Of a DNA stretch of 64,000 bases, positions 1-64,000 are shown piece by piece. The stretch comes from an uncultured Clostridia bacterium. GTDB lineage: Bacteria > Bacillota > Clostridia > UBA1212 > UBA1255. Within the stretch, counting starts at the first letter, position 1; each line of letters opens with the position of its first letter. Made by a program: the position numbers and the translations under genes. The DNA lies in the NCBI GenBank assembly GCA_904420095.1, contig CAJFUB010000028.1, positions 1 through 64,000 of the forward strand, written 5' to 3'. The notes under the pieces were generated by a model. It did no database searches. It was not told the DNA's origin and saw only the letters and a program-made list of their open reading frames with translations.

Positions 1-106
1 AATTAAACCCTCTTAGTTCCAATACATCGTTGATATATTTTTGTATATCAACTAAATCCGAAGACTTGCAGATTTTCGAATAAAATTGCTTTTGATTTGT
101 TTCCAT
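1..106 (-). CDS. Partial CDS, N-terminus of a MazG-like nucleotide pyrophosphohydrolase
   Basis: The first 35 codons of a minus-strand gene that runs off the left edge. It begins with ATG at 106-104, preceded by AAAGGA at 115-120. The peptide starts METNQKQFYSKIC and contains DLVDIQKYINDVLELRGFN, which resembles the N-terminal helix of small all-alpha MazG-like NTP pyrophosphohydrolases, enzymes that hydrolyse non-canonical or excess NTPs. The catalytic EExxE helix would lie outside the window, so the family call is tentative. A TATAAT at 208-213 (minus strand) may be its -10 element. Confidence 0.45.
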   Translation of the reverse strand, partial: METNQKQFYSKICKSSDLVDIQKYINDVLELRGFN

Positions 107-274
107 AACTAACGTCCTTTCAATATATTCGTTTTCACACACGGGAAGAACCGCCATGCTATCAGCCGCAAACTTGCCCCAATTAACCTTTTCTACAAAC
201 CATGAATATTATATCATTTTTAATCACAAAAAAGCGACGCAGGGCGCAGATAAATACTGCGGCTCGTGTCGTTT

Positions 275-325
275 TCAAAATTTGATATTATAGATAAACC
301 CTGGGTTATATTTTTGACGCCCCAT
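275..325 (-). CDS. Possible 16-residue mini-ORF with a strong ribosome binding site
   Basis: ATG at 325 is preceded by AGGAGGTGATAATA, an excellent ribosome binding site, and the frame closes after MGRQKYNPGFIYNIKF. It lies just downstream, in the same direction, of the prgI relic. It may be the stub of a truncated mobile-element gene or a leader peptide. Only the binding site and the short frame support it. Confidence 0.25.
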   Translation of the reverse strand: MGRQKYNPGFIYNIKF

Positions 326-362
326 TATTATCACCTCCTGTTACTATATATTTGCCCCTTGT

Positions 363-611
363 TCATGGCAGCCAGTCATAGGCATGGGACATTTCGTTGC
401 CTAAACTGTTAGAATAGTGAGGCAATGGTTTGACCTTCACCTCCAGGGGCTGCCCGTTGCGCTAATACATGGCGAACAGGAAGAAGGGAAGCATGACCAG
501 AATCCTGCAAAGCGCCGCCGCTCCAAAACAAATCGCCTGCCGTTTGGTCAGCCCGAACAGGACCTTGCTCTGTACCCGGCTCAGGTCCTTCGAGATCGTT
601 ACATAGGCGAT
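363..611 (-). pseudogene. Decayed prgI-family conjugation gene
   Basis: One minus-strand frame reads AYVTISKDLSRVQSKVLFGL, then TKRQAICFGAAAL, then CRILVMLPFFLFAMY, an in-frame TAG at 464-462, and RNGQPLEVKVK. This is the order seen in PrgI-family membrane proteins of integrative conjugative elements, which sit next to the VirB4-type ATPase of the mating apparatus. The central hydrophobic stretch between the KRQ helix and the LVMLPFF helix appears deleted (roughly 20 residues), the usual E after MY is a stop, and the expected start codon reads ATC (611-609). No other transfer gene is nearby, so this is an isolated relic. Confidence 0.7.
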
Positions 612-674
612 CGAAAACACCTTCTGTAAAAGAAAAACGCCTTTCCATTAGGAAAGACGTTCTCTAAAAATGGG

Positions 675-1001
675 TTATTGATTTTCTTCTTTCGGCAGCC
701 GTTTGAAAGTTGTTGGGTAGTTGCTGGCGCCGTGCGCGATGTGGTAAACAAAAACCGTATCCGCAATCAGCCGGTAGACGCAGATATACTTCCCGGCGAT
801 CGCCAGCCGGTAGCCGCCGTTACGCAGTTCCTTGTCCTGCGGGATATGCCCGGACAGCGGGAACATCTCCAGCCGGGAAAGCGTATCTAAAATGAGGTCG
901 GTGATTTTGCGGGCGGAGTTTGGTCCCACCAGGTTCAGATGAAGTCGGGCAATCTCCTCCAGCTCCCGCTGTGCAGGTTCCAGAATAACCAGTTTAGCCA
1001 C
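675..1001 (-). CDS. RelE/ParE-family toxin
   Basis: A 108-residue toxin of the RelE/ParE superfamily, which includes ribosome-dependent mRNA interferases and gyrase poisons. The body has the expected alternation: LVILEPAQRELEEIARLH helix, a helix ending in LEMFPLSGHIP, then beta strands GYRLAIAGKYICVYRLIADTVFVYHIAHG. I place the start at GTG 1001, overlapping the last codons of the antitoxin, with GGAGG about 12 nt upstream; an open frame extends to 1058 but runs inside the antitoxin gene. Overlap implies translational coupling. Of the four toxin-antitoxin loci in the first 5.6 kb it is the only one whose toxin frame is intact. Whether it acts on mRNA or gyrase cannot be told from sequence. 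Confidence 0.82.
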   Translation of the reverse strand: MAKLVILEPAQRELEEIARLHLNLVGPNSARKITDLILDTLSRLEMFPLSGHIPQDKELRNGGYRLAIAGKYICVYRLIADTVFVYHIAHGASNYPTTFKRLPKEENQ

Positions 1002-1260
1002 GTTGGTAAATCGCCTCCAGCCGCTTTCTGGACTCCTCCGGCGTGTAGGTAGGCGCATCGGAGAGTCGGGCTTGTTCCGCCGCTTCCAGCTTGGCCCGTA
1101 GCTTCAAGGTCTCCTCCCGCTGCTCAAACGCCTCAATGCTCATAACCACCAAATCGCCTTCGCCGTTTTTAGTGATATAGATTGGCTCCGCTTCTTTATG
1201 CGCCAAATCAGAGATCATGCCGTAGTCATTGCGGAGCGCAGTGGACGACTTAATAATCAC
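994..1260 (-). CDS. Phd/YefM-family antitoxin
   Basis: An 88-residue antitoxin. The N-terminal half (MIIKSSTALRNDYGMISDLA, then EPIYITKNGEGDLVVMSIEAFEQRE) is the typical Phd/YefM DNA-binding fold; the rest is an acidic, charged helix that should wrap the toxin. GTG at 1260 is preferred because AGGAGG (1269-1274) lies 8 nt upstream; TTG and GTG codons further up would be too close to it. It should neutralise the toxin encoded immediately downstream and repress its own operon through the palindrome at 1287-1307. Confidence 0.82.
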   Translation of the reverse strand: MIIKSSTALRNDYGMISDLAHKEAEPIYITKNGEGDLVVMSIEAFEQREETLKLRAKLEAAEQARLSDAPTYTPEESRKRLEAIYQRG

Positions 1261-1286
1261 CGTCAACACCTCCTGTATTATTCTAC

Positions 1287-1319
1287 AATAATTCTATCAG
1301 AATTATTCATCGTTTGCAA
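1287..1319 (-). promoter_or_regulatory. Toxin-antitoxin promoter with operator palindrome
   Basis: On the minus strand, TTGCAA (1314-1319) and TAGAAT (1291-1296) are separated by 17 nt. A perfect inverted repeat, AATAATTCT-N3-AGAATTATT (1287-1307), covers the -10 element, as expected for autorepression by the antitoxin or complex. Confidence 0.65.
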
Positions 1320-1322
1320 GAG

Positions 1323-1478
1323 GTCAATGCGCTCCGAGCTTTACCAAAACTGCCCACAAGAGACAGCTTGACTGATGGACAGTTCGATGCAATGATGGAA
1401 AAAGGATATAATCAGGCGAAGTCTGGCGAAGGTCTGTCCATTGATGAAGCCTTTTCCAAAATTCGAGAGAGTATTTGA
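1323..1478 (+). pseudogene. N-terminally truncated RelB-like antitoxin
   Basis: A plus-strand frame reads ALPKLPTRDSLTDGQFDAMM followed by EKGYNQAKSGEGLSIDEAFSKIRESI and a stop. This resembles the C-terminal half of RelB-type antitoxins. The DNA-binding N-terminal half is missing: the frame runs into the promoter of the neighbouring intact module, so the junction near 1320 is probably a deletion or insertion end point. Its last bases overlap the start of the toxin remnant (ATTTGA), the normal coupling of such operons. Confidence 0.55.
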
Positions 1479-1820
1479 AACTGCGGTATGAGGTGAAGCT
1501 GACTGCACAGGTGATCGGACAAATTGAAGAAACGGTGCCAGTATCTCTCCAAAATTCTGTTGGAGCCGGAAATTGCACGAAAGTGGGCAGATATTTTGCA
1601 ATATGAAATTGGGAGGCTGGGTTTTATGCCCTCAAGAGATCCCCTTACGGAGGAAGAACCGTATCGCACAAAAGGAATTCGAAAAATGCCCGTAAAGAAT
1701 TTTCTTGTTTACTATTTAATTGACGAAGAAAAGATAACTGTATGGGTTACGGCAGTAGTTTACGGGCGGAGAGATCAACTTACAGCCTTGTTGGATATGT
1801 CACTGAATGACACAGAGTGA
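1475..1820 (+). pseudogene. Frameshifted RelE/ParE-family toxin
   Basis: The frame starting at TTG 1475 gives MKLRYEVKLTAQVIGQIEET and then loses register; the family sequence continues one frame over as QYLSKILLEPEIARKWADIL, EIGRLGFMPSRDPL, KGIRKMPVKNFLVYYLIDEE and KITVWVTAVVYGRRDQL. The switch sits at about 1535-1542, so one base was lost (or two gained). The C-terminal two thirds are well preserved, which suggests recent inactivation. It pairs with the truncated antitoxin just upstream. Confidence 0.7.
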
Positions 1821-1911
1821 TTAATCGGTTTTTTTGAAAAAAGTTTATGCAAAAATCTATTATCATAAAAAAAGGATTGCAAAAAGCAGAGCTCCATATT
1901 AAAACTTCTGG

Positions 1912-1940
1912 TTGCTCTTAAATGATAATTCATTTATAAT
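1912..1940 (+). promoter_or_regulatory. Promoter of the secreted protein gene at 1976
   Basis: TTGCTC (1912-1917), a 17-nt spacer and TATAAT (1935-1940). Transcription would begin near 1947, about 30 nt before the start codon. Confidence 0.55.
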
Positions 1941-1975
1941 TTGTTCACAGGTAATCTTTAAAAATGGTGGGGCCA

Positions 1976-2713
1976 ATGAAAGAAATTATAACTAAACTAA
2001 TATGCTGTACTGCTGTTTGTTTCTGTTTTTTTTCTATTATTGTGACTTTTGATGGAGAACCATCAGGGGTAAATGTATTAGCGGAAGACAGGAAACAGAA
2101 CAGTGACGAAATTGATATTTCCGATCTCTGGGATGTCCAGCCTTGGGTTGAAGTAACGGTAGAAGAATATACGAACCGCGTTATTATTAAAACATATGGT
2201 CCATTGCACAAACTGGGAATGCTTGCAATTATAAAAAAGGGCGATCCGATTATCTACACTGGTGATAATTGCACAGTTATTTATTCATTTGTTCCGGAAT
2301 CTCCCAAAGGGACACAAGTAGTAAATGATTATGGTGGATTTTATCCTTTGGATCCTGGCACATATTATGTTGTAGTTTTAGATGAACACAATGAGGTTTG
2401 TGTCGAACCGGTTTATTTTGAGGTAAAGGAAATTGTAGCGACGCCGACGCCTACCCTGACTCCGACACCGACGCCAACTTTGCCTCCTACAGCTACTCCG
2501 GAAGCTGAATCTACGCAGACGACAGAAATCGAAAAAACACTGTCACCTACACATCAACCTACAAAACGGCCAACGCTTCAGCCAACAGATGCTTCCAATC
2601 ATGCAGAGGATGAAAAGGCTCCTGTTTGGGTAATCTGGATTATTATTGCAGCAGTAGCAGCAGTCGGAATCCTCGTTGCAGTCTTGGCTGCACGAAAGCA
2701 TAAGAGGAAATAA
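1976..2713 (+). CDS. Secreted, membrane-anchored protein of unknown function
   Basis: A 245-residue protein I do not recognise. It has an N-terminal signal peptide (MKEIITKLICCTAVCFCFFS), a globular part of about 130 residues without familiar motifs, a Thr/Pro linker (ATPTPTLTPTPTPTLPP) from about residue 156 to 205, and a C-terminal membrane helix (215-238) followed by RKHKRK. The layout resembles a surface protein held on the membrane through a wall-spanning stalk. ATG at 1976 is preferred over ATG 1964 because GGTGGGG sits 5 nt upstream of it. It is transcribed alone and stands between two decayed toxin-antitoxin loci. Confidence 0.7.
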   Translation: MKEIITKLICCTAVCFCFFSIIVTFDGEPSGVNVLAEDRKQNSDEIDISDLWDVQPWVEVTVEEYTNRVIIKTYGPLHKLGMLAIIKKGDPIIYTGDNCTVIYSFVPESPKGTQVVNDYGGFYPLDPGTYYVVVLDEHNEVCVEPVYFEVKEIVATPTPTLTPTPTPTLPPTATPEAESTQTTEIEKTLSPTHQPTKRPTLQPTDASNHAEDEKAPVWVIWIIIAAVAAVGILVAVLAARKHKRK

Positions 2714-2737
2714 TCGTTTTACACCCTTAGAAGAAAA

Positions 2738-2840
2738 AACATCAAAAACGGTATACGAAAAGGCAAAGCGTCAATAAGGAATGCTTTGCCTTCTCTCATA
2801 TTAATTAAAAATACTCGCTTTATTCTTCGGAATTTTCTCA
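2738..2840 (-). repeat. Copy 1 of a ~100-bp dispersed repeat containing a terminator hairpin
   Basis: Closely similar to 5938-6040, by eye about 80% identical including flanks. The core is AAGGCAAAGC ... GCTTTGCCTT followed, on the minus strand, by a run of T, so it can act as a terminator for minus-strand transcription from the toxin-antitoxin relic just upstream. The conserved stretch extends well past the hairpin (ATTAATTAAAAAT and GCTTTATTC are shared), more than a terminator needs. A short frame across it (2719-2928) is probably not a gene. Confidence 0.6.
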
Positions 2841-2881
2841 ATCGCTGTTTCTTTTCCTTTCTGTATTGTTCGCAGAGCATT

Positions 2882-3181
2882 TCAATCTGACCGTCCTGCA
2901 TTACTTCTATTGGAAAAGACATGGACATTGAAAATGCGGGATAAAAAAAGTATAAGTTCTTTCTCTTCTATACGATATACAAGCAACCAATCCGGTTGAA
3001 TATGACATTCACGAAAGCCGGCATAATTTCCTGTTAGTTCATGATCTCTATATTTTTCCGGAAGCTTTTCCTGCTTCGCTATCTGGCTTACTACTTCATC
3101 CAGTAGCTCCAAACGATAGCCGCGTCAGGCAGCAAGCTTCAAGTCCTTCTTTAAATGATTGGATCATACAATATCAAGCAT
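2882..3181 (-). pseudogene. YafQ-family toxin with two internal stops
   Basis: Starting at ATG 3181, inside the end of the antitoxin gene (GATGCTTGA overlap), the frame reads MLDIV-stop-SNHLKKDLKLAA-stop-RGYRLELLDEVV and then stays open through LPEKYRDHELTGNYAGFREC and HIQPDWLLVYRIEEKELILF. This matches YafQ-type mRNA interferases. The C-terminal catalytic tail, normally ending SHSDLF, is replaced by unrelated sequence after LSR. Two TGA codons plus an altered tail make it inactive. ATG 3112 could begin a fragment, but without the first helix. Confidence 0.75.
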
Positions 3182-3455
3182 CAGGTAAAACCTCATTCAG
3201 CGCTTCTCGAAAAGACGAATAGCGCTTGTATTTTTCCGGATGCTTCTGCATCTCAAAAAATTCATTCATTGCTGCGCTTGTTTCAGCATTCGGATTCTCC
3301 CTCTTGATTTCAAAAGGAATTCGCTGTTCCCGCACGGCCTGTTTCAAGAACAATGTGACTGCGGTTGTCAAATCCAGCCCTAAATCAGCAAACAGTTCTT
3401 GCGCTGTTTTTTTGAGCTCCGGATCGAGATTGATATTAGTGCTCACTTTCGCCAT
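3174..3455 (-). CDS. RelB/DinJ-family antitoxin (orphaned)
   Basis: A 93-residue antitoxin. The N-terminal KVSTNINLDPELKKTAQELF, LGLDLTTAVTLFLKQAV and IPFEIKRENPNAET pattern is the ribbon-helix-helix DNA-binding fold of RelB/DinJ antitoxins; the tail (MQKHPEKYKRYSSFREALNE) would bind the toxin. ATG 3455 is chosen over 3473 because GGAGGTGATAAC directly precedes it. The gene is intact while its overlapping YafQ-like partner carries stops, so it is now an orphan; it could still repress its own promoter or neutralise a related toxin elsewhere. Confidence 0.8.
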   Translation of the reverse strand: MAKVSTNINLDPELKKTAQELFADLGLDLTTAVTLFLKQAVREQRIPFEIKRENPNAETSAAMNEFFEMQKHPEKYKRYSSFREALNEVLPDA

Positions 3456-3477
3456 GTTATCACCTCCGCGCAAGTGT

Positions 3478-3506
3478 ATTATGGCATATTATATGCAATT
3501 TATCAA
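3478..3506 (-). promoter_or_regulatory. Promoter and operator of the DinJ-like antitoxin
   Basis: Minus-strand TTGATA (3501-3506), 17-nt spacer, CATAAT (3478-3483). A perfect palindrome GCATAT-T-ATATGC fills 3484-3496 between the two elements, a plausible ribbon-helix-helix operator. Confidence 0.6.
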
Positions 3507-3654
3507 TTTATTGCACATATATCACGCATATAAATTACAGGCCGCTGGGTAAAGAAGTACCCTGCCTGTTGTCAACAGTCTGCCTAAAAGCCCAGTGAGA
3601 TCATCGATAAAAACAGCCGTATTGCACAAGCTCCTGTTTAGTTTTTTCCGTTAC

Positions 3655-3717
3655 CGGCAAAATATGGTGTTTTTAAATTCTGATATTCTTGTATTTTTGC
3701 CGATAATGTGATATACT
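3655..3717 (+). promoter_or_regulatory. Promoter of the Fic gene with flanking inverted repeat
   Basis: TTGTAT (3689-3694), 17-nt spacer, TATACT (3712-3717). CGGCAAAA (3655-3662) and TTTTGCCG (3695-3702) form an 8-bp inverted repeat whose right arm lies in the spacer. This could be a site for the Fic protein's own N-terminal helix-turn-helix. Confidence 0.55.
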
Positions 3718-3739
3718 ATATAAACAGAGGTTGTGTAAT

Positions 3740-4636
3740 ATGAAATATTTATCCGTTACAGAAATAGCAAAACGATGGAATTTGTCCGAGCGAAGCGTCC
3801 GCAATTACTGCGCTCAGGGAAAAATCGAGGGAGCCTTTTTGACCGGAAAAACGTGGAACATCCCCGAAGATGCGCAAAAGCCTGACCGAGTGAACAAAAA
3901 AGTTACTGAGCCGGTTACGCTGCTCGATGTTCTCAAGGCAGAAAAGGCAGCAAAGCTTTCAGGCGGAATTTATCACAAAATTCAGATCGAACTGACCTAC
4001 AACTCGAATCATATCGAGGGCAGCCGGCTGACGCACGATCAAACGCGATATATTTTTGAAACCAATACGATTGGGCTTGAAGGAGCTGCAGTGAAGGTTG
4101 ACGATATTGTAGAAACGGCAAATCACTTCAAATGTATCGACCTTATCATTGAAAATGCAAAGAAACCGATTACAGAAGCTTTTATAAAAGAGCTGCACCG
4201 CACGCTCAAAAGCGGCACGACAGATGCAAGACAGGAATGGTTTGCCGTCGGTGCCTATAAGCGTCGGCCCAATACGGTCGGCGATCTGGAAACAACGCAG
4301 CCGGAAGAAGTTTCCGTTAAGATGAAAGAGCTGCTTGCAGAATACAACACAAAGCAGGAAAAAAGCTTTGATGAGCTTCTGGACTTTCATTACCGGTTCG
4401 AGCGGATTCATCCCTTTCAGGATGGCAACGGACGAATTGGCAGGCTGCTTTTATTCAAAGACTGCTTAAAATACAATATCGTTCCGTTCATCATCGGCGA
4501 GGATTTGAAGCTCTATTATTATCGCGGCTTAAAAGAATGGGAAAATGAACGTGGTTATTTACGGGACACTTGTCTTGCTGCACAGGACCAATTCAAAAGA
4601 TACCTTGACTATTTTAAGATAAAATACAACACTTAA
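3740..4636 (+). CDS. Fic-domain AMP transferase with N-terminal helix-turn-helix
   Basis: A 298-residue Fic protein. Residues 3-45 (YLSVTEIAKRWNLSERSVRNYCAQGK, GKTWNIP) are a MerR/excisionase-like DNA-binding domain. The Fic core has the full active-site motif HPFQDGNGRIGR at 224-235, with the catalytic His and phosphate-binding loop intact. S89-N-H-I-E93-G94 fits the (S/T)xxxE(G/N) inhibitory helix, so the enzyme is self-inhibited with the helix N-terminal to the core. Fic proteins transfer AMP to hydroxyl side chains of target proteins; the target here is unknown. ATG 3740 follows AGAGG at 9 nt. It directly abuts a truncated abiEii on the other strand, so it probably arrived with a rearrangement. 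Confidence 0.85.
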   Translation: MKYLSVTEIAKRWNLSERSVRNYCAQGKIEGAFLTGKTWNIPEDAQKPDRVNKKVTEPVTLLDVLKAEKAAKLSGGIYHKIQIELTYNSNHIEGSRLTHDQTRYIFETNTIGLEGAAVKVDDIVETANHFKCIDLIIENAKKPITEAFIKELHRTLKSGTTDARQEWFAVGAYKRRPNTVGDLETTQPEEVSVKMKELLAEYNTKQEKSFDELLDFHYRFERIHPFQDGNGRIGRLLLFKDCLKYNIVPFIIGEDLKLYYYRGLKEWENERGYLRDTCLAAQDQFKRYLDYFKIKYNT

Positions 4637-4769
4637 TCCATTGTAGATTTGAGGAGCGTCCCAAATAGTCTAGCATTTCAGACAAGCGCAACACTTTTTC
4701 AAGTGTATCCCGCACAAAGTTAAGCTCATTTGCCTTTTGAGCAAGTTCGGATTTTGTATATTCAAACAA
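4637..4769 (-). pseudogene. N-terminal stub of an AbiEii-type toxin
   Basis: From TTG 4769, which overlaps the end of abiEi, the frame reads LFEYTKSELAQKAN, then ELNFVRDTLEKVLRLSEMLDYL, like the first 40 residues of AbiEii nucleotidyltransferase toxins. It then runs into the fic 3-prime end, so the nucleotidyltransferase core (GGT and DxD motifs) is gone. AGGAGG lies 9 nt before the TTG, so the stub may still be translated, but it cannot be a toxin. Confidence 0.65.
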
Positions 4770-5520
4770 GGGATTCGCCTCCTTCGTCCAGCAACCTCAT
4801 AATATCATTTGGAATATATAAGCCCCATTCATTAGAAAAGACAGGATTTTCATATTTTAGTTCTTTATACAGATATCGCATGCTTTTTTTGCTGTTGATT
4901 TTGCATGTCTCAAAGAAATTCTCACTTAGTTTCATATTCGGATAATAGGAAAGGATGTATCCGGCCTTCTGCCAAAGGAATTGATTATCATATATATTGA
5001 GATACTTAATCAGCTTGTTTTCCGAAGCATAAGTCACCATTAAAAGGCATCGAAGCAATTCTTCCAGCCCACCGATTTTTGTAAAATCTTTTATGCTGTC
5101 AACAATTGTTCGCTCTATATCTGTGACGCGGATTTTGCCAATTTTTTTTATGCCTTCGTTTGTTTTTGAAAGCACTCTCGTATAATGCTTTCCGTCAAAT
5201 TCGAAATCATTAAATTTTGTGCTTGAAGATACATAGATTCTCGAAAACACCTGATTTGCCATTCCATGATACTCAAATGCAGAATGGTGAGAGACGTATG
5301 AATCCGGCGAAATACTGGAGGCGATCTGATAAGGTGTACATACAGGCTGATTTGTTTCAAGACTTATCACCGCATAAAGATTGCGTCGAATAGATACAAT
5401 AACACCCTTCTTTTTGTAGGAATATAAAACACTATCAGCCGTGCGAATATTGCCCGTAATTTTGGCAACATCTTCACGAGTAAAGCAACCCATTTTTAAC
5501 AGTTGAATATATTGTTTCAT
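4762..5520 (-). CDS. AbiEi-family antitoxin of a type IV toxin-antitoxin system
   Basis: A 252-residue AbiEi-like protein. The N-terminal winged helix (CFTREDVAKITGNIRTADSV, KKKGVIVSIRRNLYAV) is typical of AbiEi transcriptional regulator/antitoxins; the middle has the family features YVSHHSAFEYHGM and RVTDIERTIVDSIKD. AbiEi represses the operon and counteracts the AbiEii nucleotidyltransferase, a phage-abortive pair. ATG 5520 is chosen over 5553 because GGAGG lies 6 nt upstream. The partner toxin is reduced to a stub, so this is another orphan antitoxin. Confidence 0.8.
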   Translation of the reverse strand: MKQYIQLLKMGCFTREDVAKITGNIRTADSVLYSYKKKGVIVSIRRNLYAVISLETNQPVCTPYQIASSISPDSYVSHHSAFEYHGMANQVFSRIYVSSSTKFNDFEFDGKHYTRVLSKTNEGIKKIGKIRVTDIERTIVDSIKDFTKIGGLEELLRCLLMVTYASENKLIKYLNIYDNQFLWQKAGYILSYYPNMKLSENFFETCKINSKKSMRYLYKELKYENPVFSNEWGLYIPNDIMRLLDEGGESLV

Positions 5521-5556
5521 GGTTATACCTCCATAGTTGTTATAGTATATCACAAT

Positions 5557-5647
5557 GTTCTCAATATTATAAGTACTTCGAGAATTTTTTCAAATTATAT
5601 TTTTATTTTATTCTCGTTATACCTGTAATCAAAAGTAAAACGAGAAC
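5557..5647. promoter_or_regulatory. Cluster of TTCTC/GAGAA repeats upstream of abiEi, probable operator
   Basis: Two inverted repeats precede abiEi: GTTCTC (5557-5562) with CGAGAA (5579-5584), and TTCTCGTT (5611-5618) with AACGAGAAC (5639-5647). AbiEi proteins are known to bind paired inverted repeats ahead of their own operon, which fits this arrangement. No convincing -35/-10 pair could be fixed. Confidence 0.45.
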
Positions 5648-5937
5648 AAATTAACAAAGATGTTGCTGATTCGCTCTCATATCATCTCAAGCTGTGTGTT
5701 GCGATAAACTATAGATTTTTGATGGGTGCTTTATAATAGTCAATATGAATGGAATGATTTGCATAGTATTTTTATATGTGCATAAATAGCCAATATTTAA
5801 CCATACTCTATAATAGAAAAATGTGTTTAGTTGCATTTTTCTATTATACAGCCTTGACTTTTTGTGACAAATTTTGATTTTGCTTCCTTTAGGAATCTGT
5901 AATGTAGTCTCTTTGCCATTATCATCCCTTTAAAAAA
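5648..5937. other. AT-rich non-coding stretch with one long hairpin
   Basis: No credible gene on either strand. It holds several TATAAT-like words and the perfect inverted repeat listed at 5809-5848. It separates the abi remnant from the alpha-galactosidase operon, and may be the scar of a lost insertion. Confidence 0.5.
5809..5848. repeat. Perfect 15-bp inverted repeat with 10-nt loop
   Basis: TATAATAGAAAAATG (5809-5823) and its exact reverse complement CATTTTTCTATTATA (5834-5848) flank TGTTTAGTTG. It is too AT-rich for a typical terminator and has no adjacent gene. It could be the tip-to-tip remains of a small inverted-repeat element or a regulator site. Confidence 0.6.
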
Positions 5938-6040
5938 AAAACATCAAAGACAGATCCAAAAAGGCAAAGCGTCAGCCATGGGCTTTGCCTTCTCGCATAT
6001 TGATTAAAAACACCCGCTTTATTCCTTGAAATTCACTCGA
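5938..6040 (-). repeat. Copy 2 of the dispersed repeat; terminator of the alpha-galactosidase operon
   Basis: Matches 2738-2840. On the minus strand AAGGCAAAGC ... GCTTTGCCTTTTT forms a hairpin with a T-run just after the stop of the GH36 gene at 6033, so here it works as the operon terminator. A second T-run (ten T) follows some 25 nt on. Confidence 0.65.
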
Positions 6041-7910
6041 TCTCAGAGGTCCCGGCTTTTTTATATACGATGATTGTGGAACTGTATTTCCGGGGAAGCT
6101 TGATATTCAGGTTCCTGCCGCCGATGAAATTTTCTTTCGTATCCAGGTTATAAAAAGCATATTCGCCGTCAATCTCGTTCAAAGATATGGAAGCTTCCGC
6201 GTTTGGAGAGTTTTTTCTCCTGAAGGCCATGATCATGCCCTCGTCGGAAGAAACATCGTGGTATTGCCAGATCACCCATGCGGAAGGATCCAATTTATCT
6301 GATCCAAAATTGTAAAAATGCCCGAGAAAATATTTGCGAATGGAAATATATTCCGCTACTACCTCTGAAAGCCATTGGATTTCTTCCTCGGACATCGAAC
6401 AGGCAGCGGTGGCGTAACCGCTGTAGCCCCAGCTGGCAGAATAAGTGCTTCGGGCCGCGTATAAATCCATTTTTAATTTTGTGGAGCATCCTGTGGCCGG
6501 CAAATACCTTGAAATATTTGTATTATGGGTATTTGTAACATCCGGATCGGGATTCGGGATACATTGATAATCTGAACGGTACAGGGTGACAGAACGCTTT
6601 AGCATTTCAATATCAAGTCTTCTCCCTCCGCTTGCACAGTTGTCAATAATAAGGTCCGGAAATTCACATAACAATGCGTCAAAAAGCTTATAAAGCCCCA
6701 AAATATGGTATATTTCAGTGATTCCGCGCCTCCCGGGCCGGTCTGCAAACTCCCATGGAATATCCGGAGGAATATTAAAATCCTGTCTGTAACAGCGAAG
6801 ATCCAGCATATTAAAGTAAGTTTTTAATAAATTAAAAGCATATGCCCACGCAGCCTCGCTGCCAAGATTGAGAAGCAAAAATTTCTCGCCGTTATTGATA
6901 AAATATTCTGGATGTTCTTTTACGATCGGTGTGATATTTGTAGCATGTTCCAGCTCAAACCATAGCATAAGCGCTGCGCCTGCGTCCTTTGCCGCCTTTG
7001 AAACATTGCGGAGCTGATCCGGATGAATATCTTTGTTAAACGCCCAGTTGCCGATTTCGTCGGCCCATGAGCCGTCAAATGTGTTTTCGCTGTTAGCGCT
7101 TTGCCCGTTCCAGGCCGCGTCGATCCAGTATTCTTCAAATTTTGCTCCGCCTGAATAAAGCTTCTTGATTCTATTCGTCATTTCATTTGACGGCAGGCTG
7201 CCCCATAACAGCGCTGCTAAAACGCCGGGATGCTCCTTTGCCGAGATTTTAGGGGTGTAATATGTTTTTATAAGATCACGAAACATGTTATAACGATTCT
7301 CTTTTGCGTCATAACTCATGATCAATATCGTAGCAGTCCTGATTTTTTCCATGGGCTTTAGATAAAATTCGGCGCAGCGCAGTCCGGCTTTCATATGGAT
7401 TCTTGTCTTTTCCCGTTTAAATTCGACTCGCCAGCATCCGGTCCAGCCAATCGCGGCAATATACCCCTTCCCACTGCATGCGATTTCAAAATAAGGCATT
7501 ATTTGATCCGAGCTGCGTCCTTTATTGTTTTCATATGCTTTTCGCATGCCGTTTTCGAAAAGATAATCCGTTTGAAATGCAAATTCCTGCGCCGATCTTT
7601 CGTCGTTAAATGAATATGCATCGCCTTCCACACAGCCCTGCATCCATATGATTTTGGGGGCCTCCTCGGTGATTCTCAAAGCCGGCGACGGGCGGGCGTA
7701 TTCCGGCAAATCAAGCAAAACATCGCAATCATAAATGTTTGACAGGATTTTACTGTTTTCGGACGATGTGTTTTCATAAAACACGTTCCATTCGACAGCA
7801 TTGAACTCCGTAAATTCACGCTTGTTTACAGTAGTCTTTATGGGATTATTTTCTGCTTGCTTGTAAGGCAGCCCGTCATATAAATAAGAAAAATCAGGCT
7901 TGATCATACG
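6033..7910 (-). CDS. GH36-type alpha-galactosidase
   Basis: A 625-residue glycoside hydrolase of family 36 (clan GH-D). An N-terminal beta-sandwich (EFNAVEWNVFYENTSSENSK) precedes a TIM barrel. The nucleophile is the Asp of CYRQDFN (D377) and the acid/base the Asp of LYRSDYQ (D447); DNCASGGRRLD is the conserved Cys/Gly loop. No signal peptide, so probably cytoplasmic, releasing alpha-galactose from imported raffinose- or galactomannan-type oligosaccharides. GTG 7964 would overlap the upstream gene by 4 nt, but ATG 7910 has GTGGAG at 9 nt and starts where homologues do. Last gene of a three-gene operon, followed by a terminator repeat. The substrate may differ from plain alpha-galactosides, since the motifs are divergent from the KWD..N form. 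Confidence 0.85.
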   Translation of the reverse strand, partial: RMIKPDFSYLYDGLPYKQAENNPIKTTVNKREFTEFNAVEWNVFYENTSSENSKILSNIYDCDVLLDLPEYARPSPALRITEEAPKIIWMQGCVEGDAYSFNDERSAQEFAFQTDYLFENGMRKAYENNKGRSSDQIMPYFEIACSGKGYIAAIGWTGCWRVEFKREKTRIHMKAGLRCAEFYLKPMEKIRTATILIMSYDAKENRYNMFRDLIKTYYTPKISAKEHPGVLAALLWGSLPSNEMTNRIKKLYSGGAKFEEYWIDAAWNGQSANSENTFDGSWADEIGNWAFNKDIHPDQLRNVSKAAKDAGAALMLWFELEHATNITPIVKEHPEYFINNGEKFLLLNLGSEAAWAYAFNLLKTYFNMLDLRCYRQDFNIPPDIPWEFADRPGRRGITEIYHILGLYKLFDALLCEFPDLIIDNCASGGRRLDIEMLKRSVTLYRSDYQCIPNPDPDVTNTHNTNISRYLPATGCSTKLKMDLYAARSTYSASWGYSGYATAACSMSEEEIQWLSEVVAEYISIRKYFLGHFYNFGSDKLDPSAWVIWQYHDVSSDEGMIMAFRRKNSPNAEASISLNEIDGEYAFYNLDTKENFIGGRNLNIKLPRKYSSTIIVYKKAGTSEIE

Positions 7911-7960
7911 ATTAAACTCCACAGCTTCAACCCAAAAACAGGCCGGGAAAATTTGACGCG

Positions 7961-8662
7961 TCACGTAGCCGGCGCTTCAGAAGCCGGTGTGGCGAGATTG
8001 GGATCCGTCCTTGAAACCAACGTCGGGTCATTTGTAATATATGCCAATTGCCCTTCTGCTTCCGGCCATTTAACCACATAATAATTGCTGGCTTCCTCAA
8101 GAACTTCGATGGTTTCTCCTGCGGGAAGCTCGCAGATAATATTCTCTGTCCCGACAAATTTTGGCTCGCTTCTGAGTCTTGTGACAGAAAGGATCCACAT
8201 GGTAGTGGTAGGACCGTTCGGATCTGCAGTCGAAAGCGGCGCCGACTCCATTTTGTCAGGATCTTCCTCTGACGTATAAGCTACGCCTGAATTTACATAT
8301 GCATAATCATAGCCGTCCTCGAACCAAAGAATTTTGTAATAATCTTCGCCTGTTTCAACTACGTCGATCAATTCGCCGTAAACGCAGGATCCTATAATAT
8401 TGTCGGTTCCGGAAAACACAGGCTCTGCTCTTACATTTAAAACGTCGCAGATAACATATTTTACCGTTGTAGCAAGCGTCGGTTCGGCCGCGGTAGCCGG
8501 CGCCTCTGTAGCCGGCACGGCAGTAGGAGTCGCCACAGACGGAGTGGCCGTTGCTTTTGGCGTCGGATCGGCGTTTGTGTTTTTCGTGTCTCCGCAGCCT
8601 GAAAAAATAACTGCCAGGAGTATAAACAATACAACAACTGTTAAATAGCGTTTTCTTTTCAT
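7961..8662 (-). CDS. Lipoprotein with two bacterial SH3 domains
   Basis: A 233-residue lipoprotein: signal peptide with lipobox FSGC (Cys23), a Pro/Thr/Ala-rich linker to about residue 65, then two SH3_3-like repeats (VICDVLNVRAEPVFSGTDNI..., about 68-130, and ILSVTRLRSEPKFVGTENI..., about 155-215), ending in an Ala/Pro-rich tail. Such domains bind peptidoglycan peptides, so it should sit on the outer face of the membrane in contact with the wall. AGGAGG precedes the ATG. It is the middle gene of the alpha-galactosidase operon. Its pairing with the NlpC-like domain encoded upstream is notable because SH3 and NlpC/P60 domains usually occur in one polypeptide. Confidence 0.8.
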   Translation of the reverse strand: MKRKRYLTVVVLFILLAVIFSGCGDTKNTNADPTPKATATPSVATPTAVPATEAPATAAEPTLATTVKYVICDVLNVRAEPVFSGTDNIIGSCVYGELIDVVETGEDYYKILWFEDGYDYAYVNSGVAYTSEEDPDKMESAPLSTADPNGPTTTMWILSVTRLRSEPKFVGTENIICELPAGETIEVLEEASNYYVVKWPEAEGQLAYITNDPTLVSRTDPNLATPASEAPAT

Positions 8663-8673
8663 TTTTGGCCTCC

Positions 8674-11223
8674 TTAATCATTTTTTACGATCTTGTATTT
8701 AAGAAGTAACGATTGACGCTTGCTGGGAATGTGAAGGCGCAATCCATTTTCCGCTAAAGACTTTCCCTGTATCGCCGTGATTTCATCCGTGTCGGCGTTA
8801 AAGAAGACGTATACCGAATCCGGCGAAACGCCTCCCAGCTCGACTACAGCGTTGTCAAACGGAGATTTTGCCCTCCTGAACGCAAGAATGATCCCGCTTT
8901 CTTCTTCCGGACAGTCATACTGCGCCGCAGCCCAGGATAGGTTGTCATGCGGATTGGAAATCAAAGGATAAAAATCACAGCTAAAATACTTACGGATCGA
9001 GATAAACTCGTCAAAATACTTCTTTGCCCAGTCAAGAGGCTCTCCGCTGGCGCCTACTTCCCACTCGGCGTCTGCGTGTTCCCAGGTCCGTACGGTTATC
9101 GCGCTTGTGTATGCGCTGCGGAAGCTGTAAGTATCTCCCAGTGTCGGTCCATATCCGACGCCTGAATAGGGAAGCCAAGAGGCATATCCCAGGTTGTGCA
9201 TCTGAAAGACCTCGGGACATGCGTCCCATCTCACATAATAATCGCTGCGCCACAGAGAGACAGAACGCGAAAGCATTTCAATGTCGATTCTATTGCCTCC
9301 TCCCGCACAATTGTCAATCAGTAAATACGGGAATCGCGCAAGTAAAGAATCCCAGAAATAATACAAATTATTTATGTACTTTATTTCCACCATTCCTTTT
9401 CTTCCGGCTTCGTCATTATAATCCCAGACCTCGGGAGCGTACATGTTGAAATCCTGCCGGTAGCATGTAAGAGACAAATCCTGAATAACACCGGAAACAA
9501 GTTCTATCACATCCTCGGCAACGGCGTCGTCATTTAAGGCGATCAGGTTGTTCGGGCTGTCTGGATTTGGATGCTTAAGATATTTCGTCCAAGGAGGAAC
9601 CGTGTTGCGAATCCGTTCGGGCTCCATCCAGACCAGCATTTTTTTGTTGTTTTGAGCGAGGAATTCTATAACCTCTTGATATCCGTCAGGATGGTATTTC
9701 TGATTTACCTTCCACGTACCGACAGTAAGCCATTCGGTCATTTGCCCTGCGGTCGTCTCGGCAGTTAAGGGCTCGTACCAGCCCGCGTCGATCCAGCAAT
9801 AGTCAAGAGGCAGCTCGGCTTTTATAATGCCTTTCCAGCGATTGATCAGTGACTCGCTGGTAACGCCGCCCCAAAAAATTGCTGAAAACGGGCATTCCGC
9901 AGGACGCGCCCCTTTGCCTATAGGAGAAAGCACTTCTTTAATGTATCTTCTCCAGACATTATGACCTTTTATTTGTCCATTGTTATATTCGAGAATCGTA
10001 ACGGAAGAGGTTCTGAATTTTTCCCCTGGTTTAATAAAAAAGTCTGCGTTTTTAATGCCTGTTTTTATTCTGCATTCCTGCTCTGTCCTCTGGAATGACG
10101 CATTCCAAACCCCCGTCCACCCAACGGCAACAATAATCCCTTTCTCTTTTCTGTTTACATCAAAAAAAGGCGCTCTTTCTCCGGCCGCTATGTTACGGGT
10201 ATCTCCGGCCCATATTCTCGTAGGAACGGGATTAAAGTCGTCATCCGACGCATGCGGCGCTTTGGCTTCAAAAACCTGCAGCGTTTCCGGCTCCCAGGTC
10301 AGCTGGCGATTGCGCCGCGTAACGGGCGGATCAGGTTCGAAATAAGTAATAATATCACAGTCGCAAAGCTCCGTGATCTGAGCGCTGTTATTCTTTCCGG
10401 GATTATACCAATGATTTACCCACCTTGTCACACCGTATTTTGCAAATTTCTCAATTTTACAATCCAGCAAAACGCCGTCGGGCAGTAGATACCGGATGCC
10501 CTCCGCCGTTGTTTCTTTCTTTTTTCTTAAAAGCGAAAACGGCACGCCGCCATATTTAAAGGACAAACCCGGCGCCGCCGAAGCGGGAATTCTATAGGCG
10601 TACATAAAATCGTTTATCGCTTCGCAGGAAGGCTGCGTGCTTCTCAGACGTTCGATTTTTCCTCCGTCGTAACGGTAAAACAGTCCCTCCGTATCGGATT
10701 TGCCGGCGTGCAGAAAAATGTGTAAAGGATTTCCCTTTGGACTTTCCCGTGTAAAAACAATATCCGCCGGCCGCAAATCATCGATTCGCTCAATTTTTGT
10801 AAAATGATGCTCTATACACCAATTGGTGAATTGCGGACCGCTTACGCATAACCCATAGACATGGGGCTGGTCGGTAAAGCCGAGCCTGTAAAGCATCCAG
10901 CCGATCAGCCTGTCGCAGCTTGCGATTTTTGCATCATGATTTACGGCGGGGTTCATCGGGGCGTGCCCATATGTAAACTGCTGATCGCGAGTATAGTCGC
11001 AAACGCATTTTGCTTCATACAGCAAATCCGCGGCAGCTCTTCCGTGCGGGGCAAAAATAATATTTCCCTCTGCATCCGCTACGCAGCTGCCATAAACTGA
11101 ATTTTGAATCGCATATTTTTTTGCTTCCTCTAAAGAGCGCATTTCCTTCCAGCACTCATAGCCTGTTTCCGGAAGCGCTCGGACATAATAGTATTCGCTG
11201 TTTTTGTGAGCTGTTTCACTCAT
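8674..11223 (-). CDS. NlpC/P60-like cysteine hydrolase domain fused to a GH36 glycosidase
   Basis: An 849-residue two-domain protein. Residues 1-215 resemble papain-like NlpC/P60 enzymes: IASCDRLIGWMLYRLGF puts a Cys (C103) at the start of a helix, RPADIVF matches the GDxVF strand, and HIFLHAG supplies His168/His172. Residues about 230-849 are a GH36 domain with nucleophile D591 (CYRQDFN), acid/base D661 (LWRSDYY) and the loop DNCAGGGNRID. The N-terminal domain is paralogous to the whole protein at 30733-31461 (shared FTYGxAPxNPA, SCDRLxGW, GFTDQP, YRYD). No signal peptide is evident, so the substrate is probably intracellular. ATG 11223 is preferred over 11244 because GGAGG lies 6 nt upstream. 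First gene of the operon, divergent from an AraC regulator. The fusion is not one I recognise. Confidence 0.8.
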   Translation of the reverse strand: MSETAHKNSEYYYVRALPETGYECWKEMRSLEEAKKYAIQNSVYGSCVADAEGNIIFAPHGRAAADLLYEAKCVCDYTRDQQFTYGHAPMNPAVNHDAKIASCDRLIGWMLYRLGFTDQPHVYGLCVSGPQFTNWCIEHHFTKIERIDDLRPADIVFTRESPKGNPLHIFLHAGKSDTEGLFYRYDGGKIERLRSTQPSCEAINDFMYAYRIPASAAPGLSFKYGGVPFSLLRKKKETTAEGIRYLLPDGVLLDCKIEKFAKYGVTRWVNHWYNPGKNNSAQITELCDCDIITYFEPDPPVTRRNRQLTWEPETLQVFEAKAPHASDDDFNPVPTRIWAGDTRNIAAGERAPFFDVNRKEKGIIVAVGWTGVWNASFQRTEQECRIKTGIKNADFFIKPGEKFRTSSVTILEYNNGQIKGHNVWRRYIKEVLSPIGKGARPAECPFSAIFWGGVTSESLINRWKGIIKAELPLDYCWIDAGWYEPLTAETTAGQMTEWLTVGTWKVNQKYHPDGYQEVIEFLAQNNKKMLVWMEPERIRNTVPPWTKYLKHPNPDSPNNLIALNDDAVAEDVIELVSGVIQDLSLTCYRQDFNMYAPEVWDYNDEAGRKGMVEIKYINNLYYFWDSLLARFPYLLIDNCAGGGNRIDIEMLSRSVSLWRSDYYVRWDACPEVFQMHNLGYASWLPYSGVGYGPTLGDTYSFRSAYTSAITVRTWEHADAEWEVGASGEPLDWAKKYFDEFISIRKYFSCDFYPLISNPHDNLSWAAAQYDCPEEESGIILAFRRAKSPFDNAVVELGGVSPDSVYVFFNADTDEITAIQGKSLAENGLRLHIPSKRQSLLLKYKIVKND

Positions 11224-11393
11224 TACGCAACCTCCAAAAGCCAAAGGGGAGCATCGTCCTGCAGCCTATTTTGTATAAAAATTTTCAGTATCGCGAAAAA
11301 CATACGGCAGCGCTGTCTTTCGAAATAAATTGTATAACCATTCTCCAAGTTTATATTGCACGGAACCCTTTGCCGTGATGTATTGCAAACGTA

Positions 11394-11422
11394 TTTACAA
11401 TGCTGCATATCTCTTATATAAT
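11394..11422 (+). promoter_or_regulatory. Promoter of the AraC-family regulator
   Basis: TTTACA (11394-11399), 17-nt spacer, TATAAT (11417-11422), about 85 nt before the ATG. The 280-bp divergent region must also hold the promoter of the alpha-galactosidase operon on the minus strand; I could not fix that one. Confidence 0.6.
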
Positions 11423-11506
11423 TGAAGTATAACATAAACGACCGCGTTGAAACATGCAATGTTTGTCTAAAAACATGACTTTTTTATCAAAATAGAAGGT
11501 TTGCTG

Positions 11507-12337
11507 ATGAGACAATATATTTTGCTTGAAGGAAATGAAAAAGACATATCTGCCGCCGGATATGAGCATTTTAAAATGATTCATGCTTCCAGAGAAGTAT
11601 ATAAGGATGATCCTACGCTGGATAAAAATCACATTCATGATTGCTATGAAATTTATATAAACATAAAAGGCAACGTTTCCTTTCTTGCTGAGGACACGGT
11701 TCATCCGATTTCGCCTGGAGATATTGTAATATTTAAGCCAAACGCCTATCATCATTGTGTTATAAACGAAAAAACAGTTCACGAGTGGATTTGCATTTGG
11801 TTTAAAGCGAAAGATCCTTCGTCTATCCTTCCTCCGTTTCTTTTATCCGACTATTCCGCAAGGCTTACGCCGTTTGAGCTTTCCGGGATGCAGGAGCTTT
11901 TTTGCCTGTGCGGAAAGCTTGCTGCAGCGAAGGATGAATTTGAAACCTTGACGTTCCTTTTTAAAGCGTTTTATTTTATTCAAACAAAATACATTGTTTC
12001 TTTGCCTCAAAATATCGGCATGCCGTCTGTTCTGGTGGAAATCGTATCTGAAATTAAGCATAATCTGAAAAACATACATTCTTTAAATGAAATTACAGAT
12101 GCTTTTTATATCAGCAGCAGTTCGCTCAACCGTTACTTCAACAACTATCTTGGCATTACCCCATCGAAATATATCGAAAATCTGAGAATTTCAAATGCCT
12201 GCAGATTGCTTGCCGAGGGGGAATCTGTCCAGGCTGCATTTGAAGAAAGCGGTTTTGCGGATTATTCTCATTTCATACAGATTTTTAAGAAAAGAATCGG
12301 GATAACGCCTGGAAGATATCGAAAAGTGGCTAAATAG
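11507..12337 (+). CDS. AraC-family transcriptional regulator
   Basis: A 276-residue regulator with an N-terminal cupin-type sensor (HIHDCYEIYINIKG, VHPISPGDIVIFKPNAYHHC) and a C-terminal double helix-turn-helix (about 178-276; ITDAFYISSSSLNRYFNNYL, SVQAAFEESGFADYSHFIQI FKK, ITPGRYRK). The sensor type is common in regulators of glycan use that respond to sugars. It is divergent from the NlpC-GH36/SH3/GH36 operon and most likely activates it. ATG 11507 has AAGG at 7 nt; TTG 11501 is a weaker alternative. Confidence 0.85.
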   Translation: MRQYILLEGNEKDISAAGYEHFKMIHASREVYKDDPTLDKNHIHDCYEIYINIKGNVSFLAEDTVHPISPGDIVIFKPNAYHHCVINEKTVHEWICIWFKAKDPSSILPPFLLSDYSARLTPFELSGMQELFCLCGKLAAAKDEFETLTFLFKAFYFIQTKYIVSLPQNIGMPSVLVEIVSEIKHNLKNIHSLNEITDAFYISSSSLNRYFNNYLGITPSKYIENLRISNACRLLAEGESVQAAFEESGFADYSHFIQIFKKRIGITPGRYRKVAK

Positions 12338-12339
12338 CA

Positions 12340-13434
12340 ATGTTGCTTACGGAAGGAGACGCCCTTGCGCAAAACCTGCTGATCCTTGCCTATGAGAAGC
12401 CTCTTACAGTCAGCGAGCTGTCAAAAGCAATCGGTGTTGCCACTGCTTATGTAGAACCCATCATCAACAAATTAGTGGACGGCGAATTGATGAAGCGAAT
12501 GGGAGACGGAAAGATATACACAGACTTTATCATCTATCACGCAAGCGATTATGTAAAATATATACACGAGGCCGAAGCATTTACAGAGAAGCACAGCGGC
12601 GCATACATTGAACCGCTGCAGGCCGCGATCCAGGAGCTGAAAGCTACCTCGTTCTACAGCAAGCGCCTTGAACGCTTCCTGATGCTCCAGATCGCAGCAA
12701 GCGGTCTTTATGAAAGCATGGAATCGGTCAGAGAAAAACCGCAGATTTTTCCGGATCGTCCCAACGGCGGAAGGTGGATTGCGTTTGCTACCATCTATTC
12801 CCCAAATTACACAATTCCCAGGGACCGGAGCGGAAAAGAAAACTATATGCTTGCCGCCGCGAATCTGAAACGATATAACTTCGAAACCTCGCTCGATCCG
12901 GCGGTCTCGAAAAAACACCAAGGATATGGTTTTCCCCTGCATCAGGAGCTAGAAGATAATATGCTGAAATTGTTCTATCTCATCAAAAAGAAAATCGATC
13001 CGGAAACGGTAGACCTTGATGCGCGCATGATAAAAGGAATTCCGCTTCTTGAAGAATGCGGTTTCATCACAACAGAAAACGGCATCCCCGTGCTTACACA
13101 CCGGCAGGAAAAGCTGTTTTTCGAAATCTGCAGGAAGGCGCAAAAGGTATTTGGAGATAATGTCAGAGAACCTCTTGCACAATACTGTAAAACACACAGG
13201 AAAGAGATTCCTCCTCATCTAAAAAGCGTACCGGAGCAAAAGCGCACAATACCTTATGAACCAAACGGTATGATGTTTGCGTACGAAGCGATCCGGCAGA
13301 GCGTGCAGCCCCGTAATCTTGGATATCCCTGCCCTGAAACCGTAGCTGTTTTTGATGAGCCGGCAATTTCGCTGAGAACGAAAAAACACAGTGTGAACGG
13401 CAAATCAATTCCGCAGATCGAAGATCTGGCTTAA
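12340..13434 (+). CDS. Truncated regulator: wing-helix domain of a sigma-factor-like protein
   Basis: A 364-residue protein beginning, 3 nt after the AraC stop, with LLTEGDALAQNLLILAYEKP, SELSKAIGVATAYVEPIINK, LVDGELMKRMGDGKIYTDFIIY, a MarR-like winged helix. In relatives I recall from Clostridia this part follows an N-terminal RNA-polymerase sigma-like region and continues to a motif close to PAHLKSVP near the end; here PPHLKSVPEQKR is present but the sigma part is missing. There is no good ribosome binding site before ATG 12340, so the gene may be a 5-prime-truncated relic fused downstream of araC, or be translated by coupling. Function unknown. Confidence 0.55.
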   Translation: MLLTEGDALAQNLLILAYEKPLTVSELSKAIGVATAYVEPIINKLVDGELMKRMGDGKIYTDFIIYHASDYVKYIHEAEAFTEKHSGAYIEPLQAAIQELKATSFYSKRLERFLMLQIAASGLYESMESVREKPQIFPDRPNGGRWIAFATIYSPNYTIPRDRSGKENYMLAAANLKRYNFETSLDPAVSKKHQGYGFPLHQELEDNMLKLFYLIKKKIDPETVDLDARMIKGIPLLEECGFITTENGIPVLTHRQEKLFFEICRKAQKVFGDNVREPLAQYCKTHRKEIPPHLKSVPEQKRTIPYEPNGMMFAYEAIRQSVQPRNLGYPCPETVAVFDEPAISLRTKKHSVNGKSIPQIEDLA

Positions 13435-13523
13435 TATGTTGATTTTTTGTTCATTATATGATATCCTTTATGTGAACGGAGTTACTTTACAGCATGACAG
13501 AATTTATGCCGCTGCCGAGCAAC

Positions 13524-13542
13524 TCCATATTTTTAATATGGA
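13524..13542 (+). terminator. Weak hairpin after the truncated regulator
   Basis: TCCATAT, a TTTTA loop, ATATGGA, then ATTTT. A short AT-rich stem 90 nt past the stop, so it is a weak terminator at best. Confidence 0.3.
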
Positions 13543-13623
13543 ATTTTAACACGCTTCCGTGCGGCGCATGCGATTTCATCGCTCGTTTACAGCGATATAT
13601 TCTATTTAAACAGGTGATGTGAA

Positions 13624-16600
13624 ATGAACGATCGGGCGAAACATGAGGCAATAACGGACAATCTCTTGAGACGGCGCATTCCTGCGCTCCTTCTGGCTTT
13701 CCTGTTTGCGGTTTCTCTTGTTGCGCCGGATCATCATTCTGATTTTTCTCAGGCTGTCGTTAAGGCCGCGCCGGCAGATGACGGCGGGCTTTCGAATCAC
13801 ATTATCGATACCGTCAGTCCCAACCATGTCAAATTCAATCTGTTCGACTATTGGGTGAATACGCGCGACAGCAGCTACAGCAACGGATGGGAGGTCCAAA
13901 AGGGTATCAATCAGGGTCACGTATTTCTTTTCGGGGCTGGTCAAGGCCTGGGGCCGTGGAACGTCTGGACAGGAAACGAGCGGCATTATAATAATAATGC
14001 AAACAGAACCTCCGGTGTCCGTTATGGGGAATATCAGGGCGTTGTGAACAATATTCTTGCGGACGGATACCCGATTCTTACTCTGGAAGATGATGTGGCA
14101 GATCCCTTAAAAGGCCGTCCCGAATTTATAGATAATTACGGACTGGGTTCAAAGCTTACGGAATCTCTCGCTTATCTGTTTGATCCGGATATTGCCAACG
14201 ATTATAAAGTCTCCTATGAAAATGTGCAGGGGCTTGTGAAATACGACGGCAACGGCGGCTATATATACAACAGCCATGAGAACTACGCCGCCTTTCTGGC
14301 GTCAGAGCCCGGCACGCTGGGCACCAACGGAGAGGCGAGCGACGGGTACTTCGAGGTATATGACAGCTGGGCAGTTCCCAGCGGCGGCCTCACCTCCCCA
14401 AACGGACAGTTTTTCCCCTTTGACGGGGCGTCCGAAGTGTTCCAGACAGACTCAAACGGCAATTATACGGTAGATGCGGGCACAGGAACACTCGTTCCCA
14501 AAAGCAATGTGCCGCTGGAAACGGGAACCACCCTGAACCATTACATCGGCATGACCATGGAGACGGTGTTTTTGCAGCCGGAGGACGGCAGGATCGATGC
14601 CAATACGCCGATGTACTTTACCTTTTCCGGCGACGATGATGTGTGGATCTTTATCGACGGCGTACTTGTCTCCGATCTTGGCGGCATCCACGACGAGTGT
14701 TTTACCATCATCGATTTTGAAACCGGTACGGTCTATACGGGGCTCACGCCCATGATAAGAAACGACGGCGGCACCTTTTCCGAGGATATCCCCACGCTTG
14801 AGGAGCTGAAAAGCGCGGAGGCAGGCACAAGCACACAAACCGAATGGACATGGTGCGACAAGGCCGCGGATGGACAGCCGAATATAACCGGTACATATGC
14901 GGATTTCAAGACAGCGCACGGCATACAGTCCACCACGCTGAGGGCGATATTTGAAGCCGCTGAGCAGGAGGACTATCAGTCATGGGGGGACGGGATGGAA
15001 ATGTCCGCCGATACCTTCGACCAGAACACCCAGCACGAGCTGAAAATGTTCTACTTGGAGCGCGGCGCGGGCGCGTCCAACCTTGTTTTGTCCTTCAATA
15101 TGCTTGCCGTTCCCGCCTCCGGTGTTACGAAAACCGACCAGGACGGGAACCCCGTCTCCGGTGTGGAGTTCGAGCTTTGGCCGGCGCAGGTGAGCGATAC
15201 GGAAAAGGATGAAAACGGCAACGCGGCGCCGCTGATCGATCCCGAGACGGGACTTTATATTGCGGATATAAGCGCGGGAGAGCCTATTTGCAGCGCGGTG
15301 ACCGATGAAAACGGGCGGCTCAGCTTCGTCACGGACACACGAAAGATCATCAGCTTTCAGGAGCGGGCGCAGGACGGCTCCGATCCGCAGTTTTACTATG
15401 TGTTAAAGGAAACGGGACGGCCTGCGGGTTACCGCTCCAAGGGGGATATATCCCTTTATTACAGCATATATAACAAGAACACAAAAGAGGGCGTTTTGCT
15501 GTCGTATAACTACTGGCAGACAGGCGCGTACACGCAGGCGCTCCTCGATGTCACAATGACAAGCGAGCTGTATGCGTATTCCACAGACGCTGACGGCAGC
15601 CCTGTTGCTGGAGAGCGCATTGCGCCGTCGGATACGGCCACAGAAGATGAAATTCAGGAATATCTTGACAACGGCATCATATTCGCCGTGCCGATAAAGC
15701 GCATGAATATGTCGGGCTCGCTCTACGACGACGCTAATTTTAACGCTTTGTACGGTACGACGAATACCGGCTGGACGCTGATGACCGAAAGTATTGCGAA
15801 TAAGGCTACGGTACTGGAAGCGGCGCAAAAAATGGTGCTCGTTATGCAGCAGACGCGTCAGACAGGTACGATTATAGCGGAGCGCAACGCGCGCCAGCTG
15901 TTTCAGGTGACTATAACGAATATACCCGGTGATGTAAAGCTGTCTTACCCGTATTTAATGGGAACGGAAAGAGAAAACGAGAGTGAATATAACATCGCGT
16001 TTTACTTTGCTCCCAACGCAACCTCTCTTGACAGCATTACCGACGCTTCGTCTATCGTGCGCATCGCGACCTCCTATACGAACGGCGGCGATACGATACG
16101 CTTCGACCGGCAGTACGCCTCGCAGTTTTATATCCCGAATATGTTTAACCGCGTCCGTGTACAGAAGCTCAATTATTATGGAGAGCGCCTTGCGGGTGCA
16201 GAATTTACCATGTTCCAGACGTATTCCTATCAGGATCGGGACGGGAATGGAACACAGTACATATGGGACGCAGGCAGGGAAATGTACCGCAACACCGCCG
16301 TTGTAAACGAGGACGGCTCGCTGAAAACGCGGGAAGAAATCCTCAGTACGAAAGCGTGGGACACGGGTACGACAAGAGCAGAGGGGGCGACTGGCACTCC
16401 GGGCGCTCTTGATCTGGACGGTACGCTCGTCTTCCCAAGCAAATTTAACGATTATCTTCATGAATCGGCATCTGCCGAATATCAGGTTAATATAAACGAT
16501 ACCTCCACCTACATGGAGGAGGGCGAATATGTCATATTCGAAACGAAAGCGCCGGCGGGGTATGAGGTAAATGAAACGCCCATTACCGTTACGGTAAATG

Positions 16601-19317
16601 ACGACGGCGTATTTGCCGACGCGGGAGCGATCAACGACGGCGTACGCGTAGGGCAGTTTCCGGGATATATCTCAAACGCGCTGACAACCTTCGCTTCCGA
16701 GGGAGCGGTGAACGAATCGCTCACATTCATTGATACGACGCTCAAGGTGTTCGGCGCAGACGGGACGCTGCAGTCCCCGATAGAGGGCGACATCACATGG
16801 ATGTACAAGTACAGCAATGAAAACAACCGATATATCTTCTTTGCGGAGGATGTGGGAAGCTATGTCACCGCGGGACGAAACCTATTCCAGTTTACGGACG
16901 AGGGAACGCCGGCGCTTATCGTCACGCAAAGCAGCGATGTGAAAGCAAAGGCCATTCTTTTTGACGGCGATTATAAAGGCTATACCGGCGCTGTGACGGT
17001 AAAGAAGAAAAACGCTGACGGCTCTGCTTTCAGTTTGCAAAGCATGGCGACAAACGGAACGCTCGGTTTCTGGCTGCGTAAAGCCGCAGCGGGCGCAGAC
17101 GGGCAGACGCTTGACAGCGTGTATATCGGCGAAACCAAACTCCTCGAGGGAACGGATTACCATGTTTACGAGCCGACGGTGAGCGACTTGAGCGGATATG
17201 AAAATTTGTCCGGCCTGTTGTCGGTGGAGACGCTCGTTCAGGTTTATGATCAGGGGTACGGCAGTCTTTCGGTGACGAAGAAGACGGAAAATACGCCGGA
17301 CGGCTCGGCGGCGGAGAATGAGATATTCCATTTTCGCGTATACAGCGTGTTTGAAAACGCCACAAAGCTGGTTCTTACAAAAACAGACGCAAGCGGAAGC
17401 CCTCTCTTCGACGGAAAAACAGGAACTCCGGTCACGGTGGATTTTACCGGCACGCTGAATGTGCGTTTGCGCCAGACCTTGGCCTCTGCGCAGCCGGATC
17501 AGGATACGGTCACGAACATTGCGGTTGATTTTCAAAACGGCGTCGGTATGTTCTACCTTCAGCCGGACTACGAGGTTGAGTATGTCTATATACCCGAAAA
17601 CCGCAGCCATGCCATATTCAGCGGCCTTACGGCCGATGAAAGCGTTGTTGGCCTGGTAGAAACACGCGTTACCTTATCCGACAGCAGTCAAAACGGCGAC
17701 GGCACGGTGTGCGCCGTCCATGTTGCTTTCCGCGAGATGACGCATGCGCATACGGTTACATTTACGGACGGAGCAGGTACATTTTACCGAAATCCGGATT
17801 ACGCGATACAAAGCGTGAAGTTTGCGAACGGCGCAACTTATAAGGTTGATGCCGCAGAGGGAGAAAACGGCTTGACGGCGACAAGCCGCATCCAGTATAC
17901 GACGCTTGCGAATATCCTGAACGTCCCCGTCCAGGGCGAGGTCGACGTGGCATTTACCGAGGCGGACAATACGCCAAGCCCGAATAACCGTGTTGTGACA
18001 AACGCAGCTTTTCCGCCGAGCAACGGCGATTTCGGATCGATTGAGGTAAACGACGGCGACGTCACCGTGTACGCGGACGCGGACAGCGGCGGCTATAAAA
18101 TTGCCTACAGCCTCGCGTCCGACACATACAAAGACGCGTCGGTCGCGCAGTTTGCGCTATATTCCGGGCAGACGATAACGATAGAGGGCTTTCCTGCCGG
18201 TGCGACATATTATGTTTACGAATACGCGGTGGGGGACGGCAGCAGAGACTTAAGCGACTGGAATACTGTAATCACGGCGGATGCTGCGGGAGAAGATTTA
18301 CTTCCCGAATACGGCTACCGCGCAGCAAAGGGAACCATCCTGTTAAATGGCGGTACGCAATCAGTCATCTTTACAAATTCCGCTCATGTGGGGCAGCTTA
18401 CCGTCTCGAAAACCGTGTCGGGAGATCAGGCGACGGAAGCTGACAGAGAGAAGGAATTCTCCTTTACCGTCACGATAAAGGATAGCGACGGCAAGCCGCT
18501 TGCCGGTACCTATGCGTATAAGGGCGGTGCGGCTGACGGCACAGCGGCGCCCGCGGACGGGACTTTGACGTTGACCGACGGCTCCGCGGTATTCACCCTT
18601 AAGCACGGGCAGAGCATCACCATAGGCGAAATCCCGAAGGGCGCGACCTATGAGGTGCGGGAAACAGACAGTACAGGTTATACCGTCGTCCTGAACGAGG
18701 ATGAGGACGCCGACGGCATCGCAGAGGGGACGATCGTCAAGGACGGGACGTCAAACGCCGCATTTACCAATCTGAAGCTGAGTGCGCTCAGCTTTACAAA
18801 GGTGGCTGCGGAGGCGCACGATACTGTGCTTTCGGGCGCGCAGTTCCAGCTGTTCCAGCTTGAATGCAATGATACAAGCCATGACCATTCGGACGACCTT
18901 GTTTACGAGGCAGATGACTGCTGGAAGCTTGTGAACACGGGCGAGAGCGGTACTGACGGCAGGGTGTCGTTCGGAAATCTGACAGCAGGAAGCGAATACC
19001 GTCTCGTCGAGACAAAAGCGCCGGATGGCCGCGTCCTGCCGGAGGGACAGTGGAAGGTCACGACGGACGCAACCAACCTGATCGAGATCGCGGCGGTCGG
19101 CGCAAGGGACGGACGGCTGCCGCTGGCGTTCGCGGTAGATGAAGCGACAGGCGCGCTTCTTCTGCCGAACGCAAGGCCGATGGATATCCCCTCGTCCGGC
19201 GGATTCGGGGAGCAGCCGTTCCTGATTACCGGCGGACTGCTGATGCTTACGGCATTGGGGATCATTCTTATTAAAAAGCCGCGCGGAAAGCGTACGGCTT
19301 CAAAAGAAAAACAATAA
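13624..19317 (+). CDS. Giant pilus tip adhesin with fibro-slime and Cna-B domains
   Basis: A 1897-residue surface protein. A signal peptide (LLLAFLFAVSLVAPDHHSD) is followed by a fibro-slime/PA14-like domain (about 60-490) containing PMYFTFSGDDDVWIFIDGVL and GGIHDECFTIIDF. Cna-B/SpaA-type Ig repeats follow, at about 499 (GVTKTDQDGNPVSGVEFELW), 847 (VRVQKLNYYGERLAGAEFTM) and 1722 (LSFTKVAAEAHDTVLSGAQF), with a DUF7601-like module near 1593 (LTVSKTVSGDQATEADREK). The C-terminus has a sorting signal with the unusual core IPSSG (1855-1859), a membrane helix and a basic tail. First gene of the pilus locus and, by size and order, the likely tip protein that binds host or food surfaces. Several E-box motifs (FETKAPAGY, LVETKAPDG) suggest isopeptide bonds. 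AGGTGATGTGAA precedes the ATG. Confidence 0.85.
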   Translation: MNDRAKHEAITDNLLRRRIPALLLAFLFAVSLVAPDHHSDFSQAVVKAAPADDGGLSNHIIDTVSPNHVKFNLFDYWVNTRDSSYSNGWEVQKGINQGHVFLFGAGQGLGPWNVWTGNERHYNNNANRTSGVRYGEYQGVVNNILADGYPILTLEDDVADPLKGRPEFIDNYGLGSKLTESLAYLFDPDIANDYKVSYENVQGLVKYDGNGGYIYNSHENYAAFLASEPGTLGTNGEASDGYFEVYDSWAVPSGGLTSPNGQFFPFDGASEVFQTDSNGNYTVDAGTGTLVPKSNVPLETGTTLNHYIGMTMETVFLQPEDGRIDANTPMYFTFSGDDDVWIFIDGVLVSDLGGIHDECFTIIDFETGTVYTGLTPMIRNDGGTFSEDIPTLEELKSAEAGTSTQTEWTWCDKAADGQPNITGTYADFKTAHGIQSTTLRAIFEAAEQEDYQSWGDGMEMSADTFDQNTQHELKMFYLERGAGASNLVLSFNMLAVPASGVTKTDQDGNPVSGVEFELWPAQVSDTEKDENGNAAPLIDPETGLYIADISAGEPICSAVTDENGRLSFVTDTRKIISFQERAQDGSDPQFYYVLKETGRPAGYRSKGDISLYYSIYNKNTKEGVLLSYNYWQTGAYTQALLDVTMTSELYAYSTDADGSPVAGERIAPSDTATEDEIQEYLDNGIIFAVPIKRMNMSGSLYDDANFNALYGTTNTGWTLMTESIANKATVLEAAQKMVLVMQQTRQTGTIIAERNARQLFQVTITNIPGDVKLSYPYLMGTERENESEYNIAFYFAPNATSLDSITDASSIVRIATSYTNGGDTIRFDRQYASQFYIPNMFNRVRVQKLNYYGERLAGAEFTMFQTYSYQDRDGNGTQYIWDAGREMYRNTAVVNEDGSLKTREEILSTKAWDTGTTRAEGATGTPGALDLDGTLVFPSKFNDYLHESASAEYQVNINDTSTYMEEGEYVIFETKAPAGYEVNETPITVTVNDDGVFADAGAINDGVRVGQFPGYISNALTTFASEGAVNESLTFIDTTLKVFGADGTLQSPIEGDITWMYKYSNENNRYIFFAEDVGSYVTAGRNLFQFTDEGTPALIVTQSSDVKAKAILFDGDYKGYTGAVTVKKKNADGSAFSLQSMATNGTLGFWLRKAAAGADGQTLDSVYIGETKLLEGTDYHVYEPTVSDLSGYENLSGLLSVETLVQVYDQGYGSLSVTKKTENTPDGSAAENEIFHFRVYSVFENATKLVLTKTDASGSPLFDGKTGTPVTVDFTGTLNVRLRQTLASAQPDQDTVTNIAVDFQNGVGMFYLQPDYEVEYVYIPENRSHAIFSGLTADESVVGLVETRVTLSDSSQNGDGTVCAVHVAFREMTHAHTVTFTDGAGTFYRNPDYAIQSVKFANGATYKVDAAEGENGLTATSRIQYTTLANILNVPVQGEVDVAFTEADNTPSPNNRVVTNAAFPPSNGDFGSIEVNDGDVTVYADADSGGYKIAYSLASDTYKDASVAQFALYSGQTITIEGFPAGATYYVYEYAVGDGSRDLSDWNTVITADAAGEDLLPEYGYRAAKGTILLNGGTQSVIFTNSAHVGQLTVSKTVSGDQATEADREKEFSFTVTIKDSDGKPLAGTYAYKGGAADGTAAPADGTLTLTDGSAVFTLKHGQSITIGEIPKGATYEVRETDSTGYTVVLNEDEDADGIAEGTIVKDGTSNAAFTNLKLSALSFTKVAAEAHDTVLSGAQFQLFQLECNDTSHDHSDDLVYEADDCWKLVNTGESGTDGRVSFGNLTAGSEYRLVETKAPDGRVLPEGQWKVTTDATNLIEIAAVGARDGRLPLAFAVDEATGALLLPNARPMDIPSSGGFGEQPFLITGGLLMLTALGIILIKKPRGKRTASKEKQ

Positions 19318-19341
19318 TTTCATATACGGGAGGAAAAAGCA

Positions 19342-20925
19342 ATGAAGACAAACGGAAAGGGATTTAAAGTGTTGGCGTTTTGCCTGATTCTGCTGATGGC
19401 GGTCGGCCTGTTCGGCACGACGGCTTTTGCCATTGCTTCAAACGGCACCGGCACGATTACGGTGAGCGGCGTGGAGGACGGCGTGACCGTCAGCGCCTAT
19501 CGGTTGATGGACGTAAAGGTTAACGAAAACGGTCAGCCGCAGGAGCCGGTCTATACATGGGTTGATGCGGCCGCAAGCTGGGTGCGGACGAATTATTCCG
19601 CATATATCGGCACAGGGACTGATAACAGTGTGCAGGCGGCTTTCAGCACGGCGTCTGCGGAGAATATCGCCGCATTTTATGACGCGCTTGCCGCAGCGAT
19701 TAAGACGACGAACAATCCGCTCAATATCCCTGTAGCAGGAACATGTACAGGAAGCGGAAGCATTGCAAGCCTTACTATGGGCAACTACCTGATCCTGATC
19801 GAAAACGGCATGAAGGTATATCGTCCATCGGCGGTCAATCTGGTACCGGAGTGGAAAGATACGGAATGGGTTATGTCTGACGCAGAGGTAACGGTCAAGT
19901 CCAGCGAGCCGACCATCACAAAGACGGTAAACGGCAAGAAAGCCGACAACGCCAGCATCGGCGATACGGTATCCTTTGTCATCGAGACTGACGTTCCGCA
20001 GTTCCCGGCAAGCGCTCCTGCGAAAAATTACGCGGTAAGCGATATCCTGCCGGCCGGGCTGACGCTGACCGGGTCTATTAAGGTTTCCGGTGTGACAGGA
20101 GCGGAATCCGATCCTCTGACAGAGGGAGACGGTAATGATTACACGCAGGGATCCGCTCGCCCGAACAGCGGCGGCAACTCTACCTTTACCCTGACCTTTG
20201 ACTATGCCAGGATCAGCATTTATGAAAAAATCCGCATCGAGTATACCGCAACGCTGAACGGAAACGCCGTTTTGGGAGAGACGGGCAATGTGAATAACGC
20301 CTATCTCGATTACAGCAATAACCCCTATACCCAGACGAGCTGGGAAAGCAAAAGCGACAGCGCGACGATTTATACCTACGGTATGGATATCAGCAAGGTG
20401 GACAAGGACGATCATGACACTTTCCTTGCCGGCGCGGAGTTTGAGTTGTATGCGACCGAGGAAGAAACGGCTGACAAAACGAATGCGATTGCATTTGTTA
20501 TGCTTTCCGAAGGCGTGTACTGCAAGGCAGCGGCAAGCGATACGAGCACGACAACAACGCTTCAGGTCGGCGCAAAGGACAGCTTGACGGGGAAGCTTAC
20601 CATTAAAGGGCTCTCCGAAGGAACCTGGTATCTGAAGGAAATCACTGCTCCGGACGGCTATAATTTGCTGGCTTCCCCCGTTAAGGTGACGATCGAAGAC
20701 AAAGACGGAGAAGCCCTTGACGGAAAGGTGAGCGGCGCGGCTGCGAATGCAACCGGCGAAGCGGTCGCTCTTGTGACACTGACCGTGGAAAATGACGACG
20801 GATTCCAACTGCCGGTTACCGGCGGCATGGGAACCATCCTGTTCACTGCGGTGGGAATACTTCTCATGGGCGCGGCGGTTATTCTTCTTATTTTTGCTGT
20901 CAGAAAGAACAGAAAACAAAGCTAA
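19342..20925 (+). CDS. Major pilin with LPVTG sorting signal (SpaA/SpaH type)
   Basis: A 527-residue backbone pilin. It has a signal peptide ending near AFAIA, an N-terminal D1 domain (GTGTITVSGVEDGVTVSAYR), a pilin-type D2 fold (TITKTVNGKKADNASIGDTV, NYAVSDILPAGLTLTG), a Cna-B domain (MDISKVDKDDHDTFLAGAEF) with the E-box YLKEITAPDGY, and LPVTGG at 490-495 followed by a helix and KNRKQS. The polymerising lysine may be that of LVPEWKD, though the usual YPK form is absent. Class C sortase should join subunits through the LPVTG Thr. GGGAGG precedes the ATG, 24 nt after the adhesin stop. Confidence 0.9.
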   Translation: MKTNGKGFKVLAFCLILLMAVGLFGTTAFAIASNGTGTITVSGVEDGVTVSAYRLMDVKVNENGQPQEPVYTWVDAAASWVRTNYSAYIGTGTDNSVQAAFSTASAENIAAFYDALAAAIKTTNNPLNIPVAGTCTGSGSIASLTMGNYLILIENGMKVYRPSAVNLVPEWKDTEWVMSDAEVTVKSSEPTITKTVNGKKADNASIGDTVSFVIETDVPQFPASAPAKNYAVSDILPAGLTLTGSIKVSGVTGAESDPLTEGDGNDYTQGSARPNSGGNSTFTLTFDYARISIYEKIRIEYTATLNGNAVLGETGNVNNAYLDYSNNPYTQTSWESKSDSATIYTYGMDISKVDKDDHDTFLAGAEFELYATEEETADKTNAIAFVMLSEGVYCKAAASDTSTTTTLQVGAKDSLTGKLTIKGLSEGTWYLKEITAPDGYNLLASPVKVTIEDKDGEALDGKVSGAAANATGEAVALVTLTVENDDGFQLPVTGGMGTILFTAVGILLMGAAVILLIFAVRKNRKQS

Positions 20926-20947
20926 ATAAGAAATACAAACAGATCGA

Positions 20948-20976
20948 TCAGGGCGGGGCGCGCTGCTCCGCCCTGA
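20948..20976 (+). promoter_or_regulatory. Intercistronic hairpin between pilin and sortase
   Basis: TCAGGGCGG and CCGCCCTGA form a strong GC stem with no following T-run. It may slow polymerase or protect the upstream mRNA, giving more pilin than sortase. Confidence 0.5.
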
Positions 20977-21013
20977 CTCATAAACGCAGGACTATGAAAG
21001 AGGTGAACGGCCA

Positions 21014-21919
21014 ATGCGGGAAAAATCCAAGCGCGGGGAAACGGGCAAAAGCAAGATCAGCCTGTGGGCTGTCGTTTTTGCCGCCTTGCTGTTCCTGGCC
21101 GGAGCGGCCGTGTTTCTGTACCCTGCAGTCAGCAATTGGCTTGCGGAGCTTCATCAGTCCAGCGTGATTCAGGAGTATGAAAAGGAGCTGGCAGCAGAAA
21201 ATGAAGCGTTTTATGCCGCAGAATGGCAAAAGGCGCGGGAATATAACGAAAGTCTTGCGGGAGATCCGGTGCGGGATCCCTTTATCCCCGGAACGGGCTA
21301 CGCTCTGCCGGAAAATTATCTGGAATGCCTGAATGTAAACGGCGTGATGGGATATCTTGTTATTCCAAAAATCAACGTCCGGCTGCCCATTTATCATGGG
21401 ACAGGCGAGGAGGCCCTGCAAAACGGAGTGGGGCATATTGAATCTACCGCTTTGCCGATCGGAGGCGCGTTTACCCACGCGATCCTCACCGGTCACCGAG
21501 GTCTGCCCAGCGCCAAGCTGTTTACGAACCTGGATCGGCTTGCAATCGGAGATCGTTTTTATATTTATGTGCTGGATCAGATTTTAGCGTATGAAGTGGA
21601 TGAGATCAACACCGTGCTTCCGGATGCGCTTGAGGAGCTGGAGGCCATCGAAGGACGGGATCTGGTAACGCTGATTACCTGCACGCCTTACGGCGTCAAT
21701 ACTCAGCGCCTGCTGGTGCGCGGCTCCCGCATTCCCTATGTGCCGGAAGAAGCCGAGGCATACAGACAGACCATACAGATGGCAGCGATTTCCGGACCGG
21801 GCGTAAAGCTGCAATATATAGGTGCGGCGGCAGGCGCCGTTTTTTTGATCCTGATTCTGATGATTGCTGCGCCGATCCGCAGGCGGCGCAGGAACAGGGA
21901 GGCGCGCCATGCAGAGTGA
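21014..21919 (+). CDS. Class C sortase (pilin polymerase)
   Basis: A 301-residue sortase with an N-terminal membrane helix, a lid-like segment (DPVRDPFIPGTGYALPENYL), the beta-barrel core and a C-terminal membrane helix (AAAGAVFLILILMIAA) before a basic tail, as in pilin-polymerising SrtC. Catalytic residues are H161 (ILTGHRG), C223 (LITCTPYG) and R232 (NTQRLLVRG). It should cleave LPVTG of the backbone pilin and form the interpilin isopeptide bond. GAGGTGAACGGCCA precedes the ATG. Its end overlaps the second sortase by 11 nt. Confidence 0.92.
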   Translation: MREKSKRGETGKSKISLWAVVFAALLFLAGAAVFLYPAVSNWLAELHQSSVIQEYEKELAAENEAFYAAEWQKAREYNESLAGDPVRDPFIPGTGYALPENYLECLNVNGVMGYLVIPKINVRLPIYHGTGEEALQNGVGHIESTALPIGGAFTHAILTGHRGLPSAKLFTNLDRLAIGDRFYIYVLDQILAYEVDEINTVLPDALEELEAIEGRDLVTLITCTPYGVNTQRLLVRGSRIPYVPEEAEAYRQTIQMAAISGPGVKLQYIGAAAGAVFLILILMIAAPIRRRRRNREARHAE

Positions 21920-22673
21920 GGGAAAAATGCGAAACCGCAATCGCTGGCTGATCGTGATCTCCATCGTAGTGTTTCTTACGGGACTGGCGGTGCTGCTTTA
22001 CCCGGCGTATACGGATCGCCTTTACAGAAAAGGAGTCCAGCAGCAAAGAACAGCGTTCGAGGAGCAGATCGAAGCGGCATTTGAACGGCAGATCGAGGCC
22101 GCAAAGGAGCGCGCTCCGGAGGAGCCCCTCCCTGCGCTTCCCTTTGAAGATTTGTATCAGGAGCTGAAACGCCGCAATGAGACGCTGTTTGCTGAAAAAC
22201 AGAAGGATCTGAAGGACCCGTTTTCCTATCAGCAGCCTGCTGTGGCGCTGTCTGAATTTGGCCTGGAGGGAAATATTATCGGCTTCATTTCTATTCCTAA
22301 GATGGAGATAGAGCTGCCGATCCTGCTGGGAGCCAATACCGAAAATATGCGGGAGGGCGCCGTCCATCTGACAGAAACCTCGTATCCCATTGGTGGAGTG
22401 AATACCAATTGTGTTCTGGCCGCACACCGCGGCTCCAGCCGGGCGGCCATGTTCCGGGATATAGAAGCCCTGGAAATCGGCGACGAAATTTACATTCGAA
22501 ATTTCCGCGAAACCCTGACTTATCAAGTGGCGGAGCTGCGCGTCATTTCCCCGACTGATGTGCAGGAGCTGCTGATCCAGAACGGACGCGATCTGGTGAC
22601 ACTGATCACCTGCCATCCTTATCGGCACAACTATCAGCGGTACGTGGTGTTCTGCGAGCGGGTACAGCCGTAG
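21909..22673 (+). CDS. Second class C-like sortase lacking the C-terminal helix
   Basis: A 254-residue sortase with H173 (VLAAHRG), C235 (LITCHPY) and R244 (NYQRYVV). It has one N-terminal membrane helix (WLIVISIVVFLTGLAVLLYP) and a long coiled, charged neck (QQQRTAFEEQIEAAFERQIE) but ends at FCERVQP, without the C-terminal membrane helix of its neighbour. It may attach the tip adhesin, whose IPSSG motif is unlike the pilin's, or anchor the finished pilus. ATG 21909, with GGAGG 7 nt upstream, sits within the end of the first sortase, indicating translational coupling. Confidence 0.88.
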   Translation: MQSEGKMRNRNRWLIVISIVVFLTGLAVLLYPAYTDRLYRKGVQQQRTAFEEQIEAAFERQIEAAKERAPEEPLPALPFEDLYQELKRRNETLFAEKQKDLKDPFSYQQPAVALSEFGLEGNIIGFISIPKMEIELPILLGANTENMREGAVHLTETSYPIGGVNTNCVLAAHRGSSRAAMFRDIEALEIGDEIYIRNFRETLTYQVAELRVISPTDVQELLIQNGRDLVTLITCHPYRHNYQRYVVFCERVQP

Positions 22674-22740
22674 AAACCCCGACCTGATACATAAACTCGG
22701 CCTGTATTTTACTTTGATTTAACGAATAAAATATTGATTT

Positions 22741-22770
22741 TTGCGGCATTTTTCAGAAAAACCGTATAAT
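22741..22770 (+). promoter_or_regulatory. Possible promoter of the 22919 operon
   Basis: TTGCGG (22741-22746), 18-nt spacer, TATAAT (22765-22770). The 245-bp AT-rich gap holds other TATAAT-like words, so the true start is uncertain; the leader would be about 145 nt. Confidence 0.4.
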
Positions 22771-22918
22771 ATTATGATATAATCGCTCGTATTTTCTAAT
22801 TTATTTATATATTGAATATTTTGTTAAAAATTATAATTTCGTCAAATTTATGTTATACTTAAACTCGCTGAAAGGCTGACCTGTTTACTTAAATATAACT
22901 GAAGGAACGTTAAACGCT

Positions 22919-23236
22919 ATGATCGAATTTATGAATTTGTTTTTCCCTCCAATGATTGCAATTTATATTTACTTCCGCAGGAAGAAAGAAAAGATTGCTT
23001 TCTCTCTGCCGTTGATTGTAAAATATTGTATTGTTACGGTTCTTGTTTTTGCTTTTGCAAAAATCCTTTCCCAGATTGTCAATATATTTTATCCCTTAGC
23101 GATTCCGCTGGATCGCGCGCCGTACACCCTGTTTGCAATCGTCGCTTCGGTGCTGCTTCCGTTTCTCATTGAATTTGTTCAGAGATATTTCCGGTTTGAA
23201 ATAAAGGTAGAAAGCAATGAAAATGAAGAAAAATAA
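22919..23236 (+). CDS. Small membrane protein of unknown function
   Basis: A 105-residue protein with three or so hydrophobic segments (FFPPMIAIYIYF, YCIVTVLVFAFAKILSQIVN, LFAIVASVLLPFLIEFV) and an acidic tail. I do not recognise a family. Its 3-prime end overlaps the LtaS-like gene by 20 nt, so the two are probably co-translated and functionally linked. AAGGAAC lies about 12 nt before the ATG. Confidence 0.7.
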   Translation: MIEFMNLFFPPMIAIYIYFRRKKEKIAFSLPLIVKYCIVTVLVFAFAKILSQIVNIFYPLAIPLDRAPYTLFAIVASVLLPFLIEFVQRYFRFEIKVESNENEEK

Positions 23237-24737
23237 AGCACGCCGTTTTTTGCCGATCGCGGCCGTCTTTTTCGGAATTCTTTTTATACTGGCCGTCGTT
23301 GTCTACATCCTTACGCGATGGGTAGACGCAACCTATGATGTTGACTTCAATACCTTGATCTATACGATGCTGTCGCCTTTAAAGGGAACGGGGAACAGCG
23401 TGGTGGATTCGATTTTGCAGGCATGTCTGCCTTCTGTTATTTTCTGTTTGATTCTGTATATTATATCGGCCTTTCTGCTTTGCCAATCCAGAGTATCTGT
23501 ATCTTTGTCTGTCGGGGCTAAGCGCAGAAAATTCGATCTTCTTAAATGGCTGCGGCGAATCGGTGCTGCGGCCTGCATCGCCTGTCTTGCTGCGGCCTGT
23601 CTTTTTTGCAATCAGGTGCTCGGAATCGGGAGCTGGTGGAAGAATCAGAAACAAAATTCTACGATCTATGAGGATTATTACGTCGATCCCGACAGTGTGA
23701 GCATCACGCTGAACGGGGAAGCGAAGAATTTGATTTATATCTATTTGGAAAGCGCGGAAACAACGTATGCCTCCGTAGAGGAGGGCGGCGCGCAGGAGGT
23801 CAATTATATCCCCAATATGACGGCTTTGGCAAAAGAGAACATTTCCTTCTCGGATAAAGACGGGCTGGGCGGGTTCCGGCCGTCCGTCGGAACCGTCTGG
23901 ACAATGGGAGGGATTTTCGGCACGACGTCAGGACTTCCGTTTGCGTTTCCTATAGAGCGGAATGAAATGAATAAGAGAGAAGTGTTTGCTTCCGGCGTCA
24001 CTACGCTGGGCGATATCCTGGAGGAATACAACTACCATCAGGAATTCCTTTGCGGCTCGGATTCGGATTTTGGCGGGCGGCGCGACTATTTTGAACAGCA
24101 CGGCAATTATGAAATATTCGATTATTATACGGCAATCGAAAAGGGATATATTGCATCCGACTATTATGTGTGGTGGGGCTTTGAGGATGCGATCCTGTAT
24201 GAGATCGCCAAGGATGAGCTGACGCGCCTTGCCGCCGAGGAGCAACCGTTTAATTTTACCTTTCTGACGGTGGACCAGCATTATCTCGACGGATACGTCT
24301 GCGAGCTATGCGGAGACGAGTATGATGTCCAGCTTGCAAACGTTCTGGCGTGCTCCGACCGCCTGCTGGCCGATTTTATAGATTGGTGCAAACAGCAGGA
24401 TTTTTATGAAGATACCGTGATTGTCATTTCAGGAGATCATCCGAGAATGGATACAACCTTGGTAGACGGGATCGATTATGCAGACAGAACAATTTACAAT
24501 TGCTTTATCAACACGGACCGGACGATTGCACTGTCGGAAAAAAACAGGGAATTTACGACGCTGGACATGTTTCCTACGGTGCTTTCTGCGTTGGGCTTTG
24601 ACATTGAAGGCGACCGCCTCGGACTGGGCACCGATCTTTTCTCTTCGACAAAAACGCTTGCGGAAGAGCTTGGCTACGAGTATCTCCAGCAGGAGCTGTC
24701 AAAGTCCTCCCTGTATTACATCAGTCATTTCGCCTGA
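23217..24737 (+). CDS. LtaS-like sulfatase-fold glycerol-phosphate transferase
   Basis: A 506-residue membrane enzyme. Three predicted membrane helices (to about residue 145) precede an extracellular alkaline-phosphatase/sulfatase domain: IYIYLESAETTYAS supplies the first metal-binding Glu, GTVWTMGGIFGTTSGLP the probable nucleophile Thr region, and VISGDHPRMD the C-terminal metal site. The order is that of lipoteichoic acid synthases, which polymerise glycerol phosphate from phosphatidylglycerol outside the membrane. Fewer membrane helices than classic LtaS and no obvious lipoteichoic genes nearby leave the substrate open; it could be another phosphoglycerol transferase. The last 39 bp overlap the gene on the other strand. 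Confidence 0.8.
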   Translation: MKMKKNKARRFLPIAAVFFGILFILAVVVYILTRWVDATYDVDFNTLIYTMLSPLKGTGNSVVDSILQACLPSVIFCLILYIISAFLLCQSRVSVSLSVGAKRRKFDLLKWLRRIGAAACIACLAAACLFCNQVLGIGSWWKNQKQNSTIYEDYYVDPDSVSITLNGEAKNLIYIYLESAETTYASVEEGGAQEVNYIPNMTALAKENISFSDKDGLGGFRPSVGTVWTMGGIFGTTSGLPFAFPIERNEMNKREVFASGVTTLGDILEEYNYHQEFLCGSDSDFGGRRDYFEQHGNYEIFDYYTAIEKGYIASDYYVWWGFEDAILYEIAKDELTRLAAEEQPFNFTFLTVDQHYLDGYVCELCGDEYDVQLANVLACSDRLLADFIDWCKQQDFYEDTVIVISGDHPRMDTTLVDGIDYADRTIYNCFINTDRTIALSEKNREFTTLDMFPTVLSALGFDIEGDRLGLGTDLFSSTKTLAEELGYEYLQQELSKSSLYYISHFA

Positions 24738-26045
24738 AGCCTGGGGGAATTGTTCGAAATATAATTTCGCCAGGTCTGCCGGCTCCGAAGCCATCGTTTT
24801 TTTATAGATCGAACGCAGGCGCCGCGCGGAAAACTTTTTTGTATCGGGGCTGCCGTAGATAAGGGCGGCGAGCGCGGCCATTTCCGCAGAAGACAACGCA
24901 TAACGCCGTCTGAATTGCGTCAGCGCGCATGCGGCGGCTTCCCGCGTCTCGGCCGGCAGCAGCGTTTCCATGCGGTTCCTTCCGAAAAACGACGGCAGCA
25001 GCCATGCCAGCACGCCGCAGATCAAGAAGCAGCCGGCACAAAGAAACGGAAGCGGGACGGATCGGAAAAACTCCGGCGGTACCCAGCGCAGGAGGCGGAG
25101 CACGGCATGGAGCAGGAATCCGGAGCTGCACCAATACAGCAAATGCCCGCGGCCGTAAAGCAGCGTAGGAAAGAAAAGCACAAATACGGCACAGATCGAC
25201 TCCGCAAACAGAAAGGACAGCAGAGCCGGAAGGGCGGAGGAAAACGGGAAAACCGGCAGCAGCGCGCTGGCACCGGTCAGCAGAAGCAATCCGCATACGA
25301 GAATCCGGATTGCTTTTCTGTCAAAGAGCAGGCCAAGCAGAAGTCCGGCGGGGAAAGAAAAAAATCCGGCGATCCGGACGATCTGCTCTGATGGAGCGGA
25401 AGCGCCATCGTACAGCGCCTGAAAAATAAAAAGCTGCAGAACAAGCAGCAGCGCAAGCCCCGCAAACGAAGCAAGCCACAGGCTTTTCATATGCTGCAGC
25501 AAAAAACGAGGCGATCCGTGAGCCTGCTTTGTCCCTGCGGCATTTCTGTAATTCAGCAGAAAAACAAACAGGGGACAAACGGATAAAACCGTAAATTGCA
25601 GGGGAAATGAGATCCTCGGAAGCAGCGGAAGCAAAACGGTATAAAGAGCCTGTCCGGAGGCATATAAGCCAAAGGCAACGCCGAGCTTAAAATAGCGCCG
25701 CTTTTCCGGGGCGGCGGACAGAAAACGGCTCAGGCAAAAAGAAAGCAGCATTCCGGAAAATAACGCAAACGGAATCAGGATGAGCCAGTGAAAGCTACAC
25801 AGTGGAAGCAGCGCCGTAAAGGTAAATGAAATCAACGGGATCCAGCTGCTCAGCTCGCTGAGATAGCTTTCCCAAAGCCCGTATAAGAGAAATCCTGCGC
25901 CAAGGAGCGTAAATGCCGCTGCTTTTTTCACATCCGTACAGCCGTCCGCTTCCTCGATAAGCTGCTGGAGGATTCCCGTACTGCATGCGATCATGCAAAG
26001 CACCGTATATTTAAGCGAGTCCTTCTGCTTCATACAACACCCCAT
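24699..26045 (-). CDS. Polytopic membrane protein with a possible C-terminal LuxR-like helix-turn-helix
   Basis: A 448-residue protein with about a dozen hydrophobic segments over residues 10-370, laid out like a major-facilitator transporter (pairs broken by short basic loops such as RFLSAAPEKRRYFK and LLFDRKAIR). The last 70 residues are soluble: RYALSSAEMAALAALIYGS and FSARRLRSIYKKT resemble a degenerate LuxR helix-turn-helix. That architecture suggests a membrane-bound one-component regulator or sensor, but the LuxR part is weak. AGGA lies 9 nt before ATG 26045. The 3-prime end overlaps the LtaS-like gene tail-to-tail by 39 bp. Confidence 0.6.
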   Translation of the reverse strand: MGCCMKQKDSLKYTVLCMIACSTGILQQLIEEADGCTDVKKAAAFTLLGAGFLLYGLWESYLSELSSWIPLISFTFTALLPLCSFHWLILIPFALFSGMLLSFCLSRFLSAAPEKRRYFKLGVAFGLYASGQALYTVLLPLLPRISFPLQFTVLSVCPLFVFLLNYRNAAGTKQAHGSPRFLLQHMKSLWLASFAGLALLLVLQLFIFQALYDGASAPSEQIVRIAGFFSFPAGLLLGLLFDRKAIRILVCGLLLLTGASALLPVFPFSSALPALLSFLFAESICAVFVLFFPTLLYGRGHLLYWCSSGFLLHAVLRLLRWVPPEFFRSVPLPFLCAGCFLICGVLAWLLPSFFGRNRMETLLPAETREAAACALTQFRRRYALSSAEMAALAALIYGSPDTKKFSARRLRSIYKKTMASEPADLAKLYFEQFPQASGEMTDVIQGGL

Positions 26046-26065
26046 GACGATTGATCCTGATTGCT

Positions 26066-26094
26066 ATTATAGAAAATCAATATGGAGCCGTCAA
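26066..26094 (-). promoter_or_regulatory. Promoter of the membrane-regulator gene
   Basis: Minus-strand TTGACG (26089-26094), 17-nt spacer, TATAAT (26066-26071), about 20 nt from the ATG. Confidence 0.7.
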
Positions 26095-26137
26095 TGTACA
26101 GTTGGTTTCTATTTTTTTTCTAAATATTGGTTGTTTC

Positions 26138-26896
26138 TTAAAAAGGGGTGCATCCGGCCGGTTCCGCTTCGGACGGGCCTTTGCCCGCCGTGAGCGCCTG
26201 CAGATATCTGTAGAGGAAGCTCTGCAGCTTCTCCTGGGTTCTTCGAAACAGCTCCGGCGCCTCGTGTCGGCCGGTGAGTTCATTATTTGATATGATTCTG
26301 ATGCCGATGACCGGAATGTGGTACAAATGGCAGACCTTGTAGGCCGCGGCGCTTTCCATATCCTCACAGAGCTGACCGAACTGTGCGTGGAGCAGATCGA
26401 TGCGGTCCGTTTCTCTGGAAAACAGATCTCCCGAGCCGAGTCTTCCGCGCAGAAGCGTTCCGGCGTAAGGCGTTTGCTCCGCCGCTTGAACCAGCTTCGG
26501 ATCTGCCTCCAGCGGGGCGCCTCCTTTCGTTTCCAGCGGGATCCATTCGAGCGCGTTGCTTCCGGCCCCCTTCTCTCTGATTGGAGATTGCATGCTGTTG
26601 ATGTAAACGGCCGTTTCTCCGATCACGATGTCGCCGATTTCCAGCGTCCGTATGTGGCCTCCTGCCGTTCCCTGATTGATCAGAGCGTCGGGCTTATATC
26701 TTTCGATCCCAAGCATTGTCGAAATACAGGCGTGAAGGATTCCGACCTGCGTCAGAGAAAGAATGATCTTCGTTTCGTGCAGCCCCGTTTCGTAAAAGGA
26801 ATATCCCTTTTGTTCTGTCCAGCGGCCGCCCGGCAGCATTCGAGCCAGAAGCTCGAGTTCTTCCTGCATGGCGCCCTGCACTAAAATGGTAGACAT
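26138..26896 (-). CDS. mtnN: 5-prime-methylthioadenosine/S-adenosylhomocysteine nucleosidase
   Basis: A 252-residue member of the purine nucleoside phosphorylase fold. Hallmarks are ILVQGAMQEELELL at the N-terminus, NQGTAGGH, LGSGDLFSRE, and the substrate-binding CEDMESAAAYKVC, followed by a helix with the ISNNELTG catalytic region. It cleaves methylthioadenosine and S-adenosylhomocysteine to adenine and thioribose compounds, clearing SAM by-products. GGAGG precedes the ATG. It has its own promoter and stands alone. Confidence 0.85.
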   Translation of the reverse strand: MSTILVQGAMQEELELLARMLPGGRWTEQKGYSFYETGLHETKIILSLTQVGILHACISTMLGIERYKPDALINQGTAGGHIRTLEIGDIVIGETAVYINSMQSPIREKGAGSNALEWIPLETKGGAPLEADPKLVQAAEQTPYAGTLLRGRLGSGDLFSRETDRIDLLHAQFGQLCEDMESAAAYKVCHLYHIPVIGIRIISNNELTGRHEAPELFRRTQEKLQSFLYRYLQALTAGKGPSEAEPAGCTPF

Positions 26897-26927
26897 ATTC
26901 TGCCCGCCTCCGTTTCAGATTTTATGC

Positions 26928-26957
26928 ATTGTATCATATTTTTCGGCCTTCGGGCAA
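26928..26957 (-). promoter_or_regulatory. Promoter of mtnN
   Basis: Minus-strand TTGCCC (26952-26957), 18-nt spacer, TACAAT (26928-26933). Confidence 0.55.
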
Positions 26958-26970
26958 GCTTCGGAAGAGA

Positions 26971-26999
26971 TTGAATTTTGCGGCGCGGTATGATAAGAT
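26971..26999 (+). promoter_or_regulatory. Promoter of the iorA-iorB-paaK operon
   Basis: TTGAAT (26971-26976), 17-nt spacer, TAAGAT (26994-26999), about 40 nt before iorA. It diverges from the mtnN promoter. Confidence 0.55.
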
Positions 27000-27041
27000 T
27001 CCGATATTAAATAGATCCTGCCGCAAAGAGGTTGAATTTAG

Positions 27042-28898
27042 ATGAAACAGAAATTTTTAATGGGAAATGAAGCAATCGGGCTCGGTGCCGTCCATGCGGG
27101 CGTCGATCTCGTGTGCGGATACCCTGGAACGCCGTCCACGGAAATTTTGGAAACGGTAGCAAAAATAAACGACACGCTGCAGCATAAGATATTTGTAGAA
27201 TGGTCCGTCAATGAAAAGACTGCCGTAGAAGTGGCGGCCGGCGCCTGCCTGGCCGGCCGGCGCGCGCTTGTGACAATGAAGCAGGTCGGTCTGAATGTTG
27301 CCGCAGACCCGCTGCTGAGTCTGGCCTATGTGGGGATTAAGGGTGGAATGGTCCTTGCTGTAGCCGACGATCCCGGGCCGATTTCCTCTCAGACGGAACA
27401 GGATACGCGGACCTTTGCCTCCTTCTGCAAAATTCCCGTATTCGACCCGAGCTCTCCGGAAGAAGCTTATGAGCTCGTCCGGGAGGCCTTCCGGTTTTCA
27501 GAGGAATACGGAACGCCAGTGCTGCTGCGGCCGACAACGCGAATCTGCCACGGCTGCGCATCTGTAAAGGTGGAAGACTTTGCGGATGTGGAGCGGCCGC
27601 AGGAGGGCTTTGTAAAAGACACGGCGAAATGGGTGATTTTCCCGAAAACTTCTTATCTGAACCATGCAAGAATCGAAAGAAGAAATGCAGAGCTCGAGGG
27701 GATCCTCTCAAAACGGCCGTATAACCGCATCGTATCCGTCGGACAAGGCGCGCCGATCGCCGTTGCCGCCGGAGGGATCAGCTATGAATATGTCCGGGAA
27801 GCCGCAGAGCTCCTGCGGGCAGAACCGGGAAACGGAGAAATTTCATTTGAAATTCTTAAAATCACAACACCTTTCCCGTTTCCGGCCGATTTGGCTCGGG
27901 AATTTCTTGAAAAGCATCCGAAAATTCTGACGGTCGAAGAGCTCGATCCCGTGATAGAACGCGCACTCGTTTATCTGTGCGGCAAATACCATATCGACAG
28001 CGAAGTCCGCGGAAAAATCACCGGCGATCTCCCGTCCGCGGGGGAAAACACCGTATCAGAGATTCTGAAAGCGCTCCGGCAGTTTGCCGGCCTCCCGGCA
28101 AAACCGGAAGCCTCGGAGGCTTCTGCTCTTTTACCGGAGCTTCCGGTCCGTCCGCCTGTGCTCTGCGCCGGCTGTCCGCACCGCGGATCCTTTTATGCCG
28201 TGAAAAAGGCCGTAAAGGAATTGGGCCGCAGCGCCGTATACAGCGGCGATATCGGCTGCTATACGCTTGGAAATGCGCGTCCCCTGGACATGGTGGACAC
28301 CTGCCTTTGCATGGGAGCTGGCGTGACGATGGCGCAGGGCTTGCAGATTGCGGAGCCGGGCGTTCTGCATTTTGCCTTTATTGGGGATTCCACATTTTTT
28401 GCCTCCGGTATTCCGGGCGTAATCAATGCGCTCTATAACCGAACGGATCTTATTCTGATCATACTTGATAATGCTACCACCGCAATGACGGGGCACCAGC
28501 CGCATCCGGGAACCGGCGTTACAATGATGGGGGAGGTTTCCGAAAAGATCAGCATCGAAAAGCTTTTGCGGGCGGCGGGAGTAGAACGCGTCATAACGGC
28601 AGATCCGCTGCGGATCAGGGAGGCGGCGGATGCCGTCAAAGAGGTCTGTGCGGGAACGGGAGTGCGTGCCGTGATTTTCCGCTCTCCTTGTATCGCGAAA
28701 ATCCGTCCCGCTGCACCTGCCGAAATACGGCAGGACCTCTGCATAAAATGCAAAAGATGCATTACGGAAATCGGATGTCCGGCAATTACGGCAGAGCCCG
28801 GCAGGATTCAAGTCGACAGCACACTCTGTACAGGCTGCGGCCTTTGCACCGGTGTATGTCCCGTAGGTGCGATTGAGACGGGAGGAGACGCAGAATGA
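27042..28898 (+). CDS. iorA: Indolepyruvate ferredoxin oxidoreductase, alpha subunit
   Basis: A 618-residue alpha subunit. It has the pyrimidine-binding N-terminus (MGNEAIGLGAVHAGVDLVCGYPGTPSTEIL is the usual entry), an HRGSFYAVKK and GDIGCYTLG region, the thiamine diphosphate motif GDSTFF...LIILDN, and two C-terminal 4Fe-4S clusters: C567/C570/C573/C579 and C596/C599/C602/C606. With IorB it converts indole-, phenyl- and hydroxyphenyl-pyruvate with CoA to aryl-acetyl-CoA, CO2 and reduced ferredoxin, in the cytoplasm. It is oxygen-sensitive, so the host is anaerobic. GAGG precedes the ATG. IorB overlaps by 4 nt and paaK follows. Confidence 0.92.
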   Translation: MKQKFLMGNEAIGLGAVHAGVDLVCGYPGTPSTEILETVAKINDTLQHKIFVEWSVNEKTAVEVAAGACLAGRRALVTMKQVGLNVAADPLLSLAYVGIKGGMVLAVADDPGPISSQTEQDTRTFASFCKIPVFDPSSPEEAYELVREAFRFSEEYGTPVLLRPTTRICHGCASVKVEDFADVERPQEGFVKDTAKWVIFPKTSYLNHARIERRNAELEGILSKRPYNRIVSVGQGAPIAVAAGGISYEYVREAAELLRAEPGNGEISFEILKITTPFPFPADLAREFLEKHPKILTVEELDPVIERALVYLCGKYHIDSEVRGKITGDLPSAGENTVSEILKALRQFAGLPAKPEASEASALLPELPVRPPVLCAGCPHRGSFYAVKKAVKELGRSAVYSGDIGCYTLGNARPLDMVDTCLCMGAGVTMAQGLQIAEPGVLHFAFIGDSTFFASGIPGVINALYNRTDLILIILDNATTAMTGHQPHPGTGVTMMGEVSEKISIEKLLRAAGVERVITADPLRIREAADAVKEVCAGTGVRAVIFRSPCIAKIRPAAPAEIRQDLCIKCKRCITEIGCPAITAEPGRIQVDSTLCTGCGLCTGVCPVGAIETGGDAE

Positions 28899-29494
28899 CA
28901 ACGAATATTTTACTGTGCGGCGTTGGAGGACAGGGAACCGTTCTGGCGTCAAAGCTGATCGCGGAGGCGGCAATGCGCCGGGGCTTTGCGGTGAGGACGG
29001 CAGAAACGATCGGTATGGCGCAAAGAGGCGGCTGCGTTGCGAGCCACGTGCGGATCGGGCATGAAATCCATTCTCCGCTGATTCCGAACGCAAGCGCCGA
29101 CCTCATCATCGGCTTTGAGCCTGCGGAAGCGATTCGCGCTCTCCCGTATTTGAAAAAGGATGGCGCGGTGGTTGCCTCGCGCAAAAGGATCCAGCCCGTT
29201 ACGGCCGCGCTTGGCGGAAAGGCCGGGGATCCGGAGCAATACGCCGCGTATCTCCGGAAAAACATTGCGGATCTTGTTCTTGTGGATACGGATGACGTCT
29301 GCCGCCGGCTGGGATCCTATAAAATCCTGAATACCATATTGCTTGGCGCCGCCGTACAGGCCGGAAAGCTACCGTTTACGATTAAGGAGCTGGAAGAGGT
29401 CATCCGAGGCAAGCTCCCGGAAAAATTTCATAATATTAATATAGAGGCGTTAAACGCGTCGGATATGCAGAGGTGTAAAAATGAAAATGAATGA
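28895..29494 (+). CDS. iorB: Indolepyruvate ferredoxin oxidoreductase, beta subunit
   Basis: A 199-residue beta (gamma-type) subunit: NILLCGVGGQGTVLASKLIA at the start, TAETIGMAQRGGCVASHVRIG, and the C-terminal TIKELEEVIRGKLPEKFHNINIEAL pattern. ATGA overlap with iorA gives coupled synthesis of the two subunits. Confidence 0.9.
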   Translation: MTTNILLCGVGGQGTVLASKLIAEAAMRRGFAVRTAETIGMAQRGGCVASHVRIGHEIHSPLIPNASADLIIGFEPAEAIRALPYLKKDGAVVASRKRIQPVTAALGGKAGDPEQYAAYLRKNIADLVLVDTDDVCRRLGSYKILNTILLGAAVQAGKLPFTIKELEEVIRGKLPEKFHNINIEALNASDMQRCKNENE

Positions 29495-30713
29495 AACACA
29501 GTTCCGGATCATCAAGGAGCAGCTTCGAAGGCTTGCCTCTCAGGAGGGCTTTTACCGCGAAAAGCTCAGAGGCTTTGACACGGAGGCCGTCCGGACGCCG
29601 GAGGATTTTGCCAGCGTGCCGTTCACATGGAAGGGCGATCTGCGGGAAGCGTATCCGCTGGGGCTCCAGGCGGTGCCGGACGAACAAATCGTGCGCATCC
29701 ACTCTTCGTCGGGCACGACAGGCGTGCCGGTGATCATTCCTTATACAAAGCGCGACGTGGAGGATTGGGCGCTGATGTTCAAGCGCTGCTATGAAACGGC
29801 CGGCGTAACGCCTCTGGATCGGGTCCATATTACTCCAGGCTACGGGCTTTGGACGGCGGGAATCGGATTTCAGGCGGGAGCGGAGCTGCTGGGCGCCATG
29901 GCGATTCCGATGGGGCCGGGCAATACCGACAAGCAGCTGAAGATGATGATGGATCTGAAATCGACCGTGCTTTGCGCCACGTCTTCTTATGCGCTGCTGC
30001 TTGCGGAGGAAATTGCAAGGCGCGGCATCGGCGACAAAATTTATCTCCGGAAGGCGCTGATCGGCTCCGAGCGATGGGGCGAAAAAATGCGCCGCAGGAT
30101 TGCACGCGAGCTTGGCGTAAAATTATACGATATTTACGGTCTGACAGAAGTTTACGGACCGGGAATCGGCATCAGCTGCGACCACAGCTGCGGCATGCAT
30201 TATTGGGACGATTATTTTTATTTTGAAATCGTAGATCCCAAGACGGGGAAAAACGTTCCTGACGGGGAAATCGGCGAGCTTGTGATTACGACGCTCCGGA
30301 AGGAGGGTGCTCCGCTGATCCGTTATCGGACGCATGATCTGACGCGCTTCCGCACGAGAGAGTGTCCCTGTGGGAGCAGATATCCCAGAATCGATACGAT
30401 CTTGGGACGAACCGACGATATGGTCAAAGTAAAAGGCGTCAATATTTTTCCCAGCCAGATCGATGAGATGCTGCTTGGCGTAGAGGGAGCTTCCAGCGAA
30501 TACCAGTTTATGATCGATCACCTAAATGGAAAGGATCTCTGCACGCTGTTCGTCGAGGCGGAGGCCGGCGTCGACCGGGGCCAACTGGAGGAGTCGGTCA
30601 GAGCGGCATTTAAAGCAAAAATCGGCATTTTGGTCAATGTTATGCCGGTAGCGGTCGGCGAGCTTCCGCGCAGTGAAAAGAAATCCACCAGAATTTTCGA
30701 TAACCGCTATTGA
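29481..30713 (+). CDS. paaK: Phenylacetate-CoA ligase-type AMP-forming enzyme
   Basis: A 410-residue adenylate-forming enzyme. Motifs are IHSSSGTTGVPVIIPYT (ATP loop), YGLTEVYGPG, the Cys-rich FRTRECPCGSRYPRIDTILG and the C-terminal VKGVNIFPSQIDEMLL. It overlaps iorB by 14 nt. With IorAB making aryl-acetyl-CoA, this enzyme could either release the acid and recover ATP in reverse or activate arylacetates. The operon order is found in anaerobes that ferment Trp, Phe and Tyr to indoleacetate, phenylacetate and hydroxyphenylacetate. Substrate and direction cannot be read from sequence. Confidence 0.88.
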   Translation: MKMNETQFRIIKEQLRRLASQEGFYREKLRGFDTEAVRTPEDFASVPFTWKGDLREAYPLGLQAVPDEQIVRIHSSSGTTGVPVIIPYTKRDVEDWALMFKRCYETAGVTPLDRVHITPGYGLWTAGIGFQAGAELLGAMAIPMGPGNTDKQLKMMMDLKSTVLCATSSYALLLAEEIARRGIGDKIYLRKALIGSERWGEKMRRRIARELGVKLYDIYGLTEVYGPGIGISCDHSCGMHYWDDYFYFEIVDPKTGKNVPDGEIGELVITTLRKEGAPLIRYRTHDLTRFRTRECPCGSRYPRIDTILGRTDDMVKVKGVNIFPSQIDEMLLGVEGASSEYQFMIDHLNGKDLCTLFVEAEAGVDRGQLEESVRAAFKAKIGILVNVMPVAVGELPRSEKKSTRIFDNRY

Positions 30714-30732
30714 AGCAGAATGAGAGGAACCG

Positions 30733-31461
30733 ATGAAACGTGCGTGTTTTTTAAAAACGCTGTGCAAAATACTCGCCTGCGGGACGCTGCTGCTCACCAT
30801 TGGGGTGTTTTTGGAACGCAGCAGAAAGTATTATGTGGGTTCTGAATCCGGCGGTGCGCGGAAGCTCGTCTGCGCTTCTCTGGAAGAGGCGAAAGAGCTG
30901 GCCGACCGGAACGCCGTGTACGGCTGGAGCGTCTTTGATTTCAGCGGCAGCGTTGTTTATACGACGTATTCGCCCCTGGCCGCCGATATTTTGCGGGAGG
31001 CCAAAAAAATAACGGATTATGTGCGGGAAGCGGAGTTTACCTACGGCGATGCGCCGATTAATCCGGCGATCGACTGCAGCGCCAAAAAGGTCAGCTGCGA
31101 CAGACTCGTCGGATGGGTGATGTATAACGTCGGCTTTACGGATCAGCCGGAACAGAGCGGTCTTTTCGTATACGCAGGTGGAGATCCGCGGGATCTGCCT
31201 TCTTGGTGCGAGCGTCACGGATTCATAAAAATCACGGAGGTATCGGAGCTTCTGCCGGGCGATATCGTCTTCGTCCATCCGCAAAAGACGGCGTCCGGCA
31301 CCGTATACGCGGGGCATACTTTTATTCATGCCGGAGCGGGCGAAACCAGCGGAGAATATTACCGCTATGACTGCGGCACGAATGAACGCATCAGAAGCGT
31401 TCAGCCGTCCAGCGAGCCGATCGTGAATTTTATGTATGCCTATAGGCCGGTGCGCGGATGA
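30733..31461 (+). CDS. Membrane-anchored NlpC/P60-like cysteine hydrolase
   Basis: A 242-residue protein with an N-terminal membrane segment (ILACGTLLLTIGVFLE), then a domain paralogous to the N-terminal 215 residues of the fusion at 8674-11223. The putative Cys is C122 (KVSCDRLVGWVMYNVGF), LLPGDIVFVHP is the NlpC-type strand, and H195/H199 are in AGHTFIHAG. The shared features FTYGxAPINPA, GFTDQP and YRYDCG make a common origin clear. Here the single helix would put the domain outside, in reach of the wall. It follows paaK by 19 nt and may be the end of that operon, though no metabolic link is evident. Peptidoglycan or amide hydrolysis is the likely activity. Confidence 0.7.
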   Translation: MKRACFLKTLCKILACGTLLLTIGVFLERSRKYYVGSESGGARKLVCASLEEAKELADRNAVYGWSVFDFSGSVVYTTYSPLAADILREAKKITDYVREAEFTYGDAPINPAIDCSAKKVSCDRLVGWVMYNVGFTDQPEQSGLFVYAGGDPRDLPSWCERHGFIKITEVSELLPGDIVFVHPQKTASGTVYAGHTFIHAGAGETSGEYYRYDCGTNERIRSVQPSSEPIVNFMYAYRPVRG

Positions 31462-31469
31462 CCGCTTGC

Positions 31470-31498
31470 TTGACAGCCAGACGGAAGTGTGCTACTAT
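31470..31498 (+). promoter_or_regulatory. Promoter of rpsO
   Basis: TTGACA (31470-31475), 17-nt spacer, TACTAT (31493-31498). It starts 9 nt after the preceding stop. Confidence 0.75.
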
Positions 31499-31582
31499 AT
31501 CTGGCGATACCGCTTTCGCGGAAGCAGGAAACTCCAACCGCTCCCATGATTGCGGCGATTTCGGAAATAAAGGAGATTTGTT
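31499..31582 (+). ncRNA. rpsO leader, possible S15-binding autoregulatory element
   Basis: An 80-nt leader with a small CCGC-TTT-GCGG hairpin followed by GGAAGCAGGAAACTCC and a second arm near GATTGCGG, then AAAGGAG. Ribosomal S15 commonly represses its own mRNA through leader structures; I infer that here from position and folding, without a covariance match. Confidence 0.35.
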
Positions 31583-31846
31583 ATGACAAAAGAAAGAAAA
31601 CAGGAAATCATTGCGGCGTACGGGCTGCACGAGGGCGATACGGGTTCTCCGGAGGTACAGGTTGCGCTGCTTACGGAACGCATCAACCATCTGAACGAAC
31701 ATTTGAAGACGCACAAGAAAGATCACCATTCCAGAAGAGGCCTTCTGATGATGGTCGGACAGAGAAGGGGACTGCTGAACTATCTGATCAAAATTGACGT
31801 CGAAAGATACCGCGTTCTGATAGAAAAGCTCGGACTCAGAAAGTAA
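31583..31846 (+). CDS. rpsO: 30S ribosomal protein S15
   Basis: An 87-residue S15 of normal length. Diagnostic stretches are [37 protein letters not shown] and QRRGLLNYL. It binds 16S rRNA helices h20-h22 in the platform. AAAGGAG precedes the ATG. It is followed by a terminator and then pnp, a gene order conserved across bacteria. Confidence 0.97.
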
Positions 31847-31858
31847 TCGGGATCACAG

Positions 31859-31894
31859 GCGGAAGCCTTGCAGAAGCAAGGATTCCGCTTTTTT
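31859..31894 (+). terminator. Terminator between rpsO and pnp
   Basis: GCGGAAGCCTTGC, AGAA loop, GCAAGGATTCCGC, then six T. pnp is probably reached by partial read-through or processing. Confidence 0.85.
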
Positions 31895-31912
31895 ACAGAA
31901 TTTATTTACCGA

Positions 31913-31998
31913 GACAGCGCAGGTAGAGCGTAGATTGTACGTTAACGGACGGAATTTCCGGCGATTAGCGCAGAATCTACAAGCTACCGCCTGTCCGG
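31913..31998 (+). ncRNA. Long imperfect hairpin in the pnp leader, possible RNase III site
   Basis: Nested arms GACAG/CTGTC, GGTAG/CTACC and GTAGATT/AATCTAC enclose the leader upstream of pnp. In enterobacteria the pnp leader hairpin is cut by RNase III and then used by PNPase to repress itself; a similar role is inferred here from position and shape only. Confidence 0.45.
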
Positions 31999-32018
31999 GA
32001 AAATTGAAAGGAGAAATT

Positions 32019-34100
32019 ATGTTTAAAACTTATTCAATGTTGCTGGCAGGCAGGCCGCTGACCGTCGAGACGGGCAAAATGGCCCTTCTTGCGAACGGCT
32101 CGGCGCTCGTGCGTTATGGGGACACGGTTGTAATTTCTACGGCTACGGCCTCCAAGGAACCCAGAGAAGGAATCGATTTTTTCCCGCTCAGCGTGGATTA
32201 CGAGGAAAAATTATATTCCGTAGGGAAGATTCCCGGCGGCTTTATTAAGAGAGAGGGGAAACCTTCGGAAAAGGCAATTCTGACATCGCGCGTCATCGAC
32301 CGGCCGATTCGCCCCCTGTTCCCGAAGGATCTTCGCAACGATGTGGTGATTATCAACACCGTGCTGTCGGTGGATCAGGATAATTCGCCGGAGATCGCGG
32401 CAATGATCGGCACGTCCGTTGCGCTGTGCATCTCCGATATTCCGTTCGGAGGACCGATCGGCGGCATTGTGCTCGGCCTTGTGGACGGCGAGGTTGTCGT
32501 TAATCCGACGGAAGCGCAGCGGGCAAAAAGCGAAATGTACGTGACGCTCGCGGGCACAAAAGAGAAAATCACGATGATCGAGGCAGGCGCGAAGGAAGTA
32601 CCGGAAGACGTCATGCTTGGCGCGATCATTAAAGGACACGGAACGATTCGGAAAATCTGCGACTTCATCAGTGGGATCGCCGCAGAAATCGGCAAGCCGA
32701 AATTTCAATATCAGTCGTGCGAGGTTCCGCATGAGCTGTACGAGGACGTAGAAAAAATCGCGCTGGAAGAAATGCGCAGCGCTGTTCTTGCAACGGACAA
32801 AACCGTACGCGACAACAACATCGACGCTCTGACGGCAAAGGTCAAGGAAGCGCTTGCCGAAAAATATCCGGAAGCGGACGCGCAGATCGGAGAGGCGCTG
32901 TATAAGCTGGAGAAAAGCGTGGTAAGAAACTATCTGCTGAAAGAGCACCGGCGCGTGGACGGGAGAGGCCTGGAAGAGATCCGCCCGCTCAGCGCAGAGG
33001 TAGGCCTTCTGCCGAGAACGCACGGCTCGGGACTGTTCCGCAGAGGACAGACGCAGGTTCTGACGGTGGCAACACTCGGCCCGATGTCTGACATTCAGAT
33101 GCTGGACGGCATTGACAACGAAGAAACGAAACGCTACATGCATCACTATAATTTCCCCTCCTACAGCGTAGGAGAAGCGCGTACCTCCAGAGGCCCGGGA
33201 CGGCGGGAAATCGGACACGGCGCGCTGGCGGAACGGGCGCTCGAGCCGGTGATTCCTTCGGAAGAGGAATTTCCGTATGCCCTTCGCCTTGTTTCCGAAG
33301 TCCTGATGTCCAATGGCTCCACCTCACAGGGAAGCGTCTGCGGCTCCACGCTGGCGCTGATGGACGCGGGCGTACCGATTAAACGTCCCGTTGCAGGAAT
33401 TTCCGCGGGACTCGTAACAAATCCTGAGGACGAAGACGATTTCATTACCTTTATGGATATTCAGGGCATCGAAGACTTCTTCGGAGATATGGACTTTAAG
33501 GTTGCGGGCACGGAGAAGGGAATCACGGCGATTCAGGTTGACATCAAGGTAAAAGGGCTCTCTTACGAGGTGATCCGCCAGGCGTTCGAGCTGACGCGCA
33601 AGGGCAGACTGCAGATTATTAACGATATTATCTTGCCCTGCATCGACAAGCCGCGGGCAACCGTTTCGAAATACGCGCCGAAGATGTTCCAGATGAAGAT
33701 CGATCCGGATAAGATCCGCGAGGTCATCGGAACGGGCGGAAAGGTCATCAACCGGATTGTCCAGGAAACAAACGTCAAGATCGACATTAATGACGACGGC
33801 TCGATTTATATTGCGGCAGTGGATGCGGAAAATGCGGATAAGGCGATGAAGATCATAAACGGCATCGTCGGAGAGCTTGAAGTCGGAAGCGTCTTTGAAG
33901 GCAAGGTCACGAAAACGCTCCAGTTCGGCGCGTTCGTTGAGTTCCTGCCCGGCAAGGAGGGGCTTGTGCATATTTCCAAAATGGCGAAGCACCGCGTGGA
34001 AAACGTAGAAGACGTCGTAAAGGTCGGAGACGTCGTGAAGGTGAAGTTTATCGGCCTCGACAAGCAGGGGAGAATCGACCTGTCCATTAAGGACGTATAA
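32019..34100 (+). CDS. pnp: Polyribonucleotide nucleotidyltransferase
   Basis: A 693-residue PNPase of standard length. Two RNase PH domains are seen: GRPLTVETGKMALLANGSALV...PGGFIKREGKPSEKAILTSR, and VDGRGLEEIRPLSAEVGLLP...FPSYSVGEARTSRGPGRREI. A KH domain (MKIDPDKIREVIGTGGKVIN) and a C-terminal S1 domain (SVFEGKVTKTLQFGAFVEFL) follow. It degrades RNA 3-to-5 with phosphate. An open frame begins at 31935, but ATG 32019 has AAAGGAG and matches the family start (MFKTYSMLLAGRPLTVETG). Confidence 0.97.
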   Translation: MFKTYSMLLAGRPLTVETGKMALLANGSALVRYGDTVVISTATASKEPREGIDFFPLSVDYEEKLYSVGKIPGGFIKREGKPSEKAILTSRVIDRPIRPLFPKDLRNDVVIINTVLSVDQDNSPEIAAMIGTSVALCISDIPFGGPIGGIVLGLVDGEVVVNPTEAQRAKSEMYVTLAGTKEKITMIEAGAKEVPEDVMLGAIIKGHGTIRKICDFISGIAAEIGKPKFQYQSCEVPHELYEDVEKIALEEMRSAVLATDKTVRDNNIDALTAKVKEALAEKYPEADAQIGEALYKLEKSVVRNYLLKEHRRVDGRGLEEIRPLSAEVGLLPRTHGSGLFRRGQTQVLTVATLGPMSDIQMLDGIDNEETKRYMHHYNFPSYSVGEARTSRGPGRREIGHGALAERALEPVIPSEEEFPYALRLVSEVLMSNGSTSQGSVCGSTLALMDAGVPIKRPVAGISAGLVTNPEDEDDFITFMDIQGIEDFFGDMDFKVAGTEKGITAIQVDIKVKGLSYEVIRQAFELTRKGRLQIINDIILPCIDKPRATVSKYAPKMFQMKIDPDKIREVIGTGGKVINRIVQETNVKIDINDDGSIYIAAVDAENADKAMKIINGIVGELEVGSVFEGKVTKTLQFGAFVEFLPGKEGLVHISKMAKHRVENVEDVVKVGDVVKVKFIGLDKQGRIDLSIKDV

Positions 34101-34121
34101 AAGAAACATTTATCGGAAAAG

Positions 34122-34163
34122 AACGCCGCATGCCTGCCGGAAAACGGAGCATGCGGCGTTTTC
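34122..34163. terminator. Bidirectional terminator between pnp and the rhamnosidase
   Basis: AACGCCGCATGC and GCATGCGGCGTT stem, flanked by T-rich tracts on both strands, between two convergent genes. Confidence 0.85.
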
Positions 34164-34178
34164 AATATTCTCTCTTTT

Positions 34179-36707
34179 TCAGCAGCAGAAATGATGGAAT
34201 CCGCACGGAACGGTTTGTATTTTTCCGTTGAAATCAACCCGGGCGGTCGCGCCGAACGGGACTGAGACATACAGCTGCGTCTTGCCGTATTGCTTCAGCC
34301 ATTTTACCGTAATCGGCCCCAGAGGCGTCTCAACCTGCGCGTGCGCAGACAGCAGCTTGCTGGGGAAGTACGGCTTTACCGTAAATTCCTTCCATCCCGG
34401 CGCGTCGGGGCGGATTCCGCAGAGATAGGCGTAGAACCAGTAATCTACGGCGCCGTACATCGGATGATTATGGGAATTCATACCGGGATTTTTTTTCAGC
34501 TCGAAGCGCTCCCAGATCGTTGTCGCCTCGTTCTGGATCATGTATCCCAGGGAAGGATATTCTTCTCTTGTAATGAGTTCCCAGGCGCAGTCGATTTGTC
34601 CGTATTCCGTCAGTACGTCGAAGAGATAACGGGTACAGAGGTTTCCCGTGGTAATCCGGTATTGATTCGCAGCAAGGTCTCGGACGAGAACATCGACTGC
34701 TTTCGCGGCGTGCGCCTCCGGAATCAGTCCGAGCCACAGGGGGAAAACCTGACAGGCCTGCGATCCGGAGGCAACCTTGCCGGACTCTGGATCGAACCAT
34801 TTTTGCAGAAACGCTTCCCAGATCCGGTCGGCCAATTCGGAATAGCGCCGGCAATCGGCCTCCTTCCCGAGCATCCCTGCAAGCCGCAGGAGCAGTCGGC
34901 AATTGTAATAGGAATATCCGGTAGACATCAGGATTCCTGGCGTTACGGCTGAATTGGCGCCGTCCTCTCCTACGCATGCGTAAGCCGGCGCCGCCCAATC
35001 GCCGTAATAGCTGTAATGAACGATATAATTTTCGCTGTGCGCAAGCAGGCAGTCCTCCCAGGCCCGGAAGCCGTCGTAGGCTTCCCTGATAATGTCGATG
35101 TTTCCGGTGTGGAGCAGCGCTTCCAGTCCTGCGATGAGAAAGGAAGAACAGACAGGATCGGCCGGCCGGGCGCCCACGACGAAGGGCGCGGTACATGTGA
35201 TCGATCCGTCCGGCTCCTGAACGTCGAGCAGATCGCGGATCACCTTGGGAAACAGCCTGCCGATATCGAACTGATACGGCGTCGACTCGAACCGGACGGT
35301 AGCGTCATTCATCCAGCCCATCCGTTCATCGCGCTGCGGACAGTCGGTCAGGATTCCGTGAAGATTTGATTTCTCACAAAACACCGCGTTCCTGTGAATC
35401 TGGTTGACGAGCGCGCTTCCGCAGGTAAAATAGCTGTGCGGCTTTTCAATATCGGTGTAAACGGAATATGCCGTCACATCCTCCGGCGTCAGCGGCTCCG
35501 CGTAACCGGTAATCCGTGCGTATCGAAAGCCGTGGTACGTAAAATCCGGTTCCCAGACGGGACGCCCCGTTTCCAAACCGGAGCAGAAATAAGTATCTGC
35601 GGCTTTGGCCTGACGGAGCGGCTCGGTGAAAAGGTCTCCGTCTTCTTTCAGAAGCTCCGCATAAGAAATCGTGATTTCCTGTCCCGGCCGTGTCCGTTCG
35701 GGCAGGCGCAGCGCGGCAAAGCCGGCCATGTTCTGGCCGAAATCCACAAGATACGTGTCCTCCCGCAGCAGCAGTACAGAAAGCGGTCGCCACGATTCTT
35801 TCCTCCGGATCGGCTCTAAAGACTGTGCGCACATTTTACCGCCCGGGGCCGCGGCCATCCGCACGGGACGCGGCGGCGAAAGCGGAATGCGCGCGTCATA
35901 GACGCAGCCGTCGTACAGATTATTTGAAAGCAGCGGTCCGTGGGACCACTGCCAGGCCGCATCCGTCGTCATACGGCGGGACCATACGCCGGAGCATTTT
36001 ACATACAGCATGGCGGACAGCTGCGGCATGCCTTCAAAGCGCATCCTGCGCGCACCGAGATGCATTTGGATAAATGCGCTGTCCAGACGCCGCCACCCCT
36101 CTCCCACACAGACCGAAACGGTATTGCGGCCCGCCTTTAAATAAGCGGACAGCTCCGGCAGAACGGCGTAATAGCAGGTTTTCGAGTAATCGGAATATGC
36201 CGGGTCGAGCAGAGAAGCGTCAACCGCGCTCCCATTCAGAAAAACTTTATGGTAGCCAAGCCCGCAGATCAGCAGATAAGCATCCTCGGGCGCTTCGTCC
36301 AGCAGAAAATCTCTGGTAAAATATACCGCTTTTCTGGGCGCGTCCTCCGATGCGGCGATCCAATCCGCATCCCAGCGCTCAATTTGCCCGGCATAGAAGA
36401 AGTCCTCCGCGGGCAGGCTTTCCCGGCCCGTCTGATCTTTGATGCGAAGCTTGATGCAGATCCGTTCGCCGACGGGAAGCGGCGGGCCGGCATAGCGGGC
36501 GGACTGCTCGGAAGAGACGGTCCAGCCCGAATTCCAAAGCAGCCGGTCTCCTGCGGAAACCTGGATCTGGTAAGCGCTTTGCGATTTGGCGATTTTATCC
36601 GGTAAAACGGCCCAGCCGATCAGCGGCGCCGCGGAGGCAGAGATCCGCATCCGGGCGTCGCCCCGGAGCGCACCGCAGTCTATTCTGATTCCGTATGGTC
36701 TGAACAT
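34179..36707 (-). CDS. GH78 alpha-L-rhamnosidase
   Basis: An 842-residue enzyme with the multi-domain GH78 layout: N-terminal beta domains (GWTVSSEQSARYAG, KAVYFTRDFLLDEAPEDAYL), a carbohydrate-binding part, then the alpha/alpha barrel with TDCPQRDERMGWMNDA, YYGDWAAP and a C-terminal beta sandwich (FTVKPYFPSKLLSAHAQV). It removes terminal alpha-L-rhamnose from plant glycans or flavonoids. No signal peptide, so cytoplasmic. AGGAGG precedes the ATG. It is 13 nt downstream of a sugar isomerase gene and shares its promoter. Confidence 0.9.
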   Translation of the reverse strand: MFRPYGIRIDCGALRGDARMRISASAAPLIGWAVLPDKIAKSQSAYQIQVSAGDRLLWNSGWTVSSEQSARYAGPPLPVGERICIKLRIKDQTGRESLPAEDFFYAGQIERWDADWIAASEDAPRKAVYFTRDFLLDEAPEDAYLLICGLGYHKVFLNGSAVDASLLDPAYSDYSKTCYYAVLPELSAYLKAGRNTVSVCVGEGWRRLDSAFIQMHLGARRMRFEGMPQLSAMLYVKCSGVWSRRMTTDAAWQWSHGPLLSNNLYDGCVYDARIPLSPPRPVRMAAAPGGKMCAQSLEPIRRKESWRPLSVLLLREDTYLVDFGQNMAGFAALRLPERTRPGQEITISYAELLKEDGDLFTEPLRQAKAADTYFCSGLETGRPVWEPDFTYHGFRYARITGYAEPLTPEDVTAYSVYTDIEKPHSYFTCGSALVNQIHRNAVFCEKSNLHGILTDCPQRDERMGWMNDATVRFESTPYQFDIGRLFPKVIRDLLDVQEPDGSITCTAPFVVGARPADPVCSSFLIAGLEALLHTGNIDIIREAYDGFRAWEDCLLAHSENYIVHYSYYGDWAAPAYACVGEDGANSAVTPGILMSTGYSYYNCRLLLRLAGMLGKEADCRRYSELADRIWEAFLQKWFDPESGKVASGSQACQVFPLWLGLIPEAHAAKAVDVLVRDLAANQYRITTGNLCTRYLFDVLTEYGQIDCAWELITREEYPSLGYMIQNEATTIWERFELKKNPGMNSHNHPMYGAVDYWFYAYLCGIRPDAPGWKEFTVKPYFPSKLLSAHAQVETPLGPITVKWLKQYGKTQLYVSVPFGATARVDFNGKIQTVPCGFHHFCC

Positions 36708-36720
36708 CTGCGGACCTCCT

Positions 36721-37704
36721 TTACGGCTCGAGCCACCCGAACATCAGACGGCGGAGGAGCTCGTTGGAGGCGACGGCATCGTTACGGTCCAGGATTTCCT
36801 GCATTTGCTGCGAATCGATTCTTTCTGTAATTTTTTCAAATGTCTGCATCCATTTTACGGTCTGTGCAACGGCGTCGCGGCTGTTTTCCCGGTACGGATA
36901 CTGATCGGTCGAAATGTATCCGCTGTATCCGAGCTTTCGGAGCCAGTAAAACAGTTCAATAAACTCTATCGTATGAACGGAGCCTGCGATCATATCGTCG
37001 TCCCAAAGCCTCCAGTTGTCGTTCATATGGAAATGGAACAGCCTGCCGCGCGACATCGCGGCACAGGCGGCCTCCGAAACGTTTTCGTATGCCTCCAGAG
37101 AATGGCCGACGTCGATCGTTACGCCCATGTTCTTCGCGCCGGATTCGGCGATGAGCGTAAGCGCTGCCCATACGTTTGGCAGGAAACAATGATTCCGCGG
37201 TTCCTTCGGCTTGTATTCCAGTGAAATTTTTTGGTCCGGTATGCGCGCGCAGCATTCTCCGAGTCCGTCCGCCAGCCATCTTGCGGCGTCGGTGTAATCA
37301 GCCTGCAGCGGATAGTCGTATCCGTCCTGACCGTTCCACAGGCTGAGCATCGGGCAGCCGATTTCCCGCGCAAGCTCCGCCATCCTTACCGTTTCTTCCA
37401 CAGCCGCCTTCCGAACCTTTGCGTCCGGAGCCGTAAACGCGCCTTTAGACCAGATCGGCGTTCCGAAGTGATCTGGAATAATGGCCACGGCTCGGAAGCC
37501 GTACTGCTTTTGCAGCTCGGCGATCTGATGAACCGTTTTATCGGACAAATGCCAATTTCCGATGTATTCTATGCCTGTCACTCCGGGAATCGAAGCGACG
37601 CGTTCAAAGAGCTCCGGGAGCTCAAACGGCCTGCCGTAGCCGCAGGTCATGTACCGGTCGGAGCATTGCCCGACATTTCCTAAAATGACCGAATACTGAA
37701 ACAT
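36721..37704 (-). CDS. Sugar phosphate isomerase/epimerase-family TIM-barrel protein
   Basis: A 327-residue AP-endonuclease-2-like barrel. Metal-site features include IPGVTGIEYIGNWHLSD, ISLEYKPKEPR, MGVTIDVGHSLEAYE, RLFHFHMNDNWRLWDDD and GYISTDQYPYRE. The family includes xylose, rhamnose and inosose isomerases/epimerases. Given the co-transcribed rhamnosidase, L-rhamnose or a related deoxy sugar is a fair guess. ATG 37704 has GGAGGGAATTT upstream and matches homologues; the frame open to 37917 is not coding. Confidence 0.75.
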   Translation of the reverse strand: MFQYSVILGNVGQCSDRYMTCGYGRPFELPELFERVASIPGVTGIEYIGNWHLSDKTVHQIAELQKQYGFRAVAIIPDHFGTPIWSKGAFTAPDAKVRKAAVEETVRMAELAREIGCPMLSLWNGQDGYDYPLQADYTDAARWLADGLGECCARIPDQKISLEYKPKEPRNHCFLPNVWAALTLIAESGAKNMGVTIDVGHSLEAYENVSEAACAAMSRGRLFHFHMNDNWRLWDDDMIAGSVHTIEFIELFYWLRKLGYSGYISTDQYPYRENSRDAVAQTVKWMQTFEKITERIDSQQMQEILDRNDAVASNELLRRLMFGWLEP

Positions 37705-37828
37705 AAATTCCCTCCTGCAAAATGAGTCGATCCGCGGCGCTTTTCCTTCCTCTTTCCTGCTCCGGCCAGAAGCGGAAAAAAGAACCGTACACCGCATCCG
37801 CATATTTTTAACGATTTCATCCGGTGTC

Positions 37829-37857
37829 ATCATATCGTATTCCGGCAAATTCTGCAA
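37829..37857 (-). promoter_or_regulatory. Promoter of the isomerase-rhamnosidase operon
   Basis: Minus-strand TTGCAG (37852-37857), 17-nt spacer, TATGAT (37829-37834), giving a leader of about 115 nt. Confidence 0.6.
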
Positions 37858-38026
37858 TGCAGATTTGCAAGGTTTTATGAAAATCTGCCGACCGTCTGTT
37901 GACTGGTTTTTCACCATAAATCATATACGGTGAGGCTCTGCTTCGCTCGTATCTTGCAAGCATCCCCGGCTGCCCAATTTCTGCAGCAATCGGGAAACTG
38001 TGAATATATTTTGGATGGATCACATA

Positions 38027-38275
38027 ATGGAAAAGTACATTTATAACGAGCAAAACGGTCTGCGGCATGCGCTGTGGGGCGACTATTACATTTCTTGCTT
38101 GAATTACCCGCCGAAAAAGAGGCAAGGCATATCAGCGCATGGGACAGCGGCATTTGCGGTATCGCTTCAATGCTTTCTCGTTTATCGCAGTAAGCTGATC
38201 GCACATGGCAGATACACGGATGCTGCAGGCGGGGGTTATGATAAATTTTGCAGAATGAGCCTGCAACGCTTTCAA
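38027..38275 (+). pseudogene. Decayed tnpV transposon gene
   Basis: From ATG 38027 the frame reads MEKYIYNEQNGLRHALWGDYY, like the N-terminus of TnpV proteins carried on clostridial Tn4451/CTn-type transposons. A frame change then gives GQRHLRYRF, the remains of WGQRHLRYLKQHR, and later fragments (SKLIAHGR, ADTR) in a third frame. At least two frameshifts, so it is a relic. It marks a past transposon at this spot. Confidence 0.55.
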
Positions 38276-38414
38276 CTGCAGCATACAAGGTTTATATATG
38301 CCCCTTATATACTGCGCTCTTAAACTACCATTATTATGGGGCGTTTTCCCGAAAAATCGTTGCAGCTTTGCATTTTTGCTGAAACAGTATTTTCGTCTTT
38401 CACAGCAGGGCTCT

Positions 38415-38442
38415 TTGCTTTTCAGGATCGGCATGATATAAT
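38415..38442 (+). promoter_or_regulatory. Promoter of the lipoprotein gene at 38594
   Basis: TTGCTT (38415-38420), 16-nt spacer, TATAAT (38437-38442); leader of about 145 nt. The rest of 38276-38593 holds nothing I can identify. Confidence 0.45.
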
Positions 38443-38593
38443 GATCAAGCTAAACGACGCTGTATGCTGTATAAGGAAAGGCTTTATTACGAGGGGATTC
38501 TTTCCTTTTCTGTCTAGGCTTTGCTTGGCAATAACCCGAGTTTGCGTTTTGTGTACTTCGGATACGCATATTCTTTATTAGGAGGTATCTGCG

Positions 38594-39913
38594 GTGAGAA
38601 AACTCTTGCATTATTTGATACTGATAACGATATTATCCGGAATATTGCTCGCCGGTTGTAATCAGGAACCCGCTCAAGAGACAACAGGCGATATGGAGAA
38701 TAACGGGCCGTATGCGGATATTGAAGACGGTTTAGTCGGAGAAACGAAGGCGCTTGCGCAACAAATGGCTGAATTTGCCGAGAGTGAAGAAATTATGCTA
38801 TATACAACCGATGCCGACATTGCTGAAAACATCTCTGCATTTGCTTCTGCGGTACTTCAATGCAATGAGCCGCTCAGTGCGACAAGATATATTGTTGACA
38901 GAAACAGTATCAGCCAAAACCCATCCGGCGGAGCGATGTCGCATGAGGAAATTCTTTCGTACTGCGCCCAGTTATATCCTTCTATGATTAACCAGCGCAG
39001 TAGCGTTGCCGCTATGACCGCAGCATCTATACTCAATATAGAAACGGCATATCCATTGCCCGCAGATTTTACTGGTATTCAAATCATTGAATTACGCTAC
39101 ACGCCAGATGTTGGAGTTTTTGCCGTTTATACGGAAACCGAAAACGGAACCGTGCAATGCGAGGTGTCGCCCTTGCTGGGAAAAATTGAAGAGAATGATA
39201 GCTTTGTTAATATTGCTTCATCCGGGAACATTGGAATATCATTTCAAAGCGATGTATCGAACTGCGATCCTACAGTATCCTGCTCAATACTTGAATGCGA
39301 AAGGAACCGTGATGCCAATATCTTTTCTTCGGAAAATCCGGAGGTTGCTATTGCGCAGGCTACCGTCCGTCTGGTTGGTAAACGTGCAAGCATCGCTTCT
39401 TTAGGAATAATAGATGGCTTGGAAGCATTATCCGAATATTGTCTTTCCTGCCAATACACGAATAATGCTCCGACAAGTGCTATAATATATCCTACTGATA
39501 ATTTGCATGAGCTTTATGGTCTTGACAAAAGTTTAGTGGACGATAATACGCCTTTCAAGGAAAACCTTGTACTGATTTGCCCCCATTATTTATGCGGACG
39601 CTTTGGAAACGTAGAAATGCTGGCATCGCAATCTATAATGGGAGTAACCACTTCATTTCAAACGGACAGAAGCATCGAGTCCGCTGTTGTTTGGCTGATA
39701 TATGAAGATGAGAATGATATTTCTGCCGGTATGGTATCAATTCTTCCCGTCTCAAGTGATTGTGTGCTGGTACATGCTGCTCCGCTATGGAATTTGCCGG
39801 TAGCAGCTGAGGTCCTTGCTTTTTACGAAACAGGAGAACCGATTAACAAGTATTACAAAGCGATGAACAATTGGCTCGCAAGTGGGGAATATGTTGAAAT
39901 CCAACAAAAATAA
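38594..39913 (+). CDS. Lipoprotein of unknown function
   Basis: A 439-residue protein with signal peptide and lipobox LLAGC (Cys22), then a long soluble domain I do not recognise. It is acidic, with many Ile/Ser and three spaced Cys pairs, and no catalytic motif stands out. GTG 38594 is 8 nt after AGGAGG, a strong start. It is transcribed alone within a decayed stretch, so it may be an accessory gene. Confidence 0.75.
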   Translation: MRKLLHYLILITILSGILLAGCNQEPAQETTGDMENNGPYADIEDGLVGETKALAQQMAEFAESEEIMLYTTDADIAENISAFASAVLQCNEPLSATRYIVDRNSISQNPSGGAMSHEEILSYCAQLYPSMINQRSSVAAMTAASILNIETAYPLPADFTGIQIIELRYTPDVGVFAVYTETENGTVQCEVSPLLGKIEENDSFVNIASSGNIGISFQSDVSNCDPTVSCSILECERNRDANIFSSENPEVAIAQATVRLVGKRASIASLGIIDGLEALSEYCLSCQYTNNAPTSAIIYPTDNLHELYGLDKSLVDDNTPFKENLVLICPHYLCGRFGNVEMLASQSIMGVTTSFQTDRSIESAVVWLIYEDENDISAGMVSILPVSSDCVLVHAAPLWNLPVAAEVLAFYETGEPINKYYKAMNNWLASGEYVEIQQK

Positions 39914-40532
39914 TGTAACGCAGCCGATGCTGCAGTCAGGCCCTTTGTAACAGTATGGCCGAAAAATTTTGTCACGCGCTCTGAGCCTGATAAGGCGTTT
40001 GATCCCTGCCGAAACGATGAGGACGCACGTGATTCTACGCGACAGATGCAAATTCTTTTGCAGCCTGATAGAGTGCGTCTTTCTTCAGGGCATTGATTAT
40101 CGTTCCGTTGGCGCGCCGCCATATGGGCCCGGCATTCTTCATGCGGCTGGCTGCACCACTTTGAAATACCGGCTTTTGAGACGGCGGCACTTTTGTAAGC
40201 GCCCCTCTTCCTTAGGAAGACGGACAAGCTTCTTTTTTACTCCGGCGTGTGATTCTGAGGTATCTTATTAGCCGCTTTCGTATAGCGCTTCAATCTACGC
40301 TCGTTCCACAAGAGCAGCGAAGAGGACTGCGCCGCGGGGCTACTGGACAAGGCGGTCTGCGGAGAATAAAAAGCTGCCCTTGCTTCGGCTCGTAAGGGCA
40401 AAAACAAGGGCAAACAAATAAGGCTTGAACTGAAAACAGGTGTGAGGCCTTGAAAAACAATGACTTTTAAGGATTGGATTTACGGTGCTTTTATTTCCTG
40501 TTTTCCTTGATTGCCGCTGATGCGGCTGTGCG
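39914..40532. other. Non-coding or decayed stretch
   Basis: About 620 bp with only short, shadow-like frames on both strands. One minus-strand stretch near 40215-40310 reads AQSSSLLLWNERRLKRYTKA before a stop and looks protein-like, but I could not place it. It probably contains remains of the same mobile element as the tnpV relic. Confidence 0.5.
40365..40401 (-). terminator. Possible terminator downstream of ypeB
   Basis: On the minus strand TGCCCTT and AAGGGCA form a stem followed by GCTTTTTATT, about 130 nt past the ypeB stop. Confidence 0.45.
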
Positions 40533-41921
40533 TTAAACGGTAAGAATTCCGTTTTCGCTTTCAAGAATCAGCAGTACGTCGCTCTCTACGCCTGTATCCG
40601 CGTCGATATAGACGAGAACAGGGTGTCCAAGCGCAGTACACTTAAATTCATACGCGTGATATTCTCCGCCGTACTCGTTCGGGACAACGACCTCCCGCAT
40701 CGATTCCACAGTCAGATTAGGACTCAGCACGGCTCTGGCATCTGCCGCCGAGATGGAGGCCGGCTTGACGCGTCCTGCCTCTGTACTGTGGCAGGCAAGA
40801 TAGCCGTGTCCCTCAAAGCCCACGGGCGAGCCGTTGTCCAGCGCGATTTTAACCTTTACCATGTCCGGATAATATAAAATGCCGTCCTTTTCATACGAAT
40901 AATTTACGGTAATATAGCCGTTTTCAATCGTATAATAAGAAGGCGTCATCGAATCCAGACCGATCGACTGAAGAAAGCTTCTGCCCGCTTCGATGCCCTG
41001 CTCCGCAGAAAGATTTGCGCTTTCGCTTGGACGCGATATGATCAGGGAATAGAGCAGGCCGCCGGTTTTTGTAACATCAAGATGCGCGCTGGCGTTTCCA
41101 TAGCTGAGCGTAAAGCAGAACGTATCGATGTTATGGTATGAGTTTTCGCCGCAGTCCTGCGATCCCACCTCGCTTGCCTGGCAGCCGCAGATCTGCGCAA
41201 ACAGCTGCACCGCTTTTTCCCGGCACGCTTCCAGGCTCAGCGGCGTTCCCGTAAGGCCTTTCGGCTCGATGCTTGTCATATGCTCCGAAAACGGGCCATC
41301 GTAAATCAGCGTAGGATATTCGGAAAACGGGTCGCTGAGCTTGCTGAGCGTGGAATATTTCGACTGCAGCGAGCTGTTGTCGAGTATTTTACTGCTGTCG
41401 GCGGAAATATTTGCCCAGGAATATGATTTCTGCGACAAATCGTCTGCAAGCGTGTATAAGCCGCCGGAAAGATCCTGTGCGTAGCCGTACAGATCTGCAA
41501 GCGTTTCATATTCATCGGCATTCAGCGCGCCGCCGTTTACGGCTCTGCGGCTCCAGGTTTTGGCGATATCCCCGAGCTGCACGAGATAACCGGAAATTTT
41601 TCCTACGAGACGCTGGTCGATCGGAAGGGACGCAAGACACGACTCCGCCTGTGCGGAACACTTGGATGCTTCCTCCAGCATTGCAGACATCGTCCCGGGT
41701 GTGCTCGTAGACAAGGCCTTCAGCAGATAGTTTTCTGCGGAACTGACATAATCTGCCAGATCCGTAAACGTGCGGTGATACTGGTTCTCCAGCACACGCT
41801 CCGCCCGCTCGGCTCTGATGTTATTATAAACGCCGTATACCGCAAGACCGATTAATGTAAAACAAATCAGTACGGTCGCTACGATATGACTGACAGATAT
41901 ATTTTTATTAGACTTTTCCAT
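40533..41921 (-). CDS. ypeB: Spore germination protein YpeB
   Basis: A 462-residue protein with an N-terminal membrane helix (IVATVLICFTLIGLAVYGVY), a helical region (YHRTFTDLADYVSSAENYLL, LNADEYETLADLYGYAQDLS) and C-terminal PepSY-like repeats (CREKAVQLFAQICGCQA; VEPKGLTG). YpeB is deposited in the spore inner membrane and stabilises the cortex-lytic enzyme SleB. AAAGGA precedes the ATG. SleB is usually the next gene but is not here, so it must lie elsewhere. Expression from a forespore promoter is expected, but none was fixed in the 100-bp gap. Confidence 0.88.
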   Translation of the reverse strand: MEKSNKNISVSHIVATVLICFTLIGLAVYGVYNNIRAERAERVLENQYHRTFTDLADYVSSAENYLLKALSTSTPGTMSAMLEEASKCSAQAESCLASLPIDQRLVGKISGYLVQLGDIAKTWSRRAVNGGALNADEYETLADLYGYAQDLSGGLYTLADDLSQKSYSWANISADSSKILDNSSLQSKYSTLSKLSDPFSEYPTLIYDGPFSEHMTSIEPKGLTGTPLSLEACREKAVQLFAQICGCQASEVGSQDCGENSYHNIDTFCFTLSYGNASAHLDVTKTGGLLYSLIISRPSESANLSAEQGIEAGRSFLQSIGLDSMTPSYYTIENGYITVNYSYEKDGILYYPDMVKVKIALDNGSPVGFEGHGYLACHSTEAGRVKPASISAADARAVLSPNLTVESMREVVVPNEYGGEYHAYEFKCTALGHPVLVYIDADTGVESDVLLILESENGILTV

Positions 41922-41969
41922 ATCAGTAAAATCCTTTCAAAAATTTTTACGCGTTTATTCTGCGCCAAA

Positions 41970-41998
41970 TTGACAATTAATATGTATGAAGCTATAAT
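41970..41998 (+). promoter_or_regulatory. Consensus promoter of the glycerophosphodiesterase gene
   Basis: TTGACA (41970-41975), 17-nt spacer, TATAAT (41993-41998): a perfect vegetative promoter 30 nt before the start codon. Confidence 0.85.
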
Positions 41999-42029
41999 AC
42001 GAAAATAAAAACAAAGGAGATGCAGTTTT

Positions 42030-42779
42030 ATGAAAATAAATGTGCAGGCACACAGAGGCGCCTCGGCTTACGCACCGGAAAATACCGCTCCTGCGTTCCG
42101 GCTGGCCGTTTCCATGGGAGCGGACGGAGTAGAAAACGACATCCGCCTTACGAAAGACGGCGTATACGTTCTGAGTCATGATTCCAACATCAACCGGATG
42201 TCGGATGGAAAGGGCGAGGTCGGCGAAATGACGTATGAGGAGCTTTTGCAGTACGATTTCGGCGTCCGCACGAACGCCAAGTTCAAGGGGACAAAAATCG
42301 CAACGCTTAAAGAGTTCCTGGAAATTGTCAAGGACATGCGCGTCATTAATATCGAGCTTAAGCCGTTTGCGCCGCATGAGGACAAAAATTATGCGTTCAA
42401 ATACCTGCACGATGCGCTGCTTCAATTCGGCTGTACGGAGCGCACGATCATATCCAGCTTCGACCATCAGGCGCTCAAGGAGCTCAAAGCGGCATATCCC
42501 GATCTCAGGACGGCGCTTTTATATGGGCACGGCATGTCGCCGGAAGAAACGATTTCCTTCGTACGGAGCTATAACGCGGACATTATCCATCCGCAGCTCG
42601 GAGCGGTCAATGAGAAGATTATGGAAGCGTGCAGGAAAAACGGAATCGAGGTAAACGTCTGGACGGTAGATTCCAACCATGATATCAAGCGCGCGATGGA
42701 GCTGGGCGTCACGGGAATCATTACGAACGTGCCCGATAAGGTATTGAATGTGCTGCGCGAAAACGGACTGCATGACTGA
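42030..42779 (+). CDS. Glycerophosphodiester phosphodiesterase
   Basis: A 249-residue cytoplasmic GDPD. AHRGASAYAPENT gives the catalytic His8 and metal Glu, DGVENDIRLTKDGVYVLSHD the second catalytic site, and the C-terminal VNVWTVDS plus GVTGIITNVPD close the barrel. It splits glycerophosphodiesters from phospholipid turnover into glycerol-3-phosphate and an alcohol. AAAGGAG precedes the ATG. The next gene overlaps its end. Confidence 0.9.
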   Translation: MKINVQAHRGASAYAPENTAPAFRLAVSMGADGVENDIRLTKDGVYVLSHDSNINRMSDGKGEVGEMTYEELLQYDFGVRTNAKFKGTKIATLKEFLEIVKDMRVINIELKPFAPHEDKNYAFKYLHDALLQFGCTERTIISSFDHQALKELKAAYPDLRTALLYGHGMSPEETISFVRSYNADIIHPQLGAVNEKIMEACRKNGIEVNVWTVDSNHDIKRAMELGVTGIITNVPDKVLNVLRENGLHD

Positions 42780-43527
42780 CATGGAGAAGCCGAGCCCTGA
42801 CAGAAAACCCATCGTCGGTCTTTTGCCGTCGGTAGACGACATGACCGGCGCGACAAAGCTGTCCGCCGCTTATACAAAAGCGGTGCTTGCGCATGGCGGC
42901 GTGCCTTTTCTCTTTTCTTTTTTGCAGGAGGAGCCGGATATGCGGCAGCTTGCGCAGCAGTGCGACGCGTTCCTGTTTACGGGCGGAATCGATCCCGATC
43001 CCGCCTTATACGGGGAGGAAAAGCTGAACGATACCGTAGAGATCAGCGATTGCCGGGACCGGCTGGAGTTTCCGCTTCTGAAAATGGCTCTGGAGCTTGA
43101 CCGCCCTGTGCTGGGGATCTGCCGCGGCATACAGGTTTTAAATGTAGCGCTTGGCGGTTCGCTTTATCAGGATCTGCCCGCGCAGCTGCCGGACGATCCT
43201 GTCTGCCATAGACAGAAAGCGGGATATCCGCAGGACGGCCATTTTGTGCAGATCGTGGAAAATACGCCTCTGCGAAAAATATTCGGAGAAGCGCGCGCCT
43301 TTGTCAATACGTACCACCATCAGGCAATCAAGACGCTTGCGCCCGGGCTTCTTACCATGGCTTCCGCAGACGACGGCATTGTCGAGGCGGTCTGCATGAA
43401 AGAAAGACCGTACGTTTTCGGCGTGCAGTGGCATCCGGAGCTGATTTACGGCGAAAGCAAAGGCTGCGATGCGATTTTTTCCTATTTTATCGCCTGCGCC
43501 AGGCAAAAAGAATCCGGGAACGGCTGA
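42772..43527 (+). CDS. Gamma-glutamyl hydrolase-type class I amidotransferase (PuuD-like)
   Basis: A 251-residue peptidase C26 member. The nucleophile is C117 (LGICRGIQVLNVALGGSLYQDLP is the family block), with the triad completed by His and Glu of GVQWHPE. Such enzymes hydrolyse gamma-glutamyl bonds, e.g. gamma-glutamyl-GABA. ATG 42772 lies inside the end of the preceding gene (ATGACTGA), suggesting coupling; ATG 42781 is an alternative. The stop lies inside the terminator hairpin. Confidence 0.85.
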   Translation: MTDMEKPSPDRKPIVGLLPSVDDMTGATKLSAAYTKAVLAHGGVPFLFSFLQEEPDMRQLAQQCDAFLFTGGIDPDPALYGEEKLNDTVEISDCRDRLEFPLLKMALELDRPVLGICRGIQVLNVALGGSLYQDLPAQLPDDPVCHRQKAGYPQDGHFVQIVENTPLRKIFGEARAFVNTYHHQAIKTLAPGLLTMASADDGIVEAVCMKERPYVFGVQWHPELIYGESKGCDAIFSYFIACARQKESGNG

Positions 43528-43551
43528 ACCCGAAGGTTCAGCCGTTCCCGG
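43514..43551. terminator. 17-bp hairpin terminator between convergent genes
   Basis: CCGGGAACGGCTGAACC, CGAA loop, and its exact complement. On the minus strand it is followed by TTCTTTTT, so it terminates dpaAB; on the plus strand the left arm is the last codons of the hydrolase gene. Confidence 0.8.
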
Positions 43552-43575
43552 AAGAGTCTGTGTAAGGAACAGCGA

Positions 43576-44160
43576 TTAAAGCAAAATCGGCTGAATCTGT
43601 TTTCCTTCGAGTGCGAAAGAGATCGTTTCGTTTACGAGGGAAAAGTCTGCCATGAGAGAAAAAGGCTTTTTGACGCTGTCATCCTGGCGGAATGGAACAA
43701 AAAAGAAATTCTTCATACCGAGAAGCGCGCCGATGTTTTTGGCGTTGGCGGCCAGACCATCGTTTGTAGAAACCGCGATTACTACAGGGCGGTTGTTGCG
43801 CAGGTGCGATTTACATGCCATTAATACCGGCGTATCGGTGATCGCATTTGCCAGCTTTGAGATCGTATTGCCGGTACAGGGCACGACGGCCACAATATCG
43901 AGCAGCTTTTTTGGACCGATCGGCTCCGCTTCTTTAATGGTGCAGATCGGCTCGTGGCCGGTGATCCGCACCAGCGTGTCGTATAATTCCTCCCTCGTCA
44001 TGAACCGTGTAGATGTTTCAGAAGAGGAATACGATAAAATCGGATAAACAACAGCGCCGCGCTTCACAAGATTGTCAGCGACGGCGGCGATATTTCTATG
44101 GGTGCAGAAAGAGCCGGTCACAGCCAGCCCGACCCGCAGGCCATCGAAGCATTCGAACAT
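43576..44160 (-). CDS. dpaB: Dipicolinate synthase subunit B (SpoVFB)
   Basis: A 194-residue flavoprotein of the Dfp/UbiX type: RVGLAVTGSFCTHRNIAAVADNL, PILSYSSSET, and VVPCTGNTISKLANAITDTP. With DpaA it converts dihydrodipicolinate-pathway intermediate to dipicolinic acid, the calcium chelator of the spore core, in the mother cell. GGGGTTGG precedes the ATG; 24 nt separate it from dpaA. Confidence 0.92.
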   Translation of the reverse strand: MFECFDGLRVGLAVTGSFCTHRNIAAVADNLVKRGAVVYPILSYSSSETSTRFMTREELYDTLVRITGHEPICTIKEAEPIGPKKLLDIVAVVPCTGNTISKLANAITDTPVLMACKSHLRNNRPVVIAVSTNDGLAANAKNIGALLGMKNFFFVPFRQDDSVKKPFSLMADFSLVNETISFALEGKQIQPILL

Positions 44161-44184
44161 TTTACCAACCCCTTATATAAATAT

Positions 44185-45060
44185 TTACATGTTTTTCTCG
44201 TGGAGTATATTGTATATAACCTTTTGTATGATCTGCGCCGCGCCTGCGGGCGCGACCTTTCCGGGAAGAGAAAGCGCGTGGATCGTCCGGATGCGGCGCT
44301 TGGCCGCGTATTCAAAATCGGTGCCGCCCGGCATGGAGGCAAGATCGATCAGAAGTGCTTCCCGGTTCATGCAGTCCAGTAGCTCGCGGTCAAAAATCAG
44401 AGCCGGAACGGTATTGTATACGAGCAGCGCTTCCGGGAGAATCCTGCGCAGATGGGAATACGTGCAGGACTTCAGGCCTTCTGCTTCACAGATTGCAAAA
44501 TCACGGCTGCTTCTGGCGGCTACCGTTACGTCCGCTCCCACACGCTGCATCAGGCGTGCAAGCGTAGAGCCTACGCGGCCCATGCCGCACACAACCGTAC
44601 GAAGTCCTCGAATCGTATAGGGCAGCTCCTCCATAGCAATCTGCAGTGCGCCTTCCGCGGTAGGAACCGAGTTTAAGACGGCAAGATCATCGCGCTGCAG
44701 AAGATCCGCGGACACAGCGCCGACGCCGCTCAGGGCAAGCGGAATGCGTCCCCCGATCAGGAGGCCGCCGAAGCTGCTTTCCCGTATCACATCAGCGATT
44801 TTGGCAATTTCGATTTTTTCGGGATGGAACGGGGCATTCAGATAGGTTCCGTCACCTGAGGTAAAAGGCATCGGTCCTACAGCAATATCAGAAAGCGCGA
44901 ACGCTTCGCGCAGATCGGAGCAGCGCTGCGAAATTTTCCCCGTATTGTCCAGCGCAAACGTATGGACCTCATGTCCGTCTTCCGAAAGAAGCTCCGATAA
45001 TTTCACGTTTCTCATGTCTCCGCCGATGATCGAAAATCGGTACGTCTTCTGTGCGTCCAT
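44185..45060 (-). CDS. dpaA: Dipicolinate synthase subunit A (SpoVFA)
   Basis: A 291-residue subunit with an N-terminal lobe (RFSIIGGDMRNVKLSELLSE, GPMPFTSGDGTYLNAPFHP) and an NAD-binding lobe (VVCGMGRVGSTLARLMQRVG, VTVAARS). It provides the dehydrogenase half of dipicolinate synthase. ATG 45060 has GAGGCAGAGAGA upstream; the frame open to 45090 is an unlikely start. A SigK-like promoter precedes it, matching its known mother-cell timing. Confidence 0.92.
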   Translation of the reverse strand: MDAQKTYRFSIIGGDMRNVKLSELLSEDGHEVHTFALDNTGKISQRCSDLREAFALSDIAVGPMPFTSGDGTYLNAPFHPEKIEIAKIADVIRESSFGGLLIGGRIPLALSGVGAVSADLLQRDDLAVLNSVPTAEGALQIAMEELPYTIRGLRTVVCGMGRVGSTLARLMQRVGADVTVAARSSRDFAICEAEGLKSCTYSHLRRILPEALLVYNTVPALIFDRELLDCMNREALLIDLASMPGGTDFEYAAKRRIRTIHALSLPGKVAPAGAAQIIQKVIYNILHEKNM

Positions 45061-45092
45061 TCTCTCTGCCTCTTTAAAACAGCAATTCACTA

Positions 45093-45120
45093 TATAGTAT
45101 GAAGCCGGGCGGCGAACCGT
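45093..45120 (-). promoter_or_regulatory. SigK-like sporulation promoter of dpaAB
   Basis: On the minus strand CATACTATA (45101-45093) fits the SigK -10 consensus CATAnnnTA, and AC (45120-45119) lies 17 nt upstream as the -35 core. It also resembles a SigE -10. The position, about 40 nt before dpaA, is right. Confidence 0.6.
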
Positions 45121-45165
45121 TCCCGGAATGCGGAGGAATCGTTTGCAAAAATAATGATTAACCGG

Positions 45166-45194
45166 TTGACAATCTGATAGATCTGTATTACAAT
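45166..45194 (+). promoter_or_regulatory. Promoter of the marR-ABC exporter operon
   Basis: TTGACA (45166-45171), 17-nt spacer, TACAAT (45189-45194). Confidence 0.8.
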
Positions 45195-45199
45195 AGCCC

Positions 45200-45232
45200 G
45201 GACAATTAGTTAATCGATTAACTTACTTGTCC
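45200..45232. promoter_or_regulatory. Nested palindromic operator for the MarR regulator
   Basis: The perfect 14-bp palindrome GTTAATCGATTAAC (45209-45222) is enclosed by a second inverted repeat, GGACAA (45200-45205) with TTGTCC (45227-45232). It starts 6 nt after the -10, so repressor binding would block initiation. ATTAACCGGTTGAC at 45157-45170 is a related half-site over the -35. Confidence 0.75.
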
Positions 45233-45262
45233 AATAGAAAGAAGGAAAGGAGCTGATTGCTT

Positions 45263-45751
45263 ATGAATAAAAAGAACGGCGCAAAAATACCGCCGCCGCT
45301 GGAGGGAAACAACGGGGCGGCTCTGCAGTGGAAAATGCGCAATATTTCGCATGCCAGAATGCATGTGGTAACGGATATGCTTTCCGAATACGGCTTGCAT
45401 TATACATATCCCAGGATTCTCGGAACGATCCGTTATCGTGCGGGCGCCACGCAGAAGGAGCTTGCAGACGAACTGAATACTTCGCCGGCCGCAATGTCGG
45501 TCTCCGTAAAACGCCTGCAAAAGGCCGGACTGATAGAAAAAATGTCGGATGCATCGGATTCCCGCATCAATATCATTCGTTTAACGGAGAAAGGGCTTCG
45601 AATCCACGACGATACGTTTGATAAGACGCTTGCGATCGACCGAAAGATGCTGGACGGCTTTACCGAAGCGGAAACGCAGGAGCTGTTTGCATATCTGGAC
45701 AGGGTCCAGAGCAATATTGATAAAATGAGAGGAAGGGAAACGGATTTATGA
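45263..45751 (+). CDS. MarR-family transcriptional repressor
   Basis: A 162-residue winged-helix regulator: TYPRILGTIRYRAGATQKEL, ADELNTSPAAMSVSVKRLQK, LIEKMSDASDSRINIIRLTE. The wing motif D.R...I.LT is present. It is first in an operon with two ABC exporter genes and likely represses it until a drug or toxic ligand binds. ATG 45263 follows GGAG at about 11 nt; TTG 45257 is possible. Overlaps the next gene by 4 nt. Confidence 0.88.
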   Translation: MNKKNGAKIPPPLEGNNGAALQWKMRNISHARMHVVTDMLSEYGLHYTYPRILGTIRYRAGATQKELADELNTSPAAMSVSVKRLQKAGLIEKMSDASDSRINIIRLTEKGLRIHDDTFDKTLAIDRKMLDGFTEAETQELFAYLDRVQSNIDKMRGRETDL

Positions 45752-47538
45752 TCAAGAGACTAGCGGCCTATTTTAAAAATTATAAGCTGCCCGCCATCCT
45801 GTGTCCGGTACTGATGCTTTTCGAGGTGATGGGAGACGTTGCGATGCCCTGGCTGATGGCGCAGATCCTGAACCGAGTAGACGTATCGCGCGCGGCGGAA
45901 TTTACCACGGCGGATATTTATTACGTACTGAAGATCGGCGGACTGATGGTGCTTGTGTCGCTGATCGCAATGTTCTGCGGGGCGTACAGCAGCCGGCTTG
46001 CCGCAATCGCCTCCCAGGGCGCCGGAGCGGAGCTGCGGGAGGACCTTTTTGTAAAAATACAGAAATTTTCCTTTTCAAATATCGATTATTTCAGTATCCC
46101 ATCGCTGATTACGCGCCTTACGACGGACGTCAACAATCTCCAGCAAACGGGGATGATGTGTCTGCGCATGCTTGTCCGTTCTCCGTTTATGTTCCTGTTT
46201 GCGCTGATCATGTCGATCTCGATTCATGCGGAGCTTGCCTGCGTATTTTTGATCGCGATTCCGCTGCTGACCATAGCGGTCGTGGTGATTATGAAAAAGG
46301 CGCACCCGCGTTTTATGGCGTTTCAGGATAAAATCGACGATCTGAACACGTCGGTACAGGAAAACCTGACGAATATCCGCGTCGTTAAATCCTTTGTCCG
46401 CGGCGATTATGAGAAAAAGAAATTTAAAAAGTCTAACGACGATCTGACCGCGACGGGAATCCGCGCGGTGAAGCTTGTCATTCTGAATATGCCGATCATG
46501 CAGCTGATCGTATATATCTGTATTATTGCAATCCTGTTTTTCGGAGGCAGAGTCGTTGTAGATACGGGCCTGGCGGAGCTGACCGGAAAGGTTTACGAAT
46601 CCACGGGGCTGCAGGCAGGCGACCTGCTCAGTCTGATTTCTTATGTAACGCAGATTCTGTCGTCGCTGATGATGCTTTCGATGCTGTTCCTGCAATTTAC
46701 AAGAGCCAGAGCCTCGGGACAGCGCGTCCTGGAAGTCCTGGATACGAAAATCGACATTACGGATCCGGAGAATGCTCTTACGGAGGTTCCGGACGGCTCG
46801 ATCGATTTTGAAAACGTGTCGTTCCGCTATCGTATGGGTTCCGGAGAGGATACGCTCAGCGGGATCAATCTGCATATTCGATCCGGGGAAACTATTGGAA
46901 TCATCGGTTCGACCGGTTCCGCAAAGACGACTCTGGTGCAGCTGATTCCGCGGCTTTACGACGTTACGGAGGGGCGGATTAAAGTCGGCGGCCACGACGT
47001 AAAAGAGTATGCGCTGGAGCCGCTTCATGACGCGGTTGCCATGGTGCTCCAGAAAAACACGCTTTTCTCCGGGACGGTCCGCGACAATATGCGCTGGGGC
47101 GATCCCGACGCGAGCGATGAGGAAATTCGTGAAGCCTGCGAGCATGCGCAGGCCTGGGACTTCGTCAGCAAGCTTCCGGAGGGGTTGGACACGGATTTGA
47201 GCCAGGGCGGAGCGAATCTTTCCGGAGGTCAGAAGCAGCGTCTGTGCATCGCGCGGGCACTGCTGAAGCATCCCAAGATTATTATCCTGGACGACTCCAC
47301 GAGCGCGGTGGATACCGCAACGGACGCGAAAATCCGTCAGGCATTTTCGGAAGAGCTCGGCGGAATTACGACGCTTATTATCGCACAGCGAATCACCTCC
47401 ATCTCCAACGCGGACCGGATTATCGTGCTGGACGATGGTAAAATCAATGCGGTCGGCACGCATGAAGAGCTGATGGAAACGAATGAAATTTATCGGGACG
47501 TATACACGTCGCAGCAGGAAGGAGTGATTTCCGAATGA
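45748..47538 (+). CDS. ABC multidrug exporter, half-transporter with degenerate catalytic site
   Basis: A 596-residue half-transporter: six membrane helices (about 15-320) then an ATPase. Walker A is GSTGSAKTT (387-395), signature LSGGQ 491-495, and Walker B ILDDSTS, where the usual catalytic Glu is Asp (D516). The switch from E to D in one partner is typical of heterodimeric exporters of the TM287/288, BmrCD and EfrCD kind, in which only one ATP site is active. It exports drugs or lipids from the inner leaflet. Translationally coupled to marR and to its partner by ATGA overlaps. Confidence 0.9.
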   Translation: MIKRLAAYFKNYKLPAILCPVLMLFEVMGDVAMPWLMAQILNRVDVSRAAEFTTADIYYVLKIGGLMVLVSLIAMFCGAYSSRLAAIASQGAGAELREDLFVKIQKFSFSNIDYFSIPSLITRLTTDVNNLQQTGMMCLRMLVRSPFMFLFALIMSISIHAELACVFLIAIPLLTIAVVVIMKKAHPRFMAFQDKIDDLNTSVQENLTNIRVVKSFVRGDYEKKKFKKSNDDLTATGIRAVKLVILNMPIMQLIVYICIIAILFFGGRVVVDTGLAELTGKVYESTGLQAGDLLSLISYVTQILSSLMMLSMLFLQFTRARASGQRVLEVLDTKIDITDPENALTEVPDGSIDFENVSFRYRMGSGEDTLSGINLHIRSGETIGIIGSTGSAKTTLVQLIPRLYDVTEGRIKVGGHDVKEYALEPLHDAVAMVLQKNTLFSGTVRDNMRWGDPDASDEEIREACEHAQAWDFVSKLPEGLDTDLSQGGANLSGGQKQRLCIARALLKHPKIIILDDSTSAVDTATDAKIRQAFSEELGGITTLIIAQRITSISNADRIIVLDDGKINAVGTHEELMETNEIYRDVYTSQQEGVISE

Positions 47539-49538
47539 GTACTGAGCCGAAGAAAAACTCCGGCGGCCCGGGCGGCCCCGGCAGGCACGGCTTTCGCAAG
47601 CCGAAGAATACGAAAAAAACGCTTTTTCGCATGTTTTCCTATCTTTCCGGAAACGTGCCGCTTCTGACCGTGGCATTTATCATGATTATTTTGAGCGCGC
47701 TGGCGGGCGTCGCGGCTTCTTACATTCTGAAGCCGCTGATCAATAACCTGACCAGCAACCTGAAGGCATATATCGACAGCGGGCTGGCCAGCGATGAGGC
47801 GCGGCGCCTGATCCTTACGGATCTGGGGAAAAATCTTGCCGCGATGGGCGCCATTTATCTGACCGGCGCGGTCGGCACGTACGTTTCCAGCCGCGTTATG
47901 GTTTCCGTTGCTCAGAAAACGGCCAACAAGATGAGAAAGGAGCTCTTTGAACATCTGCAGGATCTTCCGGTCAGTTATTTCGATAAGCATCCCCACGGAG
48001 AGATTATGAGCCGTTTTACAAACGATATGGATAACGTCTCGATGGCGCTGGAGCAAAGCCTGTCGCAGACGGTTACTTCACTGATTTCCGTCGTCGGAAC
48101 CTTTGTCATGATGCTGGTGCTAAGCCCGTTCCTGACAATATTTGTCGTTCTGATGCTGCTTCTGATGCTTTTTATAGTAAAAAAGATCGGCGGCAAAAGC
48201 GCGCGGTACTTCCGCGGACAGCAGGCGGCGCTGGGCGATCTGGACGGCTACATCGAGGAAATGATGCAGGGCCAGAAGGTTGTGAAGGTTTTCAATCATG
48301 AAAACGCGGCAAACGAAGAATTTATCAAGAAGAACAACAGCCTGAAGGACGCAGCGGTGAGCGCGCAGACCTTTGCCAATATTATAATGCCGATTATGGG
48401 AAATCTTTCTTACCTGCATTACGCGCTGACGGCGACGATCGGCGCTGTCATGATTGTGAATCCGATGGGATGGGGAATCTTTGCCGCCACAACAATCGGC
48501 GATGTCGCCGCCTTCCTGCAATATACCAGGCAGTTCTCCCAGCCGATCACGCAGATTTCAAATCAGATGAATATGCTGCTGTCCGCCCTGGCAGGCGCAG
48601 AGCGAATTTTCGAGGTTTTAGATGAACAGGTGGAATCGGACGAGGGAAAGACGGTTCTCGTTCTTGCGGAGAAAAAACAGGATGGCACACTTTTCGAGGT
48701 TCCCGGAGATCCGTTTGAAAATTTTGCATCAACCTTTGAAAACGAAAGCGGAAAATTCCTGGCCTGGAAGGTGCCGGAGGAAGGGGGAGACCGGCTTGTG
48801 GAGCTGCACGGCGACGTGCGCTTTACCAATGTCGTATTTTCTTATATCCCTGGGCATATTGTGCTGAACGACGTTTCTCTGTACGCAAGACCGGGACAGA
48901 AGATCGCGTTTGTCGGCTCTACAGGCGCCGGGAAAACGACGATTACGAATCTGATCAACCGGTTTTACGAAATTCAGGAGGGAACGATCACGTACGACGG
49001 AATTGATGTGCGCGAGATTAAAAAGGACGATCTGCGGCGTACGCTTGGAATCGTACTGCAGGATGTCCATTTGTTCCGCGGCACGATCCGCGACAATATC
49101 CGGTATGGAAAATTAAACGCTACGGATGAGGAGATCGTGCGTGCCGCAAAAATTGCAAACGCGCATTCCTTCATCAAGCGTCTTCCGGATGGGTACGACA
49201 CGGTGCTTACTGCAGACGGTACAAACCTGTCCCAGGGACAGCGCCAGCTGCTTTCCATTGCACGCGCCGCCGTTGCGGATCCTCCGGTTATTATCCTTGA
49301 CGAGGCAACCTCTTCCATCGATACAAGAACGGAGCATCTGATCGAGGACGGCATGGATAAACTGATGATGGGACGGACGACGTTTGTGATTGCCCACCGG
49401 CTTTCTACGGTACGGAACTCTAACGCAATCATGGTGCTTGAGCTCGGCAGGATTATTGAGCGCGGCGATCATGACGATCTGCTTGCACAGCGCGGACGGT
49501 ATTACAGCCTTTATACCGGAAAGGCAGAATTGACGTGA
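47535..49538 (+). CDS. ABC multidrug exporter, catalytic half-transporter
   Basis: A 667-residue partner. A Gly/Pro-rich N-terminal tail (NSGGPGGPGRHGFRKPKNTK) precedes six membrane helices; the ATPase has Walker A GSTGAGKTT (461-469), signature LSQGQ 565-569 and Walker B ILDEATS with catalytic E590. An insert of about 60 residues between the membrane domain and the ATPase (ESDEGKTVLVLAEKKQDGTL) is seen in this subfamily. It forms the heterodimer with the preceding protein. A terminator follows 23 nt after the stop. Confidence 0.9.
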   Translation: MSTEPKKNSGGPGGPGRHGFRKPKNTKKTLFRMFSYLSGNVPLLTVAFIMIILSALAGVAASYILKPLINNLTSNLKAYIDSGLASDEARRLILTDLGKNLAAMGAIYLTGAVGTYVSSRVMVSVAQKTANKMRKELFEHLQDLPVSYFDKHPHGEIMSRFTNDMDNVSMALEQSLSQTVTSLISVVGTFVMMLVLSPFLTIFVVLMLLLMLFIVKKIGGKSARYFRGQQAALGDLDGYIEEMMQGQKVVKVFNHENAANEEFIKKNNSLKDAAVSAQTFANIIMPIMGNLSYLHYALTATIGAVMIVNPMGWGIFAATTIGDVAAFLQYTRQFSQPITQISNQMNMLLSALAGAERIFEVLDEQVESDEGKTVLVLAEKKQDGTLFEVPGDPFENFASTFENESGKFLAWKVPEEGGDRLVELHGDVRFTNVVFSYIPGHIVLNDVSLYARPGQKIAFVGSTGAGKTTITNLINRFYEIQEGTITYDGIDVREIKKDDLRRTLGIVLQDVHLFRGTIRDNIRYGKLNATDEEIVRAAKIANAHSFIKRLPDGYDTVLTADGTNLSQGQRQLLSIARAAVADPPVIILDEATSSIDTRTEHLIEDGMDKLMMGRTTFVIAHRLSTVRNSNAIMVLELGRIIERGDHDDLLAQRGRYYSLYTGKAELT

Positions 49539-49560
49539 GCCGAGACTGATCGCAACGCAA

Positions 49561-49591
49561 CCCCGGATGCGGCGCAGTATCCGGGGTTTTT
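49561..49591 (+). terminator. Terminator of the exporter operon
   Basis: CCCCGGAT and ATCCGGGG stem followed by TTTTT. Confidence 0.85.
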
Positions 49592-49627
49592 GATTAAAAA
49601 TTTTACGCGGCTTTGATCAAAAACGGA

Positions 49628-49656
49628 TTGCTTTTTTCTTCGTATTTTTTTATAGT
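49628..49656 (+). promoter_or_regulatory. Promoter of the HAD phosphatase gene
   Basis: TTGCTT (49628-49633), 17-nt spacer, TATAGT (49651-49656). Confidence 0.5.
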
Positions 49657-49696
49657 AAAGAGTGTACAATTATAAATAGGCAGGGAGTGAATCGTT

Positions 49697-50494
49697 ATAG
49701 ATATTTTAAGGGAAAAACAAGGGTATATCTGCGATATGGACGGCGTCATCTATCACGGGAACCGTCTGCTTCCGGGCGTCAAGGAATTTGTGGAATGGCT
49801 TTACAGAGAAAACAAAAAATTTCTGTTTCTGACGAACGGCAGCGGATATTCACCGAAGGATTTGCAAATGAAGCTGCGCCGGATGGGGCTGGAGGTCGAC
49901 GAAAGCCATTTTTATACGAGCGCGCTGGCAACGGCAAAATTTATCAGCTCCCAGAATCCTGGCTGCAGCGCCTTTGTAATCGGGGAGCCCGGTCTGTTCA
50001 ATGCGCTGCACGACGCCGGGATTACGATTAATACGGTCGATCCGGATTACGTCATTGTGGGGGAGACGAACAATTATAATTACGACAGTATCTGCAGGGC
50101 GGTGCAGCACGTATTGAACGGCTCCAAGCTGATCGGCACGAACACGGATCTTACAGCTCCTTTGGAGAATGGGATCGTACCGGCCTGCCGGGCGCTGATT
50201 TCTCCGATTGAAATGGCCACGGGGAAATCCGCCTATTATGTGGGAAAGCCGAATCCGCTGATGATGCGTACGGGACTGAAAATGCTGGGCGTCCATTCTC
50301 AGGACGCCGCAATTATCGGAGACCGGATGGATACCGATATTATTGCCGGCATCGAAAGCGGTTTGGATACCGTACTTGTCCTGACCGGCGTGACCTCGCG
50401 CGAGACCATGCAGCGCTATCCGTACCGCCCCAGACTCGTTCTGGAAAACGTGGGAGATATTCCGCCGGCCTCGGACCGGGCGCCGGCGCTTTAA
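49697..50494 (+). CDS. HAD-IIA (NagD-like) phosphatase with apparent AUA start
   Basis: A 265-residue sugar- or nucleotide-phosphatase of the NagD type: [17 protein letters not shown] (Asp nucleophile loop), [31 protein letters not shown] and [20 protein letters not shown]. No ATG, GTG or TTG lies between the upstream in-frame TGA and the catalytic loop. The first ATG (49736) is the M of DMDG, which would cut off the nucleophilic Asp. GGGAG ends 9 nt before ATA 49697, which gives [16 protein letters not shown]. So it seems to start at AUA, unless a base was lost after GTG 49687. The substrate is unknown. Confidence 0.75.
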
Positions 50495-50519
50495 AATTTT
50501 TGGCAGCGGGGGGGATTTT

Positions 50520-51122
50520 ATGACGCTGAAAGAAAAAATGGCAGGCGGAGAAATTTATTTCTGTTCCGATCCGGAGCTCATGGCCGAACAGGAAAAATGC
50601 CTGGAGAAATTATATGATTTTAATGCAACGCGTCCTTCTGAGCATGAAAAGCGCGCGGCGCTTCTGAAGGAGCTGTTTGCATCGGTGGGAGAGGGCTGCT
50701 ACGTCGAGCCGCCGCTTCACACGAACTGGGGCAGAAATACGCATTTCGGAAATCACGTATATGCAAATTTCAATCTCACGCTTGTAGACGATACGGATAT
50801 TTATGTAGGGGATTACGTAATGTTTGGGCCAAATGTCACAGTCGCGACGGCCGGTCATCCCGTAAATCCCGAGCTGCGCCGCAAAGCCGCGCAGTTCAAC
50901 ATTCCCGTCCGGATTGGGAATAACGTCTGGATCGGCGCGGGCGCCGTGATTTTGCCTGGCGTGCAGATCGGTGAAAATTCTGTGATCGGCGCAGGCAGCA
51001 TAGTGACAAAGGATGTGCCGCCGAACGTCGTCGCAGTAGGAAATCCGTGCCGTATCCTTCGGGAGATCGGCGAGCATGACGCAGTATATTATTATAAAAA
51101 CAGGAAAATCGTGACGGAGTGA
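50520..51122 (+). CDS. Maltose/galactoside-type sugar O-acetyltransferase
   Basis: A 200-residue left-handed beta-helix acetyltransferase (LacA/Maa/NodL group). It has an N-terminal helical lid ([20 protein letters not shown]), hexapeptide repeats ([40 protein letters not shown]), the catalytic His in TAGHPVNPE, and [11 protein letters not shown] at the end. It acetylates sugars with acetyl-CoA, maybe to detoxify non-metabolisable sugars. GGGGGGGA precedes the ATG. Follows the HAD gene by 25 nt. Confidence 0.9.
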
Positions 51123-51131
51123 GGATCTCCC

Positions 51132-51689
51132 ATGCTGGACGCTGATATCAGGGAGCCGCTTTTTTTATACTTGGAAACGCGGTACGGAAAGGTGCGTATT
51201 TTCGAAGAAAAAAATATTGGAACGTCGCGCGCCGATGTGATCGCCATAACGGACGGAGAACTGATCGGACTTGAAATCAAAAGCGACGGCGATTCGTATG
51301 CGCGCCTGAAAAGCCAGATCCGAAATTACAACAAATATTGCGGGAAAAATTATCTTGTGGTAGGCGCAAGCCACAGAATTCATGCCGGCGAGCATATTCC
51401 GGACTTCTGGGGAATCCTTGTCGTATCGCGCGATCCGGATACGAGACTGCCCAGAATCGAAGAATCCAGAGCGGCGCAGCCAAATCCCAAATGCGATGTA
51501 AAGCGCCAGCTGAGCCTGCTGTGGCGGAACGAGCTTGCAAATCTTTTGCGGAAGAACCATCTCCCGAAATACAACGGGAAAAGCAAATCCTTCATTTGCG
51601 AAAAGCTGGCGTCAAAGCTCTGCGCGGAAACGCTGCTGCGCCAGCTGACGGACGAAATCTTTGAAAGGGATTATACCGTCTACAATTGA
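51132..51689 (+). CDS. sce7726-family protein
   Basis: A 185-residue protein resembling the sce7726 family, often found near phage-type or accessory genes. SRADVIAI...LIGLEIKSDGDSYARLKSQIRNY has the D...ExK spacing of a restriction-endonuclease-like fold, so a nuclease role is conceivable but unproven. The C-terminal region (KRQLSLLWRNELANLLRKNH) is the other conserved block. GAGG precedes the ATG, 9 nt after the acetyltransferase. Confidence 0.7.
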   Translation: MLDADIREPLFLYLETRYGKVRIFEEKNIGTSRADVIAITDGELIGLEIKSDGDSYARLKSQIRNYNKYCGKNYLVVGASHRIHAGEHIPDFWGILVVSRDPDTRLPRIEESRAAQPNPKCDVKRQLSLLWRNELANLLRKNHLPKYNGKSKSFICEKLASKLCAETLLRQLTDEIFERDYTVYN

Positions 51690-51727
51690 AAAACCGGAAT
51701 TTATAAATAAATTTTACCTAAAACCTG

Positions 51728-51756
51728 TGGACATCAAGCACCGACAGTGTTAAAAT
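51728..51756 (+). promoter_or_regulatory. Promoter of the LamG lipoprotein gene
   Basis: TGGACA (51728-51733), 17-nt spacer, TAAAAT (51751-51756), about 35 nt before the ATG. Confidence 0.5.
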
Positions 51757-51797
51757 AAAGCCGCTGTTTAAAACTAGTAAATGAAAGGAACTTATGT

Positions 51798-52760
51798 ATG
51801 AAAAGGACAAAAAGCAAATTGCTTCCGTTTCTTATCGTGCTTCTGGCTGCTTCGCTGTGTCTGACGGCGGGCTGCTCGGAGAACCAGGATGGGACTGCCG
51901 ATCCGACGGCTTCTCCTTCCGCTACTGCAAAGGCAACGGCTTCTTCGAACACGGAGGCTACTCCGACCGCGGAGGCGGAACCAACCGCGCCCGCATCTCC
52001 TACGCCGCTGAAGCTGACGGATCCTCCGGAGGGATATGATGCGAACGATAAAGCCGCGGCGGCCGACCTCCTCGATCTTGTATTTGAAGATGGGGAAGCA
52101 AAGGATCAGTCCGCAGCGCAGCTGGAGCTGACGCCGATCAACGATCCGATCGTTGAAACGGATCCGCTGATCAACAAGACGGCGGCGGAATTTCTGGGCA
52201 GCGGAGACGCTTCGATCAATGAGATTTCTATGTACGCGGCATACGGATTCGGCTCGGATTATCATGCGACGCTGGAGGATGGCTTCTCGCTTGAAGTATA
52301 TGCGAAGATCACGGATGACACGATGTACGGAACGCTGCTCGGTTATATGCAGGGCGGCGGCTTTGGGATCGATTTCGATCCGAACAATGCCGAAAACGAT
52401 CTGAACGGCGGCGCAAATGCGTCGATTGGATTCTGCATGTACGATATAGGCGCCGGCGGCTATGTCAACCTGTACCATGAAGAGCCTGTAGAGCTGGACC
52501 GCTATTATCATGTAGTCGGGACGTTTGACGGAAGCACGATGTCTCTGTACTACGACGGCCAGCTGATAAAAAGCACGGAAATTACCGGGCCCTTGCAGTT
52601 TCCCCAGGAAACTTCGCAGTACCTTGGAATCGGCGGAGACGCCGGACCGACAGATCAGGGAGAGCTCGGAATGAACGGCTCTCTGGCGATTGCCAGAATT
52701 TATTCCACTCCCTTGACTGCTTCTCAGGTATATAATTTGTACCTGGATGCGGTGCAGTAA
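51798..52760 (+). CDS. LamG/concanavalin-like lipoprotein
   Basis: A 320-residue lipoprotein with lipobox TAGC (Cys26), an Ala/Thr/Pro-rich linker (ATPTAEAEPTAPASPTPLK) and a jelly-roll domain (about 100-318): FSLEVYAKITDDTMYGTLLG, YYHVVGTFDGSTMSLYYDGQ, ARIYSTPLTASQV are the LamG/ConA signatures. It probably binds carbohydrate at the cell surface. AAAGGAA precedes the ATG. It is transcribed alone between a promoter and a terminator. Confidence 0.82.
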   Translation: MKRTKSKLLPFLIVLLAASLCLTAGCSENQDGTADPTASPSATAKATASSNTEATPTAEAEPTAPASPTPLKLTDPPEGYDANDKAAAADLLDLVFEDGEAKDQSAAQLELTPINDPIVETDPLINKTAAEFLGSGDASINEISMYAAYGFGSDYHATLEDGFSLEVYAKITDDTMYGTLLGYMQGGGFGIDFDPNNAENDLNGGANASIGFCMYDIGAGGYVNLYHEEPVELDRYYHVVGTFDGSTMSLYYDGQLIKSTEITGPLQFPQETSQYLGIGGDAGPTDQGELGMNGSLAIARIYSTPLTASQVYNLYLDAVQ

Positions 52761-52780
52761 GCATACGGCGGAGTATTCTC

Positions 52781-52820
52781 TCACGGCGGAGGGCGGCAGG
52801 CCTTCCGCCGTGATTTGTTT
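52781..52820 (+). terminator. Terminator of the LamG lipoprotein gene
   Basis: TCACGGCGGA and TTCCGCCGTGA stem, then TTTGTTT. Confidence 0.7.
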
Positions 52821-52822
52821 CA

Positions 52823-52852
52823 TTGCCATGCAAGGCAGCCTTATGGTATCAT
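52823..52852 (+). promoter_or_regulatory. Promoter of the corA-like gene
   Basis: TTGCCA (52823-52828), 18-nt spacer, TATCAT (52847-52852). Confidence 0.45.
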
Positions 52853-52883
52853 TTATAAAAACAAGACGGAAAGAGTGGCAGAA

Positions 52884-53714
52884 ATGATAAAATTATCCGG
52901 TCCGGAAGAGCTTGAAATGTTAAAAGAAACGCTTGGCGAGGAACTATACGCGCGGATCGCCGCCTGCAGACGTATATGCATTCCTGTGCGCGAGGGGTAT
53001 TTCCTTTTGTTCTCTCTTCTGGATTTGAAAAATGACAGAAAGAAGGAAGATCCCGTTTACCTGTACTGCAGCAGGGAAGATGCGTTCTTTTTTACGCGCT
53101 CCGTGCGCTGCCGGGAAATTCTGGAGGACGGCGAGAAACAGGAAAACGCGCTCCGCTGCGTAGCGCACTTTTTTGCAGCGCTGACCGCGGAGGATGTCGA
53201 CGGCCTGGAACGACTGGAGGCAGAAATCGAAACGCTGGAAGACCTGCTTCTGACGGCGCGGAAGCCCTCGGATAATACGGAGAAAAGAATTATCCGGATC
53301 CGCAAAAAGCTGCTGCGGCTAAAACGCTATTATGAACAGCTCAGGATGATTCTCGGAGAACTGACGGAGGACGACGCGGAAATTTTTGACAAGGAAACGC
53401 GCCGGCAGCTCCGCTTCGCCGATCGGCATGTCAGCCACCTTCTTGACTCCGTCTTTCATCTGCGTGAATATATTACGCAGGTGAGAGAGGCCTATCAGGC
53501 ACAAATCGAAATCGAACAAAATCAGGTCATGAAAGTTTTTACAGTCATCACGACCGTTTTCCTGCCGCTTACTCTGATCGCCGGATGGTATGGCATGAAT
53601 TTCACCGCAATTCCGGAACTTGAATGGCGATACGGATATCTATATGTGATTCTGCTGAGCGTATTCGTCTGTTCTCTATGCATTCTTTTTTTCAAGCATA
53701 AAAAATGGTTCTGA
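52884..53714 (+). CDS. CorA-like divalent metal ion channel
   Basis: A 276-residue CorA/MIT family protein. A cytosolic domain with a long helix (RIIRIRKKLLRLKRYYEQLR, FADRHVSHLLDSVFHLREYI) leads to two membrane helices with the pore motif GMN at 237-239 (AGWYGMNF). The funnel is shorter than in Mg2+-selective CorA, so the metal is uncertain. ATG 52884 is preferred over 52815, which lies inside the terminator/promoter region. Confidence 0.85.
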   Translation: MIKLSGPEELEMLKETLGEELYARIAACRRICIPVREGYFLLFSLLDLKNDRKKEDPVYLYCSREDAFFFTRSVRCREILEDGEKQENALRCVAHFFAALTAEDVDGLERLEAEIETLEDLLLTARKPSDNTEKRIIRIRKKLLRLKRYYEQLRMILGELTEDDAEIFDKETRRQLRFADRHVSHLLDSVFHLREYITQVREAYQAQIEIEQNQVMKVFTVITTVFLPLTLIAGWYGMNFTAIPELEWRYGYLYVILLSVFVCSLCILFFKHKKWF

Positions 53715-53732
53715 GCTTATTAAAATGCGCGG

Positions 53733-54377
53733 CTATTTCGTAAGATTTTTGAGACTTTCCGGCTTCCCCATTACGATCAGCGTTTCGTTTTTATTGAAAA
53801 TATGATCCGGAGGGGGAAGAGGATTCATTTCGCCGTCCTTTTTTGTTGCAAGAATGCTGATGTGGTAACGCGTTCGAACTGATTTTTCAATAATGCTTTT
53901 TCCGCACCAGCTTTCCGGAACAGCCAGCTCGTAAATTGCGATTTCAGGCGTAAGCTCGACGTAATCGAAAATGTTTTTTGCGCCGTATTTGATGGCGAGT
54001 CGTTCCGCCATTTCGCGTTCCGCATAAACGACGTTGTCTGCGCCGTTGCGCAGCAGCAGCTTTCTGTGTACGTCGCGGCTTGCACGCGCCAGGATGAACT
54101 TTGCGCCGTTATCCTTCAGAAGGACCGTTATTTCAAGCGCGCTCTGAAAATTATCCCCAATCGCTACAACGCAGATATCAAAATTTTTTATCCCTAAAGA
54201 CTGCATAAAGATTTCGTTGGTTGCGTCCCCGATTTCGATATTGTCAATGATATTGATGGCATTATCCGCCCGCTCTGCGTTTTTCTCAATTGCGAGAACG
54301 GAATTGCCCTCTTCAATAAATTTTGCGGCCATATGTCTTCCGAAACGACCGAGACCGATAATTAAAATAGATTTCAT
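53733..54377 (-). CDS. ktrA: KtrA/TrkA-type potassium uptake regulatory subunit
   Basis: A 214-residue RCK protein. GLGRFGRHMAAKFIEEG (residues 8-13 form GxGxxG) begins the nucleotide-binding N-domain; the C-domain (VELTPEIAIYELAVPESWCG...) ends LIVMGKPESL. It forms an octameric ring gating the KtrB/TrkH pore in response to ATP/ADP or cyclic di-AMP. 20 nt downstream of the pore gene, with GGAGG. Confidence 0.9.
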   Translation of the reverse strand: MKSILIIGLGRFGRHMAAKFIEEGNSVLAIEKNAERADNAINIIDNIEIGDATNEIFMQSLGIKNFDICVVAIGDNFQSALEITVLLKDNGAKFILARASRDVHRKLLLRNGADNVVYAEREMAERLAIKYGAKNIFDYVELTPEIAIYELAVPESWCGKSIIEKSVRTRYHISILATKKDGEMNPLPPPDHIFNKNETLIVMGKPESLKNLTK

Positions 54378-54397
54378 ATGTTTTACCTCCGTAACTC

Positions 54398-55753
54398 TTA
54401 ACCGATCTGCACCTTCTCAAGCGGAAGAGAAGAGATCTTAATATTTTTATTCGAGGAAAATGCGAGAAGCATCGTCATAGAGCCAACCCTGCCGAATATC
54501 ATCAGAAAACAGAGGATCAGACACGATACGCTCCCAAGCGTTGGCGTGAGTCCTACGGAAAGGCCCACCGTCGCGATAGCGGATACCGTTTCAAAGAGTG
54601 CATCCAGGAAAGCGATGCCTTCGATGCGCGATATGAGAACGGCGCCTCCGCAGGAGAGCAGCAAATACAGCATAAATACGCAGGAGGCCGTCCGTGCAAT
54701 GCCGTCTTCCATCCGGCGGCCGAACGCTTCCACGGATTTTCTGTGGCGGAAGGTGGTTATGATCGAAAGCATCAATACGGCAAACGTCGTCGTTTTGATT
54801 CCTCCCGCCGTAGAGCCTGCCGATCCGCCGATCATCATCAGGCATATGAGGATAAATCTGCCGGCCTCCGTCATCTTCGCCAGCTCTACGGTGTTGAAGC
54901 CTGCCGTTCTGGCGCTGACAGACTGAAAGAAGGAGGCCGCCATTTGCTCTGAAAGGGATTTATCATGGTAGGCGGCTCCGCCGTGCTCTGTCAGGAACAA
55001 AAGCAGCGCGCCGCCCAGGATCAGAAATGCAGTTACAAACATCACAATTCTTGTATGAAGCAGCATTTTTTTATATTGGAATTTTGAATCCAGCAAATTC
55101 CGCCAGACGAAAAAGCCAAGCCCGCCGATCACGATCAGCAGCATGATGACGAGATTAACATACCAATTGCCGACGACGCTGGTCAGCGAGGAATATTCGC
55201 CCTGAATCCCCATTAAATCAAATCCGGCGTTACAGAATGCGGAAATGCTGTGAAATACGGAATACCATATGCCTCTTCCGAGCCCCAGCAGGGGGCAGAA
55301 GTAAAACGCAAGCAGCAGCGCACCGATTCCTTCTATGAGTAGAGTCCCCAGAGAAATAAATTTCGTCATACGGACGATCCCGCCCAGCTGCGGCGCGGAA
55401 ATAGAGCTCTGCATCAGAGATCGCGATGCAAGCCCGATATTTTTCTTTGTCAAAGAAAGCGCAGAGATACAGATTGTCATGAATCCGATCCCGCCGATTT
55501 GAATCAGCACGAGGATCACCGCCTGGCCGAACAGCGTCCAATTTGTGTAAGTATCGGCTCTGATCAGACCGGTCACGCACGTCGAGGAGGTTGCGGTGAA
55601 AAAAGCCGTCAGAATGGAATGCTCTGAACTGTCGCGCACGGCAGCGGGCAACCTGAGAAGTACGGTGCCGAGAAGGATGATGAAACAGTATCCCAAAAGT
55701 ATGATTTTCATAGGCGAAAGCTGCCTGAAATAAGATACAAGCTTTTTTGTTAT
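54398..55753 (-). CDS. ktrB: KtrB/TrkH-type potassium transporter pore
   Basis: A 451-residue (from ATA) TrkH-family pore with four pore loops: TATSSTCVTGL, FHSISAFCNAGFDL, SVSARTAGFNTVE and TVSAIATVGLSVGL. It takes up K+ with KtrA. The first ATG in frame (55711) falls just before the first membrane helix and lacks a ribosome site. Upstream, in frame, AGGAGG (55765-55770) is followed at 8 nt by ATC (55756) and at 11 nt by ATA (55753), which gives TKKLVSYFRQLSPMKIILLG, the normal KtrB N-terminus. So the gene probably initiates at AUC or AUA. Confidence 0.85.
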   Translation of the reverse strand: MTKKLVSYFRQLSPMKIILLGYCFIILLGTVLLRLPAAVRDSSEHSILTAFFTATSSTCVTGLIRADTYTNWTLFGQAVILVLIQIGGIGFMTICISALSLTKKNIGLASRSLMQSSISAPQLGGIVRMTKFISLGTLLIEGIGALLLAFYFCPLLGLGRGIWYSVFHSISAFCNAGFDLMGIQGEYSSLTSVVGNWYVNLVIMLLIVIGGLGFFVWRNLLDSKFQYKKMLLHTRIVMFVTAFLILGGALLLFLTEHGGAAYHDKSLSEQMAASFFQSVSARTAGFNTVELAKMTEAGRFILICLMMIGGSAGSTAGGIKTTTFAVLMLSIITTFRHRKSVEAFGRRMEDGIARTASCVFMLYLLLSCGGAVLISRIEGIAFLDALFETVSAIATVGLSVGLTPTLGSVSCLILCFLMIFGRVGSMTMLLAFSSNKNIKISSLPLEKVQIG

Positions 55754-55785
55754 GATGCCTGATGCCTCCTCTTTTACAGCGCACT

Positions 55786-55813
55786 ATTATACATCGTTTT
55801 TTGTGAAAATCAA
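55786..55813 (-). promoter_or_regulatory. Promoter of ktrB-ktrA
   Basis: Minus-strand TTGATT (55808-55813), 16-nt spacer, TATAAT (55786-55791). Confidence 0.65.
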
Positions 55814-55817
55814 CTAT

Positions 55818-55848
55818 AAATAAAAATGCGGCCATACTGTATGGCCGC
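55818..55848 (-). terminator. Terminator of the coaD-like gene
   Basis: GCGGCCATA, CAG loop, TATGGCCGC on the minus strand, followed by ATTTTTATTTAT. It lies between coaD-like and the ktr promoter. Confidence 0.75.
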
Positions 55849-55869
55849 GTCTTTCCTGCTGAGGAAGGG

Positions 55870-56367
55870 CTATCCGATATTTTCCTGAATGTATCTGTAC
55901 ACGCTTGCGGGCACCTGCTCTTTAAATTCGTCCATCAGCTGTTCCTCGGAAAGCCAGCGGATATGGGAAGAGCGCAGCTCCAGATGACTTGGGATCAGAT
56001 GGAGGGGGATCCCAAGCTCGATTACTGACTGGATCAGCTCCACTTCCTTCTCGATGTTAATGGTCGGGTGGAAGCTCCTGGCTACGCCGTCCGCGCCCAG
56101 CGTTTCGATGGAATGGGCCAGCCAGCCTTCGCTTTCGATATAGACGAATACATTGTCAAGCTTTTCCTCCGCAATCGCAGCTTCGATCAGACGCTTCATG
56201 GTTTCCGAGGGAATCCATCTGTTCTGTTCTTCTGATTTCAGCGTCATAATCACCGCATAAACCTTATCGCTGCGTTCGGAAAGATATTTCAATGAATTCA
56301 TGTGTCCGGTCGTAACCGGATCGAACATTCCCGGAAGAATTACGGTACCTAAAAATTTCTTTGCCAT
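55870..56367 (-). CDS. CoaD-like nucleotidyltransferase (divergent phosphopantetheine adenylyltransferase)
   Basis: A 165-residue protein with the HIGH-superfamily start GTVILPGMFDPVTTGHMNSL and overall CoaD length. But the CoaD GLR...YE motif reads ARSFHPTINIEKEVELIQ, and the C-terminal SSS.R motif reads SSHIRWLSEEQ, so it is clearly diverged. CoaD makes dephospho-CoA from phosphopantetheine; this relative may use another substrate or be the sole copy. ATG 56367 is chosen, with GGGG 10 nt upstream. Confidence 0.65.
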   Translation of the reverse strand: MAKKFLGTVILPGMFDPVTTGHMNSLKYLSERSDKVYAVIMTLKSEEQNRWIPSETMKRLIEAAIAEEKLDNVFVYIESEGWLAHSIETLGADGVARSFHPTINIEKEVELIQSVIELGIPLHLIPSHLELRSSHIRWLSEEQLMDEFKEQVPASVYRYIQENIG

Positions 56368-56409
56368 CGAAAGCACGCCCCTTTATACAAATTTTTATAT
56401 TACATATAT

Positions 56410-56437
56410 ATTATCACATCGGACAAAGCGGTTGCAA
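56410..56437 (-). promoter_or_regulatory. Promoter of the coaD-like gene
   Basis: Minus-strand TTGCAA (56432-56437), 16-nt spacer, GATAAT (56410-56415). Confidence 0.5.
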
Positions 56438-56455
56438 CGCCCGCGGAAAAATATT

Positions 56456-58429
56456 TCATGGCGCTTCCTGAAGGAGCCGCGCGGATTTGATAAAATATAC
56501 GTCTCCTTCGGCGCAATTACTGAAAAAATCAACCCGGATCGTATGGATTGTGCCGGACCAAAAGCGCAGCTGTGAAAAATCCAGCACAAGCGTGTGCCAG
56601 CTTCCATCCGCAGGAAAGGAGGCGTAAACGGATTTTCCCGCTTCCGGGGCGCCCGTTTCTCCGGCGGCGAGAAAGAACTCCGTCGTATAGCTGGCCGATG
56701 AATTTTCCGGCGGTGCCATGCACGTAATTTCAAAATACCGATAGACGTCTGCGGAAAGAGTCTCTTCGCTTCTGGAATATAGGATTGAGAAATAGGGATC
56801 CGTTGCATCCGTAACCGTGAAGACATAGTCGCTTTCCGTTTTCACGCCTTCGCAGCAATGATACGTTCCGAGTACAACGGGCTCGTAATTTTTCGCAAAG
56901 TCCAGCGAGGTAAAATCTGCTTTTTCGACGGAGGCGCTTTCGCCCCATTCTGCGTTCAGCCATTCCAGGCGGTTCTTCAGCCAGCCGGACAGAAAGCGCG
57001 CCGCGTCTGCCTGACTGGTATAGGAGGTTACGCTGTCGTGCTGGTGAAACAGCAATTTCTTGCCGAGCAAATCCCATTTTTGATAGTTTCTAGCAAACTC
57101 TTTCTCGTATGCCTGGCTGAGGCGCGAAATTTCTTCGGCATCCGCAAGCAGCGCGGGATATTTTTCCCGCCAAAGTGCTCTTACGCGTTCCCGGAACCAT
57201 CCTGCGCTGTTCAGCATAACATACCAGGAGTTTGTACGTACGCCGTCGCTGTAAGAAAAATTAGCGGCATACAGCCCATAGGGAGAATATGTGGTGTCAT
57301 AACGAGTATTTCCGAGCGCAAAATCAAAATCCCACGGCGCTGCAAAGGTCAGCAGACCGGAGCCGGAGGGGCTGAGATCCACATACATATTAAATGTGCC
57401 CGCGTCGAGATTTTTGACGATTTCGTCCAAGACATACATCCTTACGGCAGATTCCAGATCAACCAGTGCTCCGACCGTCGCCTGCTGCTTTTCCGATTTC
57501 GAGGCGTTTTCCGGAAAATCCGTTTTGCGCCGCAGCGTGCAGTCCGCGCCGACCGTATAATATTCGTCGAGATAAATTGCTGCATAAACCGCTTCATATA
57601 CGGCGGAGCACCAGTCCTCGATGAAACGGATCTGTTCCGCAGTGTAGTCGCCGCCGGAAAGAGAAAAAATCATGCTGCCGCAGCTTGCGCTGTCCCCGTT
57701 TAAATCCGTAACAGAGACGCTTGCATGCGTCCGCATGGTATTCGGCTCATCCGTTCTTCCGCCCTGACCGATCATCAGATAACCGATCTCCGTTCCCTCG
57801 TCCCCGTCTTCCTTTTCAAAAATTGCTACCCGGTTCGGATTGATCTGCGTTTGCTCACAAACCAGGTAGACGCCCTGATATTCGCCATTGAGATAAACCT
57901 CGGCGTATGCGTAATCCGAACAATAATATTTGCCCTCCAGTAGCGTATTCCCCAGACGGAAGGCCGTAGAAGTACGCATCATGGAAGGATCGAAATAATC
58001 CGCCATCAGACACCAATTCTTACATTCTGCATTTCCATTGATCCCCAGCAGCGACTGCTTCCTGCTGAAGCGCAGCCGGTACGGCTTCTTTTCCGCCTCC
58101 GCAGTCGAATTGCCCCGAACGCGGATTTCCGCCTCCCTATCGCAGAAAAGCATGGATTCCCCGCAGTTTTCAGAGGATACTTTGCAGGGAACGTATTCTT
58201 CTTTAGAGGTGACGGCGGCGTTTCGCTCCGTGGTGATTCGAAGCACAGGCATCTGCGATTCCGCCCGCGGTGCAGAAGCCGCCGGCGTTTGAAGCTCCGG
58301 CGATGAAGCCGTGCCGGCAGGGGGATTGCCGGCCTTCTCCGGACCGCGGCAGGCGGAAAGCAGCAGCGCGGCGGTGAGAGAAAACAAAAAAATCGAAATA
58401 AAACGGGTTTTCTTTACGTCTGTACCCAT
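56456..58429 (-). CDS. CotH-family protein-kinase-like lipoprotein
   Basis: A 657-residue lipoprotein (lipobox LLSAC, Cys27) with a CotH kinase-like domain: IRVRGNSTAEAEKKPYRLRF, CKNWCLMADYFDPSMMRTST, AEVYLNGEYQGVYLVCEQ, and the metal-binding APWDFDFALGN. CotH proteins phosphorylate spore-coat or surface proteins. The last 130 residues look like a separate jelly-roll domain (TTEFFLAAGETGAPEAGKSV). As a lipoprotein it acts outside the membrane, so a surface or cellulosome-type partner is more likely than spore coat. GAGG precedes the ATG. Confidence 0.82.
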   Translation of the reverse strand: MGTDVKKTRFISIFLFSLTAALLLSACRGPEKAGNPPAGTASSPELQTPAASAPRAESQMPVLRITTERNAAVTSKEEYVPCKVSSENCGESMLFCDREAEIRVRGNSTAEAEKKPYRLRFSRKQSLLGINGNAECKNWCLMADYFDPSMMRTSTAFRLGNTLLEGKYYCSDYAYAEVYLNGEYQGVYLVCEQTQINPNRVAIFEKEDGDEGTEIGYLMIGQGGRTDEPNTMRTHASVSVTDLNGDSASCGSMIFSLSGGDYTAEQIRFIEDWCSAVYEAVYAAIYLDEYYTVGADCTLRRKTDFPENASKSEKQQATVGALVDLESAVRMYVLDEIVKNLDAGTFNMYVDLSPSGSGLLTFAAPWDFDFALGNTRYDTTYSPYGLYAANFSYSDGVRTNSWYVMLNSAGWFRERVRALWREKYPALLADAEEISRLSQAYEKEFARNYQKWDLLGKKLLFHQHDSVTSYTSQADAARFLSGWLKNRLEWLNAEWGESASVEKADFTSLDFAKNYEPVVLGTYHCCEGVKTESDYVFTVTDATDPYFSILYSRSEETLSADVYRYFEITCMAPPENSSASYTTEFFLAAGETGAPEAGKSVYASFPADGSWHTLVLDFSQLRFWSGTIHTIRVDFFSNCAEGDVYFIKSARLLQEAP

Positions 58430-58461
58430 ATGGAAACCTCTTGCGTCAAACTTGTTATATT

Positions 58462-58490
58462 ATTTTATCTTTGAATCCTCTTTACGTCAA
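58462..58490 (-). promoter_or_regulatory. Promoter of the cotH gene
   Basis: Minus-strand TTGACG (58485-58490), 17-nt spacer, TAAAAT (58462-58467). Confidence 0.7.
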
Positions 58491-58809
58491 GGCGGATGCG
58501 AAATGCCGCATAAGCAAAAGCTGCGATCTCTGAACCGCTTATCCGTGCGCCCGGCAGACAAACCCTTCCTTTGTAAAATCGTATCCGATCGAACCTGCCG
58601 CGTAGGAAACGGGCCGCGTGAGCGGCGATTGGATTTTCCCGCACATTCTAGCATTGCGAGGCTGCAATATCGACACGAAAATTTGCTGAAAAATAAAAAT
58701 ATTTATTGCTGCTATCATTTGCCTTTTTGTTTATGGTAGAATAAAGAAAAGCAAAAATTTTATGCGGCGTATATAAGCCTGCGTAAGTTTACGGAAAGGG
58801 GCTGATTTT
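58491..58809. other. Non-coding stretch upstream of the flavin oxidase-like gene
   Basis: No credible gene. TAGAAT near 58736 could be a -10 for the next gene, but its -35 is poor. Confidence 0.4.
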
Positions 58810-58815
58810 ATTAAA

Positions 58816-59211
58816 ATGGAGGAAGTGCTTCAATTTTTGCGGGAAAATTCCACGTTTTATCTTGCTACGGCGGAGGAAGATCAACCGCGTGTCCGCCCGT
58901 TTGGCGCCGTGGACCTTTATGAGGGGAAGCTTTATATCCAAACGGGAAACACAAAACAAGTGTTTGCACAGATGCTCAAAAATCCTAATATTGAAATCTG
59001 CGCGTCAGGGAAAGACGGACGCTGGCTGCGGGTTGCAGCAAAAGCCGTACGCGACGACAGACGGGAAGCGCGTCAGCATATGCTGGACGCAAATCCGGAG
59101 CTCAAAGATATGTATTCCGCAGACGACGGAATCTGTGAGGTATTTTATCTGAAAGATGCCGTCGGCGCGTTTTACACATTTGGAAAAAATCCGGAAACAG
59201 TTCGATTTTAA
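58816..59211 (+). CDS. Pyridoxamine 5-prime-phosphate oxidase-fold protein
   Basis: A 131-residue split-barrel flavoprotein: STFYLATAEEDQPRVRPFGA, LYIQTGNTKQVFAQMLKNP, NIEICASGKDGRWLRVAAKA. Small members of this fold bind FMN, F420 or haem and reduce varied substrates; the role is unknown. ATG 58816 lies 14 nt from AAGGGG, while an in-frame ATT at 58810 lies 8 nt from it, so an AUU start two codons earlier is possible. It precedes a Gfo/Idh/MocA gene by 13 nt, an operon. Confidence 0.82.
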   Translation: MEEVLQFLRENSTFYLATAEEDQPRVRPFGAVDLYEGKLYIQTGNTKQVFAQMLKNPNIEICASGKDGRWLRVAAKAVRDDRREARQHMLDANPELKDMYSADDGICEVFYLKDAVGAFYTFGKNPETVRF

Positions 59212-59224
59212 GGAGGAAAACGGT

Positions 59225-60487
59225 ATGAAAAAAGTAAAATTCGGCGTGCTTGGCGTCGGACGCGGCAGTTCAATGATCAAATTCTGCGAAACCGCGGAAA
59301 ATGCGGAAGTCGTCGCAATCTGCGACAAATGGGAGGAAGGTCTCCGTCGGAAAAAGGAAGAGCTGAAGGACGACCGAATTACATATTATACAGATTTCGA
59401 AAAGTTTATCCGCCATCCCGGCATGGATGCCGTCGTGCTTGCCAATTATGCGACGGAACACGCGCCGTTTGCAATCCGGGCAATGAAAAACGGACTGCAC
59501 GTCTTTAGCGAGGTACTGCCGTGCCAGACGCTTGCGGAAGCGGTGGAACTGGTGGAAACGGTCGAGAGCACCGGTAAAATTTATGCTTACGGAGAAAATT
59601 ACTGCTTTATGCCTTCTCCCAAGGAAATGAGAAAGCTTTACCGTGAGGGAAAGCTGGGAGAACTGGAATATGCGGAAGGGGAGTACGTTCACAACTGCGA
59701 AAGCATCTGGCCGCAGTGCACATACGGCGAGCGCGATCACTGGCGGAATACCATGCATACCTTTTTTTACTGCACACATTCCATCGGGCCGATCATACAC
59801 ATTACGGGACTTCGCCCGGTCCGCGTTACCGGCTTTGAGCTGCCGTTCAACGCGCGCTCCGAGCGGATGGGAAGGCGCTGCGGGATCGCCGGAGTAGAGA
59901 TGCTTACGCTGGAAAATGGCGCCGTCGTGAAAAGCATCCACGGCGATTTAATCAAAAATTCCATCTGGTACTGTCTCTATGGTACGAAGGGCAGAATGGA
60001 AAGCTCGCGCGAGGATGCGCAAAACGGCTGCGTTCTGCGGCTGCATACGAATTTTAATCCGGATGCGGATCTCACATATCCGGATGACTACCAGACCTAT
60101 CAGCCGACGGATGAGCTCAGTAAGGCAGCGGAAAGCTACGGGCACGGGGCGGCTGATTACTATACGATGTATTATTTTACGCGGAAAATTCTGGGCGATG
60201 AAAACGCGGACGTAATCGATGTTTATGAGGCGATGGACATGGCCCTTCCCGGCATTCTGGCATATCGTTCCGTCCTGAACGGCGGCATCCCGATGACGGT
60301 TCCGGATCTGCGCAAAAAAGAAGAGCGTGACAAATACCGAAATGATCGTGCTTGCACGAGCCGGAGCGTTGCGGGAGATCAATGGATCCCGCCGTACTCG
60401 AAGGGCGAGCCGGATGTTCCACAGGAAAATTACGACAAAATCAAAGCGAAGTGGGAAGAATTCCTGAAAAACAGCGAACCTTCATAA
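59225..60487 (+). CDS. Gfo/Idh/MocA-family oxidoreductase
   Basis: A 420-residue NAD(P)-dependent enzyme. KFGVLGVGRGSSMI is the Rossmann start; the usual EKP motif appears as SEVLPC; YGENYCFMPSPKEM and ERDHWRNTMHTFFYCTHSIG carry candidate catalytic residues. Members oxidise or epimerise sugars and related compounds. ATG 59225 has AGGAGG; the longer open frame from 59156 overlaps the upstream gene. The His-rich middle hints at a metal-assisted retaining hydrolase such as GH109-like, but no GGHGG motif is present. Confidence 0.88.
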   Translation: MKKVKFGVLGVGRGSSMIKFCETAENAEVVAICDKWEEGLRRKKEELKDDRITYYTDFEKFIRHPGMDAVVLANYATEHAPFAIRAMKNGLHVFSEVLPCQTLAEAVELVETVESTGKIYAYGENYCFMPSPKEMRKLYREGKLGELEYAEGEYVHNCESIWPQCTYGERDHWRNTMHTFFYCTHSIGPIIHITGLRPVRVTGFELPFNARSERMGRRCGIAGVEMLTLENGAVVKSIHGDLIKNSIWYCLYGTKGRMESSREDAQNGCVLRLHTNFNPDADLTYPDDYQTYQPTDELSKAAESYGHGAADYYTMYYFTRKILGDENADVIDVYEAMDMALPGILAYRSVLNGGIPMTVPDLRKKEERDKYRNDRACTSRSVAGDQWIPPYSKGEPDVPQENYDKIKAKWEEFLKNSEPS

Positions 60488-60508
60488 TTTTCTCTGAAAC
60501 GCACAAAT

Positions 60509-60551
60509 AACGAACGGAGGCACGCGATGGAAACCGTGCCTCCCTTCGTTT
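60509..60551. terminator. Terminator hairpin after the oxidoreductase
   Basis: AACGAACGGAGGCACG and CGTGCCTCCCTTCGTT stem with a 10-nt loop. It serves the plus-strand gene and perhaps the convergent one ending at 60581. Confidence 0.75.
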
Positions 60552-60580
60552 CCGGCAGATCCGCCGATTGTCTTCTGATC

Positions 60581-61519
60581 TCAGACGGCGCTTCTTTTTC
60601 TGAGAATCACCCATACAGAACCAAGCACAAGCACAGCCAGGATGATAATCCCTGCGCCGAGGTCGCCGGTGCCAGGCTGCTCCTGCGGCGCGCCCGGAGT
60701 CGGGGTTCCCTGCGAAGGCGTTCCGGGGACATCTGTGCCGGGATCCTCCCCGCCCTCCGGAATCGAAGAAATGGTCAGATTATCTACATACGAATTGTTG
60801 TTTCTCTGATAGAAACCGATCGCGCCCTCCTCCAGCACGGCGACGTCATCATATGCCGCTGCGGCGGAACCGTCCGCTTTCAGAATTTCAACCGCGGTAT
60901 AATATCCGTCGCTCAAACCGGAAAGATTCAGAGCGGCAAACAGCGCGCCGTTCAGGCTGATTTCGATTCTGCTGCCGCTGTCCTTCACTTTGATGCGGTT
61001 GGTCTGCGTAACATCAAACCCGTCCGGAATGTCAAGAGCGACGTACGGACTGTCCTGCATTGCGCCGTCGTTGAATGCGATCACGATCTTGTCCGCGTTC
61101 GGTGCGCTGAACATATCAACGGAGATCCCGTAGCCGATGTCGTTTTCCGCTACGCCGGCACGTCCCCCGCCGAACAGGTCGGGCTTCACATCCGTAGGCA
61201 GGCGCAGACCGAAGCCGGAATAACAGTCGTTTTTAGAGGCGCTGTAATCAAATTCATAAACGGCATTCGTAAATACGGAATTATAATTTGCATCGACCAG
61301 ATCGGAAACCCAGTTTCCGGAATCGGAGCCGATAAACAGCTTTCCGTCCTTAATCTTGTTTGCGCTTTGCGCGCCCAGATGGCCGTAGCTCCAATCGCTG
61401 TCCAGAAGATCCGCGGAATCGAAAGTGTTTTCGTAAAGCACGGTATCTGCAAGGACCGTCAGACTTGAAAGCGTAACGACAATAAAACAGGCAATCAGCA
61501 TGGATAACGCTTTTTTCAT
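60581..61519 (-). CDS. Secreted LamG-like protein with QPGTG wall-sorting signal
   Basis: A 312-residue protein: signal peptide (MLIACFIVVTLSSLTVLA), a beta-rich domain (FDSADLLDSDWSYGHLGA; RIEISLNGALFAALNLSG) like carbohydrate-binding jelly rolls, a Gly/Pro/Thr linker, then QPGTGD at 281-286, a membrane helix and RKRSAV. QPGTG fits the xPxTG form of sortase signals, so the protein is probably anchored to the wall by a sortase other than the pilus ones. GGAGG precedes the ATG. Confidence 0.78.
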   Translation of the reverse strand: MKKALSMLIACFIVVTLSSLTVLADTVLYENTFDSADLLDSDWSYGHLGAQSANKIKDGKLFIGSDSGNWVSDLVDANYNSVFTNAVYEFDYSASKNDCYSGFGLRLPTDVKPDLFGGGRAGVAENDIGYGISVDMFSAPNADKIVIAFNDGAMQDSPYVALDIPDGFDVTQTNRIKVKDSGSRIEISLNGALFAALNLSGLSDGYYTAVEILKADGSAAAAYDDVAVLEEGAIGFYQRNNNSYVDNLTISSIPEGGEDPGTDVPGTPSQGTPTPGAPQEQPGTGDLGAGIIILAVLVLGSVWVILRKRSAV

Positions 61520-61566
61520 AATATAACCTCCTGTATTTTTTTGAATTGTGTATAATCAATGAAAAA

Positions 61567-61595
61567 AATATAACACAAAATCGCGCCGGCGTCAA
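61567..61595 (-). promoter_or_regulatory. Promoter of the QPGTG protein gene
   Basis: Minus-strand TTGACG (61590-61595), 17-nt spacer, TATATT (61567-61572). The -35 lies inside the hairpin listed next. Confidence 0.7.
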
Positions 61596-61626
61596 CGGCC
61601 TTTCCGGGAGAGCGCCGGCTTTTTTA
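61583..61626 (+). terminator. Hairpin with T-run overlapping a divergent promoter
   Basis: GCGCCGGC arms (61583-61590 and 61612-61619) followed on the plus strand by seven T. No plus-strand gene ends here, so it may stop antisense transcription or read-through from 60487. Confidence 0.5.
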
Positions 61627-61655
61627 TTGTTATTTTCTCGGATTAATGATACAAT
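61627..61655 (+). promoter_or_regulatory. Promoter of the GH2 gene
   Basis: TTGTTA (61627-61632), 17-nt spacer, TACAAT (61650-61655), about 50 nt before the ATG. Confidence 0.6.
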
Positions 61656-61704
61656 ACGGCAGGAAATATTATTGTAAAAATACACAAGGAATATTGGAGG
61701 ATCT

Positions 61705-64000
61705 ATGCGTGAAATTTCATTATGCGGCGCGTGGCGCCTGCGCGGCAGAAACGCAGCCGCGGGAACAGAAATCGATGTGAATGGAACTGTTCCCGGCTGC
61801 GTGCATACCGATCTGATCCGGAACGGGATTGTCACGGATCTTTATCGACGCGACAATGCTGATTCTTTTCGATGGATCGAAATGAGTGATTGGGTTTACA
61901 GCAGAGAGTTTATGTGCGATACTGTGGAGCCCGGCGCGCGGCTGGTGTTTGAAGGTCTCGATGTATATTGCGATATCTATCTCAACGGAACGTGGATTGG
62001 CCATGCGGAGAATATGTTTCTCGAGCATGTATTTGCGGTAGACGGGATTTTGGTCAGCGGCAGCAATACGCTGGAGGTCTACTTCTATTCTCCTGTTTTG
62101 GCGGTACGCGGGAGAAAAGCGCGGCCGGCTGCATTTACGGCGGAACGGCTTTATACGAGGCGTATGCAATGCACCTACGGCTGGGATTGGGTAGATCGCT
62201 TTGTGACCTGCGGAATCTTTCGGCCGGTATCTCTGCGGTTTGGGCAAAGAGCCGCCGAAGAGGACGATCTTTATATTTATACGGTGTCGGCGGACGCAAA
62301 ATGGGCGGAAATTGCCGCCGAAATGCGGTTCCACAGAAGCTGCACCGCACGCGCGGAGCTTTTTGATCCGGAGGGAAGACTCATTTATAAAAAGGATTTT
62401 TACTGTGCGGAGGAGCTCCGAAAGGAGCGGATTTCCATTGAAAATCCACAGCTCTGGTATCCGAATGGTTCCGGCAAGCAGCCGCTCTATTTGTTTCAGC
62501 TGACCGCCGACGGGGAACCGGCCGTTTCCTGCCGCTTCGGCGTTCGGACGGCCCGCATCGTGCAGCCCGTTGATTTGCCGGGCAGCGCGGCCTATGATCT
62601 GTGCCGCAGGCTGCAGAATACCGAAAGTGGAGAGGAATATGATTTCAACGAAACTTTTTCCGGCTTCCGGGTTATGATCAACGGAGCTGCGGTTTGGTGC
62701 AGAGGCGGAAACTGGGTCCCCTGCGAGCCGTTCCCTTCGGAAGAATCGGACGAAAAAATTACGGGGCTTTTGGAACTGGCGGCCTGCGCAGGGATCAATC
62801 TCATTCGCATCTGGGGCGGCGGAATTTTTGAAAAGCAGCATTTCTATCGGGAATGCGACAGGCTGGGCATCCTTGTCGTGCAAGATTTCATGATGGCCTG
62901 CGGCTCTTATCCAGAGGATGAGCCCTGGTTTCTCAGGCAGCTTTCTTTAGAGGCGGAATCTGCGGCGAAACGCCTTCGGAATCATCCCTGTCTTTTATGG
63001 TGGTCCGGCGACAATGAAAATGCGGTGCGAGGCAGCGACCTCGATCCCTCTTATACCGGAAGACGGTCGGCGCTCTGTGCAATCGCGCCCGTTTTGCAGA
63101 AATTTGATCCGCAGCGGCTGTTTTTGCCGTCAAGCCCGTATGGCGGGGACCGGTATGCCTCCAAAACGTGCGGCACGACACATAATACGCAGTTCCTGGG
63201 ATATCTTCTGGATTTTATCGACCGGGGCGCCATTGAAAACTACCGGGAGTATTTTAAGGAATATATTGCCCGGTTTATCGCGGAGGAGCCGACGATGGGC
63301 GCCGTATCGCTTTGCTCGCTGAGAAAGTTTATGACGGAGGACGATATTTTTGGCGAAGACCTGTCGATGTGGAGGTATCATACGAAAACGAATCCATCCC
63401 TGCCCAAAGAGCTGCTGGATTACACGCTGCGCTTTGCGGAGCGCTTGCTCGGCGGCTTCCGGGACGGAGCGGACAGACTCTTTAAATTGCAGTACATACA
63501 GTATGAGTGGATGCGGCTGACGATGGAACAGTACCGCAGAAATCAGGATTTTTGCGGCGGCGTGATCTATTGGATGTTTGACGAGTGCTGGCCCGCGGCC
63601 TCCGGCTGGTCGTTCATAGATTATTACGGCGTGCCGAAGGCCGCCTATTACGCCTTTAAAGAAGCGGCGCGCTCTGTCACGGCTTCGTTTGACAGGCAGG
63701 AGGACGGTACGCTGCAATTATACGCAGCGAATGATACGCCGGACGCGATTCCCGCGGAGCTGACGCTTACGCGGATCGGACGGGACGGCTCGGCCGCCGG
63801 CGCGCTTCATCGCTCGCAGGAAATTCCGGCAGGCGGCGCTTCCTGCATTTTTACCGTCCCGGAAGAGCTGGTGCCTGGGGAAGAAGAGCTTCTGGTATGC
63901 GATCTGCGCTGCGGGCTGGGACGCCATAGGACTTTTTATAAAGCGGGGCTCCTGCGGCTTCGGGAATGCGGCGGCGTATCCGTTCTGCAGGAGGACGGAT
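61705..64000 (+). CDS. GH2 beta-mannosidase, cut by the right window edge
   Basis: At least 765 residues of a GH2-clan enzyme: N-terminal jelly roll (LCGAWRLRG, VPGCVHTDLIRNGIVTDLYR), Ig domain, then the TIM barrel with the mannosidase features CTYGWDWV, INLIRIWGGGIFEKQHFY, and acid/base E438 in WWSGDNENA. The nucleophile is likely E527 in RFIAEEPTMGA. CGGVIYWMFDECWPAASGWS is typical of beta-mannosidases. No signal peptide, so it probably trims imported manno-oligosaccharides. GGAGG precedes the ATG. Confidence 0.9.
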   Translation, partial: MREISLCGAWRLRGRNAAAGTEIDVNGTVPGCVHTDLIRNGIVTDLYRRDNADSFRWIEMSDWVYSREFMCDTVEPGARLVFEGLDVYCDIYLNGTWIGHAENMFLEHVFAVDGILVSGSNTLEVYFYSPVLAVRGRKARPAAFTAERLYTRRMQCTYGWDWVDRFVTCGIFRPVSLRFGQRAAEEDDLYIYTVSADAKWAEIAAEMRFHRSCTARAELFDPEGRLIYKKDFYCAEELRKERISIENPQLWYPNGSGKQPLYLFQLTADGEPAVSCRFGVRTARIVQPVDLPGSAAYDLCRRLQNTESGEEYDFNETFSGFRVMINGAAVWCRGGNWVPCEPFPSEESDEKITGLLELAACAGINLIRIWGGGIFEKQHFYRECDRLGILVVQDFMMACGSYPEDEPWFLRQLSLEAESAAKRLRNHPCLLWWSGDNENAVRGSDLDPSYTGRRSALCAIAPVLQKFDPQRLFLPSSPYGGDRYASKTCGTTHNTQFLGYLLDFIDRGAIENYREYFKEYIARFIAEEPTMGAVSLCSLRKFMTEDDIFGEDLSMWRYHTKTNPSLPKELLDYTLRFAERLLGGFRDGADRLFKLQYIQYEWMRLTMEQYRRNQDFCGGVIYWMFDECWPAASGWSFIDYYGVPKAAYYAFKEAARSVTASFDRQEDGTLQLYAANDTPDAIPAELTLTRIGRDGSAAGALHRSQEIPAGGASCIFTVPEELVPGEEELLVCDLRCGLGRHRTFYKAGLLRLRECGGVSVLQEDG

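Follow-up and report, generated by a model that had tools for sequence, protein, structure and literature searches.

The window analysed here is a 64,000-nt stretch of a 2.56-Mb metagenome-assembled genome (MAG; G000 below), whose nearest named relatives are uncultured Clostridia of animal guts. A two-gene potassium transporter operon, ktrBA, lies behind coaD in this window (Table 1). The KtrB reading frame is intact across 451 aa, and its TrkH domain (residues 34-435) scores above the family cut-off; the NCBIfam model TIGR00933 gives 318 bits, just below its cut-off of 331. The operon partner KtrA carries PF02254 (TrkA_N) and PF02080 (TrkA_C), as expected of a KtrB/TrkH-type transporter. The same genome holds a second ktrB paralog with 39% identity (G000:C39:99405-100658).

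Table 1. Features of the window discussed in the text (positions are those of the window)
Feature	Positions	Strand	Remarks
HAD-IIA hydrolase gene, putative ATA start	49697..50494	+	AGGGAG at 49682-49687, 9 nt before ATA
ktrA, regulatory subunit	53733..54377	-	ATG 8 nt after GGAGGT
ktrB, TrkH/KtrB-family potassium channel subunit, from candidate AUC/AUA	54398..55756	-	PF02386, 191 bits (cut-off 27)
ATG 55711, first canonical in-frame codon of ktrB	55709..55711	-	In conserved SPM motif; lacks a Shine-Dalgarno sequence; probably an internal Met
Candidate ktrB start ATA	55751..55753	-	11 nt from Shine-Dalgarno sequence; aligns with G001 ktrB ATG
Candidate ktrB start ATC	55754..55756	-	8 nt from Shine-Dalgarno sequence, the best spacing
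Shine-Dalgarno sequence AGGAGG of ktrB	55765..55770	-	Short leader
Sigma-70-like promoter of ktrBA, TTGATT-16-TATAAT	55786..55813	-	10/12 matches; same layout 5' of the L003 ktrB
Intrinsic terminator between coaD and ktrB	55828..55848	-	Ends coaD
Pyridoxamine-5'-phosphate-oxidase-like gene (flavin oxidase), ATG start	58816..59211	+	Aligns with L244, L246 and L249

The start of ktrB is unusual. From the first candidate codon, the frame reads ATC ATA ACA AAA AAG CTT GTA TCT TAT TTC AGG CAG CTT TCG CCT ATG, the last codon being ATG 55711. No in-frame ATG, GTG or TTG occurs between the Shine-Dalgarno (SD) sequence and this ATG, which has no SD of its own; the perfect AGGAGG lies more than 50 nt upstream of it. 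The coaD terminator and the ktrBA promoter place the 5' end of the mRNA just upstream of the SD, which leaves no room for a hidden upstream start, although the promoter match is weak by itself (0.7 such matches are expected per shuffled region). The ktrB leader contains no RNA structure beyond chance (z -0.14), and an Rfam search of the window gave no match to a riboswitch or any other known RNA. Neither leader structure nor an Rfam element thus offers another way of controlling ktrB.

Relatives of KtrB, the closest of which are about 70% identical in protein, point to the codons behind the SD. In G001 (L003), ktrB has the same promoter-SD-start layout with AGGAGG-9-ATG (MAQKFLNFIKNLSPM), and its ATG falls exactly at the ATA of the window. 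In G003 (L002), the ATG is one codon after that position. Codons 2-14 look translated: their in-frame BLOSUM sums against G001 and G003 are 28 and 34, compared with -3 to 23 in the other two frames, and randomly placed changes, equal in number, score as high with P of 0.010 and 0.003. The shared layout and the conserved codons make ATA or ATC the most likely start in the window. Spacing favours ATC 55756, while orthology favours ATA 55753, and the sequence does not separate the two. The strong-SD ATG genes of this genome prefer 7-9 nt, with 11 nt in 7% of them, so that the spacing of the AUA is longer than usual.

AUH codons (AUA, AUC or AUU) recur at this position in other genomes. The ktrB of G004, a MAG of the same genus from another project (L032, isolate Lapin-032), reads GGAGG-7-ATT (CACGGAGG-TTTCGCT-ATT-TTA-CGT), and its start context has no credible canonical start. 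Since G004 is an independent assembly, AUH in ktrB is not peculiar to that of G000. Three further relatives with 57-60% identity, L205, L038 and L041, show GAGGTGA..ATT, GGAGGTG..ATA and GAGGTGG..ATC, respectively. Each of them has a rival GTG or TTG that overlaps or adjoins the SD. L206, a member of the family to which L205 belongs, has GAGGTG as its SD and an ATG start behind it, and this favours reading the motif as an SD. An AUH start of ktrB is clear for two species of the genus and probable for these three relatives. L034 was rejected as an AUA case, as it has an ATG with AAAGGA.

Could translation simply begin at ATG 55711, the SD and the AUC/AUA being irrelevant or giving only a low level of an extended protein? 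This ATG is the first canonical codon, its Met is common to many relatives (L003, L004, L034, L035 and L040), and KtrB without 14 residues keeps all of the TrkH domain. A shorter KtrB could work, because the N-terminal stretch lies outside the Pfam and NCBIfam models. However, the distance from the SD speaks against this start, and so do L002, L005 and L036, which have Thr or Pro at the site and therefore need a start further upstream. Protein-level conservation of codons 2-14 and a promoter-SD-start arrangement like that of L003, whose start is ATG, point the same way. We consider initiation at ATG 55711 unlikely. The other explanation sees in the AUA an error of the assembly, a strain variant or the recent loss of a start codon in a decaying gene, with AUG in the functional allele. 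G000 is a MAG known from one assembly, and a single-base error or a strain mixture at 55751 may be present; the ATA is one G-to-A change away from the ATG of L003. The intact frame argues against error or decay. So do the two separate MAGs, with an AUA start of a second gene, mtaB, in both G000 and G004 and AUU in the ktrB of G004. The third-base changes all lead from AUG to AUH, codons known to retain initiation, and are not a random mix. An origin of this kind is distinctly improbable for ktrB. In its favour, all examined orthologs of the HAD gene have ATG.

The HAD gene is the second case in the window. Its product matches TIGR01460 with 143 bits (cut-off 100), and its open reading frame begins after TGA 49688, the first canonical codon being ATG 49736. 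The ATA at 49697 aligns with ATG in eight of the 11 orthologs (L046-L049, L052, L053, L055 and L056) at 62-86% identity; the ATG of the remaining three (L050, L051 and L054) is one or two codons earlier. The Asp before Met 49736 is the nucleophile, going by the established DxD motif of HAD enzymes, and DMDGV keeps it only with a start upstream of ATG 49736. No canonical start thus precedes the conserved N-terminus. AUA initiation of this gene is likely on these alignments. Its SD is weaker than that of ktrB, and AUH is found in none of the 11 orthologs. Because no ortholog shares it, the AUA of the HAD gene possibly reflects a recent change or an error. The original prediction had proposed the AUC/AUA start of ktrB after AGGAGG and the AUA start of the HAD gene, and both are well supported by canonical starts of orthologs at these positions. 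It had also proposed, with less assurance, an AUU start at 58810 for the flavin oxidase gene. This one falls away: L244, L246 and L249 have their ATG at exactly the position of ATG 58816, and the AUU is not needed.

From these examples, tolerance of AU(A/C/U) initiation throughout the lineage had been suggested. A scan of 814 kb of G000 (32% of the genome) does not support it. Among the 624 genes called there, 529 start with ATG, 47 with TTG and 40 with GTG, and eight lack a canonical start within the examined stretch. Convincing AUH starts number four in about 624 genes: ktrB, the HAD gene, mtaB and infC. A mechanical pattern (GGAGG, 5-11 nt, AUH, an open reading frame of at least 90 aa and an upstream stop without a canonical codon in between) yielded 31 matches for AUH. 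The same pattern with AAH (AAA, AAC or AAT), GCH and TTH yielded 32, 22 and 22. There is no excess of AUH over other codons behind a ribosome-binding site in this third of the genome. The pattern alone is thus not significant, and orthology carries the cases gene by gene.

The scan added a new case, an mtaB-like tRNA methylthiotransferase gene with a putative AUA start (L204:1160-2519 on G000 C39; also L225). We take the name from the conserved LGCKVN motif. For 77 codons from the upstream stop, mtaB has no canonical codon. At the position of its ATA, G001, G002 and G003 have ATG, and G004 has ATA. In G004, an ATG without an SD also occurs 18 codons upstream. The SD of mtaB is weaker than that of ktrB. 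The fourth gene, infC, has AUA in G000 (L086/L082), and each of the genomes examined (L075-L084) has AUA or AUU behind GGAGGTG (GGAGGTGG in L075).

Several other open reading frames were discarded as AUH candidates. An in-frame ATG lies upstream in uppS and an upstream ATG in L189, spoIVA has a GTG after GGAGG, L103 has a downstream ATG with an SD, and the SD of the L188 frame is inside the previous gene. In L201, upstream coding continues in another frame. This frame (minus strand, 15027-15948) has other-frame coding across AAAAAATTTT, which points to a frameshift, a broken gene or an error of the assembly. Two observations were made in G005. A 615-aa frame at L165:3026-4874 (minus strand) lacks a canonical start over its first 70 codons and has an ATA soon after GAGGAATAGGAGGG, a possible further AUA start in the family. 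An amidohydrolase-like gene on the minus strand of L184, near 11694, has an ATA aligned with the ATG of its G000 ortholog and a rival in-frame GTG three codons upstream. The GC content is 49.6% in the sampled stretches of G000, 36-39% in G001-G003 and 46% in G004, which is a large spread in one genus. Single-gene trees disagree on whether G000 and G004 are sisters, with support of 85 from infC and 27 from ktrB, while the mtaB tree puts G004 outside with a support of 56.

A lineage whose start discrimination is relaxed by an altered IF3 or initiator tRNA, so that AUH is tolerated everywhere, would fit the count of four AUH genes in one third of the genome, with two of the four within 6 kb. Several findings point the other way. 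IF3 is found above the family cut-off in all ten genomes searched, infC retains its conserved AUA/AUU, AUH after an SD is no commoner than the other codon classes, and nearly all of the called starts other than ATG are GTG or TTG. In pairwise start alignments, the two AUH genes known before are the only ones of G000 that have ATG in a relative, and one ATT hit has an upstream ATG with an SD. A general relaxation of this kind is highly improbable, and gene-specific AUH starts remain the preferred reading.

A comparison of ktrB with ktrA adds to this. Among the 15 loci with both genes at 55% identity or more, ktrB has a non-ATG start (GTG, TTG or AUH) in 11 and ATG in four (L002, L003, L034 and L207). 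ktrA has ATG in all 15, and in 39/39 loci at a ktrB identity of at least 45%. An exact paired test (11 against 0) gives P of 0.001, an optimistic value, since it ignores phylogeny and the loci are related. The ktrB counts come from hand reading of the start contexts; the automatic caller mis-assigned L037 and L040. This difference between the two genes makes a weak start look like a recurring habit of ktrB, with AUH as its extreme form, and this view is the better supported one.

Reading by fMet-tRNA is slower at near-cognate AUH codons, and IF3 discriminates against them. In the Ktr complex, KtrA would be needed in excess of KtrB. We infer that ktrB is probably initiated by fMet-tRNA at AUA 55753 or AUC 55756 and that this weak start throttles KtrB synthesis. 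The perfect AGGAGG in a short leader would make such initiation possible. The channel subunit would then be made at a low rate, below that of KtrA, the gating subunit encoded next in the operon, which has AUG behind a strong SD and would be made at a higher rate. The AUH start would keep KtrB low relative to the KtrA gating ring, and its purpose may lie in setting the KtrB:KtrA stoichiometry or in limiting leak. IF3 would discriminate against this start. The absence of a canonical start, the orthologous position, the translated-looking N-terminus, the AUH of a congener and the contrast between ktrB and ktrA are the parts of this account read from the DNA itself. A bolder version is conceivable, though we hold it only tentatively: the weak AUH, GUG and UUG starts of ktrB in this group, next to a ktrA that always has AUG, might be a conserved and selected translational throttle, and the extreme AUH form might make channel output follow IF3 abundance or the state of growth, which would be a control of K+ uptake that has gone unrecognised so far.

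Gene finders that accept only AUG, GUG and UUG would truncate or miss AUH genes. Canonical-only calls would trim 14 residues off KtrB, remove the catalytic Asp of the HAD hydrolase and find no start of mtaB before the LGCKVN motif. If the pairing of a weak ktrB start with an AUG in ktrA survives phylogenetic correction, it would offer a simple and testable means for bacteria to set the stoichiometry of channel to gate, and ktrB and mtaB would join a short list of AUH-start genes. No paper joining ktrB with its start codon and translation initiation was found in the open-access literature.

AUH starts are a known, rare kind, to which ktrB and mtaB are apparently new additions. One known member is infC, which is autoregulated by its own product. 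Like ktrB, infC has AUH after a strong extended SD. Unlike infC, ktrB is not known to be linked to IF3 other than as a possible target, and its start codon differs between species (AUG, GUG, UUG or AUH). The view that such starts are known mainly for infC was too narrow, as pcnB, ccpN, cvfC1 and citZ have been published. In S. aureus, ribosome profiling and reporters identified ccpN (AUA), cvfC1 (AUU) and citZ (AUA) (PMC13009471). AUA and AUU starts with extended SDs gave about 10% of the AUG yield there, with one gene reaching up to 30% in rich medium (PMC13009471). These genes resemble ktrB in their AUH start and the reduced initiation expected of it, and ccpN and cvfC1 also in being conserved with a strong extended SD (PMC13009471). 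They differ in being other genes and in having been established by experiment, the case for ktrB being made by sequence. E. coli pcnB starts at AUU according to Binns and Masters (2002), as cited in PMC13009471; it is similar to what is proposed for ktrB in that a weak AUH start limits the expression of one gene, in another gene and phylum. The proposed KtrB:KtrA control is paralleled by Streptomyces sigR, in which a non-canonical start in a two-gene operon sets the ratio of the partners SigR and RsrA (PMC5472188). The sigR start is GTC and not AUH, and its regulation by IF3 was shown experimentally (PMC5472188).
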